From NCBI RefSeq assembly GCF_026341035.1, contig NZ_JAPEOQ010000001.1, forward strand, positions 1,860,001 through 1,924,000: DNA of 64,000 nucleotides, written 5' to 3'. Every line of letters starts with the position of its first letter. Position 1 is the first letter of the stretch. Below the pieces are notes generated by a model. The model saw only the letters and a list, made by a program, of their open reading frames with translations. It did not search any database and had not been told where the DNA came from. This DNA is from Streptomyces sp. NBC_01016. Its GTDB lineage: Bacteria > Actinomycetota > Actinomycetes > Streptomycetales > Streptomycetaceae. Both the position numbers and the translations under genes were made by a program. Below are positions 1 through 64,000 of this stretch, in pieces.

Positions 1-5
1 GGAAG

Positions 6-614
6 GTGTCGGGGCACCATGGACCGATGCGTGACGACGAGGCAGCGACGCCCCAGGGGGTCATCGGTACGCTCGTCGGCCGCGCCGTCGACGGAGACGA
101 GCAGGCCACGCACGATCTGCTCGCGCATGTCCACCCCCTCGCGATCCGCTACTGCCGCACGCGTCTTTCCCGACTGCCGGGTGACGCGCGGCACTTCGTG
201 GAGGATCTCGCCCAGGAGGTCTGCGTCGCCGTGCTGCTCGCGCTGCCGCGCTACAAGGACACCGGGCGGCCCTTCGAGGCGTTCGTCTTCGCCATCGCCG
301 CGCACAAGGTCGCCGATCTGCAGCGGGCGGCCATGCGCGGGCCCGGATCCACGGCCGTGCCCTCCGACGAGATGCCCGAGCGGCCCGACGACTCCCTCGG
401 TCCTGAGGAGCGGGCGCTGTTGAACAGCGATGCCGCGTGGGCCAAGAAGCTGCTCGCGAACCTTCCGCAGAACCAGCGGGAGCTGCTCCTGCTGCGCATC
501 GCCGTCGGGCTCACCGCGGAGGAGACCGGGCAGATGTTGGGCATGTCACCCGGCGCCGTGCGCGTCGCGCAGCACCGTGCGCTGAGTCGGTTGCGGGCGC
601 TCGCCGAGCAGTAG
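6..614 (+). CDS. shbA: RNA polymerase sigma factor, ShbA-like
   Basis: A small group-4 sigma-70 family protein of about 200 residues. Region 2 lies at roughly residues 40-105 ([16 protein letters not shown] and following) and the region 4 helix-turn-helix at about 150-200 ([18 protein letters not shown]). There is no region 3, as expected for an ECF-type factor. The position directly upstream of guaB matches Streptomyces ShbA, which in S. griseus is known to drive hrdB, the principal sigma gene. That assignment rests on synteny and general similarity. The start is uncertain: GTG at 6 is very near the window edge, ATG at 27 is also possible, and the true start could lie upstream. Confidence 0.85.
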
Positions 615-673
615 TCACGAGGCCTCGGTCACGCACGTGTGAACGTCCAAAGAACGCCGATGATCTTGATCGT

Positions 674-699
674 GGAATGAGACACCCCCGCGGGCCGTT
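674..699 (+). promoter_or_regulatory. SigR-like promoter of guaB (GGAAT-N18-GTT)
   Basis: GGAAT at 674-678 and GTT at 697-699 are separated by exactly 18 bases, the consensus spacing of the thiol-stress sigma factor SigR in Streptomyces. The element ends 44 bases before the guaB ATG. The bases are seen directly; control by SigR is inference. Confidence 0.45.
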
Positions 700-701
700 A
701 G

Positions 702-2255
<1,554 letters not shown>

Positions 2256-2268
2256 CAGCAGGTCAGAC

Positions 2269-2309
2269 CGTGTGGGGCGGATCCGGGATCACCGGGACCG
2301 CCCCACACG
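2269..2309 (+). terminator. hairpin between guaB and guaB3
   Basis: Twelve-base complementary arms (CGTGTGGGGCGG and CCGCCCCACACG) lie 14 bases after the guaB stop. No strong U tract follows, so termination may be partial, with some read-through into the guaB3 gene. Confidence 0.6.
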
Positions 2310-2375
2310 CGTGTGTCAGGGATACTGGACAGGCAAGGCCCAAGTGGGACCCAGATGTGAAAGGCGCCCCCCAAC

Positions 2376-3500
2376 GTGACTGAGATCGAGATCGGGCGCG
2401 GCAAGCGCGGCCGCCGCGCGTACGCCTTCGACGACATCGCCGTCGTTCCGAGCCGGCGCACCCGCGACCCGAAGGAGGTCTCGATCGCTTGGCAGATCGA
2501 TGCCTACCGCTTCGAGCTGCCGTTCCTGGCCGCGCCCATGGACTCCGTCGTCTCTCCGGCGACCGCGATCCGCATCGGTGAGCTGGGCGGACTCGGGGTG
2601 CTGAACCTCGAGGGCCTGTGGACCCGTTATGAGGACCCGCAGCCGCTGCTCGACGAGATCGCCGAGCTGTCGCCCGAGGCCGCGACCCGCCGCCTCCAGG
2701 AGATCTACTCCGCGCCCATCCAGGCCGACCTGATCGGGCAGCGCATCAAGGAGGTGCGCGACTCCGGTGTCGTCACCGCCGCCGCGCTCTCCCCGCAGCG
2801 CACCGCCGAGTTCTCCAAGGCGGTCGTGGACGCGGGCGTCGACATCTTCGTGATCCGCGGGACCACGGTCTCCGCCGAGCACGTCTCCGGTGCCGCGGAG
2901 CCGCTGAACCTGAAGCAGTTCATCTACGAGCTGGATGTCCCGGTCATCGTCGGTGGCTGCGCCACGTACACCGCCGCGCTGCACCTCATGCGGACCGGTG
3001 CCGCGGGTGTGCTCGTCGGCTTCGGTGGCGGCGCCGCGCACACCACGCGGAACGTGCTGGGCATTCAGGTGCCGATGGCCACCGCTGTGGCCGATGTCGC
3101 CGCCGCGCGCCGTGACTACATGGACGAGTCCGGTGGCCGCTACGTGCACGTCATCGCCGACGGTGGCGTGGGCTGGTCCGGCGACCTGCCCAAGGCGATC
3201 GCCTGCGGTGCCGACTCCGTGATGATGGGGTCCCCGCTGGCCCGCGCCACGGACGCGCCCGGCCGCGGTCACCACTGGGGCATGGAGGCCGTCCACGAGG
3301 ACGTGCCGCGCGGCAAGAAGGTCGACCTCGGCACGGTCGGGACGACCCAGGAGGTCCTGACCGGGCCCTCGCACACGCCCGACGGGTCGATGAACTTCTT
3401 CGGCGCGCTGAAGCGGGCCATGGCGACGACCGGCTACAGCGAGCTCAAGGAGTTCCAGCGGGTCGAGGTCACGGTGGCGGACGCCACGCATAAGCGGTAG
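2376..3500 (+). CDS. GuaB3 family IMP dehydrogenase-related protein
   Basis: A 374-residue IMPDH/GMP reductase-fold barrel without CBS domains, matching the GuaB3 family found next to guaB in actinobacteria. N-terminal substrate elements (FDDIAVVPSRRTRDP) and the ADGGVGWSGDLPKAI and SVMMGSPLA strands are present. The loop that should carry the catalytic Cys reads GGGAAHTTR, so His222 occupies that position. A normal covalent-thioimidate IMPDH or GMPR mechanism is therefore doubtful. GuaB3 proteins of other phyla have been reported as GMP reductases (recalled); this actinobacterial form may be regulatory or use another chemistry. GTG start at 2376; a strong terminator follows at 3524-3567. Confidence 0.9.
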   Translation: MTEIEIGRGKRGRRAYAFDDIAVVPSRRTRDPKEVSIAWQIDAYRFELPFLAAPMDSVVSPATAIRIGELGGLGVLNLEGLWTRYEDPQPLLDEIAELSPEAATRRLQEIYSAPIQADLIGQRIKEVRDSGVVTAAALSPQRTAEFSKAVVDAGVDIFVIRGTTVSAEHVSGAAEPLNLKQFIYELDVPVIVGGCATYTAALHLMRTGAAGVLVGFGGGAAHTTRNVLGIQVPMATAVADVAAARRDYMDESGGRYVHVIADGGVGWSGDLPKAIACGADSVMMGSPLARATDAPGRGHHWGMEAVHEDVPRGKKVDLGTVGTTQEVLTGPSHTPDGSMNFFGALKRAMATTGYSELKEFQRVEVTVADATHKR

Positions 3501-3523
3501 CGCTGACGCTGAGTCGTAGCGGG

Positions 3524-3567
3524 AAGCGGGTGGGCCCCCATCGGAAAGGTGGGGCCCACCCGCTTTT
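3524..3567 (+). terminator. intrinsic terminator after guaB3
   Basis: Long inverted repeat, AAGCGGGTGGGCCCC paired with GGGGCCCACCCGCTT, followed by a short T run. It sits between convergent genes and can serve both strands. Confidence 0.85.
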
Positions 3568-3573
3568 GCGTCC

Positions 3574-4176
3574 CTACGAAGATGCTCGCTTCGCGGCGCC
3601 GAAGGAGGCCACCGCGGCGAGGGCGAAGAAGAGGAAGGTCATGGGGTCCGAGTCCGTCTTCCAGGCCTCGTGGACCCAGTTGAAGTGCTGGAAGAGCAGT
3701 TCGGGCACGGAGAACGGCAGCACCTTCGAGCCGATGATCGACTCGCCGAGCAGCTGACCCAGGTAGACGCCCACCAGCGACAGGATCGGGCTGACGATCA
3801 GGACCACCGGGTTGTTGCCGCCGACCTTGCCCGCAGCGAATCCGACCACGACGCCGACGGCCACGGCCGCGTAACCGATCTCGTGCTCGGTTGCGCCGAC
3901 GATGCCGCCGTAGACGCCGGCGATGACCAGCATCGCCACGAAGCCGGCGAGGATGCCGAGCCCCAGGTTGCCGCGGGCGGGGGCGGGCGGCGGCACCGGC
4001 TGGAAACCGCCCTTCATACCCGGCATGCCCTGCTGCTGGGGGAACGGGGCGTACGGCTGCTGCTGCGGCGGAGGCCCGGCAGGGGGCTGCTGCGGGTAGC
4101 CGTACTGGGGCTGCTGCGGCGGCTGCGGCTGCTGGGCGTACGGGTTGCCGTCGGGTATGTGAGGCGGCTGGGTCAT
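3574..4176 (-). CDS. Pro/Gln-rich small membrane protein
   Basis: A 200-residue protein of unknown function. The first ~75 residues are low-complexity (PQQPQYGYPQQPP-type), a cytosolic-tail composition common in actinobacterial membrane proteins. Hydrophobic segments follow at about residues 78-100, 105-122, 127-148 and 175-192, giving about four helices. The start MTQPPHIPDG is preceded by a purine-rich stretch. It converges with guaB3. No catalytic motif is visible. Confidence 0.8.
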   Translation of the reverse strand: MTQPPHIPDGNPYAQQPQPPQQPQYGYPQQPPAGPPPQQQPYAPFPQQQGMPGMKGGFQPVPPPAPARGNLGLGILAGFVAMLVIAGVYGGIVGATEHEIGYAAVAVGVVVGFAAGKVGGNNPVVLIVSPILSLVGVYLGQLLGESIIGSKVLPFSVPELLFQHFNWVHEAWKTDSDPMTFLFFALAAVASFGAAKRASS

Positions 4177-4237
4177 GCGGTCCCCCTGGGGTGTGAGCCC
4201 TGGCGCTGATGTGCGCAGAGTGGCCGCAATGTAGCAG

Positions 4238-5491
4238 TCAGAGGCGGTGTGCGGCCCCTGCCGGAGTGGCTCCCCTTGTGTCCAGGAGGAGTTGGGCCTT
4301 TACGGACAGGCCTTGCAGGTCGTACGTGCGGTGCTGTTGCAGAAGGATCGTCAGGTCGGCGTCGGCCGCGGCCTCGTAGAGGGAGTCGGCGCGCGGGACC
4401 GGGCGGTCCAGGACGTTCCAGGACGGGACGTACGGGTCGTGGTAGCTGACGGCGGCGCCGAGTTGCATGAGGCGGGTGGCGATCTCCTCGGCCGGGGCGG
4501 CCTGTTGGTCGGCGAGGTCGGGCTTGTAGGTGACGCCGAGGAGGAGGACGCGGGCGCCGCGGGCCGACTTGCCGTGTTCGTTGAGGAGGGTGGCCGCGCG
4601 CTGGACCACGTACGACGGCATGTGGTGGTTGACCTGGCGGGCCAGTTCGACCATGCGCAGGGGGCGGGTGGGGAGGTGCGGGCCCGAGAGGTCCTGGGCG
4701 AGGGCGTGGCCGCCGACGCCGGGGCCGGGGCGGAAGGCCTGGAAGCCGAAGGGCTTCGTTTCCGCGCAGCGGATGACGTCCCACAGGTCCACGCCCAACT
4801 CGTGGCAGAGCACGGCCATTTCGTTGACCAGGGCGATGTTGACGTGCCGGTAGTTGGTCTCCAGGAGGTGCACGGTCTCCGCTTCCCGTGGACCACGCGC
4901 GCGTACGACCTTGTCGGTCAGCCGGCTGTAGAAGGTGGCCGCCGACTCGGTGCAGGCGGGGGTGTGGCCGCCGATCACCTTGGGGGTCGACGTGTAGGGG
5001 TGCAGGCGGTTGCCGGGGTCGACGCGGCCGGGGGCGTGGGCGAGGTGGAAGTCGCGTCCCGCGCGCAGGCCCGAGCCCTCTTCGAGGACGGGGAGGAGGA
5101 GCGTCTGCGTGGTGCCGGGCGGCACGGGCGACTCGATGATCACCGTGGTGTGCGGCCGGAGCCGGGCGGCGAGGGTGCGGGTCGCCTCGACGACCGGGGT
5201 GAGCATCGGTGCCCCGTCGGGGCCCTGCGGGGTCGGGGCGCAGATCACGGCGGTGCGGACGCGCGCGAGTTCGGCGGGGTTGGCCGTGGGGCGGAAGCCC
5301 GCGGCGAGCATGCGGCGGAGGTCGGCGGCGGTCAGGGCCGCCGCGTCGCCGCCGCCGGGCAGCCGGCCCGCAGCGAGATCCCTGGCACGGGCCGGATCGT
5401 GGCCGATCGTCGCGATCCCGGCCGCCACGGCGGCCTGTGCGAGGGGCAGGCCGAGGTGGCCGAGGCCGATGACGGCGAGGTCTGCGGGCAT
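4238..5491 (-). CDS. UDP-glucose/GDP-mannose dehydrogenase-family protein, catalytic residues altered
   Basis: A 417-residue protein with the nucleotide-sugar dehydrogenase architecture: N-terminal NAD Rossmann fold (VIGLGHLGLP), central helical domain (YRHVNIALVNEM) and C-terminal substrate domain (LLLGVTYKPDLAD). The family normally oxidises UDP-sugars to uronic acids for envelope glycans. Two expected catalytic residues are absent: the segment normally GGHCxAxDP reads GGHALAQD (Ala263 for Cys), and the usual KLLEN segment reads HLLET (His208 for Lys). The ATG at 5491 is chosen because GGAAAGGA precedes it; an in-frame upstream start at 5554 lacks such a site. It is divergent from glpD. Confidence 0.85.
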   Translation of the reverse strand: MPADLAVIGLGHLGLPLAQAAVAAGIATIGHDPARARDLAAGRLPGGGDAAALTAADLRRMLAAGFRPTANPAELARVRTAVICAPTPQGPDGAPMLTPVVEATRTLAARLRPHTTVIIESPVPPGTTQTLLLPVLEEGSGLRAGRDFHLAHAPGRVDPGNRLHPYTSTPKVIGGHTPACTESAATFYSRLTDKVVRARGPREAETVHLLETNYRHVNIALVNEMAVLCHELGVDLWDVIRCAETKPFGFQAFRPGPGVGGHALAQDLSGPHLPTRPLRMVELARQVNHHMPSYVVQRAATLLNEHGKSARGARVLLLGVTYKPDLADQQAAPAEEIATRLMQLGAAVSYHDPYVPSWNVLDRPVPRADSLYEAAADADLTILLQQHRTYDLQGLSVKAQLLLDTRGATPAGAAHRL

Positions 5492-6001
5492 GGCGGTTGC
5501 CGTCCTTTCCCGAGGAGCGGACCGGTCATTAACCGGAGCGGGACGAGGGCGCAAGCCCTGTGGACAAGACGAGCGAGCGCACTGTCAGACTAGGAGTAAA
5601 TATGACCGATATGTGGCATTGCGCGGAGATGGATTTGCGAGTGTTGCGCCGCGAGTCTCCGCAGGTTGTCCACAGGTGCGTGCCTGCTGGGGTCCTGCTG
5701 ACGGGTCAGGCTGGATTCGGGCGGCCGTGACTGTCCGGTGCCGACAAGCGGGGCCTGGTGCGTGCAGCTGCAAGGCGGAGGAGGGCGTCAACGCGGAGCG
5801 TTGGCAACCGACGACAACGCCGCAGATGTGCGTGCCAGGGCCTGCGACTCCAGCAGGATCCGTCAGCAGGGCCCTACTGGCCCGAACCGGTCAGCGGGTG
5901 AAGAATCGGGGCATGTAGGAAGAGCGCGGCGTGTGCTTCGAGGGGCATGAGGCCGGGCACACCACACGCGTGAGCCACGCCGACGACAGCGGGAGGCAGC
6001 A
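5492..6001. other. 510-base divergent intergenic region with paired DnaA boxes
   Basis: Separates the dehydrogenase from glpD. It contains two inverted TTGTCCACA sites and, at 5601, a 42-codon ATG reading frame preceded by GGAG that I could not support as a gene. The rest, including a purine-rich stretch near 5770-5790, shows no recognisable gene. Promoters for both flanking genes must lie here. Confidence 0.6.
5559..5674. promoter_or_regulatory. pair of DnaA boxes in inverted orientation
   Basis: TGTGGACAA at 5559-5567 and TTGTCCACA at 5666-5674 are exact matches, on opposite strands, to TTGTCCACA, the preferred Streptomyces DnaA box. The flanking bases extend the inverted repeat to 11 bases (CCTGTGGACAA / TTGTCCACAGG). 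Confidence 0.6.
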
Positions 6002-7708
6002 GTGAAGGCAGCGACACTGGGACCCGAGCAGCGTGCACAGGCTCTGGCGGACATGGCCGAGCGCGAGCTGGACATTCTCGTGGTGGGCGCCGGGGTGGTC
6101 GGCGCGGGCACGGCGCTCGACGCGGTGACCCGCGGCCTGTCCACCGGGATCGTCGAGGCGCGGGACTGGGCCTCCGGCACGTCGAGCCGGTCCAGCAAGC
6201 TGATCCACGGCGGGCTCAGGTATCTGGAGATGCTGGACTTCGCGCTCGTACGAGAGGCGTTGAAGGAGCGGGGGCTGCTTCTTGAGCGGCTGGCCCCCCA
6301 TCTCGTGAAGCCGGTTCCCTTCTTGTATCCGTTGCAGCACAAGGCCTGGGAGCGGGTGTACGCCGGGTCGGGCGTCGCGCTGTACGACGCGATGTCGATG
6401 GCGCGCGGGCACGGGCGCGGCCTCCCGATGCACCGGCATCTGACGCGCAAGCACGCGCTGCGGGTCGCCCCCTGCCTGAAGAAGGACGCGCTGGTCGGAG
6501 CGTTGCAGTACTACGACGCGCAGATGGACGACGCCCGGTATGTGGCGACCCTGGTGCGGACCGCCGCCATGTACGGCGCCAAGGCCGCCAACCGCGCGCG
6601 GGTCACCGGGTTCCTGCGGGAGGGCGAGCGGGTCGTCGGCGCGCGGGTGGAGGACGTCGAGGGCGGCGGCGAGTACGAGATCCGGGCCAAGCAGGTCGTG
6701 AACGCGACGGGCGTGTGGACCGACGACACGCAGGCCATGGTCGGCGAGCGCGGGCAGTTCCATGTGCGGGCTTCCAAGGGGATTCATCTTGTTGTTCCGA
6801 AGGACCGGATCAACTCGACGACCGGGCTCATCCTGCGTACCGAGAAGAGCGTGCTGTTCGTCATTCCGTGGGGGCGGCACTGGATCGTGGGGACGACCGA
6901 CACCGAGTGGGATCTCGACAAGGCGCATCCGGCGGCTTCGAGCGCCGACATCGACTACCTGCTGGAGCACGTCAATTCCGTTCTCGGTGTCCCGCTTTCG
7001 CGTGATGACGTGCAGGGCGTCTATGCGGGTCTGAGGCCGCTGCTTGCCGGGGAGTCCGACGCCACCAGCAAGCTGTCGCGGGAGCACACGGTGGCGCATC
7101 CCGCGCCGGGTCTGGTCGTCGTGGCGGGCGGCAAGTACACGACGTACCGGGTCATGGCCAAGGACGCCGTCGACGAGGCCGTGCACGGGCTCGACCAGCG
7201 GGTCGCCGAGTGCGTGACCGAGGAGGTGCCGCTGGTGGGCGCCGAGGGGTACCGGGCGCTCTGGAACGCGCGGGCGCGGATCGCTGCGCGCACGGGGCTG
7301 CACGTGGTGCGGGTCGAGCATCTGCTGAACCGGTACGGGGCTCTGGCCGAGGAGGTGCTCGAACTGGTGGCCGCCGATCCGGCGTTGGGTGCGCCGCTCA
7401 CCGGGGCCGACGACTATCTGCGGGCCGAGGTCGTGTACGCGGCCTCGCACGAAGGGGCGCGGCATCTCGACGACGTGCTGACGCGGCGTACGCGGATCTC
7501 CATCGAGACGTTCGACCGGGGGGCGCGGTGTGCGCGGGAGGCGGCGGAGCTGATGGCGCCCGTGCTGGGGTGGGACAAGGATCAGGTGGAGCGGGAGGTC
7601 GAGCATTACGAGAAGCGGGTGGAGGCGGAGCGGGAGTCGCAGCGGCAGCCGGATGACCTTACGGCTGACGCGGCGAGGTTGGGGGCACCGGACATCGTTC
7701 CGCTCTGA
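6002..7708 (+). CDS. glpD: glycerol-3-phosphate dehydrogenase (FAD)
   Basis: Oxidises glycerol 3-phosphate to dihydroxyacetone phosphate, feeding electrons to the respiratory quinones from the inner membrane face. The 568-residue protein has the FAD-binding motif near residue 22 (LVVGAGVVGAGTALDAVTRG), the family signature SRSSKLIHGGLRYLE, and a second DAO-fold element (VVVAGGKYTTYRVMAKDAVDEA), followed by the C-terminal helical cap. The GTG at 6002 follows GGGAGGCAG. The glycerol kinase and facilitator genes are not adjacent. A dispersed repeat begins about 20 bases after its stop. Confidence 0.95.
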   Translation: MKAATLGPEQRAQALADMAERELDILVVGAGVVGAGTALDAVTRGLSTGIVEARDWASGTSSRSSKLIHGGLRYLEMLDFALVREALKERGLLLERLAPHLVKPVPFLYPLQHKAWERVYAGSGVALYDAMSMARGHGRGLPMHRHLTRKHALRVAPCLKKDALVGALQYYDAQMDDARYVATLVRTAAMYGAKAANRARVTGFLREGERVVGARVEDVEGGGEYEIRAKQVVNATGVWTDDTQAMVGERGQFHVRASKGIHLVVPKDRINSTTGLILRTEKSVLFVIPWGRHWIVGTTDTEWDLDKAHPAASSADIDYLLEHVNSVLGVPLSRDDVQGVYAGLRPLLAGESDATSKLSREHTVAHPAPGLVVVAGGKYTTYRVMAKDAVDEAVHGLDQRVAECVTEEVPLVGAEGYRALWNARARIAARTGLHVVRVEHLLNRYGALAEEVLELVAADPALGAPLTGADDYLRAEVVYAASHEGARHLDDVLTRRTRISIETFDRGARCAREAAELMAPVLGWDKDQVEREVEHYEKRVEAERESQRQPDDLTADAARLGAPDIVPL

Positions 7709-7728
7709 CGTCCTGTTGCGCGGAGGCG

Positions 7729-7792
7729 GGGTTGCGGCCACGGGGCTCTGCCCCGGGCCCCGCGCCTCAATCGCCGGCGGGGCTGGACTGGC
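7729..7792. repeat. dispersed GC palindromic repeat, copy A
   Basis: Contains GGGGCTCTGCCCC and CGCGCCTCAATCGCCGG. It overlaps the 3' end of the serine hydrolase gene; the last residues (SPAGD and stop) are repeat-derived. Confidence 0.8.
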
Positions 7793-8786
7793 AGAACTCT
7801 GCCGTGAGTATTCGGCGCTCAGGGGCCCCGCTGCCCGACAAAGTTGCCTTTGTCGTGCGGTAGGTGACGACGTGTGAGCCGGTGCGGGTGGCTGCTGCGC
7901 GGATGTAGGTGTGGGCTATGCGGCCGTTGTGGCCCCAGACCGTGGTGCCGCAGGGGAGTTTTTCCGGGTAGAGGCCCATGCCGTAATGGCCGTCCGTGGG
8001 GCGGGTGTTGAGCATCGTGCGGAGGGCCCCGGGTGGGAGGAGGCGGCCCTCCAGGAGGGCCGCGTAGAAGTGGTTCAGGTCGGGGAGCGTGGAGATCAGC
8101 TCGCCGGATGCGCCGGCCGTGCGTGGGTCGAGGCGGACCGCGTCGGGGCCGTGCGGGCTCGGGACCGTGGTGCGGGTGCCGGGGAACATGGTGCCGGTGA
8201 GGTGGAGCGGGTCGATGATGCGGCTGCGGGCCTCCGTGGCGTAGGAGTGGCCCGTGACCTGATGGATGATCATGCCCAGGAGTACGTAATTGGTGTTGGA
8301 GTACGCCCAGGTGCCGCGCTGGGTCGTGCGCGGCTCGGACAGGGAGAGTTTCGCCACCGCCGTCGGGGTAAGCGGGACGTGGCCGCGGGTGGTGGTCGTG
8401 AAGTCGTAGAGGCCGCTGGTCTGGGTGAGCAGCGAGCGGACCGTGAGCGTACGGGTGCCTGTGAGGGAGGGGAGGTAGGTGGTGACGCGTGCGGAGAGTT
8501 TCAGACGGTGTTCCGCGGCAAGTTGGAGGACGACCGTCGCGATGAAAGTCTTGGTGATGCTGCCCGCGCGCACATGATCGGAGCGCGTGAGGGTGGGGCT
8601 GGTGGTGGTGAAGTGGCCGGTGGAACCGGCGGTTGCGAGGAGCGCGGCCGATGGGGCCTTGCCTCGCGTCACGAGCAGCGGAAGAGTGTCGTCCGCAGGT
8701 GTCGTAGGGCCGGGCGCGCTGCCCTGGCCCAGGCACAGCACGGCCACGGCCAGCGGTATGGCCAGGAGTGTCCGGAGTGCGGGCAA
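7767..8786 (-). CDS. secreted serine hydrolase (class C beta-lactamase/DD-peptidase fold)
   Basis: A 339-residue penicillin-binding-protein-like hydrolase. An N-terminal hydrophobic segment (residues 4-20) indicates export. The catalytic triad motifs are in order: Ser76-Ile-Thr-Lys79 (SxxK), Tyr162-Ser-Asn164 (YxN) and His286-Asn-Gly288 in the KTG position. Such enzymes act as D-alanyl-D-alanine carboxypeptidases, esterases or class C beta-lactamases; the sequence does not tell which. The C-terminal SPAGD lies inside a dispersed repeat, so the present end was probably set by the repeat. It is divergent from the kinase cluster. Confidence 0.88.
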   Translation of the reverse strand: MPALRTLLAIPLAVAVLCLGQGSAPGPTTPADDTLPLLVTRGKAPSAALLATAGSTGHFTTTSPTLTRSDHVRAGSITKTFIATVVLQLAAEHRLKLSARVTTYLPSLTGTRTLTVRSLLTQTSGLYDFTTTTRGHVPLTPTAVAKLSLSEPRTTQRGTWAYSNTNYVLLGMIIHQVTGHSYATEARSRIIDPLHLTGTMFPGTRTTVPSPHGPDAVRLDPRTAGASGELISTLPDLNHFYAALLEGRLLPPGALRTMLNTRPTDGHYGMGLYPEKLPCGTTVWGHNGRIAHTYIRAAATRTGSHVVTYRTTKATLSGSGAPERRILTAEFCQSSPAGD

Positions 8787-8926
8787 CGACGGTCCCTTTC
8801 GGCGGCGCGGGCCATCATTGTGGGACGTTCCTGTGCGTGTCGGGTGGGGGTGACCCGGCGCGCGGAGTGGTGGTCCAGTGATGGGACAATGAAGGCTCTG
8901 TCAGGGCGGGTTGCTAGAGGGGACGC

Positions 8927-10924
8927 ATGTCGGAGGCGGAGCGGGCGGGCGAGGCCCGTGAAGACAAGGGCACTCGCCAGGATTCATCCGGTCGGGACAC
9001 TCAGGGGGCTTCCGTGAAGGACCCGGAGGGCCGGCTGCTCGCCGGCCGGTACCGGCTCGGCGACGTGCTCGGCCGTGGCGGCATGGGCACCGTGTGGCGG
9101 GCCAAGGACGAGACGCTCGGGCGCACGGTGGCGGTGAAGGAGCTGCGCTTCCCGAACGCCATCGACGACGACGAGAAGCGCCGCCTGATCACGCGCACCT
9201 TGCGTGAGGCGAAGGCGATCGCGCGGATCCGCAACAACGGCGCGGTGACGGTCTACGACGTGGTCGACGAGGACGACCGGCCGTGGATCGTCATGGAGTT
9301 GGTCGAGGGCATGTCCCTCGCCGAGGCCATCCGCGAGGACGGGCTGCTTGAACCCCGGCGGGCCGCCGAGGTCGGGCTCGCCGTGCTCGACGTGCTGCGC
9401 TCCGCGCACCGCGAGGGCATCCTGCACCGCGACGTGAAGCCGTCGAACGTGCTGATCTCGGAGGACGGTCGCGTCGTTCTGACGGACTTCGGGATCGCGC
9501 AGGTCGAGGGCGACCCCTCGATCACCTCCACCGGCATGCTGGTCGGCGCCCCCTCGTACATCTCGCCGGAGCGCGCCCGCGGCCACAAGCCGGGTCCCGC
9601 CGCCGACATGTGGTCGCTCGGCGGTCTGCTGTACGCGGCCGTGGAGGGCGTCCCGCCGTACGACAAGGGGTCGGCGATCGCCACGCTGACCGCCGTGATG
9701 ACCGAGCCGGTGGACCCGCCGAAGAACGCCGGGCCGCTGGAGCCCGTGATCTACGGCCTGCTCGAGAAGGACCCCGACCACCGGCTCGACGACGCGGCGG
9801 CGCGGTCGATGCTCAACGACGTCATCCACGCCCCGGAGCCGAAGCCGGCCCCCGAGCCGGAGCCGGTCGAGGCCACGAAGGTGGTGCCGCTGCCGCCCGC
9901 CCCCGCGCCGAAGAAGCGCAAGGAGCCCAGGGAGAAGGGCGCTTCGGCGGCCAGGGCGGCTGCCGCCAGGACCGCTGCCGCCTCGGCCGCGGCCGGTGTC
10001 GCCGCGAAGAGCGCGGAGACCGCGGAGAAGATGCGCGGCGCCCTGACCAACGTACGCAAGGCGGCCGCCGCGGCGACGGCCCCGAAGGAGAAGACGGAAC
10101 CCGCGGCGACCGCGCCCGCGGGTCCGGCTCCGGGCGGTGCGCGCCCCGGCGGCGCGGCCGTCCTCGCGGACGCGCTGCGGGGCCGCTCCCTCGTCATCGG
10201 TGCGCTCGTCGTCGCGCTCGTCGTGCTCGCAGGAATCCTGGCCCTCGTCCTGAACAACGGCGACGGCACGGACGCCAAGGGCGGCGACAAGGGCGCGTCG
10301 TCGGGGGCCACGGCCGGCTCGGACGACAAGAACGCCGGCAGCGGCGACAAGGACGCCGACAAGGGCCAGGACAAGGGTTCAGGCGACGACAAGAAGCCTT
10401 CCGGAAGCCCGTCGGCGAGTGACTCCGGGTCTCCCGACCAGAGCGCGAGCGCCTCACCGAGCGGTGACGACGCCGGGGGCAAGTCGGCCACGGCCGCCAA
10501 GGAGACGTACAAGCACTCCCAGGGCTTCTCGATCGGCCTGCCCAAGGGGTGGAAGTACGTCAAGACGGAGGCGGCGGGAGCCCGCTTCACGGGGCCCAAC
10601 GGGCAGCGGCTGCTCGTCGGCTGGACCAACAGCCCCAAGTCCGACCCGGTCGCGGACTGGCGCAATCAGGAGCGGAGCATGGTCCGCCCCCAGTACGACC
10701 GGGTGCGCATAGCGTCGGTGGACTATCGCGGCTGGAAGACGGCCGACTGGGAGTTCACGTACGTCGACGGCGGCACGAAGTGGCACTCGATAGACCGGGG
10801 GACCGTGGTGAACGGCTCGCTGGGATACGGGCTCATGTACACCGCCAAGGACTCCGCCTGGAGCGGCGAGCAGCGCAAGACGACCTGGAAGACATTCACA
10901 CAGACGTTCAAGCCCAAGTCCTGA
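8927..10924 (+). CDS. membrane Ser/Thr protein kinase (PknB-like), kinase 1 of cluster
   Basis: A 665-residue receptor-type kinase. The catalytic domain covers about residues 38-300, with a glycine loop (GRGGMGTVWR), Lys71 in VAVKE, catalytic HRD 167-169 and the DFG Asp187, so it should be active. An Ala/Pro/Lys-rich linker leads to one membrane helix at about 422-443. A Gly/Asp/Ser/Lys-rich spacer and a ~140-residue extracytoplasmic domain starting at GFSIGLPKGWKY follow. The ATG at 8927 has GAGGGGAC upstream. First gene of five consecutive kinase-like genes in the same direction; in S. coelicolor the corresponding cluster has been tied to spore-wall synthesis (recalled). Confidence 0.95.
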   Translation: MSEAERAGEAREDKGTRQDSSGRDTQGASVKDPEGRLLAGRYRLGDVLGRGGMGTVWRAKDETLGRTVAVKELRFPNAIDDDEKRRLITRTLREAKAIARIRNNGAVTVYDVVDEDDRPWIVMELVEGMSLAEAIREDGLLEPRRAAEVGLAVLDVLRSAHREGILHRDVKPSNVLISEDGRVVLTDFGIAQVEGDPSITSTGMLVGAPSYISPERARGHKPGPAADMWSLGGLLYAAVEGVPPYDKGSAIATLTAVMTEPVDPPKNAGPLEPVIYGLLEKDPDHRLDDAAARSMLNDVIHAPEPKPAPEPEPVEATKVVPLPPAPAPKKRKEPREKGASAARAAAARTAAASAAAGVAAKSAETAEKMRGALTNVRKAAAAATAPKEKTEPAATAPAGPAPGGARPGGAAVLADALRGRSLVIGALVVALVVLAGILALVLNNGDGTDAKGGDKGASSGATAGSDDKNAGSGDKDADKGQDKGSGDDKKPSGSPSASDSGSPDQSASASPSGDDAGGKSATAAKETYKHSQGFSIGLPKGWKYVKTEAAGARFTGPNGQRLLVGWTNSPKSDPVADWRNQERSMVRPQYDRVRIASVDYRGWKTADWEFTYVDGGTKWHSIDRGTVVNGSLGYGLMYTAKDSAWSGEQRKTTWKTFTQTFKPKS

Positions 10925-11010
10925 ACCAGCGGGGCGCCCGGCACGTATCGTGAATGTTTGCGGACCGTGCGCAGTCGCTCGGCAGAGCCGGTGGAACAGG
11001 GGGAGTCGTC

Positions 11011-13167
11011 GTGGACGAGTACGCGGGGCGGGTGCTCGCGGGCCGGTACCGGCTGCCGGTCCTCTCCTCCGACGCGTACGACTCCTCGGCCGAGACGCGG
11101 GCCTTCGACACGTACAGCGGGCAGGAAGTCCTTGTACGGCAGGTGCCGTTGCCCGAGGTCGTCGAGGCGGAGGTCCTTGACGCCGACGGGCTGCCGGAGG
11201 GCTTCCGGCCCGGGGGCGATACGGGGCGGGAGGCCGCCGAACCGTCCGTGGCGCGCGCCGTCGAGGCGGTGCAGGCCGCCGCGCGCATACCCGACCACCC
11301 CCGCCTCGACCAGGTCTTCGACGTGTTCGCCGAGGGCGGCTCGCTGTGGATCGTGAGCGAACTGGTGGCGGCGCGGCCGCTGTCGGCGCTGCTCGCCCGT
11401 GGGCCGCTCAGCCCCTACCGGGCCGCCGAGGTCGCCGCGGACGTGCTCACCGCGCTGCGGGTGCTGCACGCGCACGGGTGGGTGCACAGGAACGTCACGG
11501 CGCGGACCGTGCTCGTCTGCGACGACGGGCGGGTGATGCTCACGGGGCTCGCCGTGGGCGCCGCGGAGGAGGCGTTGTGCGGGTACGACGTCGTGCCGGC
11601 CTTCCCGGAGGAGGCCGACGACGTCGTCGAGGAACCGGTGCCGGTGCCCGGGGCGGGGGATCATCGGGCGGCTCGGGCGGGGGCAGTCGCGGCGTATCGC
11701 GCGGGCGCGGTGGCGGGGCGGGCGGAGCCGGCGGGGGCCGGGTTGCCTGTTCAGCCGTCCCGCTGGAGGGAGTTGATACCCGAGGCCGATGGGGGTGACG
11801 ACTCGGGGCTCCGCCCCGGGCCCCGCGCCTCAAACGCCGGCGGGGCCGGAATTGCCGGAGGGGCTGGATTTGGCGGCACTGTGATCGCCGAGCGCGCACG
11901 CCAGGTGCGGATGACCGTCGTCGGGCCCGTCACCGAGCGGTGGGCGCCCGAGCAGGCGCATCCGGTGCAGGAGAACTGGCAGTTGGCGGCGCCCGTCGGC
12001 CCCGCCACCGATCTGTGGGCCCTCGGCGCGCTGCTGTTCCGTGCCGTGCAGGGGCACGCCCCGTACCCGGAGGAGTCCACGCCCGAGCTGGTGCAGATGG
12101 TGTGCGCCGAGCCGCCCGCGTTCGCCGAGGAGTGCGGGCCGGTGCGCCCGGTCGTCGAGTCGCTGCTGCGCCAGGACCCCACCGAGCGGCTCGACATCGA
12201 GGAACTGCGCGGCTGGCTGCGGTCGTTGGTGCGTTCCGCGCCGGAGCCCGAGGCCGGGGCGAACGTCATCCCCGCGCCCGCCTTCGACGCGGGCCGGCTG
12301 CCCGTCGTACGCCGCAGGGGAGAGCTCGTCCGCAAGCGCAGGGCGCGGGTTCCGGCCACCTCCGGGCAGCACGGTCGGCACAAGCGGAGCCGGGCCGTGG
12401 AGCGCGCGCCGCGTCCCGCGAGGGCCCCCAGCCAGCGGCGGCCGAGATCGCTCGGGCGCTGGCTGCTCGTGCTGATCCTGCTGGGGCTCGTGGGCGCCGT
12501 GGCGTACGCGATGGTGTTCATGCCCAAGGAGGGCCGTGGAGCGGGGTCCGGGGCGGCGGGCGCCCAGCAGGAGAACGCGGTGGGGGCCGTGCCCTCCGCC
12601 TCGTCGGAGAACCGCGGCAAGCCGTCGTCGGAGCCGAAGCCGTCGAAGAGCGCCGCGTCCCCGTCGGGCAAGCGCAGTTCGACTCCGTCCTCCACCAAGC
12701 CGCAGTCCGATGTGGCCCCCGGTTTCGTGCTGCGCGAGGACCCCGCGGGGTTCGAGGTGGCCGTCGCCAAGGGGTGGCAGCGGACGGGGAAGAACGGTCG
12801 GGGGCAGGTCGTGTACGCGCACGGCGCCTTCGAGATGATCGTCGTCCCCGGGCGCGACTCCACGGCGACGTACGGCAAGGACCCCATGAAGTACCAGCGT
12901 GAGGAGGAGCGGGAGTTGCAGCCGTTCCGGGACTCCACCTGGGCCACGTCGAGCGGCATGAAGAGCATCGATGTCGGCGGACGGACCATGGCCGAGGGGC
13001 AGTTCACCTGGCAGGGCTCGGACGGGCGCGAGATGTACGTCCGCAATCTCGCGATGGTGGTCGGCGGGAAGTACCACGTGGTGCAGGTACGTGGCCCGGA
13101 GGCCGAGCGGGACGAGGTCACGCGGCTGTACCAGCAGGCGTACTCGACGTATCGCTACGGTGGTTGA
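11011..13167 (+). CDS. kinase-like membrane protein, predicted pseudokinase (gene 2 of cluster)
   Basis: A 718-residue protein with the same layout as its neighbours but a degraded catalytic domain. The glycine-rich loop is replaced by LPVLSSDAYDSS, the VAVK lysine region reads VLVRQ, the HRD motif is His159-Arg160-Asn161, and TDFG is replaced by TGLA (178-181). It should not transfer phosphate. Residues ~265-289, between the kinase lobes, are encoded by a dispersed genomic repeat. The helix LVLILLGLVGAVAYAMVF near residue 490 anchors an extracytoplasmic domain (GFVLREDPAGFEVAVAKGW). The GTG at 11011 is chosen because AGGGGGAG lies seven bases upstream. Confidence 0.9.
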   Translation: MDEYAGRVLAGRYRLPVLSSDAYDSSAETRAFDTYSGQEVLVRQVPLPEVVEAEVLDADGLPEGFRPGGDTGREAAEPSVARAVEAVQAAARIPDHPRLDQVFDVFAEGGSLWIVSELVAARPLSALLARGPLSPYRAAEVAADVLTALRVLHAHGWVHRNVTARTVLVCDDGRVMLTGLAVGAAEEALCGYDVVPAFPEEADDVVEEPVPVPGAGDHRAARAGAVAAYRAGAVAGRAEPAGAGLPVQPSRWRELIPEADGGDDSGLRPGPRASNAGGAGIAGGAGFGGTVIAERARQVRMTVVGPVTERWAPEQAHPVQENWQLAAPVGPATDLWALGALLFRAVQGHAPYPEESTPELVQMVCAEPPAFAEECGPVRPVVESLLRQDPTERLDIEELRGWLRSLVRSAPEPEAGANVIPAPAFDAGRLPVVRRRGELVRKRRARVPATSGQHGRHKRSRAVERAPRPARAPSQRRPRSLGRWLLVLILLGLVGAVAYAMVFMPKEGRGAGSGAAGAQQENAVGAVPSASSENRGKPSSEPKPSKSAASPSGKRSSTPSSTKPQSDVAPGFVLREDPAGFEVAVAKGWQRTGKNGRGQVVYAHGAFEMIVVPGRDSTATYGKDPMKYQREEERELQPFRDSTWATSSGMKSIDVGGRTMAEGQFTWQGSDGREMYVRNLAMVVGGKYHVVQVRGPEAERDEVTRLYQQAYSTYRYGG
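11803..11876. repeat. dispersed GC palindromic repeat, copy B, inside a coding region
   Basis: GGGGCTCCGCCCCGGG and CGCGCCTCAAACGCCGG match the intergenic copies, but here the repeat is translated in frame within the pseudokinase, giving [16 protein letters not shown] and a Gly/Ala-rich tail. Confidence 0.8.
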
Positions 13168-13271
13168 GCCGACGACAAAGCGTCACAGTGCGGTCTCTGT
13201 GGGACCCCGGCTGTTCCGTGGGTGGCGGCTGATCCCTAGTGTGAACCGGGTCGACACAGTAGCGGGGAAAC

Positions 13272-14936
13272 GTGAATCAGATGCAGGGCGAGGTCCTCGC
13301 CGGCCGGTATCGGCTCGGTGAATCCATAGGGCGCGGCGGCATGGGCAGGGTCTGGCGCGCGCACGACGAGGTGCTGCACCGCGCCGTCGCCGTGAAGGAG
13401 CTGACGGCTGCCCAATGGGTGGCCGAGGCGGACCGGGCCGTCCTGCTCGCCCGTACGCAGACGGAGGCGCGCGCCGCCGCCCGGATCAACCACCCCGCCG
13501 TCGTCACCGTGCACGACGTGCTGGAGCACGACGACCGGCCGTGGATCGTCATGGAGTTGGTCGAGGGCCGCTCGCTGGCCGACGCGGTCAAGGAGGACGG
13601 GCGCGTCGCCCCCGCCGAGGCCGCCAGGATCGGGCTGTGGACGCTGCGGGCATTGCGCGCCGCGCACAACGCCGGTGTGCTGCACCGGGACGTGAAGCCG
13701 GGCAATGTGCTGCTCGCCAGCAACGGCCAGGTCAAACTGACGGACTTCGGCATCGCCCAGGTCGAGGGCGACTCGACCATCACGCGGACCGGCGAGATCG
13801 TCGGCTCCGTGGACTACCTCGCGCCCGAGCGGGTGCGCGGGACCGAGTTCGGTCCCGCCGCCGACCTGTGGGCGCTCGGCGCGACGCTCTACACCGCCGT
13901 GGAGGGCCTCTCCCCGTTCCGGCGCACGTCGCCGATCAGCACGATGCAGGCCGTCGTCGAGGACGACCCGGAGCCGCTGGAGAACGCCGGGGCGATCGGG
14001 CCCGTCATAGGCGCGCTGCTCAGCAAGGACCCGGCCGCGCGGCCGGACGCCGACGCGGCCGAGGCGATGCTCGCCGAGGCGGCGGAGGGACGCCGCGCGA
14101 ACGCGGCGCAGGCGTACGTGCCGACGCAGGTGCACGTCCCCGCCCAGCCGACCGCGTCCACGCCTCCTCCGACCCCGATGAGCACGGCGGACACGGCCAC
14201 TGTGGTGCCGCCGGCGCCCGGCCTCGTTCCCGCTCCTGCTCCTGCTCCCGCTCCTGTTCCCACGCCCGTTCCCGCGCCCGCCGCGAAGTCGCGCCGCTGG
14301 CCGAAGGCGCTCGCCATCCTCCTGGCCGCCGCGCTGGTCGGCGGCGGAGGCGCGCTCGCCGCCATGTACTACGGCGAACAGCGTGCCGCCGAAGCCGGCA
14401 ACGCGGCGGCGGAGCAGAACTCCGGGAGCCAGGACGGATCCGACGGGTCCGACGGGAAGGACGACGCGGTCCCCGGGGACGGCTCGATTCCCGACAACTG
14501 GGTGCGGCGGCACGATGTCGAGGGGTTCAGCCTGATGCTGCCGCCCAGCTGGAAGCGGCAGCAGGAGGGCACGCAGATCGACTACACGCCCGACGGCGGG
14601 CAGCGGTTCGTCCGGATCGCCATCGACAAGGACTCCGACTGGCAGGACTCGTACCAGCATCAACTGGACCTGGAGAAGGGGCTGCGGCTGAAGCTGCCGG
14701 ACTACCAGCGGGTGCTGTTGCAGTCGAACATGTTCCGGGACCAGTCCGGGTCGCTGTGGGAGTTCACCTGGACCGCCGGGACGCAGGACACGACGTCCGG
14801 TCCGCGGCACGCCATCGAGCAGACCTACCGGGCGCCCGACGGCACGGAGTACGCCATCTATCTGTCCGTGCCGGCGGCGAACTGGCCCGGCGCGCGACAG
14901 CAGTTCGACGCGATCCTGCGCGGATGGCGGCCCTAG
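13272..14936 (+). CDS. membrane Ser/Thr protein kinase (PknB-like), kinase 3 of cluster
   Basis: A 554-residue kinase with intact motifs: GRGGMGRVWR loop, Lys42, HRD 138-140 and TDFG. A Pro/Ala-rich linker (PAPAPAPVPTPVPAP) precedes a membrane helix at about residues 346-370. The extracytoplasmic domain starting near GFSLMLPPSWKR resembles that of the neighbouring kinases. The GTG at 13272 follows CGGGGAAA and lies about 100 bases after the pseudokinase stop, so co-transcription is possible but a local promoter is not excluded. Confidence 0.94.
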   Translation: MNQMQGEVLAGRYRLGESIGRGGMGRVWRAHDEVLHRAVAVKELTAAQWVAEADRAVLLARTQTEARAAARINHPAVVTVHDVLEHDDRPWIVMELVEGRSLADAVKEDGRVAPAEAARIGLWTLRALRAAHNAGVLHRDVKPGNVLLASNGQVKLTDFGIAQVEGDSTITRTGEIVGSVDYLAPERVRGTEFGPAADLWALGATLYTAVEGLSPFRRTSPISTMQAVVEDDPEPLENAGAIGPVIGALLSKDPAARPDADAAEAMLAEAAEGRRANAAQAYVPTQVHVPAQPTASTPPPTPMSTADTATVVPPAPGLVPAPAPAPAPVPTPVPAPAAKSRRWPKALAILLAAALVGGGGALAAMYYGEQRAAEAGNAAAEQNSGSQDGSDGSDGKDDAVPGDGSIPDNWVRRHDVEGFSLMLPPSWKRQQEGTQIDYTPDGGQRFVRIAIDKDSDWQDSYQHQLDLEKGLRLKLPDYQRVLLQSNMFRDQSGSLWEFTWTAGTQDTTSGPRHAIEQTYRAPDGTEYAIYLSVPAANWPGARQQFDAILRGWRP

Positions 14937-15008
14937 GCCCTGTCGCAGAGACGGCCAGGTGAGGGCCCCTGGCCGGAACCGTGCAGTCCCGGTGAACAAG
15001 CGTGCGGC

Positions 15009-16619
15009 ATGATGGGGCGCATGGGGACCGAGGGGGACAACGCCCGTGTGATCGCCGGGCGTTACCGGCTGGAGGCCAGGATCGGGCGCGGTGGCATGGG
15101 CGTCGTCTGGCGGGCAGCCGACACTTTGCTCGGCCGCCAGGTCGCCGTCAAGGAACTCGGCGTCGACGAGACCCTCTCGGAGGACGAGGCCCAGCAGCAG
15201 CGGGAGCGGATGCTGCGCGAGGCGCGGGCCGTGGCCCAGTTGCAGCACGCGAACGTGATCGTCGTGCACGACGTGGTGCTGTACGAGGGACACCCGTACA
15301 TCGTGATGGACCTGGTGAACGGCGGCTCGCTCGCCGACCGCATCGCGAGCGAGGGCCCCGTCGAACCCCTGGAGGCCGCCCGGATCGGGCTCGCGCTGCT
15401 CGGCGCGCTGCGCGTCGCCCACGCCGCGGGCGTGCTGCACCGGGACCTGAAGCCCGCGAACGTACTCCTGGAGAGCTCGACGGGCCGGGTCGTCCTCACC
15501 GACTTCGGGATCGCCCAGGTGGAGGGCGCCACCACGCTCACCGAGAACGGCGGGTTCGTCGGCTCGCCCGAGTACACGGCGCCGGAGCGGATGCAGGGGG
15601 AGCGGGCCGGGGCCGGGGCCGACCTGTGGTCGCTCGGGGCGCTGCTGTGCGCGGGCATGAGCGGCGAATCCCCGTTCCGCCGCGACTCGTTGGGCGGCAT
15701 CCTGCACGCCGTCGTCTACGACGAGATAAGACCGCCCGAGGAGGCCGAACCGCTGCTCCCGGTGATCCGCGGCCTGCTGGAGCGGGACCCCGTGCGCCGG
15801 ATGAACCTGGACGAGGCCGAGCGGCTGCTGCGCGCGTACATCGCCACCGGGGCGACGCCGCAGCCCGCGATCCCCATCCCGCTCGTGCCGCGGGTGCTCT
15901 ACACCCCGACGCAGGCCAACGTGCCCACGGCGGAGCGCAGGCGCGTCGTGTCGACCCGGGCGCTGCTCGTGGCGGCGGCGCTGGTGGCCGCGGTCGCGGG
16001 GGCCGGGATCGCCACCGCGGTGCTGCTGGCGGGGGACAACGGCAAGACGCCCGCGCCGCCGCCGACGACCACCGTCTCCGCCCCGACCCGTACGCCGTCC
16101 GCCTCCGCCTCGCCCTCGCCGACCTCCACCGTCACCGTGACCCGGCCGGGGACCCGTACGCCGTCCGCCGCGGCCCCGCAGGGGTATCGCACGGTGACGG
16201 ACCGCGAGGGGTTCCGGCTCGCCGTGCCCGACGGGTTCACGCGCTCCGTGGACGGGTCGCGGATCTTCTACATGTCGCCCGGCGAGACCTACCGCATCGG
16301 CATCAAGGTGGGGCGCACGCAGAGCGGCGGCCCCGGCGCCGTGCAGCGGCGCTCCGCCGCCGAAGGGCCGAAGAGCAACCCGGGCTACCGCGCCGCCAAG
16401 GTCACCGACACCTCGCACAACGGGCACGACGCGGCGCTGTGGGAGTTCACCTGGGACGGGTTCAGCGAGGCCGAGGGCGCCCGGCGCACCGTCGACCTGT
16501 GCTGGGAGGAGGGCGGCCGGCTGTACGACGTGTGGGTCTCGGCGCCCGTCGCCGACACCGCCCGGGCGCGCGCCCACTTCGACGCGGCCGTCGACACCTT
16601 TGCGGCATCTGGGCGGTAA
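15009..16619 (+). CDS. membrane Ser/Thr protein kinase (PknB-like), kinase 4 of cluster
   Basis: A 536-residue kinase. The N-lobe GRGGMGVVWR loop, Lys48, HRD 144-146 (here HRDLKPANVLL) and TDFG are intact. A membrane helix lies at about residues 319-342 (LLVAAALVAAVAGAGIATAV). A Thr/Ser/Pro linker and an extracytoplasmic domain (GFRLAVPDGFTRSVDG) follow. The start is ambiguous between ATG 15009, 15012 and 15021, with no convincing ribosome-binding site for any; the kinase fold is unaffected. Confidence 0.93.
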   Translation: MMGRMGTEGDNARVIAGRYRLEARIGRGGMGVVWRAADTLLGRQVAVKELGVDETLSEDEAQQQRERMLREARAVAQLQHANVIVVHDVVLYEGHPYIVMDLVNGGSLADRIASEGPVEPLEAARIGLALLGALRVAHAAGVLHRDLKPANVLLESSTGRVVLTDFGIAQVEGATTLTENGGFVGSPEYTAPERMQGERAGAGADLWSLGALLCAGMSGESPFRRDSLGGILHAVVYDEIRPPEEAEPLLPVIRGLLERDPVRRMNLDEAERLLRAYIATGATPQPAIPIPLVPRVLYTPTQANVPTAERRRVVSTRALLVAAALVAAVAGAGIATAVLLAGDNGKTPAPPPTTTVSAPTRTPSASASPSPTSTVTVTRPGTRTPSAAAPQGYRTVTDREGFRLAVPDGFTRSVDGSRIFYMSPGETYRIGIKVGRTQSGGPGAVQRRSAAEGPKSNPGYRAAKVTDTSHNGHDAALWEFTWDGFSEAEGARRTVDLCWEEGGRLYDVWVSAPVADTARARAHFDAAVDTFAASGR

Positions 16620-16723
16620 TGGCCGGGTGTTGGTGTGCCTGGGGTCCGGTGCCTCGCATCAGCGCGGTCACAATTCGTGTCCTCGGTGGAACCCGGCGTA
16701 CCCCGCGAGGTAGGGATGACCCC

Positions 16724-18427
16724 ATGAGTGACAACGGGGGAGCCGCACACGGCCCGAACGATCCCACCAGCTACGGCCTCCAGCCGCCGCGACAACCGTA
16801 CGCGCCGCACCCCGGCAACCCGTACGCCCAGCCCACGCAGGCCGCGCCCCAGCAACAGCAGCCGCACCAGCAGCAGTCGCATCAGCCGCAGCACCAGCCC
16901 ACCCAAGTCGTGCCCGAGCAGCACGACCCGGGCGCGGGGCGGCTCGTGGCCGGGCGCTACCGGCTGCTGAGCAAGCTGGGCCACGGCGGCATGGGCACGG
17001 TGTGGCGGGCGAAGGACGAGACGGTGGACCGCGAGGTCGCCGTGAAGGAGCCGCGGCTGCCGGACCACCTGCCGGAGCGGGAGCGGTCCAACGCCTTCGA
17101 GCGGATGCGCCGCGAGGCCCGCGCCGCGGCCCGGCTCGACCACCCCTCGGTCGTGAACGTGCACGACGTGGCCGTCGAGGACGGCCAGCCGTGGATCGTC
17201 ATGGAGTTCGTGCAGGGCCGCTCGCTCGGCGCCGCCCTCCAGGAGGGCACGCTCGGCGTCCGCGAGGCCTCCCGCATCGGCCTGGAGGTGCTCGGCGCCC
17301 TGGAGGCCGCGCACGCCGCGGGGATCCTGCACCGCGACGTGAAGCCGGACAACGTGATGCTCGGCCGCCACGACCGCGTGATCCTCACCGACTTCGGCAT
17401 CGCCCAGATCGAGGGCGAGACGAATCTGACCGACACCGGCGGCTTCGTCGGCTCGCCCGAGTTCATCGCCCCGGAGCGGGTCCTTGGGCAGCGCCCGGGA
17501 CCGGCCTCCGACCTGTGGTCGCTCGGCGTCGTCCTGTACGCGGCGACCGAGGGCGTGTCCCCGTTCCGCCGCAACAACACGCCCGCCACGCTCCAGTCCG
17601 TGCTGAACGCGACACCGGCCGCGCCCGCCGCCGCGCAGGGCCCGCTGGCCGACGCCATCAACGGCCTGCTGCAGAAGGACCCGGCGCGTCGGCCGAACGC
17701 GGCGCAGGTGAGGATCCTCCTGGAGAAGGCCGCCGAGCCCCCGTCCCAGGCGCCCACGCAGGTCGTCCAGATCGGCTCGGCCCAGGGCGGCCTGCGCCTG
17801 GGCCGCAAGGCCCTGCTCGGCATCGGGGCGGGTGTCGTGGTGGCGGCCGTCGCGGCGTACCTGGTCCTCGCGAACCCGTTCGCGGGACCGCTGCCGGACG
17901 GCTGGAAGGAGTTCGAGGCGGGGGCGCCGCTGAACACGACCCTCGGGCTGCCGGACACGTACATCCCGATCCCGGACGAGGACGACGAGTCCGTGATGAC
18001 GTACGCGGACCCGAGCGGGGCGATCTCCGTGAACCTGGTGCGCTGGGACCACGAGGAAGACACGACCGACATCGCGGGCACGGCCGACGCCGAGGCCTTC
18101 AAGGACTCCGACGACATCAAGGGCGGCACGTTCAGCGGCGCCGGGGCGTCGATGTCGAGCGACACCGAGAGCACCAGCAAGACGGACTCCAACGTCACGT
18201 ACAACGACCGCGACGCCGCGCTCAACACGATCACGTACGGCGTGAGCAGCACGGGGACGGACTTCGACAAGGACGTCCCGCGCGAGGCGAAGGCGTTCTA
18301 CTACAAGACCAAGGCCGGCGACATGTACCGGTTGTGGGTCGACTATCCGGGCAAGGGCGACTTCACCGAGCGCGGCCGTGAGGTCGCCAAGACCGCCATT
18401 GCCAACTTGGGGATCAAGAAGCTCTGA
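16724..18427 (+). CDS. membrane Ser/Thr protein kinase (PknB-like), kinase 5 of cluster
   Basis: A 567-residue kinase with a ~65-residue Pro/Gln/His-rich N-terminal extension (QQQQPHQQQSHQPQHQ) before the kinase domain. Lys108, HRD 203-205 and TDFG are intact. One membrane helix is at about residues 363-385. The outer domain begins PDGWKEFEAGAPLNTTLGLP and is richer in Asp/Ser/Thr than in the sister kinases. The ATG at 16724 follows GAGGTAGGGA. It closes the kinase array; a hairpin follows at 18440-18474. Confidence 0.94.
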   Translation: MSDNGGAAHGPNDPTSYGLQPPRQPYAPHPGNPYAQPTQAAPQQQQPHQQQSHQPQHQPTQVVPEQHDPGAGRLVAGRYRLLSKLGHGGMGTVWRAKDETVDREVAVKEPRLPDHLPERERSNAFERMRREARAAARLDHPSVVNVHDVAVEDGQPWIVMEFVQGRSLGAALQEGTLGVREASRIGLEVLGALEAAHAAGILHRDVKPDNVMLGRHDRVILTDFGIAQIEGETNLTDTGGFVGSPEFIAPERVLGQRPGPASDLWSLGVVLYAATEGVSPFRRNNTPATLQSVLNATPAAPAAAQGPLADAINGLLQKDPARRPNAAQVRILLEKAAEPPSQAPTQVVQIGSAQGGLRLGRKALLGIGAGVVVAAVAAYLVLANPFAGPLPDGWKEFEAGAPLNTTLGLPDTYIPIPDEDDESVMTYADPSGAISVNLVRWDHEEDTTDIAGTADAEAFKDSDDIKGGTFSGAGASMSSDTESTSKTDSNVTYNDRDAALNTITYGVSSTGTDFDKDVPREAKAFYYKTKAGDMYRLWVDYPGKGDFTERGREVAKTAIANLGIKKL

Positions 18428-18439
18428 AGTGGCGGAGGT

Positions 18440-18474
18440 TGGCGGCAAAGCCCTGATCAGCGGCTTTGCTGCCA
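18440..18474 (+). terminator. terminator after the kinase cluster
   Basis: GGCAAAGCC pairs with GGCTTTGC, with further outer pairing (TGGCGGC / GCTGCCA) around the TGATCA loop. It begins 13 bases after the last kinase stop. Confidence 0.65.
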
Positions 18475-18558
18475 GCGATCACTGGCGCGGTGTGTGCACT
18501 CGGTGAAACCTGTTACCGACCGGTACCCAAAGCGCACGCCCCGGCCTACGCTCGCGCT

Positions 18559-20187
18559 ATGAAGCAGTCGCAGGCCACCCCCGAGCACGTAGCAGAGAAG
18601 ACCCGCACGAACCCGGTCGCGGCCGCCCCCGAGGGCGCCCGCACGGCCGTCGACGTGGTGACACCGGACCTGATCGCCCGGCTCACGAAGGACGTGGTCG
18701 GTTCGGGGCGGACCGCGAACCACACGCCGTTCACCGGCGAGAAGCTCGCGGACCTCCCGGAGTCGACGCCGGAGGACGTGGCGACGGCGTTCGAGCGGGC
18801 CCGCGCCGCCCAGGAGGTCTGGGCGAAGACGCCGGTCCGCAAGCGCGCCGCCGTGCTGCTGCGCTTCCACGACCTGGTGCTCGCCCGCCAGGCCGAGGTG
18901 CTCGACCTGATCCAGCTGGAGACCGGCAAGGCCCGGCTGCACGCGCACGAAGAGGTCCAGGCCGTCGTGGTCGCGGCCCGGCACTACGGCCGCAAGGCCC
19001 CGTCGTACCTGAAGCCCAAGGGGCACACGGGCGCGGTGCCGACGCTGACCAAGGTGACGGAGCTGCGCCAGCCGCGCGGCGTCGTCGGCCAGATCGCGCC
19101 GTGGAACTACCCGCTGGAGCTCTCCGTCGGCGACGCGCTCCCCGCCTTCGTCGCGGGCAACGCGGTCGTCATGAAGCCCGACACGGAGACCTGTCTGACC
19201 GCCCTGTGGGCGCGCGATCTGCTGATCGAGGCGGGTCTGCCGTCCGAGGTCTTCCAGGTCGTCCTCGGCGAGGGCCCGGTCGTCGGCCCGGAGCTGGTCA
19301 AGCACGCCGACTACGTCTCGTTCACCGGCTCGACCCGCACCGGCCGCGAGGTCGCGCAGGGCGCCGCCGCCCGCCTCGTCGGCGTATCGCTCGAACTCGG
19401 CGGAAAGAACGCCATGTTGGTCCTTGAGGACGCGGACGTGGAGAAGGCCGCGGCCGGCGCCGTGCGCGCCTGCTTCTCCTCGGCCGGTCAACTGTGCATC
19501 TCCATCGAGCGGTTGTACGTCCACGAGTCGATCGCCGACGAGTTCGTGGCCCGGTTCGCCGCCCGCACCAAGGGGATGCGGCTCGGCCGGTCCCTCGCGT
19601 ACGGCGCGGAGATGGGCTCGCTCGTCGGGCAGCGGCAGCTGGACACGGTGACGCGGCACGTCGACGAGGCCGTCGCGAAGGGGGCCACGCTCGTCGCGGG
19701 CGGCGCCGCGCGCCCCGACATCGGCCCGTTCTTCTTCGAGCCGACCATCCTGGACGGCGTCGAGGCCCCGATGTCGGTCTGCAACGAGGAGACCTTCGGC
19801 CCGGTCGTCTCCATCTACCGCTTCAGCGACGAGGAGGAGGCGATCACCCTCGCCAACTCCACGGCGTACGGCCTGAATTCCTCGGTCTGGACGAAGAGCG
19901 CGAAGCGTGGCCACGAGGTCGCGGCCCGCCTGCGCACCGGCACCGTGAACATCAATGAGGGGTACGCCCCCGCGTACGGCAGCGTCCAGTCCCCCATGGG
20001 CGGCATGAAGGAGTCCGGCCTCGGCCGCAGGCACGGCTCCGAGGGCATCCTCAAGTACACCGAGGCCCAGACGGTCGCCCACCAGCGCGTGATGCCGATG
20101 GCCCCGTCGTTCGGCATGGACGACGAGGCGTACGCGAAGTTCATGAGCGTGAGCCTGTCGGTGATGAAGAAGTTCCGCCTCAGGTAG
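18559..20187 (+). CDS. succinate-semialdehyde dehydrogenase-like aldehyde dehydrogenase
   Basis: A 542-residue NAD(P)-dependent aldehyde dehydrogenase, probably oxidising succinate semialdehyde to succinate (GabD2-like), feeding the same pool as sucCD. Seen: cofactor-fold motif VSFTGSTRTGREVAQ, general base Glu279 (SLELGGKNAM), catalytic Cys313 (SAGQLCISIERLYV) and the C-terminal PMGGMKESGLGRRHG signature. The ATG at 18559 begins MKQSQATPEH; the upstream extension in the same frame covers the terminator region and is unlikely to be translated. The N-terminus is about 40 residues longer than in minimal ALDHs. Substrate choice is inferred from family resemblance. Confidence 0.88.
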   Translation: MKQSQATPEHVAEKTRTNPVAAAPEGARTAVDVVTPDLIARLTKDVVGSGRTANHTPFTGEKLADLPESTPEDVATAFERARAAQEVWAKTPVRKRAAVLLRFHDLVLARQAEVLDLIQLETGKARLHAHEEVQAVVVAARHYGRKAPSYLKPKGHTGAVPTLTKVTELRQPRGVVGQIAPWNYPLELSVGDALPAFVAGNAVVMKPDTETCLTALWARDLLIEAGLPSEVFQVVLGEGPVVGPELVKHADYVSFTGSTRTGREVAQGAAARLVGVSLELGGKNAMLVLEDADVEKAAAGAVRACFSSAGQLCISIERLYVHESIADEFVARFAARTKGMRLGRSLAYGAEMGSLVGQRQLDTVTRHVDEAVAKGATLVAGGAARPDIGPFFFEPTILDGVEAPMSVCNEETFGPVVSIYRFSDEEEAITLANSTAYGLNSSVWTKSAKRGHEVAARLRTGTVNINEGYAPAYGSVQSPMGGMKESGLGRRHGSEGILKYTEAQTVAHQRVMPMAPSFGMDDEAYAKFMSVSLSVMKKFRLR

Positions 20188-20231
20188 CCAATGGCCGCTC
20201 CACCGCTCAAAGTTCAAAGGAGAACGTACAA

Positions 20232-22025
20232 GTGACGCAGGACGGCTACGACTACGACGTGGTGGTCATAGGCTCCGGCTTCGGCGGATCCGTGTCCGCC
20301 CTCCGGCTCGCCGAGAAGGGCTACAAGGTCGGGGTCCTCGAAGCGGGGCGCCGCTTCACCCCGGACACCCTCCCCAAGAACTCCTGGGACCTGAAGAACT
20401 ACCTCTGGGCGCCGAAGCTCGGCATGTACGGCATCCAGCGCATCCATCTGCTCGGGAACGTCATGGTCCTGGCGGGCGCGGGGGTCGGTGGCGGTTCGCT
20501 GAACTACGCCAACACCCTTTACGTACCGCCGAAGCAGTTCTTCGAGGACCCGCAGTGGGCGCACATCACGGACTGGCAGGAGGAGTTGAAGCCGTATTAC
20601 GACCAGGGGCAGCGCATGCTCGGCGTACGGCTCAACCCGACGATGACCCCCGCCGACGTGCACCTGAAGGCGGCGGCCCAGTCGATGGGCATCGGCGACA
20701 CCTTCCACCTGGCGCCCGTCGGCGTCTTCTTCGGCGACGGCAAGGACGCCGAGGGCGAGTCGAAGGCGGCCCCCGGCCAGCAGGTCGAGGACCCGTACTT
20801 CGGTGGCGCGGGCCCCGCCCGCAAGGCGTGCACCGAGTGCGGCGAGTGCATGACGGGCTGCCGCCACGGCGCGAAGAACACCCTCAACGAGAACTACTTG
20901 TACCTCGCCGAGAAGGCGGGCGCGGTCGTCCACCCGATGACCTCGGTCGTCTCGGTGACCGACGACTCGCGCGGCGGCTACGCGGTCTCGACGCTGCCCA
21001 CGGACGACAAGAAGGCGGCGGGCCGCACCTTCACCGCGCCCAAGATCGTCGTCGCGGCGGGCACGTACGGCACCCAGACCCTGCTGCACCGCATGAAGGC
21101 GGGCGGCCAACTGCCGCACCTGTCCGAGCGGTTGGGCGAGCTGACCCGCACCAACTCCGAGGCCCTCGTCGGCTCGCAGACCACGAACCGGCGCTACAAG
21201 AAGGCGCACGGCGCCGCCAAGGTCGACTTCACCAAGGGCGTCGCGATCACGTCCTCGATCCACCCGGACGCCAACACGCACATCGAGCCGGTCCGCTACG
21301 GCAAGGGCTCGAACTCGATGGGCGGCCTGTCGATCCTCCAGGTCCCGTACGCGGAGGGCTCGTCGCGCGTCGCGGGCTGGCTGGCGAACGTGGTCAAGCA
21401 CCCCAGCCTGATGGTCCGCTCGCTCTCCAACCGCCGCTGGTCGGAGAAGACCATCATCGGGCTCGTCATGCAGTCCCTCGACAACTCGCTGACCACGCAT
21501 CTGAAGCAGGACGGCGTCGGCAAGGGCCTGCTCACCGCGAAGCAGGGGCACGGCGCCCCCAACCCCAAGCAGATCAAGGCGGCGACCGAGGGCGCTTCGG
21601 CGATCGCGGCGGAGATCAACGGCTTCGCGGGCTCGAACGTCGGCGAACTGATCGGCACCCCCCTGACCGCCCACTTCCTGGGCGGCTGCCCGATCGGCGA
21701 CAGCGCGGAGACCGGCGTGATCGACCCGTACCACCGGGTCTACGGCCACCCCGGCATCTCGGTCGTCGACGGCGCCGCGGTCACCGCCAACCTCGGCGTG
21801 AACCCGTCCCTGACGATCACGGCGCAGGCCGAGCGGGCCCTGTCGTACTGGCCGAACAAGGGCGAGGAGGACACCCGCCCGGAGATCGGCTCGGCGTACC
21901 GGCGGCTCGCGCCCGTCCAGCCGAAGAACCCGGCGGTCCCGGCGGAGGCCTTCGGCGCGCTGAAGCTCCCGCTCCTCGCGGTGCCGGAGGTGCCGCCCAA
22001 GAAGGAGCCGCTGCAGCCCAGTTGA
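20232..22025 (+). CDS. GMC-family FAD oxidoreductase with cysteine cluster (cholesterol-oxidase-like)
   Basis: A 597-residue flavoprotein. The FAD motif VVVIGSGFGGSVSALRLAEKG starts near residue 9 (only part listed counts as motif core GSGFGG), the GMC glycine loop AGAGVGGGSLNYAN lies near residue 83, and the C-terminal motif is GHPGISVVDGAAVTANLGVNPS. Inserted before the substrate domain is Cys200-x2-Cys203-x2-Cys206-x3-Cys210, a spacing able to bind an iron-sulfur cluster and seen in the actinobacterial cholesterol-oxidase-like branch. The substrate is unknown; a sterol or other alcohol is possible. GTG start at 20232 with AAAGGAG upstream, 44 bases after the aldehyde dehydrogenase, suggesting an operon. 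Confidence 0.88.
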   Translation: MTQDGYDYDVVVIGSGFGGSVSALRLAEKGYKVGVLEAGRRFTPDTLPKNSWDLKNYLWAPKLGMYGIQRIHLLGNVMVLAGAGVGGGSLNYANTLYVPPKQFFEDPQWAHITDWQEELKPYYDQGQRMLGVRLNPTMTPADVHLKAAAQSMGIGDTFHLAPVGVFFGDGKDAEGESKAAPGQQVEDPYFGGAGPARKACTECGECMTGCRHGAKNTLNENYLYLAEKAGAVVHPMTSVVSVTDDSRGGYAVSTLPTDDKKAAGRTFTAPKIVVAAGTYGTQTLLHRMKAGGQLPHLSERLGELTRTNSEALVGSQTTNRRYKKAHGAAKVDFTKGVAITSSIHPDANTHIEPVRYGKGSNSMGGLSILQVPYAEGSSRVAGWLANVVKHPSLMVRSLSNRRWSEKTIIGLVMQSLDNSLTTHLKQDGVGKGLLTAKQGHGAPNPKQIKAATEGASAIAAEINGFAGSNVGELIGTPLTAHFLGGCPIGDSAETGVIDPYHRVYGHPGISVVDGAAVTANLGVNPSLTITAQAERALSYWPNKGEEDTRPEIGSAYRRLAPVQPKNPAVPAEAFGALKLPLLAVPEVPPKKEPLQPS

Positions 22026-22038
22026 TTCTCTGTGGCGA

Positions 22039-22085
22039 TACGAGAAGGACCCGCACCCCCCTCCGAGTGCGGGTCCTTCTCGTAC
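22039..22085. terminator. bidirectional terminator between GMC oxidoreductase and surface protein
   Basis: An 18-base perfect inverted repeat (TACGAGAAGGACCCGCAC and its complement) around an 11-base loop between convergent genes. Confidence 0.9.
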
Positions 22086-22095
22086 GTACGGACGA

Positions 22096-23100
22096 CTACG
22101 CCTCGTTGCTCACTTTGCGGCGACGCACGGCGTACATGACCCCGCCGCCCGCCACGACGGCGAGACCCGCGGCCGCGCCGAAGGTCGGCACCACGGAGCC
22201 GGCACCGGTCGAGGCGAGCGAGCCGTCGGCCGGGCTGCTGCTCGCCTGCGGCGACGGGGCGTTGGACGCGGAGGCCGACGCGGAGGCCGTGGCCGTGGCC
22301 GGGGCCGAGGGCTTCGGCGAACCCGTGTGACCACTGGCCGGCGGCACCTGGCCGGTGGCGGTACCGGCGGCGAGGATGTCGAAGTCCCAGTACGCGTCCT
22401 CGGGTACGCTGTCGCCGCAGACGCCCTCGGGGTCCACGCTCACCGCGAGGCCGAGCGCGGCACCGGCGCCGGCCGGCGTCTTGGCGTCGACCGAGATGCG
22501 CAGCTTCACGTCGGAGTGCGCACCGCGGGCGAGGGGGCCGGAGGCCGGGAACGACGCGTCGTGCTCGACGTTGTTGTCGAGGTCCCGCCACCCGGAGCCG
22601 TCGAACCACTGCAGGCGCAGGTACCGGCTCGTGTCCGACTCGTCCTCGTAGGCGAACGAGAACGCGTACACCTGCGCCCGGGAGGACACGAACTCCTGGT
22701 CGGTCATGTTCGTGACGCGGAACGTGAAGCCGTGCCACCCGGAACCGGCGACGAGCTTCGACGGGAGCCCGCGCAGCTCGGCGAGGGTGCCGGGGCTGTC
22801 CTCGGCCGCGGTGCACTCGTCGGACGGCTCGGTCTTCTCGTCGTCCGCCTTCTTCGCCTCCGGCGGCGCGGGCTTTGACGTGGTCGGATCGGTCGAGGGG
22901 ATGTCCGGAGCGGACGCACTGGGCGACGCAGAGGCGCTCGGCGACGCGGACTCGCTCGCTGACGGATCGGGCGACGCGGTCTCGGTGGAGGTCGTGTCCG
23001 AAGGCGCTCCGTCGGCGAACGCGGCCGGGGCGGACAACAGGGCGATCGGGGCGAGCGCGGCGGTCGCGGCCGCGGACAACAGTGCGCGACGAAGTTTCAT
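22096..23100 (-). CDS. sortase-substrate (LAxTG) cell-surface protein
   Basis: A 334-residue exported protein. It has a signal peptide (MKLRRALLSAAATAALAPIA, cleavage near AFADG) and a Thr/Ser/Pro/Asp-rich stalk (~30-100). A globular beta-rich domain with two Cys follows (CTAAEDS and PEGVCGDS), then a Ser/Ala/Pro spacer, sorting motif LASTG, a hydrophobic helix and a basic tail (RRRK). The LAxTG form is that used by Streptomyces class E sortases, which also anchor chaplins. The ATG at 23100 follows GAGGAC. The ligand or role of the globular domain is unknown. Confidence 0.88.
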   Translation of the reverse strand: MKLRRALLSAAATAALAPIALLSAPAAFADGAPSDTTSTETASPDPSASESASPSASASPSASAPDIPSTDPTTSKPAPPEAKKADDEKTEPSDECTAAEDSPGTLAELRGLPSKLVAGSGWHGFTFRVTNMTDQEFVSSRAQVYAFSFAYEDESDTSRYLRLQWFDGSGWRDLDNNVEHDASFPASGPLARGAHSDVKLRISVDAKTPAGAGAALGLAVSVDPEGVCGDSVPEDAYWDFDILAAGTATGQVPPASGHTGSPKPSAPATATASASASASNAPSPQASSSPADGSLASTGAGSVVPTFGAAAGLAVVAGGGVMYAVRRRKVSNEA

Positions 23101-23428
23101 CGGGTCCTCAGAGGCTGGGAGATTCCGCTGAAGTGACCCGTGATGGCCAAAAAGGGTTGTACGGGAGTCCGGTCGGCCTCGGGCGTCCCCGAGGCCGACC
23201 GTTCTCTGGTGTGACCGGGCTGCTGTCCCCTGCCGTCCGGTCACTTGTCTGGAGCGAGGTCCCACGACGTACGGCATGACCCGTGACGTCTCAACGCTCC
23301 AGCGGAGCCACGCGTGGTTCGATCGGCCCGCCCCTGGCTGGCACGGACACCGGGACCAACGAAGCCTGTGCCAACGGGTCACGCGCCGTATGGGTGAGGG
23401 CGCAACCGAACTGAGGTGCCCCCGCCGG

Positions 23429-23695
23429 TCAGGCCCGGCCCCGGCACAGTTCGAGCAGCGTCATGGCGAGCGAGGTGCCGGGCTTGCCGATCGCGTCCCT
23501 GTAGCGCCCGAGCACCTCGTTCTCGCGCGACAGGTGCACCCGCCGCCCGCCCGAGGCGATCCGCGCCTCCTGGACGACGGCGGAGACGGCCATGCGTTCC
23601 TGGACGAGACCGATGATCCGGTCGTCGAGCGCGTCGATGCGCTCGCGGGCGCCGGAGATGACGTCGGCGGTGGTGTTCTCGGTCGTGGCGGTCAT
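23429..23695 (-). CDS. chorismate mutase (AroQ type)
   Basis: An 88-residue all-helical chorismate mutase converting chorismate to prephenate, the branch to Phe and Tyr. Recognisable elements are RERIDALDDRIIGLVQERM, the V-x-x-x-K/R-type second helix and HLSRENEVLGRYRDAIG. It is monofunctional: no prephenate dehydratase or dehydrogenase domain is attached. The start is ATG at 23695 with GAGGAGCC close upstream. A Phe/Tyr-containing leader peptide and a strong hairpin precede it, so transcription attenuation is likely. Divergent from guaA. Confidence 0.93.
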   Translation of the reverse strand: MTATTENTTADVISGARERIDALDDRIIGLVQERMAVSAVVQEARIASGGRRVHLSRENEVLGRYRDAIGKPGTSLAMTLLELCRGRA

Positions 23696-23746
23696 GAGGG
23701 CTCCTCGGGTGTGGTGGGAGCCCCGGATCGACAGGTCCCGGAAACG

Positions 23747-23783
23747 CCAGACGCCCCGGGCCTTGTCGGCCCGGGGCGCCTGG
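23747..23783 (-). terminator. attenuator-type hairpin in the chorismate mutase leader
   Basis: On the minus strand, GGCGCCCCGGGCC and GGCCCGGGGCGTC pair around a GACAA loop, between the leader peptide stop (23804) and the chorismate mutase start (23695), with GTTT just downstream. Position and shape fit a transcription attenuator. Confidence 0.65.
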
Positions 23784-23803
23784 GAAAGTCGCTGGTCAGT
23801 AAC

Positions 23804-23875
23804 TCAAGCAACACAACCATGGCATCCGGCGGGCCGGCTGCCATAGATAAAGACGTAGGTCGTGTGCGAGAACAT
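23804..23875 (-). CDS. Phe/Tyr leader peptide upstream of chorismate mutase
   Basis: A 23-codon reading frame starting MFSHTTYVFIYG, with two Phe and two Tyr codons within residues 2-11, the products of the chorismate mutase branch. The MF(A/S)H(S/T)T opening resembles Streptomyces Trp leader peptides (recalled) in which Trp codons take this place. A TATAGT hexamer lies six bases upstream of the ATG, so the transcript would be leaderless. A hairpin follows at 23747-23783. Too short to be called by standard gene finders. Confidence 0.6.
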   Translation of the reverse strand: MFSHTTYVFIYGSRPAGCHGCVA

Positions 23876-23884
23876 GCGGCCACT

Positions 23885-23935
23885 ATAGCCCCTGCGGCGA
23901 TTGAGCAGCCGGGGTCCGGAGCGGAGCCCCGTGAC
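23885..23935. repeat. dispersed GC palindromic repeat, copy C
   Basis: GCCCCTGCGGCGATTGAGCA and GGAGCGGAGCCCC match the other copies. It lies in the guaA/chorismate mutase divergent region, immediately upstream of the presumed leader-peptide -10 element, so it occupies the -35 region. Confidence 0.75.
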
Positions 23936-24005
23936 GCCGACCACGGGTGACGTACCCGGTAGAATCGGCCACACGACCCCCTGCTAAGCCGCCGGAAGGC
24001 AACCC

Positions 24006-25586
24006 GTGTCATCAGCGACTTCCGCTGCCGCCGCCCCCGACACCGTTCTGGTCGTCGACTTCGGTGCGCAGTACGCCCAGCTCATCGCCCGCCGCGTCCG
24101 TGAGGCCCGGGTCTACAGCGAGATCGTGCCGAGCACCATGCCGGTCGCGGAGATGCTCGCCAAGAACCCGGCGGCGATCATCCTCTCCGGCGGCCCCTCG
24201 TCGGTCTACGCGGAGGGCGCCCCGCGCCTGGACCGCGCGATCTTCGAGGCCGGCGTCCCCGTCTTCGGCATGTGCTACGGCTTCCAGCTGATGGCCACGG
24301 CCCTCGGCGGCACCGTCGACGACAACGGCGCCCGCGAGTACGGCCGCACCCCGCTCTCCGTGTCGAAGGGCGACTCGACGCTCTTCGAGGGCACCCCCGT
24401 CGAGCAGCCCGTGTGGATGTCGCACGGCGACGCCTGCTCCGCGGCGCCCGAGGGCTTCACCGTCACCGCGTCCACGGACGTCGTACCGGTCGCCGCCTTC
24501 GAGAACGACGAGAAGAAGCTGTACGGGGTCCAGTACCACCCGGAGGTCATGCACTCGACGCACGGCCAGCAGGTGCTCGAGCACTTCCTGTACCGCGGCG
24601 CCGGCATCGAGCCGAGCTGGACGACGGGCAGCGTCATCGAGGAGCAGGTCGCCGCGATCCGCGCCCAGGTCGGCGACAAGCGCGCCGTCTGCGGTCTGTC
24701 CGGCGGTGTGGACTCCGCGGTTGCCGCGGCCCTCGTGCAGAAGGCCATCGGCGACCAGCTGACCTGTGTGTACGTGGACCACGGTCTGATGCGCAAGGGC
24801 GAGACCGAGCAGGTCGAGAAGGACTTCGTCGCCGCGACCGGCGCGAAGCTGAAGGTCGTCGACGCGTCCGAGCGGTTCCTGAACGCGCTCGCCGGGGTCT
24901 CCGACCCCGAGGAGAAGCGCAAGATCATCGGCCGGGAGTTCATCCGCGTCTTCGAGCAGGCGCAGCTGGAGATCCTCCAGGAGGACGGCCCGGAGGTCGC
25001 GTTCCTGGTGCAGGGCACGCTCTACCCGGACGTCGTCGAGTCCGGTGGCGGCACCGGCACCGCGAACATCAAGTCGCACCACAACGTGGGCGGCCTTCCC
25101 GACGACATCGAGTTCGAGCTCGTCGAGCCGCTGCGCCAGCTGTTCAAGGACGAGGTCCGCAGCGTCGGCGCCGAGCTCGGCCTGCCGGACGAGATCGTCC
25201 AGCGCCAGCCGTTCCCCGGCCCCGGTCTCGGCATCCGCATCGTCGGCGAGGTCACCAAGGACCGCCTGGACCTGCTCCGCGAGGCCGACGCCATCGCCCG
25301 CGAGGAGCTGACCACGGCCGGCCTCGACCGCGAGATCTGGCAGTGCCCGGTGGTCCTGCTCGCGGACGTCCGCAGCGTCGGCGTCCAGGGTGACGGCCGC
25401 ACGTACGGCCACCCGATCGTCCTGCGCCCCGTCTCCTCCGAGGACGCCATGACGGCGGACTGGACGCGGATGCCGTACGACGTGCTCTCGAAGATCTCGA
25501 CGCGGATCACGAACGAGGTCAAGGACGTCAACCGGGTCGTGCTCGACGTGACGTCGAAGCCCCCGGGCACCATCGAGTGGGAGTAG
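24006..25586 (+). CDS. guaA: GMP synthase (glutamine-hydrolysing)
   Basis: Converts XMP, ATP and glutamine to GMP, following guaB. The 526-residue enzyme has a class I glutamine amidotransferase domain (about 1-205; catalytic Cys90 in FGMCYGFQ, and YHPEV). An ATP-pyrophosphatase domain has P-loop SGGVDS at 232-237, and the C-terminal dimerisation domain ends in the PPGTIEWE signature. GTG start at 24006 after CCGGAAGGCAA. It is transcribed away from the chorismate mutase leader; no guanine riboswitch was visible. Confidence 0.98.
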
Positions 25587-25603
25587 TCCCCACGGCAGCA
25601 CCC

Positions 25604-25643
25604 TGAAGGGCGCCGCGCACCGAGAGGTGGGCGGCGCCCTTCA
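25604..25643. terminator. terminator between guaA and the PPOX-family gene
   Basis: TGAAGGGCGCCGC pairs with GCGGCGCCCTTCA, 17 bases after guaA and just before the convergent gene's stop. Confidence 0.85.
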
Positions 25644-25649
25644 CGTGTG

Positions 25650-26138
25650 TCACGAGCGCTTCATGACCCGGACCGCCTCACCCGGCGTCCAGACCTGCAC
25701 CACCAGGTACTTGTCGTCCTCGACGTACGTCCTGGTGACCTCGGTCAGTTCGGTGCGGAACAGGTGGAAGTCGTTCGGGTCAGGGACGGTGACCTGGTCG
25801 GTGTAGCGGGAGACGGTCGCGGCGTCCTCGACCAGATGCGCCCGGCCGCTGATCCGGGCGTCGCCGCCGCCCATGGTCATGCCCTCGCCCGGATTGGCCT
25901 GCACCGCGAACCGCGGGTCGCGCAGCAGATCGCGGGCCTTGAGCGAGCCGGGCATCATGCCGAGCCAGAACTCCCCGTTCAGGAAACGGACTTCGAGGCC
26001 GCTGGTGCGCGGCGAGCCGTCCTTGCGGAGCGTGGCCAGTACGTGGTGGATGTGCTGCCCGAAGCGGTCCTCGACGGTCTTGGCGAGGTCCGGTTCGGCT
26101 TCGGTGAAGGTGGCCCAGGTGGCCGCATTCGACGTCAT
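25650..26138 (-). CDS. pyridoxamine 5'-phosphate oxidase-family protein
   Basis: A 162-residue split-barrel flavin or deazaflavin (F420)-binding protein. The core pattern HHVLATLRKDGSPRTSGLEV, WLGMMPGSLKARDLLRDPRF and the AHLVED strand is typical of this family, which includes PNP oxidases, F420-dependent reductases and haem-binding members. No residue distinguishes the cofactor here. The ATG at 26138 (MTSNAATWATF) is chosen over an upstream in-frame ATG that would add a basic, non-conserved extension. Divergent from the aldolase-like gene. Confidence 0.82.
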   Translation of the reverse strand: MTSNAATWATFTEAEPDLAKTVEDRFGQHIHHVLATLRKDGSPRTSGLEVRFLNGEFWLGMMPGSLKARDLLRDPRFAVQANPGEGMTMGGGDARISGRAHLVEDAATVSRYTDQVTVPDPNDFHLFRTELTEVTRTYVEDDKYLVVQVWTPGEAVRVMKRS

Positions 26139-26256
26139 GGAGCGAGTCTCGCGCGTAATGCCGACATCCCCTGTCCGGTATCCCTGCGCGTTTCGCCGCA
26201 TTCTTTTCACACATCGGCCCTGTCACCTTGCGGGTCGCGGAGGTACCTTCCGCACC

Positions 26257-27048
26257 ATGTCGACGCAGAACCTCGCCCCGATACCCCACGACCAGCTCAA
26301 GTTCGCGATGCCGCCCGTGCACGAGAGTTACGCCGACGAGCGCAGGTACCGCAAGGAGCGGCTGGCCGGCGCCCTGCGCATCTTCGGGCGGCTGGGGTAC
26401 GAGGAGGGGGTCTCCGGGCACATCACCGCCCGCGACCCGGAGTACGACGACTGCTACTGGGTCAATCCGTTCGGCGTGCCCTTCAAGCACGTCACGGTCG
26501 GCGACCTCGTCCTCGCCAATGGGGACGGGCAGGTCGTGGACGGCCGCTTCCACGTCAACCAGGCCGCCTTCACCACGCACGTCGCGGTGCACCGGGCCCG
26601 CCCCGAGGTGGTCGCGGTCGCGCACTGCCACTCCACGTACGGCCGCGCCGTGGCCGCGCTCGGCGAGCTGGTCGAGCCGATCACGCAGGAGGCCTGCGCG
26701 TTCTACGAGGACCACGCGCTGCTCGACGAGTACACGGGCGTCGGCGTGGACCCGGAGGAGAGCAAGCGGATCGCCGTCGCGCTCAGCTCGAACAAGGCGC
26801 TCGTGCTGCGCAACCACGGGCTGCTCACGGTGGGCGACTCGGTGGACGCGGCGGCCTGGTGGTTCATCGCTCTGGAGCGGGCCTGCCAGGTGCAGTTGGC
26901 GGCGCGCTCGGCGGGGCGACCGGTGCTGATCGACCGGCGGCAGGCGGTGGCGACCCGCGAGCAGACGGGCAGCGACCTGGTGGGCTGGATCAACTACCAG
27001 AGCCTGTGGCAGGACATCTCGCGCAGCGAGCCGGATCTGCTGTCGTAG
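26257..27048 (+). CDS. class II aldolase/adducin-family protein
   Basis: A 263-residue protein of the class II aldolase fold. The expected zinc ligands are visible: the HVAVHRARPEVVAVAHCHS segment (HxH pair) and a later His in RNHGLLTVGD. An acidic residue near 73-80 may complete the site. Members act on phosphorylated sugars or unphosphorylated acyls; substrate cannot be assigned and no pathway neighbours help. The ATG at 26257 has GGAGG 13 bases upstream. A long in-frame extension upstream overlaps the divergent gene and is not used. Confidence 0.85.
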   Translation: MSTQNLAPIPHDQLKFAMPPVHESYADERRYRKERLAGALRIFGRLGYEEGVSGHITARDPEYDDCYWVNPFGVPFKHVTVGDLVLANGDGQVVDGRFHVNQAAFTTHVAVHRARPEVVAVAHCHSTYGRAVAALGELVEPITQEACAFYEDHALLDEYTGVGVDPEESKRIAVALSSNKALVLRNHGLLTVGDSVDAAAWWFIALERACQVQLAARSAGRPVLIDRRQAVATREQTGSDLVGWINYQSLWQDISRSEPDLLS

Positions 27049-27095
27049 CCCTGCTGCCGTAACTCTGCTGTCGTCGCCCCTTGAGTAGCTGCTGA

Positions 27096-27956
27096 TCACC
27101 GGAAGTCGCGCAGCACCGCCCGTTTCGTCGTCGCGAACTCCTCGTCCGTGAGCACGTTCTGGCGGTGCAGCTCGCCCAACTCCCGCAGCCGCCGCAGCAG
27201 TACGTCGTGGTCGGTCCTGTGCGGCAGCAGCGGGGGAGTGCCGCGGGGCGCCGAGGGGTGCGGGAGCCGGGCGGTGACCGCCGCGGCGACGAGGGCGGTC
27301 AGCAGGTCCTTGCGGGCGTTGCCCCACAGGTCGAGGGCGTACGAGTCCTTCTCCGGCGGCAGCTTGGTGTACGGCGAGCCCTTGGGGACGAAGCGCAGCA
27401 CCCCGTCCTCGTAGCCGGAGTTGGGGACCCACTCCACCTCGTCGAGGTCGTCGAGCGCGATGACGCGCGGGCCCGTGGAGCGCTTCACCCGGTCCGAGGT
27501 CTCGCTCCAGTCGATGCGGACCCGGCTGCCGTCGAAGGAGACGAGGCCGTCGCTGGAGCGCACCGAGACCGGCACGGCGGGGCCCGGGACGAGGTACGAC
27601 TCGGCGGGGCCCGGTGGGAGTTGTTCGAGCAACAGGGCTTGGCGGATCTCCTCGGCGACGTATTCGGCGACCCCGGAGCGGTCCGCGTCGACCGTGAGCC
27701 GGTACGGGTCGGCGGTCTCCGGGAGGCGGCCGCCGGTGGCCTGGAGGAGCGGGTCGGCGGCCTCGCGCAGGGTGAGGCGCAGCCGGCCACGCTTGCGCTC
27801 GGGTTCGTAGGCGACACCGGCCACGGCGGTGAGCGGCACGTCGATCTCGCCGTAGGTCTGCCGCAGCAGGGCGACCGACCGGTGCAGACCCGGGGTGATG
27901 CGGACCCTGGTTCCGTCGAAGGCCCAGGTTCCGTCCCGCTGGATGATCTCGGCCAT
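27096..27956 (-). CDS. DUF4429 and SHOCT domain protein
   Basis: A 286-residue cytosolic protein with two successive DUF4429-type domains (about 3-95, opening GTWAFDGTRVRITPG, and about 118-215, opening GLVSFDGSRVRIDWSE). A C-terminal SHOCT motif (LRRLRELGELHRQNVLTDEE) spans about 250-285. The domain repeats appear internally homologous. SHOCT tails are thought to mediate oligomerisation or membrane association; no enzymatic function is known. Its start region abuts the promoter of the next gene, which is divergent. Confidence 0.85.
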   Translation of the reverse strand: MAEIIQRDGTWAFDGTRVRITPGLHRSVALLRQTYGEIDVPLTAVAGVAYEPERKRGRLRLTLREAADPLLQATGGRLPETADPYRLTVDADRSGVAEYVAEEIRQALLLEQLPPGPAESYLVPGPAVPVSVRSSDGLVSFDGSRVRIDWSETSDRVKRSTGPRVIALDDLDEVEWVPNSGYEDGVLRFVPKGSPYTKLPPEKDSYALDLWGNARKDLLTALVAAAVTARLPHPSAPRGTPPLLPHRTDHDVLLRRLRELGELHRQNVLTDEEFATTKRAVLRDFR

Positions 27957-28104
27957 ACGGAAATTCTCGCAGCGACGTCAACACTCCGGTCAATGCAGGT
28001 CAAAGCCATTCACTCCTGAGGGGTGAGCCCGTGCGTCCTCACGCCCCCGGCGTGCGGCACAATTCCCCTTCAGGGTGCGGAAGTTGACGAGGGTGGGGGC
28101 GGCA

Positions 28105-29376
28105 GTGGCGGTGCAGGAAGCGCGGAACGACCGGACGGCGCACGAGGGCGGGTGCACCTGTGGCGACTGTCCGCGCGGGGCGCGCGAGGGGCACCGCAGG
28201 GCAGTCGCCCGATTCGCCGCGAAGCGGGACGAGTTGGCGGCGGGCCAGGGCCTGCCCGCGGCCGTCGCGCACTCGGCAGGGGCGTCCCGGCAGTGGATCT
28301 CCGACGAACTCACCCAGTCCGCACGGGCGATGGCCGACCGCGGCCGCGAGGAGGGCGTGGCCTGGTTCACCCAACTGTGGCCGCGCACGCTGTGCGTGGT
28401 GTGGGGCGGCGTGGTCGCGCTGCTGATCACCCAGTCGCTCACCGCGATCGGCGCCGGCTGGACCGCAGCCCGCACGGCGGGGCTCGTGGCCGCGCTGGTG
28501 GTGGGCGGGCTGCTCACCGCGGCCGGGTATCTGCACCGGGCGCGCGGCGGCATGCTCGCGCCGCTGATCGGCGAGGACAACCGCCTGTCGACCTCGCGCG
28601 CGGTGGCGTGCGGAGTGCTCCTGCCGACCTTGTACGCGGTCCTCGTCCTCGCCGGTGAACTGGCGCTCGCCTCGGGGCCCGCGCGGCGTGACGCGCTCAT
28701 CGACGGCCTCGAACTCGTGCGTGGAGCAGGCCTGTTGACGGTACTCGCGGTGGTGTGCGCGGTGGCCGTGCTGGTACGGCGGGTGGTGGGGGTCCGCGTC
28801 GGCGGGCAGCGGCTGCAGAAGCTCCGGGCGCCGCGGCCGCGCGTCGCCGACCTGCTCACCGACGACTCCGGACGCGGCAGCTTCACGGACATCCAGTACG
28901 CCGCCGTGGGCGCGGCCGTCGTCGTCTGGGCGGTCGTCCGCCTCGCCCGCCGGCCCGACCAGCTGCCGGACCTGCCGTGGTCCCTCGCGGTCCTGGTGGC
29001 CGTGTCCGCGGCGACGTATCTCACCGGCAAGTACGCGGAGGGCGGCCGGCCGGCGATCCTCTCCGTGGTGCGGGCGCGGGAGGCCGGTGACCTGGACGCG
29101 CCGATCCGCACCGGCGACGACATCGAGATCCGCGGCGCCGGATTCGTGCCGGCAGGGGCGGGCACCGTGGACCAGCTCGCGCGGGTCGCCGTGCGGATCG
29201 GCCCGGTCCACGTCCATGTGCCGCTCGTCCCGGTCGCCGGCGGCTTCACCAACCCGACCGACGCGCTGCTCACGGTGCCCGTGCCGGTGGATGTGGAGCC
29301 GGGGCGGGTCGAGGTGCAGGTGATCACGGCGGCGGGCGTCGAGACGAACCGGTGCGGCATCGACGTCGTCGACTGA
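28105..29376 (+). CDS. multi-pass membrane protein of unknown function
   Basis: A ~423-residue protein. The N-terminal cytosolic part carries a CTCGDC cysteine cluster that could bind a metal. Five hydrophobic helices follow between about residues 95 and 310 (for example LCVVWGGVVALLITQSL and LLTVLAVVCAVAVLVRRV). The C-terminal ~110 residues form a beta-rich soluble domain opening DDIEIRGAGFVPAGAG, IPT/Ig-like in pattern. The GTG at 28105 is preferred for its GGGTGGGGG upstream; GTG 28075 is the alternative. Not recognised as a named family. Confidence 0.75.
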   Translation: MAVQEARNDRTAHEGGCTCGDCPRGAREGHRRAVARFAAKRDELAAGQGLPAAVAHSAGASRQWISDELTQSARAMADRGREEGVAWFTQLWPRTLCVVWGGVVALLITQSLTAIGAGWTAARTAGLVAALVVGGLLTAAGYLHRARGGMLAPLIGEDNRLSTSRAVACGVLLPTLYAVLVLAGELALASGPARRDALIDGLELVRGAGLLTVLAVVCAVAVLVRRVVGVRVGGQRLQKLRAPRPRVADLLTDDSGRGSFTDIQYAAVGAAVVVWAVVRLARRPDQLPDLPWSLAVLVAVSAATYLTGKYAEGGRPAILSVVRAREAGDLDAPIRTGDDIEIRGAGFVPAGAGTVDQLARVAVRIGPVHVHVPLVPVAGGFTNPTDALLTVPVPVDVEPGRVEVQVITAAGVETNRCGIDVVD

Positions 29377-29467
29377 AGGGGCCGATCGGCTTCCGTAGTG
29401 AGCCCGGGCGTGCTCTCGTACGTATGGTCAGGTAAAGACACCAGGCCCGAGAGGCGGCGGAGCGGCT

Positions 29468-29992
29468 ATGGCGCACGGCATGCGATCCGACCTGACCACG
29501 AACTACGGCCCACCGTCCGGAGGACGGCGCGACGCGGCGCAGAGGTACGCGCTCGTGCCGTTGCGGATCTTCCTCGGCGTCACGTTCATCTACGCCGCCT
29601 TCGACAAGCTCACCGACAGCGCGTTCTTCAAGGCCAGCGGGGGCGGCTCGATCGGTGACCAGATGCGGGGCGTGCGGGACACGTCCGCGATCCCGGCGCT
29701 GGTCGACCTCGCGCTGAAGTCGCCGTCGGGGTTCGGCTACGCGATTGCCTTCGGCGAATTGGCGGTCGGGGTCGGGGCGCTGCTCGGTATTCTTACGCGG
29801 CTCGCGGCGGTCGGTGGGGCGTTGATCTCGCTGAGCCTGTGGTTGACGGTGAGTTGGGCGACGGAGCCGTATTACCTCGGGAACGACTTGGCGTATCTGA
29901 TGGCGTGGCTGCCTTTGGTTTTGGCGGGGGCGGCGGTGTGGTCGGTGGATTCCTGGTGGCGGGGGCGCAGGCTCAGGTCGTCCGGGTATTGA
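29468..29992 (+). CDS. DoxX-family membrane protein
   Basis: A 174-residue protein with four hydrophobic helices. It carries the DoxX/DoxD pattern: LVPLRIFLGVTFIYAAFDKL, the GFGYAIAFGELAVGVGALLG helix core and a terminal helix with YYLGNDLAYLMAWLPL. DoxX-type proteins are associated with quinone- or thiol-linked redox at the membrane. The ATG at 29468 follows GGCGGAGCGGC. A dispersed repeat follows it. Confidence 0.85.
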   Translation: MAHGMRSDLTTNYGPPSGGRRDAAQRYALVPLRIFLGVTFIYAAFDKLTDSAFFKASGGGSIGDQMRGVRDTSAIPALVDLALKSPSGFGYAIAFGELAVGVGALLGILTRLAAVGGALISLSLWLTVSWATEPYYLGNDLAYLMAWLPLVLAGAAVWSVDSWWRGRRLRSSGY

Positions 29993-30019
29993 GGCGGATG
30001 GCGGCGCGGCCGCGGGGCG

Positions 30020-30265
30020 CTACTTATTGAGCCCCGTTGTCGAACGAGAGCCCGCGGGGTCCGGGGCGGAGCCCCGGGAGCGCAACCCCGTCATCCGCCG
30101 AACCATTCCGACGACCGCCGCCAGGCAAAGGCCCCCGCACACCAGCGGGATCCCGGCGAACCACGGCGTGTCCCACGCGCCCCCCGCGTCGCCGAAGTAG
30201 ACGACGGCCGTCGTCATCAGGACCAGGCCCGCGACCAGCCGGCCCGGATGGAATTCACTTCGCAC
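30020..30265 (-). CDS. small two-helix membrane protein coupled to the PspC gene
   Basis: An 81-residue protein. The GTG start (30265) overlaps the stop of the upstream PspC-domain gene by 11 bases, which suggests translational coupling. Two hydrophobic helices (LVAGLVLMTTAVVYFGD and FAGIPLVCGGLCLAAVVGMV) are followed by a basic segment. The last ~18 residues ([18 protein letters not shown]) and the stop codon are encoded by a dispersed repeat, so the C-terminus was probably acquired from it. Function unknown. Confidence 0.75.
   Translation of the reverse strand: MRSEFHPGRLVAGLVLMTTAVVYFGDAGGAWDTPWFAGIPLVCGGLCLAAVVGMVRRMTGLRSRGSAPDPAGSRSTTGLNK
30027..30090. repeat. dispersed GC palindromic repeat, copy D
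   Basis: CGAACGAGAGCCCGCGGGGT and CCGGGGCGGAGCCCCGG are shared with copy F near 60.8 kb. It supplies the C-terminal codons of the small membrane protein. Confidence 0.8.
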
Positions 30266-31559
30266 GGTCCACCTCCACCTGTCCGAGCCCGACCTCGACG
30301 TGCACCTTGAGGGTGCCGGCGTCCTTCGCTCCGTCGCCCCGCGCCGGAATCGTGATGTTCCGGTCGAGGCCCGGCCGGATGTCCACGTCGCGCGACACGT
30401 CCTCGGGGAGCCGGATGGCCCCGACCCCGACCTCGAGGTGCAGTTCCGCGTCCGCGTCCGGCGGCAGCACGATCGTCGCCCGACCCGCGCCGACCTCGAC
30501 GTGGGTGGTCGCGGTCGCGTGCTCGGCGAGGTCCACACCGGACAGGTCGAGCGTGCCGTCGCCCGAGCCCAGTTCGTAGCTCTGGCGCAGGTCCGTGGCG
30601 CTCGCCGGGTTCCAGTTCCGCTCCGCCCACTCCGTGCTGATGTTCGCGGGCAGCGCGGCGGATGCCGTGAGCAGGCCCGCCGTGATCAGCGCGAGGAGGA
30701 TCGAGCCGACCCCGGTGCGGCCGCGGAAGGCGCTCACCGCGATGCCCAGGCCGAACACGGCGAGCGCGCAGGCGAGGCCGGTCTGCAGGCTGGCGCTGAA
30801 CGTGCGCTCGTCCCACGTGACGCCCGTGCCGACGGCGCCGGCGATCAGCGCCCCGAGGAACGTGAGCGCGCCGATGCCGCGCGGTCCGGAGGGCTGCGGT
30901 GGCGCGGCCGGCCCTGCGGCGACGGGCCCGCGCCAGGAGCCGAACCGGGCCGCCGGGCGTTCATCGGCGCCGGGCGGCCCCCACAGGTAGCCGGTGGCGC
31001 CGTCGTGCGTACCGTCCTTCACGATCGGGTCGCGCCACCACGAAGGCCCGCGCGCGACCGGCGGGGCCTGCGCCTCCGGCGGCGCGTCCGCGACGGCCTG
31101 GGCCGCCACCGGGTCCGGGTCGGCGCCGCGCCGCGCCTGCGACCAGTAGCCGGCGCCGGCCAGCAACAGGGCGAGTACGACGGCAAAGGTCAGCGCGCCT
31201 CCGTTGTTGAGCATGGAGAGGAAGACCCCACAGCCGACGAGCGCGGTGACGATCGCGGCGAGCCCAGGGCCGTCCACCCGCCCCGTGAGGAGCTTGCGGA
31301 ACTCGTTCTCGTCCTCGTCGTCGTACGGCGCGAACAGCCACGCGAAGCCGTAGAAGATCAGCCCGACGCCGCCGGTCACCGAGAGCACCGACAGGCCGAT
31401 GCGGAAGATCACCGGGTCCATGTCGCACTGCCGGCCGAGCCCCGCGCACACCCCGCCCAGCGTCTTGTACCGCCGGTCCCTGCGGAATCCGCGCAGTGAC
31501 CTGGCCGGGGGCGGTTCGGGGGCCACGGTGTCCGTGTCCTGAGGAGGCTGCTCCGTCAT
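30255..31559 (-). CDS. PspC-domain membrane protein
   Basis: A 434-residue protein. The N-terminal PspC domain (RDRRYKTLGGVCAGLGRQ followed by a helix with FYGFAWLFAP) covers about residues 25-85. Several more helices follow, then a C-terminal adhesin/LiaF-like beta-repeat region (TLDLSGVDLAEHATATTHVE, GVGAIRLPEDVSRDVDIRPG). This architecture is typical of envelope-stress sensors of the Lia/Psp type. It is divergent from a sensor kinase that itself carries a PspC domain, so the two probably act together. The ATG at 31559 (MTEQPPQDT) is chosen over an upstream start with no ribosome-binding site. Confidence 0.88.
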   Translation of the reverse strand: MTEQPPQDTDTVAPEPPPARSLRGFRRDRRYKTLGGVCAGLGRQCDMDPVIFRIGLSVLSVTGGVGLIFYGFAWLFAPYDDEDENEFRKLLTGRVDGPGLAAIVTALVGCGVFLSMLNNGGALTFAVVLALLLAGAGYWSQARRGADPDPVAAQAVADAPPEAQAPPVARGPSWWRDPIVKDGTHDGATGYLWGPPGADERPAARFGSWRGPVAAGPAAPPQPSGPRGIGALTFLGALIAGAVGTGVTWDERTFSASLQTGLACALAVFGLGIAVSAFRGRTGVGSILLALITAGLLTASAALPANISTEWAERNWNPASATDLRQSYELGSGDGTLDLSGVDLAEHATATTHVEVGAGRATIVLPPDADAELHLEVGVGAIRLPEDVSRDVDIRPGLDRNITIPARGDGAKDAGTLKVHVEVGLGQVEVDRAK

Positions 31560-31738
31560 ACGTACATCGTGACGGCCGAGGCCCGTCCGCGGCAGTCGGG
31601 ACAACCCTGGCCGAACCCTGAGATCGTCCCTGAGTCCTCGGCGTCACCCGCGGCCACGACCCCGGGCCCGAAGATCAGGGAAGTATCCGGGGCCGACCCT
31701 GATGCCCGGCCCCTCTCCCGCGTGTGACGATCGGTGGC

Positions 31739-33043
31739 ATGCCGGAAGCAGCGACCGCCCCCCTCGCCGAGGACCGAGACCCGCGGCCGCCGCGCAAGCT
31801 CTACCGCAGCAGCGACGGACGCTGGCTGGGCGGAGTCGCGCGGGGCCTCGCGGGGCATCTCGGGCTGCCGGTGATCTGGGTGCGCCTGGTCTTCGTCGGC
31901 CTGTTCATGGCGGACGGGCTCGGGGCGCTGCTGTACGCGGCGTTCTGGTTCTTCGTGCCGCTCGGCGTGGGCGGCGTCGGCGCGGACCGCCCGCCCGTCC
32001 TCAGTACGGAGACGTCCCCCGACGGCCGCCGCCGGCTGGTGACGCGCAAGCCGGACAAGGGCCAGATCCTCGCCCTGCTCCTGATGGTCGTCGTAGCGAT
32101 GATCTTCGTGGAGAACGTGAACCTGACCGGCAACACCAAGGCGTATCTGATCCCCACCGTGCTCGTCGCCGCGGGCGTCGCCCTCGTCTGGCGGCAGGCC
32201 GACAATGCGCGCAGGGCCCGCTGGATGGAGGTCGGCCGCCGCAAGCGCACGCTGAGCCTGGCCCGCGCGGCCTCCGGCGTGCTGCTCGTCGGCGTGGGCG
32301 TCACCGGCGTCTTCGTCACGCAGGGCGCCACCGAGCACATCGGCCCGATCCTCCAGGCGGCGCTCGCCGTCATCGTGGGCATCGCGCTTCTTGCCGGCCC
32401 CTACCTGATCCGGATGACGCAGGACCTCTCCGAGGAACGCCTGATGCGCATCCGCGCGCAGGAGCGGGCGGAGGTCGCGGCCCATGTGCACGACTCGGTC
32501 CTGCACACGCTCACCCTGATCCAGCGCAACGCGGACAGCCCGGCCGAGGTGCGCCGCCTCGCCCGCGCCCAGGAACGCGACCTGCGGGCGTGGCTCTACA
32601 AACCGGCCGCCGCGGAGAACCCGCAGGAGCCGGAGACCGTGGCGGAGGCGGTGAAGCGCAACGCGGCCGAGGTCGAGGACAAGCACGGGGTCCCGCTGGA
32701 GGTCGTGGTGGTGGGCGACACCCTGCTCGACGAGCAGTTGTCGGCACAGATGCAGGCCGCGAGGGAAGCGATGGTGAACGCCGCCAAGTACGGTGGCGTG
32801 GGCGGCGCGGTCCAGGTGTACGCGGAGGTCGAGGGCGACGTCGACGGGGAAGAGGTCTTCGTCTCCGTACGTGACCGGGGACCCGGCTTCGACCTCGACT
32901 CCATCCCGCCCGACCGCATGGGCGTAAGAGAATCCATCATCGGCCGGATGGAACGCAACGGCGGGACGGCCCGGCTGCGGGCGGTACCGGACGGCGGCAC
33001 CGAGGTCGAACTGACCATGAAGAGGGCGGAAGGGACGTCATGA
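31739..33043 (+). CDS. PspC-domain sensor histidine kinase
   Basis: A 434-residue two-component sensor. The N-terminal PspC domain (LYRSSDGRWLGGVARGLAGH) is followed by further membrane helices up to about residue 220. The dimerisation/phosphoacceptor helix contains HVHDSVLHTLTLIQR, with His251 the likely phosphorylated residue. The HATPase domain has the N-box NAAKYGG and G-box RDRGPGFD. The stop overlaps the start of the response regulator by four bases (ATGA), so the pair is co-translated. Probable role: sensing membrane stress together with the divergent PspC protein. Confidence 0.92.
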   Translation: MPEAATAPLAEDRDPRPPRKLYRSSDGRWLGGVARGLAGHLGLPVIWVRLVFVGLFMADGLGALLYAAFWFFVPLGVGGVGADRPPVLSTETSPDGRRRLVTRKPDKGQILALLLMVVVAMIFVENVNLTGNTKAYLIPTVLVAAGVALVWRQADNARRARWMEVGRRKRTLSLARAASGVLLVGVGVTGVFVTQGATEHIGPILQAALAVIVGIALLAGPYLIRMTQDLSEERLMRIRAQERAEVAAHVHDSVLHTLTLIQRNADSPAEVRRLARAQERDLRAWLYKPAAAENPQEPETVAEAVKRNAAEVEDKHGVPLEVVVVGDTLLDEQLSAQMQAAREAMVNAAKYGGVGGAVQVYAEVEGDVDGEEVFVSVRDRGPGFDLDSIPPDRMGVRESIIGRMERNGGTARLRAVPDGGTEVELTMKRAEGTS

Positions 33044-33723
33044 CCGACGAGGCAGCTCAGACGCGACGAGTACGAGTGGTCCTGGTCGACGACCACCGGA
33101 TGTTCCGCACCGGCGTCCAGGCGGAGATCGGCCGCACCGAGGAGACGGGCGTCGAGGTGGTCGGCGAGGCCGCCGACGTCGACCAGGCGATCACGGTGAT
33201 CACGGCGACAAGGCCCGAGGTGGTGCTCCTCGACGTGCACCTCCCGGGCGGCGGAGGCGTCGAAGTGCTGCGCCGCAGCGCCCAGATGATGGGGGACGCG
33301 GAGAACCCGGTGCGCTTCCTGGCGCTGTCGGTCTCGGACGCGGCGGAGGACGTGATCGGCGTGATCCGGGGCGGCGCCCGCGGCTACGTCACGAAGACGA
33401 TCACCGGCACGGACCTCGTGAACTCCATCTTCCGCGTCCAGGAGGGCGACGCGGTGTTCTCGCCACGCCTCGCCGGTTTCGTCCTCGACGCCTTCGCTTC
33501 GACGGACGCGCCGCCGGTGGACGAGGACCTCGACCGCCTCACCCAGCGCGAGCGCGAGGTCCTGCGCCTCATCGCGCGCGGCTACGCGTACAAGGAGATC
33601 GCCAAGCAGCTCTTCATCTCCGTCAAGACGGTCGAGTCGCACGTCTCTGCGGTGCTGCGCAAGCTCCAGCTCTCGAACCGGCACGAGCTGACGCGGTGGG
33701 CGACGGCGCGACGGCTGGTCTGA
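33040..33723 (+). CDS. LuxR-family response regulator
   Basis: A 227-residue NarL/LuxR-type regulator. The receiver domain has Asp65 (VVLLDVHLPGGGG) as phosphorylation site, the conserved Ser (LALSVSD) and Lys (GYVTKTI). The C-terminal LuxR helix-turn-helix is LTQREREVLRLIARGYAYKE followed by the KTVESHVSAVLRKL recognition helix. It is the partner of the overlapping histidine kinase. Likely targets include the divergent PspC gene; no binding site was identified. Confidence 0.95.
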   Translation: MTDEAAQTRRVRVVLVDDHRMFRTGVQAEIGRTEETGVEVVGEAADVDQAITVITATRPEVVLLDVHLPGGGGVEVLRRSAQMMGDAENPVRFLALSVSDAAEDVIGVIRGGARGYVTKTITGTDLVNSIFRVQEGDAVFSPRLAGFVLDAFASTDAPPVDEDLDRLTQREREVLRLIARGYAYKEIAKQLFISVKTVESHVSAVLRKLQLSNRHELTRWATARRLV

Positions 33724-33772
33724 CGTCCTGGCGTGAATTAACGGGTGGAGCCCGCGCGGGGTTTGTGGCTCC

Positions 33773-34429
33773 ATGGACCCCATGATGTCCGCCGACCGCC
33801 TCCTCGCCTTCGCGGCGATGTCCCTGCTGCTGATCGTCGTCCCGGGCCCGAGCGTGATCTTCGTCGTCGGCCGCGCCCTCGCCCAGGGCCGCCGCGCCGC
33901 GCTGACGACGGTCGCGGGCAACACCCTTGGGGCGTACGTCCTCGTGATCGCCGTCGCCCTCGGTATCGGCTCGCTCGTCGAGCGCTCGGTGGCGATCTTC
34001 ATGACGCTGAAGCTGGTGGGCGCTGCGTATCTGATCTACCTGGGCATCAAGGCGATACGTCAACGGCGTTCGCTGCGTGCGGTGTTCGAGGAGGAGCGGG
34101 GCGAGGCGGGCCGCGGCAGTACCCTGCGCACCCTCTGGGAGGGCTTCGCGGTGGGCGTCGCCAACCCCAAGACGATCGTCTTCTTCGCGGCGGTGCTGCC
34201 CCAGTTCGTCGACCGGGAGGCGGGGCACACGGTGCTCCAAATGCTGCTTCTGGGCCTGGTGTTCAACGTGATCGCGATCGCCTCCGACAGCCTCTGGGGC
34301 CTCGCCGCGTCCACGGCCCGCACCTGGTTCGCCCGCTCCCCACGCCGTCTCGCGGCGGTCGGCGGCACGGGCGGCCTCGCGATGGTGGGCCTTGGCGTGA
34401 CGGTTGCGGTCACGGGGAGGGCGGAGTGA
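33773..34429 (+). CDS. LysE-family amino-acid exporter
   Basis: A 218-residue, about six-helix transporter of the LysE/RhtB family. The N-terminal signature PGPSVIFVVGRALAQGRRAA and the WEGFAVGVANPKTIVFFAAV helix are diagnostic. Export of an amino acid or homoserine-like compound is expected; the substrate is unknown. ATG at 33773, with alternatives at 33782 and 33785. Its stop overlaps the next ATG by one base, so the two genes are coupled. Confidence 0.9.
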   Translation: MDPMMSADRLLAFAAMSLLLIVVPGPSVIFVVGRALAQGRRAALTTVAGNTLGAYVLVIAVALGIGSLVERSVAIFMTLKLVGAAYLIYLGIKAIRQRRSLRAVFEEERGEAGRGSTLRTLWEGFAVGVANPKTIVFFAAVLPQFVDREAGHTVLQMLLLGLVFNVIAIASDSLWGLAASTARTWFARSPRRLAAVGGTGGLAMVGLGVTVAVTGRAE

Positions 34430-35178
34430 TGACGGACGACCCCGACGGCTACTTCGACGAACACATCGCGGCGGACTACGACCGGTCCTCCGCCCGGATG
34501 TTCACCCCTGAAGCCCTCGACCCGACCGTCGACTTCCTCGCCGAACTCGCTGGTGCAGGGCCCGCGTTGGAGTTCGCCGTCGGTACGGGGCGCGTGGCCC
34601 TTCCGCTCGCCGCGCGCGGCGTCGACGTGCACGGGATCGACCTGTCGAAGGCGATGGTCGAGCGGCTGCGGGCCAAGCCCGGTGGGGAGGGCGTCCCGGT
34701 CACGATCGGGGACTTCGCCACCGCCCGCGCGGGGCGCCCGGACTTCACCCTCGCGTACCTCGTCTTCAACACCGTCATGAATCTGACCTCGCAGGACGCG
34801 CAGGTCGACTGCTTCCGCAACGCCGCCGCGCACCTCGCGCCCGGCGGCTGCTTCGTCATCGAGACCAGCGTGCCGGACCTGCGGCTGCTGCCGTACGGGC
34901 AGGAGGCCGTGCCGTTCGAGGTGAGCGAGAACCGGTGGGCCTTCGACCGCTACGACGTCGCCACGCAAGCCATGAGCTCGAACTATGTGGAGGTGGATCC
35001 CGGGACCGGGAAGGGGTCCTACTGGACCATCCCCTTCCGCTACGTCTGGCCCGCCGAGCTCGACCTCATGGCGCGGATCGCCGGGCTGCGGCTGCGCGAG
35101 CGGTGGGACGGGTGGACCCGGGAGCCCTTCACGGGCGAGAGCCGGCAGCACGTGTCGGTGTGGGAGAAGCCCGTGTGA
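34429..35178 (+). CDS. class I SAM-dependent methyltransferase
   Basis: A 249-residue methyltransferase. Motif I is EFAVGTGRVALPLAARG (about residues 46-62), the motif II acidic residue follows in VHGIDLSKAMVERL, and the post-I region includes FTLAYLVFNTVMNL. Substrate unknown. The ATG at 34429 overlaps the exporter stop by one base, and GGGGAGGGCGG lies upstream. Pairing with an exporter may mean that the product or substrate is exported, but that is speculation. Confidence 0.88.
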   Translation: MTDDPDGYFDEHIAADYDRSSARMFTPEALDPTVDFLAELAGAGPALEFAVGTGRVALPLAARGVDVHGIDLSKAMVERLRAKPGGEGVPVTIGDFATARAGRPDFTLAYLVFNTVMNLTSQDAQVDCFRNAAAHLAPGGCFVIETSVPDLRLLPYGQEAVPFEVSENRWAFDRYDVATQAMSSNYVEVDPGTGKGSYWTIPFRYVWPAELDLMARIAGLRLRERWDGWTREPFTGESRQHVSVWEKPV

Positions 35179-35189
35179 CCGGTGCGGCG

Positions 35190-36233
35190 TCACGCCACCC
35201 GCGTCGCCCCCGCGAACGGCATCTCGTCGATCGGGGCCACCCGTACCGGTGCGCTCGGGTTCGGGGCGTGGATCATCTTGCCGCCTCCGATGTAGAGGCC
35301 CACGTGGCTGATCGAGGAGTAGAAGAAGACCAGGTCGCCCGGCTGGAGTTGGGACTTCGGTACGCGCGGGCCCGCGTCGATCTGGGAGTACGTCGTGCGG
35401 GGGAGTGAGACCCCGGCCGCCTTGTACGCGGCCATCGTCAGGCCCGAGCAGTCGAAGGAGGAGGGCCCTGTGGCGCCCCATACGTAGGGGCTGCCCAGCG
35501 CGCCGTACGCGAAGGAGATCGCCTCCTTGGCGCGGGAGTTGGGCGCCTGGGAGAGGTCGGCGCGTTCCGCCGAGCGGGAGGAGCGCTCGCTCGTCGCGGG
35601 GGTGGCGGTGCGCTCCTCAGGGGTGAGGCGGTCGAGGAGGCGCCGGGCCTCCGCGAGTTTTCGCTTCACCTTCTTCTTGTTGTCCTCCAACTCGGCCTTC
35701 TTGGCACGGAGTTCGGAGAGCGTGCCGTCGGCGTCGCCGCGCAGCTGGTCGATCTCGCGGAGTTCGCCCTGTACGCGGGTGACCGCGGCGGCCTGCCGCG
35801 CGCCGACGCGCTCCGTGAGGGACGCCTTGTCGAGGTAGGCGTCGGGGGAGGAGGAGAGGAGCAGCTGGACCGACGGGTCCACGCCTCCCGTGCGGTACTG
35901 GGAGGCCGCGACCGAACCCAGCTTCTCCCGCTGGGAGTTGAGCGATTCGGTGCGCCGGGACGCCTCGTCCTGGAGGGCGTCCACCTTCTTCCGCGCCCCG
36001 TCCGCCTTCTCCTTCGCCCCGTTGTACTTCTGGGTGGCGACCTCCGCCTCCTGGTACAGCTTGTCGACCTTGGCCCGCACCTGTGCGGGGCCGAGCTCGG
36101 GTTCCGCGTGCGCCGCCCCGCCGTCGAGGGCGGTGACGGTGGCCGCGGAAGCGAGGGCGAGCGTGGCCGCGGTGCGGGCCGTGCCCCCACCGCGGAGCGA
36201 ACGCGGTCGGGGCTTTCGATGAGCTGCCGGCAC
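35190..36233 (-). CDS. NlpC/P60 cell-wall hydrolase with coiled coil
   Basis: A 347-residue secreted peptidase. The signal sequence starts VPAAHRKPRPRS and runs through a hydrophobic core to AHAEPELG. A long coiled coil covers about residues 45-200. The NlpC/P60 domain has catalytic Cys262 (FDCSGLT), His in ISHVGLYIG and the third polar residue in MIHAPNP. It probably cleaves D-Glu/mDAP bonds in peptidoglycan stem peptides. The GTG at 36233 has GAGGAC nine bases upstream. A very strong 17-base-pair hairpin lies in its 5' region. A paralogue lies at 36975-38174. Confidence 0.92.
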   Translation of the reverse strand: MPAAHRKPRPRSLRGGGTARTAATLALASAATVTALDGGAAHAEPELGPAQVRAKVDKLYQEAEVATQKYNGAKEKADGARKKVDALQDEASRRTESLNSQREKLGSVAASQYRTGGVDPSVQLLLSSSPDAYLDKASLTERVGARQAAAVTRVQGELREIDQLRGDADGTLSELRAKKAELEDNKKKVKRKLAEARRLLDRLTPEERTATPATSERSSRSAERADLSQAPNSRAKEAISFAYGALGSPYVWGATGPSSFDCSGLTMAAYKAAGVSLPRTTYSQIDAGPRVPKSQLQPGDLVFFYSSISHVGLYIGGGKMIHAPNPSAPVRVAPIDEMPFAGATRVA

Positions 36234-36281
36234 AAGGTCCTCCTCTGGGCGCCGTACGCATCGCACGGCCCCCGGTCGCGC

Positions 36282-36323
36282 GTCCGGCGGCGGCCCGCAC
36301 AGGGGAGCGGGCCGCCGCCGGAC
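36282..36323 (-). promoter_or_regulatory. 17-bp perfect hairpin in the 5' leader of the NlpC/P60 gene
   Basis: GTCCGGCGGCGGCCCGC is perfectly complementary to the sequence eight bases later. It lies about 50-90 bases before the GTG start on the minus strand. It has terminator-like stability; on the minus strand no T run follows, so it may act as an attenuator or RNA stabiliser. The rest of 36234-36533 shows no gene and must hold the divergent promoters. Confidence 0.55.
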
Positions 36324-36533
36324 CTTTCTCGGCGGGGTGTCCGACTGCCGCCCCTGGCCCGGGCGGCGGTGGGGAGCCGGTCACCTGAGGAAGGACGCTA
36401 AACCTCTGCGTAACGGGTTGGTGTCGGATTGTTCGCAACTGGCCTGTTTGTTACGGATGGTGGCGGAGAGTGATAACAGAGTGGCAAAGGGGTGCCCGTA
36501 GTGGGCCATGGGCGTCCGGTTAGGCTCCGAGCC

Positions 36534-36887
36534 ATGGACGTACTCATCCACCTCTTCGTCGGCCTGCACATCATCGGCATCGCCTCGCTGCTCGGCGGCT
36601 TCCTCACGCAGATGTCGGCGATGAAGGAGGGCGCGGCCCGCTTCAACAAGGCGATGCTGCACGGCGCCCTGACCATGCTGGTGACCGGCGTCGCCCTGGT
36701 CGGCCTCAACCAGGCCGACGGCAGCACCGTGAACAACATCAAGATCGGCGTGAAGCTCGCGCTCCTGATCGTGATCCTCGGCATCGTCTACGTGAAGCGG
36801 GACGAGGAGAAGGCGGAGAAGGGCCTCTTCATCACCGTCGGCGCGCTCACTGTCGTCAACATCTTCATCGCGGTGCTCTGGACCTGA
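36534..36887 (+). CDS. small four-helix membrane protein
   Basis: A 117-residue protein with about four hydrophobic helices (LIHLFVGLHIIGIASLLGGF, ALTMLVTGVALVGLNQ, VKLALLIVILGIVYV, FITVGALTVVNIFIAVLW). No catalytic motif. The ATG at 36534 is chosen because upstream in-frame sequence is non-hydrophobic leader. A conserved actinobacterial integral membrane protein of unknown role, lying between two cell-wall hydrolase genes. Confidence 0.82.
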   Translation: MDVLIHLFVGLHIIGIASLLGGFLTQMSAMKEGAARFNKAMLHGALTMLVTGVALVGLNQADGSTVNNIKIGVKLALLIVILGIVYVKRDEEKAEKGLFITVGALTVVNIFIAVLWT

Positions 36888-36890
36888 GCG

Positions 36891-36930
36891 AGCGCGTACC
36901 AAGACGTACAAGCGCGTACCAAGACGTACA
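36891..36930. repeat. perfect 20-base tandem duplication
   Basis: AGCGCGTACCAAGACGTACA occurs twice in succession with no mismatch, between the membrane-protein stop and its terminator. Confidence 0.95.
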
Positions 36931-36965
36931 GAAGGGCCCGGCAGGTCGCACCTGCCGGGCCCTTC
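36931..36965. terminator. terminator shared by convergent genes
   Basis: GAAGGGCCCGGCAGGT and ACCTGCCGGGCCCTTC form a 16-bp stem with a three-base loop between the small membrane protein and the downstream NlpC/P60 gene. Confidence 0.9.
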
Positions 36966-36974
36966 CGCGTGGGG

Positions 36975-38174
36975 TCAGGCCGGTCGCACCACGCTGTGGA
37001 TCGACGACGTGCCGTCGTAGTAGATCGACTCCTCGCGCACGACCGCGCCCGGCTTCGGCGCGTGGACCATCATGCCGTCGCCCATGTAGAGGCCCACGTG
37101 GCTGATGTCGTCGTAGAAGAACACCAGGTCACCGGGTTGGATGTCGGAGAGCGGCACCGTCTTGCCGACCTCGACCTGGTCCCAGGTCGTCCGGGGCAGC
37201 GAGATCCCCGCGGACTTCCACGCCGCCTGCGTCAGGCCCGAGCAGTCGTACGAGTCCGGGCCCGTGGCGCCCCACACGTACGGCTTGCCCTCCTGCGACT
37301 TGGCGAACGCGAGCGCCTGCGCGGCCTTCGTGGCGTACGAGGCGTCCGAGGAAGAGGAACCGGAGCCGGAGGAGCCCGAGGAACCCGAGCCCGAGGAGCC
37401 GGACGACTCCTGCTCCTTCTGCGCGGCCTCCTCGGCCGCCTTCCGCTTCGCCTCCGCGGCCTTCTGCTTGGCGGCCAGCTCGGCCGCCTTCTTGCGGGCC
37501 GCTTCCTCCTTGGCCTTCTGGATCGCCGCGAGCCGCGCCTTCTCCTTGGCGGTCAGCTCGGCCAGCAGCCCCCGCGCGTCGGAGAGCTTCGTCTGGACGG
37601 TCTCCTTCGTCGACCTCAGCTCGGTCTGCGACTCGGTGAGGTCCTGGAGGCTCGACTGCGCCTCGGTGCGCTTCTTCGCGGTCTCGCGCGCCTGCGCCTG
37701 ATAGTCGTCGACCGACTTCTTCTGCTCGTCGGTGAGCCGGCTCATCAGCTGGCGCTGCGAGAAGTAGTCCTCCGGGTCGTCCGCGAGGAACATGGTCGCG
37801 GTGTCGCTGACCGCGCCCGAGCGGTACTGCTCGGCGGCGTATCTGCCGAGCTTCTGGCGGGCCGTGTTCATGTCGTCGGTGCGCTGGGCGACATCGTCGA
37901 GGAGCTTGTCGACCTGCTGCTTCTTGGAGTCGGTCCGCTCCTTCACCCCGTTGTACTTCTGGGTGGCGACCTCGGCCTGCCGGTACAGGGTGTCGACCTT
38001 CTGCTGGACCTCTTCGAGGCGCGGCTTGGACGACGGCTGCGCGGGCGCGGCCTGTGCCGTCTGCGAGAGCAGTGCCACGGAGGTGAGGGCGGCGGTGGTG
38101 ATGCCGACCGCGGGGGTCGTGCGAAGGCCGCCGGTGATCCGGGAACGGCTGCGGGGCTTGCGGTGCGACGCCAA
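36975..38174 (-). CDS. NlpC/P60 cell-wall hydrolase under riboswitch control
   Basis: A 399-residue secreted peptidase starting MASHRKPRSRSR with a TTG codon. TTG 38174 is chosen because GGAAGGAG lies upstream and the MASHRKP opening is characteristic of Streptomyces NlpC/P60 proteins. After the signal peptide, a coiled coil (~50-240) includes the Lys/Ala/Glu-rich run AKEKARLAAIQKAKEEAARK. A Ser/Gly linker precedes the catalytic domain with Cys311 (YDCSGLT), ISHVGLYMG and MVHAPKP. It probably hydrolyses peptidoglycan stem peptides during growth or spore germination. A ydaO-type riboswitch precedes it. Confidence 0.93.
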   Translation of the reverse strand: MASHRKPRSRSRITGGLRTTPAVGITTAALTSVALLSQTAQAAPAQPSSKPRLEEVQQKVDTLYRQAEVATQKYNGVKERTDSKKQQVDKLLDDVAQRTDDMNTARQKLGRYAAEQYRSGAVSDTATMFLADDPEDYFSQRQLMSRLTDEQKKSVDDYQAQARETAKKRTEAQSSLQDLTESQTELRSTKETVQTKLSDARGLLAELTAKEKARLAAIQKAKEEAARKKAAELAAKQKAAEAKRKAAEEAAQKEQESSGSSGSGSSGSSGSGSSSSDASYATKAAQALAFAKSQEGKPYVWGATGPDSYDCSGLTQAAWKSAGISLPRTTWDQVEVGKTVPLSDIQPGDLVFFYDDISHVGLYMGDGMMVHAPKPGAVVREESIYYDGTSSIHSVVRPA

Positions 38175-38187
38175 GGCAGGCGACTCC

Positions 38188-38325
38188 TTCCGTCCTCCGC
38201 CTACCGGGTTAGCTGTCGGGTTCGGGCGTGGTACGCGGAAGGCTGCCCTACGGTCGGCTGACCGATTCACCCCAAGGTCGGTTGGGTCCCCGGTTCCCTG
38301 CCTTACGGCGTACGGAACTCAGCGG
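38188..38325 (-). promoter_or_regulatory. ydaO-yuaA type (c-di-AMP) riboswitch
   Basis: Reading the minus strand, the leader of the NlpC/P60 gene contains in order the conserved blocks AACCGGGGACCCAA, GGGGTGAATC, GACCGTAGGGCAG, and GACAGCTAACCCGGTAGGC, just before GGAAGGAG and the TTG start. These are characteristic of the ydaO/yuaA aptamer known upstream of Streptomyces rpf and cell-wall hydrolase genes. Binding of c-di-AMP would be expected to lower expression. Confidence 0.82.
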
Positions 38326-38460
38326 GGGCTGCCCGTTCGCCGCGACATCCGCGGGCGGGGGGACGGGCTGCCCGGCTGCACCGTAGCCAACTCGTGTGGC
38401 TGCTGTGAAGGTTGATGTTCGATATGCCCGATACATTTTCGTGATCTGCCCTCTGGAGGG

Positions 38461-38545
38461 CCCTTGGAGTTCCCAGGAGAGCCCTTGGAGTTTCGAGGAG
38501 GGCCCCGTGGATTTCCGAGGAGGGCCCTTGGAGTTCCGAAGGCAG
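38461..38545. repeat. four imperfect 21-22 base tandem repeats
   Basis: Units starting CCCTTGGAGTTCC repeat at 38461, 38482, 38503 (diverged, 22 bases) and 38525, with a half unit before. They fill the divergent region between the riboswitch-controlled hydrolase and pcrA and end just before the pcrA promoter. No other gene lies in 38175-38584. Confidence 0.8.
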
Positions 38546-38552
38546 CCACGGG

Positions 38553-38575
38553 TTGTCAGTGGGGCGGCCTAGACT
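38553..38575 (+). promoter_or_regulatory. RecA-NDp/PafBC-type DNA-damage promoter of pcrA
   Basis: TTGTCAGTG (38553-38561), eight bases, then TAGACT (38570-38575) matches the consensus TTGTCRGTG-N8-TAnnnT defined for LexA-independent DNA-damage promoters of actinobacteria. The pcrA ATG lies nine bases beyond, so the transcript has little or no leader. Confidence 0.75.
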
Positions 38576-38584
38576 CGGAGAGCG

Positions 38585-41080
38585 ATGAGCAGCCTCTTTG
38601 ACGACAGCTTCCTGACCGGCCTCCAGAAGAACGGTGCGGAGGAGCCCCCGCCGCCGCCTCCGGACCCCGAGTACGACGACGGGGCACCGGAGCCGATGCC
38701 GGACGACCTGTTCGGCGGGAGGCTCGGCGCGCCCGAAGACAGGGACACGCACTACCGGGACGGCGCCCCGCGCCCGGTCCTGAGCGCGGCCACCCTCCTG
38801 GAGGGGCTGAACGAGAACCAGCAGGCGGCCGTCACGCACGGCGGCACCCCGCTGCTCATCGTCGCGGGCGCCGGATCCGGCAAGACCCGCGTCCTCACGC
38901 ACCGCATCGCGTACCTGCTCGCCGAGCGCGGAGTGCACCCCGGCCAGATCCTCGCGATCACGTTCACGAACAAGGCCGCGGGCGAGATGAAGGAGCGCGT
39001 CGAGGACCTGGTGGGCCCGCGCGCCAATGCCATGTGGGTCTCCACGTTCCACAGCGCCTGCGTCCGCATCCTGCGCCGGGAGAGCAAGAAGCTGGGCTTC
39101 ACGTCCTCCTTCTCGATCTACGACGCCGCCGACAGCAAGCGGCTCATGGCGCTCGTCTGCCGCGACCTCGACCTGGACCCGAAGAAGTTCCCGCCGAAGT
39201 CCTTCAGCGCCAAGATCAGCAATCTCAAGAACGAGCTGATCGACGAGGAGGACTTCGCGGCGACCGCGGCCGACGGCTTCGAGAAGACCCTCGCCCAGGC
39301 CTACGCGATGTACCAGGCGCGCCTGCGCGAGGCGAACGCGCTGGACTTCGACGACCTGATCATGACGACGGTGAACATGCTGCGCGCGTTCCCGGACGTC
39401 GCCGAGCACTACCGCCGCCGTTTCCGCCACGTCATGGTCGACGAGTACCAGGACACGAACCACGCGCAGTACGCGCTGGTCCGCGAGCTGGTCGGCCCCA
39501 CCGAGGGCGAGGACGCGGACCCGGCCGAGCTGTGCGTCGTGGGTGACGCGGACCAGTCGATCTACGCGTTCCGCGGCGCCACGATCCGTAACATCCTCGA
39601 CTTCGAGGACGACTACCCCAACGCGAAGACGATCCTCCTGGAGCAGAACTACCGCTCCACGCAGACGATCCTCAGCGCGGCGAACGCGGTCATCGAGCGC
39701 AACGAGTCGCGCCGCCCCAAGAACCTGTGGACCAACGAGGGGCCCGGCGCCCAGATCACCGGCTACGTCGCGGACACCGAGCACGACGAGGCCCAGTTCA
39801 TCGCCGACGAGATCGACCGGCTCACCGACGCGGGCGACGCGCTGGCGGGCGACGTGGCGATCTTCTACCGGACGAACGCGCAGTCCCGTGTCTTCGAAGA
39901 GATCTTCATCCGCACCGGCCTGCCCTACAAGGTCGTCGGCGGCGTCCGCTTCTACGAGCGCAAGGAGGTCAGGGACGTCCTGGCCTATCTGCGCGTCCTG
40001 TCCAACCCCGAGGACTCGGTGCCGCTGCGCCGCATCCTCAACGTGCCCAAGCGCGGCATCGGCGACCGCGCCGAAGCGATGATCGACGCGCTCTCCCAGC
40101 GCGAGAAGATCTCCTTCCCGCAGGCGCTGCGCCGCGTCGACGAGGCGTACGGGATGGCGGCCCGCTCGACGAACGCCGTGAAGCGGTTCAACACGCTGAT
40201 GGAGGACCTCCGCACGATCGTGGAGTCGGGCGCGGGCCCGGCGACGGTCCTGGAGGCGATCCTCGAACGCACCGGGTATCTCGCCGAGTTGCAGGCCTCC
40301 ACCGACCCGCAGGACGAGACCCGCATCGAGAACCTCCAGGAACTCGCCGCCGTGGCCCTGGAGTTCGAGCAGGAGTCCGCCGCGGGCGAGGACACGGCGG
40401 AGGGCGAGTCCGAGACGGGCGGCGGGGGACTCTCCGACTTCCTGGAGCGCGTCGCGCTCGTCGCCGACTCCGACCAGATCCCCGACGAGGACGACGACGG
40501 CAGCGGCGTCATCACGCTGATGACCCTGCACACCGCCAAGGGCCTGGAGTTCCCGGTCGTCTTCCTCACCGGCCTGGAGGACGGCGTCTTCCCGCACATG
40601 CGCTCCCTCGGCCAGGCCAAGGAGCTGGAGGAGGAGCGGCGGCTCGCGTACGTGGGCATCACGCGCGCGCGACAGCGCCTCTATCTGACGCGCTCCTCCA
40701 TGCGCAGCGCCTGGGGCCAGCCCTCGTACAACCCACCCTCCCGGTTCCTGGAGGAGATCCCGGCCGCGCACCTGGACTGGAAGCGCACAGGACCGTCCAC
40801 GCCTGCGGCCTCGACCAAGAGCATCGGTGGCGGCATCGCGGCGTCCCTGTCGTCCTCGCGCTCCCGCACGGGTTCGACGCCGGCCTTCGCCACGCGCCGC
40901 GCGGGCGACAAGCCGGTGGTGGCCCTCTCCGTCGGCGACCGCGTCACGCACGACCAGTTCGGGCTCGGCACGGTGGTGGGCGTGTCGGGCACGGGCGACA
41001 AGTCGGAGGCGTCGATCGACTTCGGCGACCCGAAGCCGAAGCGTCTGCTGCTGCGGTACGCGCCGGTCGAGAAGCTGTAG
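38585..41080 (+). CDS. pcrA: ATP-dependent DNA helicase PcrA/UvrD
   Basis: An 831-residue superfamily 1A 3'-5' helicase for repair and replication-fork maintenance. The Walker A GAGSGKT includes Lys100; VDEYQDTN is the DExQ box, QNYRS is motif III/IV, and TLHTAKGLEFPVVFLTG is motif V. The ~75-residue N-terminal extension is acidic and proline-rich (EEPPPPPPDPEYDDG). The C-terminus carries the Tudor-like RNA-polymerase-binding fold (VGDRVTHDQFGLGTVVGVSG). ATG at 38585 with GGAGAG close upstream. Regulation by DNA damage is suggested by the promoter at 38553. Confidence 0.96.
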   Translation: MSSLFDDSFLTGLQKNGAEEPPPPPPDPEYDDGAPEPMPDDLFGGRLGAPEDRDTHYRDGAPRPVLSAATLLEGLNENQQAAVTHGGTPLLIVAGAGSGKTRVLTHRIAYLLAERGVHPGQILAITFTNKAAGEMKERVEDLVGPRANAMWVSTFHSACVRILRRESKKLGFTSSFSIYDAADSKRLMALVCRDLDLDPKKFPPKSFSAKISNLKNELIDEEDFAATAADGFEKTLAQAYAMYQARLREANALDFDDLIMTTVNMLRAFPDVAEHYRRRFRHVMVDEYQDTNHAQYALVRELVGPTEGEDADPAELCVVGDADQSIYAFRGATIRNILDFEDDYPNAKTILLEQNYRSTQTILSAANAVIERNESRRPKNLWTNEGPGAQITGYVADTEHDEAQFIADEIDRLTDAGDALAGDVAIFYRTNAQSRVFEEIFIRTGLPYKVVGGVRFYERKEVRDVLAYLRVLSNPEDSVPLRRILNVPKRGIGDRAEAMIDALSQREKISFPQALRRVDEAYGMAARSTNAVKRFNTLMEDLRTIVESGAGPATVLEAILERTGYLAELQASTDPQDETRIENLQELAAVALEFEQESAAGEDTAEGESETGGGGLSDFLERVALVADSDQIPDEDDDGSGVITLMTLHTAKGLEFPVVFLTGLEDGVFPHMRSLGQAKELEEERRLAYVGITRARQRLYLTRSSMRSAWGQPSYNPPSRFLEEIPAAHLDWKRTGPSTPAASTKSIGGGIAASLSSSRSRTGSTPAFATRRAGDKPVVALSVGDRVTHDQFGLGTVVGVSGTGDKSEASIDFGDPKPKRLLLRYAPVEKL

Positions 41081-41112
41081 TCGCGCTGCGGCCGCTCTCT
41101 ACGGGGGGCGGC

Positions 41113-42768
41113 TCAGTTCGGGTTGAGGCCGTGGCTGCGCAGCCACGGCAGCGGGTCGATCGCCGCGCTGCCGCCGGGCCGCACCTCGAAGTGCAGGTGC
41201 GGGCCGGTCGAGTTGCCCGAGTTCCCGGACCGCGCGATCACGTCACCGGCCTTCACCGGACCGTTCATCACGGTGTGCGAGGACAGGTGGCAGTACCAGG
41301 TCTCCGTGCCGTCCTTGGCGGTGACTATGGCCATGTTCCCGTACGCGCTGTTCCACTGCGTCTTCACGGTGCCGTCCGTCGCGGCCATCACCGGAGTCCC
41401 GTACGAGACGGGGAAGTCGATGCCGGAGTGCTGGGACATCCAGTTGACGCCGGCCTGCCCGAAGAAGGCGCTCAGCCCGTGCTGCTTCACCGGCAGCACG
41501 AACTTGGGCCGCGCCGCCTCCTTGCGCGCGGCCTCCTCGGCGGCCTCCTTGCGCGCCGCCTCCTGCTTCGCCTTGAGGTCGATCCGCTCCTGCGTGCGGC
41601 TCGCCCGGTCGGCGAAGTCGCCCGCGTCGGCGGAGAGATCCTTCAGCTGCGAGTCCAGCTTGTTGTTGGCGACGGCCGGCTTCACGGCCTGCGCGTCCGT
41701 AGCGGCCGCGGCCTGCGTCTCCTTGCCGTCGTCCCCGCTGCCGCCGACACTCGCCGCGGCGATCCCGGCGACGCCGACCACACAGACCGACGGCACGACG
41801 ACGGTGACGAGCGCGGACCGCTTGACCGGACGACGGCGGCCGGCGCGGCCACGGGAGACGTTCTTCCCGGCCCTGCGTGTCGTAGGCTTCGGGGTCGCGG
41901 GGGCGGGCTCGGGAGCGGAGTCGAGGTCGAGGGCGGGCCCGTGCGCATGGTCCGCTTCGGGGGCCGACTCCGCGATCGCTTCGGGCTCGGGCTCGGGCTG
42001 GGGCTGGGGCTCTGCGGTGCCGGTGGCGTCCGAGGCGTTCCACTGCGTGGCGTCGTACGCGCCCGTGTCATAAGCGGTCGTACCGAAGACCGGGGCTTCG
42101 AAGGTGTGGGTGAAGCCCTGCGTGTCGTGCGGGTCGGGCGCGCCGAGCATGTCGTGCGTGCTGAAGCTCTGCGTCTCGAAGCCCTGGGCCTCGAAGTGCT
42201 GGGCCTCGTACCCCTGGAACTCGAAACTCTGGGTCTCGAAGCTCTGGGCCTCAAAGGACTGCGTCTCAAAGGACTGGGTCTCAAAGGACTGGGTCTCGAA
42301 GGACTGCGTGTCGAACGACTGCGTGTGCGTCTGTCCGTCGAAGGTCTGCGTCCCGAAGGACGGGGCCTCGAAGCTCTGCGTGTCGGGGTGTTGAGCCGCG
42401 TACATCTGCGCCTCGTACGCCGAGGTGTCCCACTGACCCGTGGTGTGCTGCTCGGCCATCGACCGGGGCTGCTGCGCCGGGATGTCGGCGACCTGCTCGT
42501 ACCCGCCGGTCGCCCAGGCGCCGGTCGTGTCGTAGGAACCGGTACCGAAGGAACCGGCGTCGTACGTGCCGGTGTCGTAGTACGCGGAGGCGTAGGGGTC
42601 GGCGTACTGCTGCTGGGGGGCCGTGTTCCACTGGCCGGTCGCGTGGGAACCGGGTTCGTAGGGGTCCTCTGCCATGTCGCCGAAGAGCGGATCGCTTGCG
42701 AAGCTGGTCGCGGAGTGACCGTCGTACGCCGCATAAGGCGCGGTCCCCGACGGATTGCGGTCGTTCAC
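41113..42768 (-). CDS. membrane-anchored M23 metallopeptidase with pentapeptide-repeat cytosolic region
   Basis: A 551-residue type II membrane protein. Residues 1-317 are probably cytosolic and low-complexity, including eleven consecutive pentapeptides of the form Q-S-F-E-T at 150-204 and an acidic Pro/Glu stretch. A basic segment (RRRPVKRS) and one helix at 318-340 follow. A coiled coil (365-420) precedes the C-terminal M23 endopeptidase domain, with zinc ligands His447 and Asp451 (HSGIDFP), His494 and the HLHF motif (524-527). It probably cuts peptidoglycan cross-bridges. The GTG at 42768 has AGAGAAG upstream; the start is the best in-frame choice but an earlier one is possible. Confidence 0.88.
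   Translation of the reverse strand: MNDRNPSGTAPYAAYDGHSATSFASDPLFGDMAEDPYEPGSHATGQWNTAPQQQYADPYASAYYDTGTYDAGSFGTGSYDTTGAWATGGYEQVADIPAQQPRSMAEQHTTGQWDTSAYEAQMYAAQHPDTQSFEAPSFGTQTFDGQTHTQSFDTQSFETQSFETQSFETQSFEAQSFETQSFEFQGYEAQHFEAQGFETQSFSTHDMLGAPDPHDTQGFTHTFEAPVFGTTAYDTGAYDATQWNASDATGTAEPQPQPEPEPEAIAESAPEADHAHGPALDLDSAPEPAPATPKPTTRRAGKNVSRGRAGRRRPVKRSALVTVVVPSVCVVGVAGIAAASVGGSGDDGKETQAAAATDAQAVKPAVANNKLDSQLKDLSADAGDFADRASRTQERIDLKAKQEAARKEAAEEAARKEAARPKFVLPVKQHGLSAFFGQAGVNWMSQHSGIDFPVSYGTPVMAATDGTVKTQWNSAYGNMAIVTAKDGTETWYCHLSSHTVMNGPVKAGDVIARSGNSGNSTGPHLHFEVRPGGSAAIDPLPWLRSHGLNPN
42157..42321 (-). repeat. eleven tandem 15-base units coding Q-S-F-E-T pentapeptides
   Basis: On the plus strand CTGGGTCTCGAAG-type units recur every 15 bases. 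Several adjacent units are nearly identical, which suggests recent expansion and likely length variation between strains. Confidence 0.9.
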
Positions 42769-42944
42769 CAACTTCTCTTTCGCCTCGACAACAGGGGCTG
42801 CCAGAGCAGTGCGGTGACTGTACCCGTCGGTATGAGGGCACGACAATCTTCGTCGGGTTTCCGGGCCAGGGGAAACGGGCAATCAGCCGCCTTTGGGTGG
42901 ACTGTGGACAGTTCCTTGGCCCTGAGTTCGAGACCCGTTCGACG

Positions 42945-42968
42945 AAACCCGCGACATGTCGCGGGTTT
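42945..42968. terminator. perfect palindromic terminator downstream of the lipase-like gene
   Basis: AAACCCGCGACA and its exact complement abut with no separate loop sequence, giving a 24-base palindrome. It lies between the minus-strand lipase-like gene and the M23 gene, so the two are probably separate transcripts. Confidence 0.8.
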
Positions 42969-43043
42969 TACGTGCGTCCGGTGCGGGTCGGGGTGCGGAT
43001 CGCGCTCGGGTTCTACGGGTGCCGGTGAGCGCGGAGCGGGCGG

Positions 43044-44000
43044 TCAGGCGACCGTCAGACCACCGCCGGCCTTGTCCGCGGCGCGCGCTCCTTCCGCGTG
43101 CTCCGCGTCGAGGGCCTGACGGATGCCGATCGCGACGGCCGGGTGCACCGGCAGCGCGAGATGGCCGATGCCCGTGACCCGCACGTTCTGCGCGAGCAGG
43201 TCCACGTGGTCCACGCACGCGGTCTCCAGGGGCAGCATCAACTGGTCGAGGTCGCTCCAGAAGCTCACGAAGCGCGTACGACAGCCGGGCGCGGGCCGCT
43301 TCAACTCCTCGACGACGGACGAGCCGGGCCGCATCTGACGGACGATCGGGTGCGCGTCCGCGAGCGGCGCCACCCGCGTGCCGCCGTGCGGGGTTCCGAG
43401 GGTGACGAGCGTGCGCACGCGCGTGTCGCCGCCGAGGCACTGCACGTAGTAACGGGCTATCAGACCGCCCAGGCTGTGCCCCACGATGTCGACCCTGTCC
43501 TGGCCCGAGCGCTCGCACACCTCCTCCACGTGCCGGGCGAGCAGCGCGGCCGCGGCCCGGATGTCGCAGGTGAGCGGGGAGTAGTTGAGCGATTCGACGT
43601 GCTGCCTGCCGTGCTGCGCGAGGGAACGGCGCAGCAGAACGAAGACGGAGCGGTTGTCGATGAATCCGTGCAGGAGGAGGACCGGGGGCTTGGCGCGGGA
43701 GGGCAGGCGCGGCGCGTCCGCTGCTGTCGGGGCGCTCGCCTCTGCCGGTTCTATAGGAGGGCTCTCCTCCACCGTGACGGTTTCCATGTCCATCGGGACG
43801 TAGGCCGAGGGCTGGCGGGGCAGCGCCAGGGGCTGCTGCCTTCGTTCCGGGAGGATGCCCGAGGGATAGAGGAGCAGATGGCCCGCGAGGATCGCCAGCT
43901 CCAGGGCGGTCGCCTTCAGGAGCGCGATCGAGAGACCGGCCAGTCTCGTGGGCAGCAAGTGGCAGAGGGGGCGAAAGGGCAAAGTCCTCGTGACCTTCAT
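43044..44000 (-). CDS. alpha/beta hydrolase, lipase-like
   Basis: A 318-residue hydrolase. A hydrophobic N-terminus (GLSIALLKATALELAILAGH) suggests membrane anchoring or export. The nucleophile elbow is GHSLGG (preceded by VDIVGHSLGGLIARYY), the oxyanion region VLLLHGFIDN, and the acid and His appear in DAHP/DLDQL and GIGHLALPVHP. Family members are triacylglycerol lipases or esterases (PGAP1-like). Substrate unknown. Divergent from icmB across a 400-base region. Confidence 0.87.
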   Translation of the reverse strand: MKVTRTLPFRPLCHLLPTRLAGLSIALLKATALELAILAGHLLLYPSGILPERRQQPLALPRQPSAYVPMDMETVTVEESPPIEPAEASAPTAADAPRLPSRAKPPVLLLHGFIDNRSVFVLLRRSLAQHGRQHVESLNYSPLTCDIRAAAALLARHVEEVCERSGQDRVDIVGHSLGGLIARYYVQCLGGDTRVRTLVTLGTPHGGTRVAPLADAHPIVRQMRPGSSVVEELKRPAPGCRTRFVSFWSDLDQLMLPLETACVDHVDLLAQNVRVTGIGHLALPVHPAVAIGIRQALDAEHAEGARAADKAGGGLTVA

Positions 44001-44401
44001 CGGTCAACCTCCCGTCGGCACACGGGAGGACTCCTCTGTCCCCCGTGTGCGCTCATGAGAGCCGGCCGAAGCGGTCCCGCGGCGCCGGCCGTGCCCGATG
44101 CGCCGACTCATCGGTCCGAACGGCAGCCGGAAGCACCGTGCCACCGTGCCGTGCGGCTGTCGGCGCGGTGGCGCGGCGACCTCGAAGCGGCTCCCTCGCG
44201 CCTGTCCCGGATCTGGCGGTGAAGTCCCGCCTGGCAGTCGCGGCGCGCAGCGAATGTGTCCCACGTGTGATTTCCCCCTCGGTCCGCACCGCGAAACGGC
44301 GGCTTGCGGGATGCTGTCGATAACGTTCGTTCACTTCGGGCATCAGTCTTTTGAACAATCGCTTCAACTTTTGCTTGAGCAGTCGTTTCAGGGAGGCAGT
44401 G
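44001..44401. other. 401-base divergent intergenic region between lipase-like gene and icmB
   Basis: I find no supportable gene. It carries promoters for both genes and, at its icmB end, a duplicated palindromic element (44351-44391). No cobalamin riboswitch pattern was seen despite the B12-dependent product. Confidence 0.6.
44351..44391 (+). promoter_or_regulatory. duplicated palindromic operator-like element upstream of icmB
   Basis: TTGAACAATCGCTTCAA (44351-44367) is an inverted repeat (TTGAA/TTCAA). A near copy, TTGAGCAGTCGTTTCAG, follows 24 bases later (44375-44391), ending against the GGGAGG ribosome-binding site. Two helical-turn-spaced sites over the start of the transcript suggest a repressor. 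Confidence 0.55.
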
Positions 44402-44824
44402 ATGGGTGTGGCAGCCGGTCCGATCCGCGTGGTCGTCGCGAAGCCGGGACTCGACGGCCACGATCGCGGGGCCAAAGTGATCGCGCGGGCGCTGCGCGAC
44501 GCCGGTATGGAGGTCATTTACACGGGCCTGCACCAGACGCCCGAGCAGGTCGTGGACACCGCCATCCAGGAGGACGCCGACGCGATCGGTCTCTCCATCC
44601 TGTCCGGCGCGCACAACACGCTCTTCGCCCGCGTCATCGAGCTCCTCGCCGAGCGCGACGCCGCGGACATCAAGGTCTTCGGCGGCGGCATCATCCCTGA
44701 GGGGGACATCGCGCCCCTGAAGGAGAAGGGCGTTGCCGAGATCTTCACCCCGGGCGCCACGACCGCCTCCATCGTCGACTGGGTCCGGTCCAACGTCCGC
44801 CAACCGGAACCGTCCGGCGGCTGA
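44402..44824 (+). CDS. icmB: isobutyryl-CoA mutase small (cobalamin-binding) subunit
   Basis: A 140-residue B12-binding protein. It has the Asp18-x-His20-x-x-Gly23 base-off cobalamin motif (GLDGHDRG), the SILSGAH segment and the [20 protein letters not shown] nucleotide-tail region. With a large subunit it interconverts isobutyryl-CoA and n-butyryl-CoA, supplying polyketide and fatty-acid precursors. No large subunit is encoded nearby, as expected since icmA is elsewhere in Streptomyces. The ATG at 44402 ([11 protein letters not shown]) matches the family N-terminus and follows GGGAGG; a TTG-started extension across the operator is rejected. Confidence 0.93.
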
Positions 44825-44830
44825 CCAATT

Positions 44831-44885
44831 AAGCCCCTGCGGCGATTGAGCAGCGGGGCCCGGGGCGGAGCCCCGTGGCCTCGCT
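44831..44885. repeat. dispersed GC palindromic repeat, copy E
   Basis: GCCCCTGCGGCGATTGAGCA and GGGGCGGAGCCCC, nearly identical to copy C, between the convergent icmB and DUF5691 genes. It may double as a terminator. Confidence 0.8.
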
Positions 44886-44931
44886 CCCGGTGCCGCGCAC
44901 CAGGGACGCGGGGCCGGGCCCCGGGGCCGGA

Positions 44932-46497
44932 TCACGGCGGAGCCAGTTCGTCCCGCATCGCCCGGCGCAGCCGCAACGTGCCGGCGAGGCGTTGGAACGC
45001 CTCCGTCCAGTACCCCCCGGCTCCGGGCGCCGACCCCTCCGGTTCCTCCACCGCCGCCGTGAGCCCGTCGAGCCGCACCACTTCCTCGGGGTCCAGGCAG
45101 CGCTCCGCGAGCCCCATCACCCCGCTGAAGCTCCACGGGTAACTCCCCGCGTCCCGCGCGATGTTCAACGCATCGACCACGGACCGCCCGAGCGGCCGCG
45201 CCCACGGCGTGCCGCACACCCCCAGCAACTGGAACGCCTCGGACAGCCCGTGCGCCGCGATGAACTCCGCGACCCAGTCCGCCCGTTCCGCCCCCGGCAG
45301 CGCCGCGAGCAGCTTCGCCCGCTCGGCGAGCGACACCGCCCCGGGCCCGGCCGCATCCGACGCGGTCGGCGCCCCGAGCAGCGCCCGCGACCAGCCGATG
45401 TCCCGCTGCCGGACCGCCGCCCTGCACCACGCGGCGTGCAGCTCCCCGCGCCAGTCGTCGGCGACCGGCAGCGCCACGATCTCCTCCGGGCCCCGGCCGC
45501 CGAACCTGTCCGGCCACCGGCCGAGCGGCGCCGCCTCCACCAACTGCCCGAGCCACCACGCCCGTTCACCCCGCCCCGCCGGCGGCTTCGCCACGACGCC
45601 GTCCCGCTCCATCCCCGCGTCGCACTCGTGCGGCGCCTCCACGACGATCGCCCCCTCCGCACGGTCGAGTGCCACGCAGGTCAGCGCCCGGTCCGCCATC
45701 CGCGCGGCGAGCGCCGAGCGGGGGAGCGCGGAGAGCAGCTCGGCCGCCGTCGCCCGCACGTTCTTGCTGCGGTCGGTCAGCGCCTGCTCGAGGAACGGCT
45801 CGTCCGCGTCGCCCAGCCCCGTACGCAGCGAGTCGAGGAACATCAGGCGGTCCTCGGCGCGCTCCGTGCCCCATGTCCCGGCCAGGAGCGCCCGGGCCGC
45901 AGCCGGGTCGTGCGCCCGAACAGAGGCGAGGAGTGCCACCCGCTCCGCGAACAGGCCCTCCTCCCACCGCAGATGAACCTGCTCGCTCTCCTCCGGTGCA
46001 GGCAGCACGGCTCCGATGCCCGGCGTGGCGCGCAGCGCGAACTTCCAGTCCGGGTTGAGCCGGGCCAGCCACCGGGCGCGCGGCCCCGCGAACGTGAGGG
46101 CCGGTGGGCGCAGGTCGGTGCGGCCACGCGCCGCGTCGAGCAGTGCGGGCAGCAGCTCGTGCGGGGGCGCGTACCCGTGCGCGTTGGCCGTGGCCAGCCA
46201 CTGCGGGAGCAGTTCGAGGAGGTCGGGGGCGGTGCCGCGGCGCGACCCCGTGCCACTGGAGCGGTCGGTGAGCAGGAGCGCGAGCCGCTGCCGCGCTGCG
46301 GTCGGCAGCGGGGGACGCGGGTCGTCCTCGGCGCGGTCCGGCGGCGCGGTCGCCGCGGCGGGACGCAGACCGGCCCGGCGGCGCACGGTGTGCATGGCGG
46401 CCTCGTCGAGGAGGGCGAGCGGCGGGCGGTCCGAGCGCCGTTCGGTTCCGAGCAGGGCGGCGCTGACGAGGTCGTCCCAGGTGGCGGTGGTGGTCAT
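44932..46497 (-). CDS. DUF5691-domain protein of the MoxR-VWA system
   Basis: A 521-residue, mostly helical, HEAT-like protein rich in Ala/Leu/Arg (for example RSKNVRATAAELLSALPRSA, resembling a HEAT repeat). Recognised as the DUF5691 family that travels with SWIM, MoxR, DUF5682 and VWA genes. No catalytic motif is visible; a scaffold or substrate-adaptor role is a guess. The ATG at 46497 (MTTTATWDDL) is chosen. It follows the SWIM gene by 73 bases on the same strand and is probably co-transcribed from the damage-type promoter at 47973-47995. Confidence 0.8.
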   Translation of the reverse strand: MTTTATWDDLVSAALLGTERRSDRPPLALLDEAAMHTVRRRAGLRPAAATAPPDRAEDDPRPPLPTAARQRLALLLTDRSSGTGSRRGTAPDLLELLPQWLATANAHGYAPPHELLPALLDAARGRTDLRPPALTFAGPRARWLARLNPDWKFALRATPGIGAVLPAPEESEQVHLRWEEGLFAERVALLASVRAHDPAAARALLAGTWGTERAEDRLMFLDSLRTGLGDADEPFLEQALTDRSKNVRATAAELLSALPRSALAARMADRALTCVALDRAEGAIVVEAPHECDAGMERDGVVAKPPAGRGERAWWLGQLVEAAPLGRWPDRFGGRGPEEIVALPVADDWRGELHAAWCRAAVRQRDIGWSRALLGAPTASDAAGPGAVSLAERAKLLAALPGAERADWVAEFIAAHGLSEAFQLLGVCGTPWARPLGRSVVDALNIARDAGSYPWSFSGVMGLAERCLDPEEVVRLDGLTAAVEEPEGSAPGAGGYWTEAFQRLAGTLRLRRAMRDELAPP

Positions 46498-46570
46498 CGT
46501 GGGTCCTCTCCGTGGTGCGGTCCTCTTCACCGACAACGGTGTTTCGGCGTGGTGGTGGTCCTTGGATTGG

Positions 46571-47965
46571 TCAGCACAGCGATATGACCTCCCCGGCTTC
46601 CTCCGCCCATGTGGCCAGCGGGCGGAAACCGGCCGGTCCGCATTCGCCGAACACCGTCACCGGAGCGCCTCCCGAGACGGCGACCAGGCGCCACAGGCCG
46701 GGGGACGCCGCCGCGTGCGCGGTGAGGGGGAGCCCCGACTTGCCTTCGCTGTCCGCCAGTTGCCAGTGCCCGGCCGGGTCCCGCGTCGGTATCACCTCCG
46801 CGAGCGTCACCGGCCAGGACTCCAGCCAGGGGTCGGCCGCGAGCGCCGTTCCGTAGGCGGCGAGGCCGGTGGTGACGTCAACTCCCTTGGGACGTATGCC
46901 GTCCGACTCGGCCGGGGCGAACTGCTCGCCCAGCTCTGCCCGGAGGGCCCCTGCTCCCGGATACGCCGACACCGCGGCGTCGAGCGTGCGCCCGGTCGGC
47001 AGGGCGAGCGCCGGTGCGCGGCCGGCCGCCCCGTAGGAGAGGAGCAGTACGGTGCGCGCGCTCTGCGTGCCGTGCAGCCATGCCCGGCGCGTGGTGAGGT
47101 GGCCGTCCGCCGTGTCGTACTGGGCGAGGATGAGCCAGCGGTCGCGCACCGGTGGCTCTCTGTCCGAAGCCGGCAGGCCCACGCGCGATCGGACCGTCGC
47201 CGCCAGGTCGTCGGGCAGGGCGTCGCGGCGCAACCAGCCCTGGTCGAGGAGGTGGAGCAGCGCGCACGCCTCGAGCAGCCGCACCGGCCAACCGGGCCCG
47301 GACGCCGGGATCGCCCCCAACTCTCTTACGCGCGCGGCAAGTCCGGGCGCCTGCGCGTCGACCATGCGCGCGGCCGTCTCCTCCCACAGCCCGTAACCCG
47401 ACTGCTCAGCCTGTGCGAGGCCGCCGCGCAGCAGGTCGGCGAGGCGCTGCTCCAGCTCTGTCGCGCCCGCCGTGATCCGCTGGGCGCGGCGCTCGGCTCT
47501 GCGCCGGGCCGCATCCGGATCCGCCGCGGCGCCGCCAGAGCCGGCCGCCGACGCATCGGTCTGCTGGGACTCGGCCCGCCTCTGCCGCCCCGCCAGCCAT
47601 GGCTCGGCCCACTCCGGCGGCGACTGGTCGGCCGGCACCTGCGCATCGCCGCCCGCCCAGAGCAGCAAGAGCCCGAGCGCGTGCTTGCACGGGAACTTGC
47701 GGCTCGGGCAACTGCACTTGTACCCCGGCCCGTTCGACCCCGCGGTGCCACCGTCGATGTCCACGATCGTCTGGTACGGCTTGCTGCCGCTCCCCTTGCA
47801 CAGTCCCCATACCGCCCCCTCGTCCGAATTCCCCACGCCCGCGGAACTCCCGGTCCCCGACCACGGGCCCGGCCCCCCGAGCTTGCTTCCCGCCTTGCGT
47901 GACGCGGCGTCAGGCGCCAGTGCGAGCACCTGATCCGTCGTCCAGCGCACCCCCAGCTGATTCAT
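46571..47965 (-). CDS. SWIM zinc-finger protein of the MoxR-VWA system
   Basis: A 464-residue protein with a SWIM zinc finger near its N-terminus: Cys84-x-Cys86-x6-Cys93-x-His95 (KCSCPSRKFPCKHA). SWIM domains bind DNA or proteins. The remaining ~350 residues are helical with no recognised catalytic motif. The ATG at 47965 (MNQLGVRWTT) lies seven bases after a -10 element, so translation is probably leaderless, although GAGGA is also present just before the ATG. First gene of the leftward arm of the divergent cluster. Confidence 0.88.
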   Translation of the reverse strand: MNQLGVRWTTDQVLALAPDAASRKAGSKLGGPGPWSGTGSSAGVGNSDEGAVWGLCKGSGSKPYQTIVDIDGGTAGSNGPGYKCSCPSRKFPCKHALGLLLLWAGGDAQVPADQSPPEWAEPWLAGRQRRAESQQTDASAAGSGGAAADPDAARRRAERRAQRITAGATELEQRLADLLRGGLAQAEQSGYGLWEETAARMVDAQAPGLAARVRELGAIPASGPGWPVRLLEACALLHLLDQGWLRRDALPDDLAATVRSRVGLPASDREPPVRDRWLILAQYDTADGHLTTRRAWLHGTQSARTVLLLSYGAAGRAPALALPTGRTLDAAVSAYPGAGALRAELGEQFAPAESDGIRPKGVDVTTGLAAYGTALAADPWLESWPVTLAEVIPTRDPAGHWQLADSEGKSGLPLTAHAAASPGLWRLVAVSGGAPVTVFGECGPAGFRPLATWAEEAGEVISLC

Positions 47966-47972
47966 GTCCTCG

Positions 47973-47995
47973 ACGTTAGATCCCGCCACTGACAA
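47973..47995 (-). promoter_or_regulatory. RecA-NDp/PafBC-type DNA-damage promoter of the SWIM-DUF5691 operon
   Basis: On the minus strand TTGTCAGTG (47995-47987), eight bases, TAACGT (47978-47973): an exact match to TTGTCRGTG-N8-TAnnnT. The SWIM ATG starts seven bases downstream. Confidence 0.75.
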
Positions 47996-48056
47996 TCCGT
48001 CCGCCAACGGCTCCGACCTGCGGTGATTGCGTGGCCGAGGTCGATTGTCAGTGGCG
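47984..48056. promoter_or_regulatory. 14-bp perfect inverted repeat spanning the divergent promoter
   Basis: CGCCACTGACAATC (47984-47997) is exactly complementary to GATTGTCAGTGGCG (48043-48056). Each arm therefore carries TTGTCAGTG, one facing the SWIM gene and one facing moxR. On the moxR side the base block after eight nucleotides is CACCGT, a poor -10. Confidence 0.8.
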
Positions 48057-48143
48057 TGGTGCACCGTGGAATCCATCACGCGACGAGAGCGGTCGAGGGC
48101 TCGTCGTGCGGATTCGAGTTGGGCGAGTTGGAGGGGGACAGCC

Positions 48144-49325
48144 ATGACCATTTCCGTCGAGAGCCAGACCGAGAACCAGATCGAGAGCAAGGCCGGGAGC
48201 CAGCCCGGGACCGGGGCCGGGAGTCAGGGCGGGGGCCAGGTCGCGGACGAGGTGCTGCGGGCGCACGCCGAGGACGCGTTCGCGGAGGAACTCGCGGCGC
48301 TCGCCGCGCAGGACGACCGGCCGCGGCCGGCCCGCTGGCGCATGTCGCCGTGGGCCGTCGCGACCTATCTGCTCGGTGGCACGCTGCCCGACGGCACGGT
48401 GATCTCGCCGAAATACGTGGGTCCGCGCCGCATCGTCGAGGTCGCCGTGACGACGCTGGCGACCGACCGGGCGCTGCTCCTGCTCGGCGTGCCCGGCACC
48501 GCCAAGACCTGGGTGTCCGAGCATCTCGCCGCCGCCGTGAGCGGGGATTCGACGCTGCTGGTGCAGGGCACGGCGGGGACGCCGGAGGAGGCCATCCGCT
48601 ACGGCTGGAACTACGCGCAGCTGCTGGCCAACGGGCCGAGCAGGGACGCCCTCGTGCCGAGCCCGGTCATGCGGGCGATGGCGGAGGGGATGACCGCGCG
48701 CGTCGAGGAGCTGACGCGTATCCCGGCCGATGTGCAGGACACACTGATCACGATCCTGTCCGAGAAGACCTTGCCGATACCGGAGTTGGGGCAGGAGGTG
48801 CAGGCCGTGCGCGGCTTCAACCTCATCGCCACGGCCAACGACCGGGACCGCGGGGTCAACGATCTGTCGAGCGCGCTGCGGCGCCGGTTCAACACGGTCG
48901 TGCTGCCGCTGCCCGCGAGCGTGGAGGACGAGGTCGACATCGTCTCGCGGCGGGTCGACCAGGTCGGCCGCGCACTGGAACTGCCCAGCGCGCCCGACGG
49001 GATGGACGAGATCCGCCGCGTCGTCACCGTCTTCCGCGAGCTGCGCGACGGTGTGACGGCCGACGGGCGGACGAAGGTGAAGTCCCCCAGCGGCACGCTG
49101 TCGACCGCCGAGGCGATCTCCGTCGTCACCAACGGCCTCGCGCTGTCCGCCCACTTCGGGGACGGCGTGCTGCGTCCCTCCGACGTGGCCGCCGGGATCC
49201 TCGGGGCCGTCGTGCGTGATCCGGCGGCGGACCGGGTCGTCTGGCAGGAGTACCTGGAGGCCGTGGTGCGCGAGCGCGACGGCTGGAAGGACTTCTACCG
49301 GGCCTGCCGAGAGGTGAGCGCATGA
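48144..49325 (+). CDS. MoxR-family AAA+ ATPase
   Basis: A 393-residue AAA+ ATPase. After a Gly/Ser/Gln-rich N-terminus, the Walker A is Gly115-Val-Pro-Gly-Thr-Ala-Lys-Thr122, the Walker B/second region lies around DVQDTLITILSEKT, sensor 1 is ATANDRDRG and the arginine finger region is SSALRRRFN. MoxR ATPases act as chaperones with VWA-domain partners, as encoded two genes downstream. The ATG at 48144 has GGAGGGGGA upstream. Its stop overlaps the next start by four bases. Confidence 0.92.
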   Translation: MTISVESQTENQIESKAGSQPGTGAGSQGGGQVADEVLRAHAEDAFAEELAALAAQDDRPRPARWRMSPWAVATYLLGGTLPDGTVISPKYVGPRRIVEVAVTTLATDRALLLLGVPGTAKTWVSEHLAAAVSGDSTLLVQGTAGTPEEAIRYGWNYAQLLANGPSRDALVPSPVMRAMAEGMTARVEELTRIPADVQDTLITILSEKTLPIPELGQEVQAVRGFNLIATANDRDRGVNDLSSALRRRFNTVVLPLPASVEDEVDIVSRRVDQVGRALELPSAPDGMDEIRRVVTVFRELRDGVTADGRTKVKSPSGTLSTAEAISVVTNGLALSAHFGDGVLRPSDVAAGILGAVVRDPAADRVVWQEYLEAVVRERDGWKDFYRACREVSA

Positions 49326-51640
49326 CGACACCGACCACGGGCCCCGCGCTGCTCGGCGTGCGGCACCACGGGCCCGGCTCCGCGCGCGCAGTGCGCTCCG
49401 CGCTCGACGCAGCGCAACCGCGGATCGTCCTGATCGAAGGGCCACCGGAGGCCGACGGTCTCGTGCCGCTCGCCGCCGAGGCCGGCATGCGGCCGCCGGT
49501 CGCGCTGCTCGCGCACGTCGGGGACGAGCCGGGGCGGTCCGCGTTCTGGCCGTTCGCCGAGTTCTCGCCCGAATGGGTCGCGATCCGCTGGGCGTTGGAG
49601 CGCGACGTGCCGGTGCGCTTCATCGACCTCCCGGCCGCGCACAGCCTGGCGATGCGGTCGGAGGACGACAAGAGGGAGGAGGCGGCGGAGGACGAGGGGG
49701 ACTCCGTGCGCGTGGACCCCCTGCGGGTCCTCGCCGAGACCGCCGGGTACGACGACGCGGAGCGCTGGTGGGAGGACGTCGTCGAGCACCGGGACGGCGA
49801 CGCCTTCGCCGCGCTCGGCGAGGCGATGGGCGCGCTGCGGGAGACGTGCGGGGACGGCGGACACGAGCGCGATCTGGTGCGCGAGGCGTACATGCGACTC
49901 CAAGTGCGCGCGGCCCAGCGTGAGTTCGCGGACGACGTGGCCGTCGTGTGCGGGGCGTGGCACGTGCCCGCGCTGCGGCAGCGGACGACCGTCGCGGCCG
50001 ACCGCGCCCTGCTCAAGGGGCTGCCGAAGGCGAAGGTCGACATGACGTGGGTGCCGTGGACGCACCGGCGCCTGGCCCGCGTCAGCGGATACGGGGCGGG
50101 GATCGACTCGCCCGGCTGGTACGGGCACCTGTTCAGCGCGCCCGACCGGCCCGTGGAGCGCTGGCTGACGAAGGTCGCCGGGCTGCTGCGCGATGAGGAC
50201 CGCATCGTGTCCTCCGCCCATGTCATCGAGGCCGTACGACTCGCGGAGACCCTCGCCGTGATGCGCGGGCGGCCGCTCGCGGGGCTCACGGAGACCACCG
50301 ACGCGGTGCGGGCCGTGCTGTGTGAGGGCTCAGACGTACCGCTGGCGCTCATCCACGACAAGCTGGTGGTCGGCGACGTGCTGGGGGAGGTGCCCGAGGC
50401 GGCGCCCGCGGTGCCGTTGCAGCGCGATCTCACGCGGCAGCAGCGTTCCCTGCGGCTCAAACCGGCCGCCGCGGAGAAGGAGTTGGACCTCGATCTACGG
50501 GGTGACACCGACGCCGCGCGCAGCCGCCTGCTGCACCGGCTGCGGCTCCTGGGCGTGGCCTGGGGAGAGCCGGCGAGATCGGCTCGCGGCTCCACCGGCA
50601 CCTTTCGCGAGTCGTGGCGGCTGCGCTGGGAGCCGGAGCTGTCCGTGCGGGTCGCGGAGGCGGGGGTGTGGGGGACGACCTTGCTCGCCGCCGCGACCGT
50701 CAAGGCGGAGACGGACGCGGTCGCCGCGCGGGCGCTCTCCGACGTCACGGCGCTCGCCGAGGTCTGCCTGCTCGCGGGGCTCGCGGACGCGCTGCCGACG
50801 GTGATGCGGATCCTCGCCGACCGCGCCGCCCTCGACACGGACGTCGGTCACCTCGCCGGCGCCCTGCCCGCCCTGGTCCGCGCCCTGCGCTACGGCGACG
50901 TGCGCGGCACCGACACCGAAGCCCTCGCCGACGTGGCGGCGGGCCTCGCCGAGCGGGTCTTCGTCGGCCTGCCCCCGGCGTGCGCGGGGCTCGACACGGA
51001 GGCGGCCGAGGAGATGCGCGGTCATGTCGACGCGGTGCACTCGGCCGTCGCGCTCCTGGAGGACAGCGGCGTGCGCGAGCGCTGGCGGACCGTGCTGCGC
51101 GTGCTCGCGGAGCGGGACGGCGTGGCCGGGGTGATCCGGGGGCGGTGCGCGCGGGTTCTGCTCGACGAGGGCGTGCTCGACGAGGAGGACGCGGCCCGGC
51201 TGATGAGCCTCGCTCTCTCGCCCGGCACCGCGCCGGCCGACGCGGCGGCGTGGATCGAGGGCTTCGTCGGCGGCGGTTCGGGCGGCGGGCTGCTCCTGGT
51301 GCACGACGAGCGGCTCCTGGCCCTGGTCGACGCGTGGTTGACGCGGGTGTCGGACGACGCGTTCACCGACGTACTGCCGTTGCTGCGCCGCACGTTCTCG
51401 GCGTACGAGCCGGGTGTGCGGCGGACCTTGGGCGAGCTGGTCCGGCGCGGGCCCTCCGAGGGCGGGCAGTCCCCGGTCACCGGTGGACCGCGCGGCTTCG
51501 GAGAGGACCTGGACACGGAGCGGGCGGACGCGGTGCTGCCGGTGCTGCGCCTCCTGCTCGGTGCGGGTGCGGGTACCGGTGATGGCGGCAGTGGCGGAAA
51601 CGACGAGGGCGACAACGGCCCTGAGGGGGCGGTGGCATGA
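49322..51640 (+). CDS. DUF5682-family protein of the MoxR-VWA system
   Basis: A 772-residue protein. The N-terminal half resembles the EreA/ChaN-like fold: LLGVRHHGPGSARAV at the start, an acidic IVLIEGPPEADGL strand and a later CGAWHVPALR motif; these His/Glu residues could form a catalytic or metal site. The rest is helical. The family co-occurs with MoxR and VWA genes; its activity is not known to me. ATGA overlaps on both sides (with moxR and with the VWA gene) show tight translational coupling. Confidence 0.85.
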   Translation: MTTPTTGPALLGVRHHGPGSARAVRSALDAAQPRIVLIEGPPEADGLVPLAAEAGMRPPVALLAHVGDEPGRSAFWPFAEFSPEWVAIRWALERDVPVRFIDLPAAHSLAMRSEDDKREEAAEDEGDSVRVDPLRVLAETAGYDDAERWWEDVVEHRDGDAFAALGEAMGALRETCGDGGHERDLVREAYMRLQVRAAQREFADDVAVVCGAWHVPALRQRTTVAADRALLKGLPKAKVDMTWVPWTHRRLARVSGYGAGIDSPGWYGHLFSAPDRPVERWLTKVAGLLRDEDRIVSSAHVIEAVRLAETLAVMRGRPLAGLTETTDAVRAVLCEGSDVPLALIHDKLVVGDVLGEVPEAAPAVPLQRDLTRQQRSLRLKPAAAEKELDLDLRGDTDAARSRLLHRLRLLGVAWGEPARSARGSTGTFRESWRLRWEPELSVRVAEAGVWGTTLLAAATVKAETDAVAARALSDVTALAEVCLLAGLADALPTVMRILADRAALDTDVGHLAGALPALVRALRYGDVRGTDTEALADVAAGLAERVFVGLPPACAGLDTEAAEEMRGHVDAVHSAVALLEDSGVRERWRTVLRVLAERDGVAGVIRGRCARVLLDEGVLDEEDAARLMSLALSPGTAPADAAAWIEGFVGGGSGGGLLLVHDERLLALVDAWLTRVSDDAFTDVLPLLRRTFSAYEPGVRRTLGELVRRGPSEGGQSPVTGGPRGFGEDLDTERADAVLPVLRLLLGAGAGTGDGGSGGNDEGDNGPEGAVA

Positions 51641-52845
51641 CCGGCACTGAGACCAACACCAACACCAACACGGACGAGCGCTTGCGCCGGTGGCGCCTCG
51701 TGCTCGGCGGGGCGGACGCGGACGGCACAGGTTGCGGGCTCGAGGGGCAGGACGCCGCGATGGACGGCGCCCTCGCCGCTCTGTACGGCTCGGGCGGCGG
51801 CAAGCAACAGGGCGGGGGCAGCCGGAGCGCGGGGCTCGGGGCGTCCGCTCCTGCCGTGGCCCGCTGGCTCGGCGACATCCGGACCTACTTCCCGTCCTCC
51901 GTCGTCCAGGTCATGCAGCGGGACGCCATCGACCGGCTCGGCCTGTCCACGATGCTGCTCGAACCGGAGATGCTGGAGGCCGTCGACGCGGACGTGCATC
52001 TCGTCGGCACGCTGCTCTCGCTGAACAAGGCGATGCCGGAGACGACGAAGGAGACGGCCCGCGCCGTCGTGCGCAAGGTCGTCGAGGACCTCGAGAAGAA
52101 GCTCGCGACGCGCACCCGCGCCACCCTCACCGGCGCCCTCGACCGCAGCGCCCGCGTCCAGCGGCCGCGCCACCACGACATCGACTGGAACCGCACGATC
52201 GCGGCCAACCTCAAGCACTACCTGCCCGAGTACCGCACGATCGTGCCCGAGCGGCTGATCGGGTACGGGCGTGCGGCGCAGTCCGTGAAGAAGGAGGTCG
52301 TCCTCTGCATCGACCAGTCGGGCTCGATGGCGGCATCCGTCGTCTACGCCTCGGTCTTCGGGGCGGTGCTCGCCTCCATGCGCTCGATAACGACCCGGCT
52401 CGTCGTCTTCGACACGGCCGTCGTGGACCTGACGGACCAGCTCGACGACCCGGTCGACGTCCTGTTCGGCACCCAGCTCGGCGGCGGCACGGACATCAAC
52501 CGGGCGCTCGCGTACTGCCAGTCGCAGATCACCCGCCCCGCCGAGACCGTCGTCGTCCTCATCTCCGACCTCTACGAAGGAGGCATCCGCAACGAGATGT
52601 TGAAGCGGGTCGCCGCGATGAAGGCGTCCGGCGTGCAGTTCGTGACGCTGCTCGCGCTCTCCGACGAGGGTGCGCCCGCCTACGACCGGGAACACGCGGC
52701 GGCGCTCGCGGGATTGGGCGCGCCGGCCTTCGCCTGCACCCCGGACCTGTTCCCCGACGTCATGGCAGCGGCCATCGAGAAGCGGCCCTTGCCGATACCG
52801 GACGCGGCATCGGAAAAGGGTGCACCCGCCGCGAACCGGATATGA
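51637..52845 (+). CDS. VWA-domain protein, MoxR partner
   Basis: A 402-residue protein with a C-terminal von Willebrand A domain. The MIDAS motif is Asp226-x-Ser228-x-Ser230 (CIDQSGSMAAS), with further ligands in QLGGGTDINRAL and VLISDLYEGG. The N-terminal ~200 residues are helical (CoxE-like). No signal peptide or membrane helix is present, so it acts in the cytosol with the MoxR ATPase. Last gene of the rightward arm; no clear terminator follows. Confidence 0.9.
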   Translation: MTGTETNTNTNTDERLRRWRLVLGGADADGTGCGLEGQDAAMDGALAALYGSGGGKQQGGGSRSAGLGASAPAVARWLGDIRTYFPSSVVQVMQRDAIDRLGLSTMLLEPEMLEAVDADVHLVGTLLSLNKAMPETTKETARAVVRKVVEDLEKKLATRTRATLTGALDRSARVQRPRHHDIDWNRTIAANLKHYLPEYRTIVPERLIGYGRAAQSVKKEVVLCIDQSGSMAASVVYASVFGAVLASMRSITTRLVVFDTAVVDLTDQLDDPVDVLFGTQLGGGTDINRALAYCQSQITRPAETVVVLISDLYEGGIRNEMLKRVAAMKASGVQFVTLLALSDEGAPAYDREHAAALAGLGAPAFACTPDLFPDVMAAAIEKRPLPIPDAASEKGAPAANRI

Positions 52846-52907
52846 GTACCCATCGGTAACAGGGGGCTTGCGCCGCATCCCTCGCCCCGTGCGAGGATTC
52901 GGCCACC

Positions 52908-54179
52908 GTGACTTCCCCTATGGCACTTCCCGCCCCCGTCGCTCGCCTGGTGCGTGCGACGGCAGGACGGCGTGCGCTGCAACTGGCGCTGCTGTTCGGT
53001 GGGTTGTTCGCCCTCGGGATCGTGTGCGGTGGCCGGGCGCAGGCGGACGGGGTGTCCGACGCCGGTTCGCTCGGTTCGGGTCACGTGGCGGTGCGGGAGC
53101 ATGTCGCCGATTCCGTGGGGAAGTTGCGCGACGCGGGTTCCCGCGAGGCCCCGGCTCCCTCCGAGGCATCCAAGGTCGCCGAGTCCGCCAAGGCCACCGA
53201 GTCCGCCAAGGACACCGGGGCGTCCACGCACGCCAAGCCGACCGCGCCCACGCAGGGTCGGGAGGCGGCGCCCGCTACCGACCCCGCACCTGCACCTGCA
53301 CCCGCGCCGGTTCGGCCCGCCGAGTCGACCCCGAACCCGGTCGACGCGCAGCACGCACCCGGCACCGACGCACCCAACGTCGAGGCACCCGGCGCCAAGC
53401 ACGCGTCCGGCGTGCAGCACGTGTCAGACGTAAAGCGCCTGGCCCGCCCGCTGCACGACAAGCCCGCCGCTCCCGGCGACCCCGCCACCCGCACCACCAC
53501 ACCCACTCGCACCCTCACCCGAACCCCCACCGCACCCGTGCAGGCGTACCTCACCGAGCCGCTGCGTCAGCACATCGAGGCGCTCGGGGGTGACCGGGCG
53601 CGGCTGCGTTCGGCCGTCGACGCGCTGCGGTATCTGACGGCGCCGGTCGGTGCCACCGTGCGCCAGGTGACGGGGCCCGTCGAGGAGCTGGCGACGCGCG
53701 CCGTCGCGGAGCTCGTCGGCGCGGTGCCGGAGCAGCTGACGCACGGCCGGCTCGGCGGGATCATCCGCATCGTGGATCCCGCAGACGCCCGGCCCGCGCC
53801 GCCCGTCGCGACCGCGCCGCAGCAGTCGGACGCCCCGGCGGTGCACGGCGACCGGCCCGCCACGGCCGAGAGCCGGTCCCACGCAGCGGTGAGCGGCCCG
53901 CAGGCGCCCGACGTCGCGCAGTTCGGCGACGTACAGAAGGCGGATGCGGGCACGCAGGCCGCGGCGCGTCCCGCGGCGCCCGTCGTGCCGCAGCGTCCCG
54001 ACGGTGCGCCGTCGGCCGGCGCGAGCGCGGGCGACGGTGGTTCGACGCGCCACGGTGATCTGCACGCGGCGACGTTCGGCGGCCGTGCGCCCGTTCTGCT
54101 CGCGTCCGGCGCCACGGCGTCCGCGGGCACCGCGCCGGTGGTCGACCGGCTGCGCGACATTCCCGAATTCCCCGGCTAG
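52908..54179 (+). CDS. secreted or membrane-anchored Ala/Pro-rich protein
   Basis: A 423-residue protein of unknown function. A hydrophobic segment (LQLALLFGGLFALGIVCGG, about residues 24-43) acts as signal sequence, cleaved near AQADG. The rest is low-complexity, rich in Ala, Pro, Thr and Val (for example PAPAPAPVRPAESTP), with a more ordered stretch near 210-290 (LTEPLRQHIEALGGDRARLR). GTG start at 52908; ATG 52920 is an alternative. It is followed by another secreted protein, and both may be surface components of aerial hyphae or spores, which is conjecture. Confidence 0.78.
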   Translation: MTSPMALPAPVARLVRATAGRRALQLALLFGGLFALGIVCGGRAQADGVSDAGSLGSGHVAVREHVADSVGKLRDAGSREAPAPSEASKVAESAKATESAKDTGASTHAKPTAPTQGREAAPATDPAPAPAPAPVRPAESTPNPVDAQHAPGTDAPNVEAPGAKHASGVQHVSDVKRLARPLHDKPAAPGDPATRTTTPTRTLTRTPTAPVQAYLTEPLRQHIEALGGDRARLRSAVDALRYLTAPVGATVRQVTGPVEELATRAVAELVGAVPEQLTHGRLGGIIRIVDPADARPAPPVATAPQQSDAPAVHGDRPATAESRSHAAVSGPQAPDVAQFGDVQKADAGTQAAARPAAPVVPQRPDGAPSAGASAGDGGSTRHGDLHAATFGGRAPVLLASGATASAGTAPVVDRLRDIPEFPG

Positions 54180-54267
54180 GGCAGTCCCTCCCCGCCCGTG
54201 ACCTGCCGCGCGGGGGCGGAACAGGTCTGCCCAGTCGTGTAGTGAATTCGAAGGAACTGACGTACCC

Positions 54268-55482
54268 ATGAACAAGAACATCCGCCGCTCCATCGTGATA
54301 GCCGCCGGCGTCTCCGGCGCCTGGGCCCTCGGCTCCGCCGTCGCCAGCGCCGACGAGCTGCCCGCGCACTCGCTGTCCGTGCCGGACGTCGCCGGCGACA
54401 CCGTCTCCGACGTGCAGAACACGACGTCGCAGGTGACGGACAAGGTCGCCGACACGGTCGACCACACCCAGGCGACCAACAAGGCCAAGACCGCCACCCA
54501 GCACGCCAAGGCCCAGGTCCAGTCGACGGCCCAGCAGGCGAAGTCCCAGGTCCAGGCCCACCAGGTCCAGGCCCCGCAGGTCAAGGCCCCCACCACCGAC
54601 GTCGCCGGCGTCAAGGACAAGGTCGCCGGTCACGTCACCGCCGCCCAGGGCCACGTCGCCGACACCCAGAAGCACGTGGCCGACGCCCAGGAGGGTGTCG
54701 ACTACCTGTTCGGCCCGCTCGACGCCTTCGCCCCGCAGCTCCAGCAGGAGCTGACGCAGGCGGCGTCCCAGGCCCCCGCCTACGTCCAGGACAACGCCCG
54801 GAGCACCGTCCAGGGCACCGCCCAGAACGTCCGCACGAACACCGGCCCGGCCGTCGGCGAGACCGCCGACGCCGTGCTTCCGCCGGTCGCCGCCACCGCC
54901 GTGCACGGCGTGCTGCCGGTCGTCGGCCAGGCCCTCGGCGACGTGACCACCCTGGCGGGCGGCGCGGTCGGCGACGTGACGCCGTTCGCGCAGACCGTCG
55001 TCGGCGACAACGTCGCGCCCTTCGCGACCGGTGTCACCGGCCAGGTCCAGCCGCTGGCGCAGGGTGTGGCCGGCGACAACGTGGCGCCCTTCGCGCAGAG
55101 CGTCGTCGGCAACGACGTCACTCCGTTCGCGGGCGGCGTCGTGGACTCCGTGCAGCCGCTCGTGCAGACGGTCGTCGACCACGTGCAGCCGGTCGTCGGC
55201 GGCGTCGGCACCAGCGCGCACGGCCTGGCGCAGGGCGTCACCGGCGATGTCACGCCGCTCGCGCAGGGCCTGGTGGGCGACAACGTGGCCCCGTTCGTCC
55301 AGACCGTGGTCGGCGACAACGTCGCCCCGCTGGCCGGTGGCGTGACCCACGAGGTCGCCCCGTTCGCGCAGGACCTGACCGGCACCGTCACCGCCGACGC
55401 CCAGCCGCTCGCGGGCAACGCCGTCAGCGGCGTGCAGGGCGTCACCGGTTCCGTCGCGCCCAGCTACCTGCCCGGCGTCTGA
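54268..55482 (+). CDS. secreted protein with GDNVAPFAQ-type repeats
   Basis: A 404-residue exported protein. The signal peptide is MNKNIRRSIVIAAGVSGAW, with cleavage near VASADE. Residues 35-160 are a Gln/Ala/Val/Lys-rich helical segment (QVQSTAQQAKSQVQAHQVQ). From about 224 to 385 the protein is made of ~11-residue units alternating GDNVAPFAQ-like and VQPLAQGV-like forms. No Cys, and no catalytic motif. The regular alternation suggests a fibrous or beta-stacked surface structure. ATG 54268 with GAAGGAAC upstream; a terminator follows at 55588. Confidence 0.82.
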   Translation: MNKNIRRSIVIAAGVSGAWALGSAVASADELPAHSLSVPDVAGDTVSDVQNTTSQVTDKVADTVDHTQATNKAKTATQHAKAQVQSTAQQAKSQVQAHQVQAPQVKAPTTDVAGVKDKVAGHVTAAQGHVADTQKHVADAQEGVDYLFGPLDAFAPQLQQELTQAASQAPAYVQDNARSTVQGTAQNVRTNTGPAVGETADAVLPPVAATAVHGVLPVVGQALGDVTTLAGGAVGDVTPFAQTVVGDNVAPFATGVTGQVQPLAQGVAGDNVAPFAQSVVGNDVTPFAGGVVDSVQPLVQTVVDHVQPVVGGVGTSAHGLAQGVTGDVTPLAQGLVGDNVAPFVQTVVGDNVAPLAGGVTHEVAPFAQDLTGTVTADAQPLAGNAVSGVQGVTGSVAPSYLPGV

Positions 55483-55587
55483 CCGACGCGACGGTGCCCG
55501 GTCGGCCGAAATCCATCGGCCGGACCGGGTCGCTTTCCGGGCATGACGGCGGGTGGTCCGCGTGGGGACGTGACCACCCGCTGACCT

Positions 55588-55630
55588 GCGGCCTCACCGA
55601 GCGCACCCCCGCTCGGTGAGGCCGCTTTCA
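55588..55630 (+). terminator. terminator after the secreted repeat protein
   Basis: GCGGCCTCACCGAGC pairs perfectly with GCTCGGTGAGGCCGC around an eight-base loop, followed by TTTCATT. Confidence 0.88.
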
Positions 55631-55814
55631 TTCCCCGGGCCCCTCGGCAGCAGCGTAGATAGCACCACAAAAGGGGCGCTCTGTGATGGGTATCACCGCT
55701 CAGGTGTGATCTGCGATTTAGAAGCCGTCCCTGAGCGGCGATAACCTGCGAGACGGACATGCCGCGTACTCGGTCACCGTGTACGCCTCCCTAGTGACAG
55801 CAGCGACAGCACTC

Positions 55815-55837
55815 GTCACGTGTGACAGCGGAGTCAC
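55815..55837 (+). promoter_or_regulatory. GTCAC/GTGAC palindrome cluster upstream of sucC
   Basis: GTCAC-N2-GTGAC-N6-GTCAC: overlapping inverted repeats about 65 bases before the sucC start. The GTGAC-N6-GTCAC part recalls cAMP-receptor-type sites, but I cannot assign a regulator. Confidence 0.4.
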
Positions 55838-55902
55838 GTTGCCCCTCGCGGCACGCCCACGCAGATAACGAACCGCGAGATCACTGATAGGGACGGACGC
55901 GC

Positions 55903-57081
55903 GTGGACCTGTTCGAGTACCAGGCGAGGGACCTCTTCGCCAAGCACGGTGTACCGGTGCTGGCCGGTGAAGTCATCGACACGCCTGAGGCGGCCCGCGA
56001 GGCGACCGAGCGTCTTGGCGGCAAGTCCGTCGTCAAGGCGCAGGTGAAGGTCGGCGGCCGCGGCAAGGCCGGCGGCGTGAAGCTGGCTGCCACCCCCGAC
56101 GAGGCCGTGCAGCACGCGACCAACATCCTCGGCATGGACATCAAGGGCCACACGGTCCACAAGGTGATGATGGCCGAGACGGCTCCGGAGATCGTGGAGG
56201 AGTACTACGTCTCCTTCCTCCTGGACCGCACCAACCGCACCTTCCTCTCCATCGCCTCCGTCGAGGGCGGCATGGAGATCGAGGAGGTGGCGGCCAACCG
56301 CCCGGAGGCCGTCGCCAAGACGCCGATCGACGCCAATGAGGGTGTGACCCCCGAGGTCGCCCGCAAGATCGTCACGGACGCCAAGTTCCCGGCCGAGGTC
56401 GCCGACCAGGTCGCCGAGATCCTCCAGACGCTGTGGAAGACCTTCATCGACGAGGACGCGCTCCTCGTCGAGGTCAACCCGCTCGCGAAGGTCGCCTCCG
56501 GCAAGGTCATCGCCCTCGACGGCAAGGTGTCCCTGGACGAGAACGCCGGCTTCCGGCACCCCGACCACGAGGCCCTTCAGGACAAGGACGCGGCCGACCC
56601 GCTCGAGGCCGCTGCCAAGGAGAAGGACCTCAACTACGTCAAGCTTGACGGCGAGGTCGGCATCATCGGTAACGGTGCCGGTCTGGTCATGTCGACGCTG
56701 GACGTCGTCGCGTACGCCGGTGAGAACCACGGCGGCGTGAAGCCGGCCAACTTCCTCGACATCGGTGGCGGCGCCTCCGCCCAGGTGATGGCGAACGGCC
56801 TGGAGATCATCCTCGGCGACTCCGACGTCAAGTCGGTCTTCGTCAACGTCTTCGGCGGCATCACCGCCTGCGACGAGGTCGCCAACGGCATCGTCCAGGC
56901 GCTCGCGCTCCTCGAGGAGAAGGGCGAGAAGGTCGAGAAGCCCCTCGTCGTCCGCCTCGACGGCAACAACGCCGAGCTGGGTCGCAAGATCCTCTCCGAC
57001 GCCAACCACCCGCTGGTGCAGCGCGTGGACACCATGGACGGCGCGGCCGACAAGGCCGCCGAGCTCGCGGCCGCGAAGTAA
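55903..57081 (+). CDS. sucC: succinate-CoA ligase (ADP-forming) beta subunit
   Basis: The TCA-cycle enzyme subunit binding nucleotide and part of the CoA site. It is 392 residues long with an ATP-grasp domain ([34 protein letters not shown]) and a C-terminal ligase domain ([27 protein letters not shown]). With SucD it makes succinyl-CoA or ATP from succinate, adjoining the succinate-semialdehyde route elsewhere in the window. The GTG at 55903 follows AGGGACGG. Twenty bases separate it from sucD. Confidence 0.98.
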
Positions 57082-57101
57082 GGACGAGGGACTAAACAGC
57101 C

Positions 57102-57983
57102 ATGGCTATCTTCCTCAACAAGGACAGCAAGGTCATCGTCCAGGGCATGACCGGTGCCACGGGCATGAAGCACACCAAGCTCATGCTGGCCGACGGCACG
57201 AACATCGTCGGTGGCGTCAACCCGCGCAAGGCGGGCACGTCCGTCGACATCGACGGCAATGACATCCCGGTCTTCGGCTCCGTCGCCGAGGCGATCGAGA
57301 AGACGGGCGCCAACGTGTCCGTGCTCTTCGTCCCGCCGGCCTTCTCCAAGGCCGCCGTGGTCGAGGCGATCGACGCCGAGATCCCGCTCGCCGTGGTCAT
57401 CACCGAGGGCATCGCCGTCCACGACTCCGCCGCGTTCTACGCGTACGCGAAGTCGAAGGGCGACAAGACCCGCATCATCGGCCCGAACTGCCCCGGCCTC
57501 ATCACGCCGGGCCAGTCGAACGCCGGCATCATCCCGGGCGACATCACGAAGCCGGGCCGCATCGGCCTGGTCTCGAAGTCCGGCACGCTGACGTACCAGA
57601 TGATGTACGAGCTCCGTGACATCGGCTTCTCGTCCGCCGTCGGCATCGGTGGCGACCCGGTCATCGGCACGACGCACATCGACGCGCTCGCCGCGTTCGA
57701 GGCCGACCCCGAGACCGACCTGATCGTCATGATCGGTGAGATCGGCGGCGACGCCGAGGAGCGCGCGGCCGACTACATCAAGGCCAACGTGACGAAGCCG
57801 GTCGTCGGCTACGTCGCGGGCTTCACGGCGCCCGAGGGCAAGACCATGGGCCACGCCGGCGCCATCGTCTCCGGCTCCTCCGGCACCGCGCAGGCGAAGA
57901 AGGAGGCCCTCGAGGCCGCCGGCGTCAAGGTCGGCAAGACGCCGACCGAGACGGCGAAGCTGGCGCGCGAGATCCTCAGCTAA
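57102..57983 (+). CDS. sucD: succinate-CoA ligase alpha subunit
   Basis: A 293-residue subunit carrying the CoA-binding Rossmann domain ([16 protein letters not shown]) and the phosphorylated active-site His251 in [12 protein letters not shown]. It pairs with SucC in a tetramer of the TCA cycle. ATG 57102 with AAGGACGAGG upstream. A strong terminator follows, closing the two-gene operon. Confidence 0.98.
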
Positions 57984-58017
57984 GAGGTTCTCTGCCAGGA
58001 GCTTCTCCTACGCAGCT

Positions 58018-58053
58018 CAGTGGGCCCGCACCGGTGACGGTGCGGGCCCACTG
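58018..58053. terminator. terminator after sucCD
   Basis: CAGTGGGCCCGCACCG and its exact complement form a 16-bp stem with a GTGA loop between convergent genes. Confidence 0.92.
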
Positions 58054-58070
58054 GCGTTGCGCCGTGCGCG

Positions 58071-59249
58071 CTATTCGGTGCTCGGCTCGAGCCGCTCGGG
58101 CCCTCCGCCCAGCTTCTCCCGCAGCTCCTTGCGCAGCTCCAGGTCCGCCTGCGTCAGCGGTTCGGGACCGGTCAGCGGCGGTACGCCGGCGATCGGCGAG
58201 CCCGGCGCCGGTACCGGCTCGTAGTGCGTGGGCGCCATCCGCACGGTCAGCGCCGTCGCGCCGATGATGAAGACCGTGAACGCGACGGCCGCCCGCGTCA
58301 GGAGCCGGGTGCGCCGCTCGCCGCCGCTGCGCACCACCGTGGACACGGGCGCGTCCAGCTTCTCCGAGCCCGCCAGCTCCGAGAGCCGCAGGTGCAGCTG
58401 CTCGGGGACCGCGAGGTCGGGCAGCCGCTGGGCGACCGCCTCACGGGCGTGCAGGATGCGGTTCGCGGCGGCCGGCGTGCTGGCCTCCGTCTCCGCCGCG
58501 GTCTCCGGCAGATCCAGGCCCACCCCGTCGTACAGCAGCAGTGTGCGCCGGTAGACGGGCGGCAGGTCGAGGAGCGCGCCGAGCAGCTCGCGGTCCTCGG
58601 GGGTGGCGGGCGGCGCCTCCGGCTGGCGCTTGCCGGGGCGCAGGCCGTGCCACGGCGACATCGCGTACTCGTACGCCGCCGCGCGCACCCAGCCCGCCGG
58701 GTCCGGGTCGACCGCCACCTCGGGCCAGTTCTGCCAGGCCTGCTGGAAGGCGCGCTCGACGGCCTCGCGGGCGAGGATCCTGCGGCCGGTGAGCAGATAG
58801 GTCTGCCGGACGAGGAACGGTGCGGCGTGCGTGTAGAGCGCGTCGAAGGCCTCGGCGGCGGTACGCGCGCGGGATGCCGCCGCGACGGGCTCCGGCGCGG
58901 GCTCGTGCTCCGCCACGGCCGTGGCGGTGGTTCCGGCCGTCGGCGGCGCGGGTTCTTGTTCTTGTATCGCGGCGGCCTTCGAGCCCGGCCTCGCTGTCGT
59001 CGGTGCCGCAGCCGTCGGTGCCGCTGTCGTCGGGGACGGCTCCTCCGCGGGGGTCAGCTCCGCCAGGAGGCGTGCGTACGCCTCCCGCTTCTGACCCTTT
59101 GGAGTGGTGCGGCCGGCTTCCCAGCGACGGACGGTTTCGCGCGTCACGCCGACCCGCTCGGCGACCTGGTCCCGGGACAGCGAGCCGGCCTCGCGGAGCA
59201 AACGGCGCTCCTTGGGCGGCGGCAGTGGGGTGGCAGCGCCCTGCGTCAT
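58071..59249 (-). CDS. HTH and sigma-factor-like membrane protein
   Basis: A 392-residue protein of unusual architecture. The XRE/Cro-type helix-turn-helix lies at about 20-65 (LSRDQVAERVGVTRETVRRW), then an Ala/Pro/Thr linker. A segment resembling ECF sigma regions 2 and 4 (AEAFDALYTHAAPFLVRQTY, then LLDLPPVYRRTLLLYDGVGL) covers about 150-290. A single membrane helix (AAVAFTVFIIGATALTV, near 335) and an extracytoplasmic tail follow. The ATG at 59249 (MTQGAATPL) is chosen over an upstream in-frame start. It could be a membrane-tethered regulator; whether the sigma-like part binds RNA polymerase is unknown. Confidence 0.82.
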   Translation of the reverse strand: MTQGAATPLPPPKERRLLREAGSLSRDQVAERVGVTRETVRRWEAGRTTPKGQKREAYARLLAELTPAEEPSPTTAAPTAAAPTTARPGSKAAAIQEQEPAPPTAGTTATAVAEHEPAPEPVAAASRARTAAEAFDALYTHAAPFLVRQTYLLTGRRILAREAVERAFQQAWQNWPEVAVDPDPAGWVRAAAYEYAMSPWHGLRPGKRQPEAPPATPEDRELLGALLDLPPVYRRTLLLYDGVGLDLPETAAETEASTPAAANRILHAREAVAQRLPDLAVPEQLHLRLSELAGSEKLDAPVSTVVRSGGERRTRLLTRAAVAFTVFIIGATALTVRMAPTHYEPVPAPGSPIAGVPPLTGPEPLTQADLELRKELREKLGGGPERLEPSTE

Positions 59250-59362
59250 CGTGAACTCCACACACCCTTTCGTGCGAAAAAGAACATAAACGTATCTTGT
59301 GCGACACATCCGGGCTTCGCCTGTTGCGCGAGGTAAAGGCGTGTCGTTGGGAGCATGGTCCT

Positions 59363-60766
59363 GTGACCCAAATGACCGGCCTTGGACTGTCGTTGCCCCT
59401 GCTCCTGACCCGGCTGCGGGAACGGGCCCCGGGCCCCGTCGGGGGTGCGCTGCGCGGGGCCCTCGCCGCGGGGCTCGGGCTCGGGTCGTGCGCCGTGCTC
59501 GTGATGGTGCTGTGGATCAGCTCGCCGTTCCCCGACAGCGGGCCCAGCGGCGCGCTGCACACCGCCGCCGCCCTGTGGCTCCTCGCGCACGGCGCCGAAG
59601 TGATCAGAACGGACACCCTCTCCGGGGTGCCCGCCCCGCTGGGAGTCAGCCCACTGCTGCTGCTCGCGGTGCCGGCGTGGCTGCTGCACCGGGCGGCACG
59701 GGACGCGGCGGAGGAGTCCGAGTCCGTGGTGGGCGTCTGGGCCGGTGTGGCGATCGGCTATCTGTCGGTGGCGGCCGCGGCGACCTACTACTGCGCGGGC
59801 GGTGAGCTGCGCCCCTCGTGGGTGAGCTGCGTGGCGCATCTGGTCGTGCTCGCGGTGGCCGCGTCGGGATTCGGGGTGTGGACGGCGCACGGGCGGCCGT
59901 ACGGCCCGCTGCCGGGACCGCTGGCGGGGCTGCTCCCGGAGGGGTTCGTACGGGAGGTGGTGCCGGTCGCCGTGCGGGCGGCGCTGGCCGGGGTGCTCGC
60001 GCTGGTCGCGGGCGGGGCGCTGCTGGTGGCCGGGATGCTCGTGTGGCACGGGGAAGCGGTGCGGGAGTCGTTCCTGCAGCTCACGGGGGCCTGGTCGGGG
60101 CGGCTCGCGGTGCTGCTGCTCTGTGCGGGGCTCGTGCCGAACGCCGCGATCTGGGGGGCGGCGTACGCGCTCGGTCCCGGGGTCGTCCTCGGGGTCGGGC
60201 ACACCGTGGGGCCGCTGGGGAGTTCCGGGGCCGCGATGCTGCCCGCGTTCCCGCTGCTCGTGGCGGTGCCGAAGGCCGGGGACGGGTCGCCGCTCACGTG
60301 GGCCGTGGGGGCGGTGCCCGTGGTGGCGGGAGTGGTCGTGGCGGGGTTCGTCGTGGCGGCGGGAGCGGGGTGGACGTGGCGGCGGACCGCGGGCGGCGTG
60401 GCCGTGGCCGGGGCGCTGTGCGGGGTGGCGATGGGGTGCTTGGCGGGGGCCGCCGGTGGGACCCTCGGCCGGTCGGCACTCGCGGAGTTCGGACCGGTGG
60501 GGTGGGTGACCGGGGCGGTGGCCGCGGGGTGGGTGTGCGCGGTGGGTGTGCCGGTGGGGTCGGCGGTGTGGTGGTGGCGGGAGCGGGGGAACCGGGTCCC
60601 CGAGGCCGACGCCGAGCCGGAGCAGTCGCCGCAGGTGTCGCAGGCGCAGGCGCCGGAGAAGGTGACGGTGCCGGAGTCGGAGACGGAGCGGGCGAAGGAC
60701 GACTCCTTCGCCCTCTACGACTTCTTCGACGAGGACCCGCGCCCCTCAAGCCCCTCCGGCGACTGA
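59363..60766 (+). CDS. DUF6350-family multi-pass membrane protein
   Basis: A 467-residue protein with about ten hydrophobic helices (for example [37 protein letters not shown]) and an acidic C-terminal tail ([16 protein letters not shown]). It fits the DUF6350 family conserved near purN/purH in actinobacteria; function unknown. The GTG at 59363 follows GGGAG; ATG 59372 is an alternative. The last residues SSPSGD and the stop resemble the SPAGD end created by dispersed repeats, and repeat copy F follows directly. Confidence 0.82.
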
Positions 60767-60769
60767 CTC

Positions 60770-60888
60770 TTCAAGCCCGCTTTTCGAACGAGAGCCCGCG
60801 GGGTCCCGGGGCAGCGGTGCCCATGTCCAGCCCCGCCGGCGTTTGAGGCGCGGGGTCCGGGGCGGAGCCCCGAGACCGCAACCCCGGC
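60770..60888. repeat. dispersed GC palindromic repeat, copy F (double unit)
   Basis: CGAACGAGAGCCCGCGGGGT matches copy D, and GGCGTTTGAGGCGCGGGGT plus GGGGCGGAGCCCC match copies A/B. Two units lie head to tail between convergent genes. Confidence 0.8.
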
Positions 60889-61689
60889 TCAGCGCTCGCC
60901 GAGCAACGGCCGCAGTTCCTTCGGCAGAAGGTCCTCGCAGGACTTCTTCGCCGCGTTGGTCAACGCATCCGTACGGCACTCGTAGTAGTCGCTGTAGACC
61001 ATCTTCGCCGTGAACAACGACGCCACCATCGCGAGCGCGAGCGCCCCCGTGACCAGGCCGCTGATCGCCGCCGTCGTCTGCGGACGCGTGGTCTCGGAGC
61101 CCGCGGGGCGGGGCGTCGCGGCGACCGGGGTGTCCGGATCCGCAGGGCGGGGCGACTTCATGCGCAGCGCGCTGACGCCCCAGTACAGGGCGAGCACGCC
61201 GAGCAGCAGGGCCACGTACGGCCAGCTGAACAGGGCGAAGAAGAAGCCCCACATGCCGGAGAGTAGCGCGTAGCGCGCGCGGCGCTGGACCGGGTCCGTC
61301 GGGTCCCAGCGCATGCCGCCGGGGCCGGGGCCCTGCCCGCCGTTCTGCCCCTCGGGCCCACCGTTCCCGCCGTTGCCCGGACGGTCGCCGAAGCGGCCGC
61401 CCTGGGCGCGGCCCGGCTGACGGTCGCTCCACTGGCCGCCCCAGGGCGCGTTCCCCCCGTCCTGTCCGGAACCGGAACCGGATCCCGAGTCGGAGTCCGA
61501 GCCCTCCGGGTGGCGCGGCTGCCACGGCCGGTCGGGCGCGTCATCGGCCGGCGGCGCGAACGGATTGCTGTCCCGGGTGTCGTCCGACTCCTTGGACGAC
61601 TCCTTGGGCGGCGACGGCGGCGTGGGTCGGCCTTCGCGCGGCAGGACGGCGCCGTTGGGCAGCGTGAGGCGAAGGCTTCGGTCCGGCAT
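60889..61689 (-). CDS. membrane protein with disordered Gly/Ser/Asp-rich N-terminus
   Basis: A 266-residue protein. The first ~150 residues are Pro/Asp/Gly/Ser-rich ([15 protein letters not shown]). Two to three helices follow ([39 protein letters not shown]) and a short cysteine-containing tail ([20 protein letters not shown]). The layout is like DUF4190-type membrane proteins. The ATG at 61689 ([13 protein letters not shown]) is chosen, with GGGGAAG upstream; longer in-frame starts are less likely. Function unknown. Confidence 0.78.
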
Positions 61690-62049
61690 CAGATGTGCGT
61701 CTTCCCCTAGGTCGTCGGTCACGGGGCCGCTGGAGCGGCTTGGCGTGGCGTTCTTCACGTCAACGTCCGATGGCCGCTCAGCGTTCCGTTCCGCCGACGC
61801 TACCTGTAGGCCCGCCCGTCTCCCACCGCCACCCTTCCAAAGAGTTGCTGCGCAACGCACCTCCTGATCCCCCGTCCCGTGGGGGCCGTCGGCCGTGCCG
61901 GTATCGTTGCTGCCGGTCGGCCGCTTCGTAGGGTTCCCCGATCGGGGAAGGCGAAGCGTTCATGCGAACGCACAAAGACGCGGTCGCACGAGCACGAGCA
62001 CAAGCACGAGCCGACCGCGCAACGTAGCTCCCCTAGAAAGGGCCCCGTC
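61690..62049. other. 360-base divergent region upstream of purN
   Basis: Holds the promoters for the membrane protein and purN. A 21-codon ATG frame at 61962-62027 (MRTHKDAVARARAQ...) overlaps a CACGAG hexamer run and could be an upstream reading frame; it is not supported beyond that. Confidence 0.5.
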
Positions 62050-62670
62050 GTGGCCAAGGCCAAGCGCCTCGTCGTGCTGGTCTCCGGATCAGGAACGAAT
62101 CTGCAGGCACTCCTCGACGCGATCGCGGCGCAGGGGACCGATGCGTACGGCGCCGAGATCGTGGCCGTCGGCGCCGACCGTGAGGGCATCGCGGGCCTGG
62201 AGCGCGCCGAGCGCGCGGGCCTGCCCACGTTCGTGTGCCGCGTGAAGGACCACGCCACCCGCGAGGAGTGGGACCGCGCGCTGGCCGAGGCCACCGCCGC
62301 GTACGAGCCGGACCTGGTGGTCTCCGCGGGGTTCATGAAGATCGTGGGCAAGGAGTTCCTGGCCCACTTCGGCGGGCGGTTCGTGAACACGCACCCGGCC
62401 CTGCTGCCCAGTTTTCCCGGTGCGCACGGTGTGCGGGACGCGCTCGCGTACGGCGCCAAGGTCACCGGATGCACCGTCCACTTCGTCGACGACGGCGTCG
62501 ACACCGGCCCGATCATCGCCCAGGGCGTGGTCGAGATCCGGAACGAGGACGACGAAAGCGCTCTGCACGAGCGCATCAAGGAAGTCGAGCGCACGCTGCT
62601 CGTCGATGTCGTGGGGCGGCTCGCCCGTAACGGCTTCAGCATTGAGGGACGAAAGGTAGTCACCCCGTGA
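62050..62670 (+). CDS. purN: phosphoribosylglycinamide formyltransferase
   Basis: Third step of purine synthesis: formyl transfer from 10-formyl-THF to GAR. It is 206 residues long, with N-terminal [14 protein letters not shown], the catalytic [15 protein letters not shown] segment (Asn-His) and Asp in [13 protein letters not shown]. The GTG at 62050 ([10 protein letters not shown]) has AAAGGG upstream. Its stop overlaps the purH start by four bases (GTGA), indicating translational coupling. Confidence 0.97.
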
Positions 62671-64000
62671 CCGCGGAAAACAGCGCCGGAACCGCCGGAA
62701 GCAACAAGCGACCCATCCGCCGGGCGCTCGTCAGCGTCTATGACAAGACCGGTCTGGAAGAGCTCGCGCGCGGGCTCCACGAGGCGGGTGTCGAGCTGGT
62801 CTCCACCGGCTCCACCGCTGGGAAGATCGCCGGCGCCGGGGTGCCGGTCACCAAGGTCGAGGAGCTCACCGGGTTCCCCGAGTGTCTCGACGGCCGCGTG
62901 AAGACCCTGCACCCGAAGGTGCACGCCGGCATCCTGGCCGACCTGCGCCTGGAGGACCACCAGAAGCAGCTCGCCGACCTCGGCGTGAAGCCCTTCGACC
63001 TGGTGATCGTGAACCTGTACCCGTTCCGGGAGACCGTCGCCTCCGGCGCGACCCCCGACGAGTGCGTCGAGCAGATCGACATCGGCGGCCCCTCGATGGT
63101 CCGCGCCGCCGCCAAGAACCACCCGTCGGTCGCGATCGTCACGAGCCCCGAGCGGTACGCGGGTGTCCTCGCGGCCGTCAAGGACGGCGGCTTCGACCTC
63201 GCCACCCGTAAGCGCCTCGCCGCCGAGGCGTTCCAGCACACGGCGTCGTACGACGTGGCTGTCGCGAGCTGGTTCGCGGACGACTACGCGGCCGCCGACG
63301 ACTCCGGCTTCCCGGACTTCATCGGTGCGACGTACGAGCGCAAGAACGTCCTGCGCTACGGCGAGAACCCGCACCAGGGCGCGGCCCTCTACGTCGACGG
63401 CACGCGCGGTCTGGCGGAGGCCGAGCAGCTGCACGGCAAGGAGATGTCGTACAACAACTTCACGGACACGGACGCCGCGCGCCGTGCCGCGTACGACCAC
63501 GAGGACCCCTGCGTCGCGATCATCAAGCACGCGAACCCGTGCGGTATCGCGGTCTCCTCGGACGTCGCCACGGCGCACCGCAAGGCCCACGCCTGTGACC
63601 CGGTCTCGGCCTACGGTGGTGTGATCGCGGTCAACCGCCCGGTCACCAAGGAGATGGCCGAGCAGGTCGCCGACATCTTCACCGAGGTCATCGTCGCGCC
63701 CGACTACGAGGACGGCGCCCTCGAAGCCCTCACCAAGAAGAAGAACATCCGCGTGCTGCGCGCCCCGAACGGCCCGTCCGCGAAGGTCGAGACGAAGCAG
63801 ATCGACGGCGGCGCGCTCCTCCAGGTGACGGACCGCCTCCAGGCCGACGGCGACAACCCGGCGACCTGGACGCTCGCGACCGGCGACGCCCTGTCCCAGG
63901 GCGAGTTGGACGAGCTGGCGTTCGCCTGGAAGGCCTGCCGCGCGGTGAAGTCCAACGCGATCCTGCTCGCCAAGGACGGCGCCTCCGTCGGCGTCGGCAT
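62667..64000 (+). CDS. purH: bifunctional AICAR transformylase/IMP cyclohydrolase, cut by window end
   Basis: The last two steps of IMP synthesis. The first ~444 residues of about 520 are present: the N-terminal IMP cyclohydrolase (MGS-like) domain ([44 protein letters not shown]) and much of the transformylase domain ([37 protein letters not shown]). The GTG at 62667 overlaps the purN stop. The reading frame is open to the end of the window with no defect seen. Its product feeds guaB at the other end of the window. Confidence 0.97.

Follow-up and report, generated by a model that had tools for sequence, protein, structure and literature searches.

What does the perfect inverted repeat in the gap between two divergent gene sets of Streptomyces sp. 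NBC_01016 signify, and does it place both sets under the control of a single regulator? In the window (the whole stretch of 64,000 nt analyzed here), the minus strand to the left of this gap codes for a 464-aa SWIM zinc-finger protein (46571..47965; PF04434, E 2.9e-6) and, downstream in the same operon, a DUF5691 protein (44932..46536; PF18944, E 6.2e-171). To its right, the plus strand codes for a MoxR-type AAA+ ATPase (48144..49325; PF07728, E 3.1e-37), a DUF5682 protein whose gene overlaps the moxR stop codon (49322..51640; PF18934, E 2.7e-300), and a CoxE-like VWA protein whose gene in turn overlaps the DUF5682 stop codon (51637..52845; PF05762, E 8.3e-61). The arms of the repeat, GATTGTCAGTGGCG on both sides, occupy 47984..47997 (minus strand) and 48043..48056 (plus strand), and are identical over exactly 14 nt with 45 nt between them. 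The left arm belongs to the SWIM promoter (47973..47995, minus strand), which comprises TTGTCAGTG at 47995–47987, an 8-nt spacer, and TAACGT at 47978–47973, with the SWIM ATG (47965) 7 nt further on. The right arm belongs to a moxR promoter candidate (48045..48067, plus strand), with TTGTCAGTG at 48045–48053, again an 8-nt spacer, and CACCGT at 48062–48067; the moxR ATG at 48144 lies 76 nt past this hexamer, behind a GGAGG-type ribosome site. These coordinates bear out an earlier note, made from the letters alone, both in the exact SWIM-side motif with its ATG 7 nt downstream and in the 14-nt arm mirrored towards moxR. Given the exact arms and the placement of CACCGT at the same spacing, what looks like an inverted repeat is a single promoter element present twice, each copy facing outward.

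We take the letters of the RecA-NDp motif, as in the earlier note, to be TTGTCAGTG, an 8-nt spacer, and TAnnnT; the SWIM side matches the pattern TTGTC[A/G]GTG-N8-TAnnnT and the moxR side, with its CACCGT, does not. Our reading, to which we assign a probability of about 0.83, is that two RecA-NDp-type promoter motifs face outward from the gap, through which PafBC is predicted to induce both halves of the cluster after DNA damage. The SWIM mRNA is predicted to be leaderless, starting from the ATG 7 nt past the hexamer.

Across the 10.02-Mb genome, the strict SWIM-type pattern TTGTCAGTG-N8-TAnnnT has 33 matches against none for the backward pattern, and the bare 9-mer TTGTCAGTG has 71 against 12 for the backward word. 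NAnnnT follows at exactly N8 in 57 of these 71 sites, where one or two would be expected at the G+C content of the window (71.5%), and its first base is T in 33, C in 18, G in 5, and A in 1; thus, most copies of TTGTCAGTG stand in promoter register, and a C at −12 is a regular form. Genes were assigned to the TA-type sites by a simple rule as the best downstream ORF, and for the 31 such sites outside the window 28 ORFs were scanned, three sites without a credible ORF being left out. The scanned genes include recA, uvrA, uvrB, a uvrA-like gene, dnaE, dnaX, and ung, along with those for an ogt-type methyltransferase, a YoaA/DinG-like helicase, a RarA-like AAA protein, and a RecD2-like helicase, mazG, rpsF, and two TerD genes; the rest code for transporters, a sigma factor, and other enzymes or are unnamed ORFs. 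The window itself holds two TA-type sites, that of SWIM and a second (38553..38575, plus strand; TTGTCAGTG-N8-TAGACT) located 9 nt before a UvrD/PcrA helicase gene (38585-41080). The 18 CA-type sites consist of the moxR site and 17 others, ten of which had ORFs scanned; their targets include genes for a Y-family polymerase, an Lhr-type helicase, the gyrase/topoisomerase IV subunit A, a pentapeptide-repeat protein, and a WYL regulator. These sites may constitute a weaker subclass of the regulon.

Two observations on the CA-type sites stand apart: by the ORF rule, 11 of the 18 lie 6–7 nt before a start codon; and one lies 6 nt before the start of a WYL/HTH regulator gene other than pafBC (L264:502-1494, minus strand), which is possibly a second-tier regulator.

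Many of the scanned targets are repair genes of the kind ascribed to PafBC in PMC8223512, and pafB and pafC, coding for WYL and HTH_PafC proteins, adjoin pafA in this genome. A PafC-type gene was present in all 23 genomes tested, with or without the motif, so its co-occurrence with the motif does not discriminate. A search for the LexA/SOS box (GAACN4GTTC and longer forms) recovered none in 47501-48600, where a lone GTTCGA stands at 47732. Among the matches listed, the SWIM-moxR pair is the one outward-facing pair at 34–64 bp in its own genome, and such pairs occur in 138 of 297 family genomes, with none for the backward control among the rows listed.

The earlier note had called for orthologous loci to be scanned for the motif, and the scan found it kept. 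Searching named genomes with the SWIM protein yielded 536 relatives, of which we retained the best 80, all from Streptomyces, the closest being 84% identical (Streptomyces sp. KL109B). All 80 of these best loci preserve the SWIM motif and the mirrored arm, with TAnnnT on the SWIM side and TTGTCAGTG-N8-CAnnGT on the moxR side in every one. The SWIM motif ends 7 nt before the ATG in 73 loci and 6 nt before it in the other 7; the moxR-side motif lies 42–128 nt from the moxR ATG, the start being taken from the ribosome site. We also studied 37 further family loci, ten from the same genus, picked for their lack of the strict pair, and 27 from other genera. TGTC-N12-CAnnnT was recovered on the moxR side in 35 of them, with no match in two, and TGTC-N12-TAnnnT on the SWIM side in all 30 that had a SWIM match within reach and in divergent orientation. 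Taken together, the −12 base is T on the SWIM side in 110/110 loci and C on the moxR side in 115/117 (the two exceptions having no match), a split that was not built into the search since the pattern allowed T or C at this position. The asymmetry suggested by the earlier note is therefore supported at the level of the sequence. Its description of the moxR-side −10 as poor stands when CACCGT is measured against TAnnnT, but not in this genome, where CAnnnT is a regular form at 18 of the 57 sites; with CAnnnT also at 115/117 family loci, this −10, judged by its letters, is not decayed.

We then compared loci from outside the Streptomyces family. Among 394 genomes of the class, 105 have DUF5682, and the stronger full-length matches with enough contig around them were used. 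Forty loci, drawn from five other families (f17, f18, f42, f4, and f26), have SWIM upstream of moxR and in the same direction. The 11 of these fetched whole have the order SWIM-DUF5691-moxR-DUF5682-VWA, except that the f42 locus lacks a DUF5691 match. The SWIM starts were tested for TGTC-N12-[T/C]AnnnT ending 4–12 nt before an in-frame start, a looser condition than the strict pattern. This promoter was found at 35 of the 40 starts (29/29 in f17, 5/5 in f18, 1/1 in f42, 0/4 in f4, and 0/1 in f26), as against 0/40 for the backward pattern and 0.045 expected in total from shuffles. All five f18 SWIM promoters use CAnnnT. The leaderless motif was not found at the SWIM start in the four f4 loci or the one f26 locus. 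At other distances, TTGTCGGTG-N8-TA is present in three of those f4 loci.

As the Streptomyces moxR site has a leader, a wider test was used on the moxR side, namely TGTC-N12-[T/C]AnnnT up to 450 nt before the aligned moxR start. It recovered 35 of the 37 further Streptomyces-family loci, none of the 40 co-directional loci (38 of them in genomes that also entered the SWIM test), and none of ten distant paralogues with moxR 44–48% identical; the backward pattern gave zero in every set. Two co-directional f17 loci have TTGTCGGTG-N8-GAGAAT 139 nt before moxR, possibly an independent GA-type moxR-side site, so sites on this side may also occur outside the Streptomyces family. Within that family, SWIM-DUF5691 is for the most part inverted, with a separate site before moxR; the co-directional order is shared by at least two genomes, both from one genus, and these have TGTCGGAC-N8-CAGnnT near the moxR start, so that the moxR site may predate the inversion. 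The simplest history would begin with a single operon that had one PafBC-type promoter before SWIM; SWIM-DUF5691 would then have been inverted within the Streptomyces family, a second PafBC-type site keeping the moxR half in the regulon. Very likely, the cluster is an old member of the LexA-independent damage regulon. The claim of the earlier note that one RecA-NDp/PafBC-type control could act on both operons is supported, as a prediction, by the genome-wide targets, the fixation of the motifs among orthologues, the SWIM promoter in undivided operons, and the presence of both pafB and pafC.

The spacing of the arms raises another reading, in which the SWIM side is the sole promoter and the moxR-facing arm is a helper PafBC site, with moxR transcribed from a different promoter. 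In 81 Streptomyces rows, the distance separating the TTGTCAGTG words takes no values other than 36–38, 48–49, or 60–61 bp, classes that lie about 12 bp apart and that change at least 14 times on a SWIM tree; the best 80 loci keep to these values as if the arms were phase-bound, and their moxR side has CAnnGT rather than TAnnnT at its 42–128 nt from the moxR ATG. However, the other family loci break this rule, with gaps of 26, 29, 41, 42, 55, 62, and 171, and in four genomes the arms are 569–668 bp apart with each motif still beside its own gene, which argues that both are promoters. Further, the use of CAnnnT at 18 of the 57 genome sites and in all five f18 SWIM promoters speaks against treating that form as a non-promoter one, and we therefore regard the helper-site explanation as unlikely. 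The spacer also contains a third conserved element, GCAGGTCGG, read towards SWIM (48013..48021, minus strand), a relaxed form of which is present in 80/80 spacers. This element, GCAGGTC[A/G]G, mostly precedes an arm by 13–14, 25, or 37 nt, measured from start to start, and points towards moxR only in 71 of the 80 loci, both ways in 3, and towards SWIM only in 6, which is also its orientation in the window. Its core lies near 8 of 48 other sites, and it may be the site of a second regulator.

Under the preferred reading of two outward-facing PafBC-type promoters, one motif would serve SWIM-DUF5691 and the other moxR-DUF5682-VWA, and damage would induce both together via PafBC. In mycobacteria, ssDNA-bound PafBC reads a −26 motif and sits between domain 4 of sigma-A and DNA, as described in PMC11804915. 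By extension, ssDNA-bound PafBC would here read a −26 element, which we equate with TTGTCAGTG by register, and recruit the housekeeping RNA polymerase without a −35 box. The leaderless SWIM mRNA would be strong and the moxR mRNA, with its leader and ribosome site, weaker because its −12 base is C. Descriptions of RecA-NDp promoters from 2002 (S. rimosus recA) and 2004 (M. tuberculosis) are cited in PMC5087735, and SCO6735, a gene with a promoter of this type, is UV-inducible according to PMC5087735 and PMC9411070, which provides one precedent for a damage response of such Streptomyces promoters. A 2022 study of the SOS response of S. venezuelae noted that the PafBC motif of M. smegmatis, from a first search, seemed not to be conserved there and that a LexA-independent damage response was still to be demonstrated in Streptomyces (PMC9380542). 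In the NBC_01016 genome and in 80 Streptomyces loci, the motif is, to judge from its register and conservation, plainly in use, and the 57 of 71 sites in promoter register provide a testable list of candidate LexA-independent targets for Streptomyces.

An alternative trigger is DNA supercoiling rather than damage. We take SCO4803-SCO4805 of S. coelicolor as the presumed orthologues of moxR, DUF5682, and VWA, with SCO4804 (815 aa) as the DUF5682 gene; these identities derive from size, order, and neighbors, which tempers any argument built on them. In PMC8120823, depletion of TopA raises sco4804 eightfold together with its adjacent genes, and a transposon mutant of SCO4804 has lower topA promoter activity, making it a positive factor for topA. 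Yet a response to supercoiling would leave the damage-type promoter on each side unexplained, and too much negative supercoiling might by itself lead to more ssDNA and higher PafBC activity; hence, we consider it distinctly improbable as a replacement for damage control, which could in turn explain the rise of these genes on TopA depletion. It is still less probable that another activator, such as some other WYL protein, reads the motif, or that the motif is an ordinary housekeeping promoter. The genome does have three HTH_PafC matches, one of them the aforementioned WYL gene with its own CA-type site; against this, the RecA-NDp motif is what PafBC acts through in M. smegmatis (PMC6789036, PMC8223512), and the targets found here are similar repair genes. 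Chance resemblance, for which we found nothing in favor, is refuted by the conservation, the backward controls, and the genome-wide register, and its probability is negligible.

As to what is being regulated, the gene order and the occurrence of SWIM and DUF5691 as one open frame (994–1093 aa) in four loci, two each from f18 and f4, argue for joint action of the proteins. None of the five cluster proteins matches a PADLOC model of anti-phage defense at E 0.001. In the predicted model of the SWIM protein, the C-terminal half resembles OB-fold/ssDNA-binding proteins with only middling Z. A speculative and rather doubtful proposal, drawing on this model, is that a SWIM protein whose C-terminus is a tandem of OB-like parts binds damaged DNA or ssDNA and recruits a MoxR-VWA remodeler along with DUF5682 and DUF5691 to repair or topoisomerase complexes. 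It would be an old, class-wide, PafBC-switched system in which a phase-locked second site and a tuned C at −12 might have kept a fixed ratio after the split.

Among known systems, the MoxR-vWA ternary conflict systems (PMC7159879) share the pairing of MoxR with vWA, but the bpMoxR model scores below its cut-off here (22.5 vs 27), and the text of that paper contains no mention of DUF5682, DUF5691, SWIM, YehL, YehM, or DNA damage. PMC8120823 reads SCO4803-SCO4805 as supercoiling regulators, the term DNA damage being absent from its main text, and gives gaps of 103 and 171 bp around sco4804, a misfit with the overlapping genes of the window. The earlier note had termed the system undescribed; this does not hold for the presumed S. 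coelicolor moxR half, which figures in the TopA study; our literature searches listed no paper connecting the cluster with PafBC. The mycobacterial RecA-NDp/PafBC regulon, Streptomyces recA, and SCO6735 are alike with the present sites in TTGTCAGTG, the 8-nt spacer, TAnnnT, the nearness to the start codon, and repair targets; they differ in that here two copies point outward from one gap, the moxR copy is CAnnGT in 80/80 loci, and the cluster targets are not known repair genes. Finally, E. coli yehL-yehM-yehP-yehQ likewise has, by annotation, adjoining genes for a MoxR ATPase, DUF5682 (26% identical), VWA, and SWIM, and all four neighbors that typify it are present in our cluster. Its order is moxR-DUF5682-VWA-SWIM in one direction, unlike that of the window, and tblastn with the window SWIM and DUF5691 proteins gave no match in the yeh locus. 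The motifs described here thus offer a regulatory clue for a five-gene MoxR-VWA-SWIM cluster that is found in several families and related to yehLMPQ.
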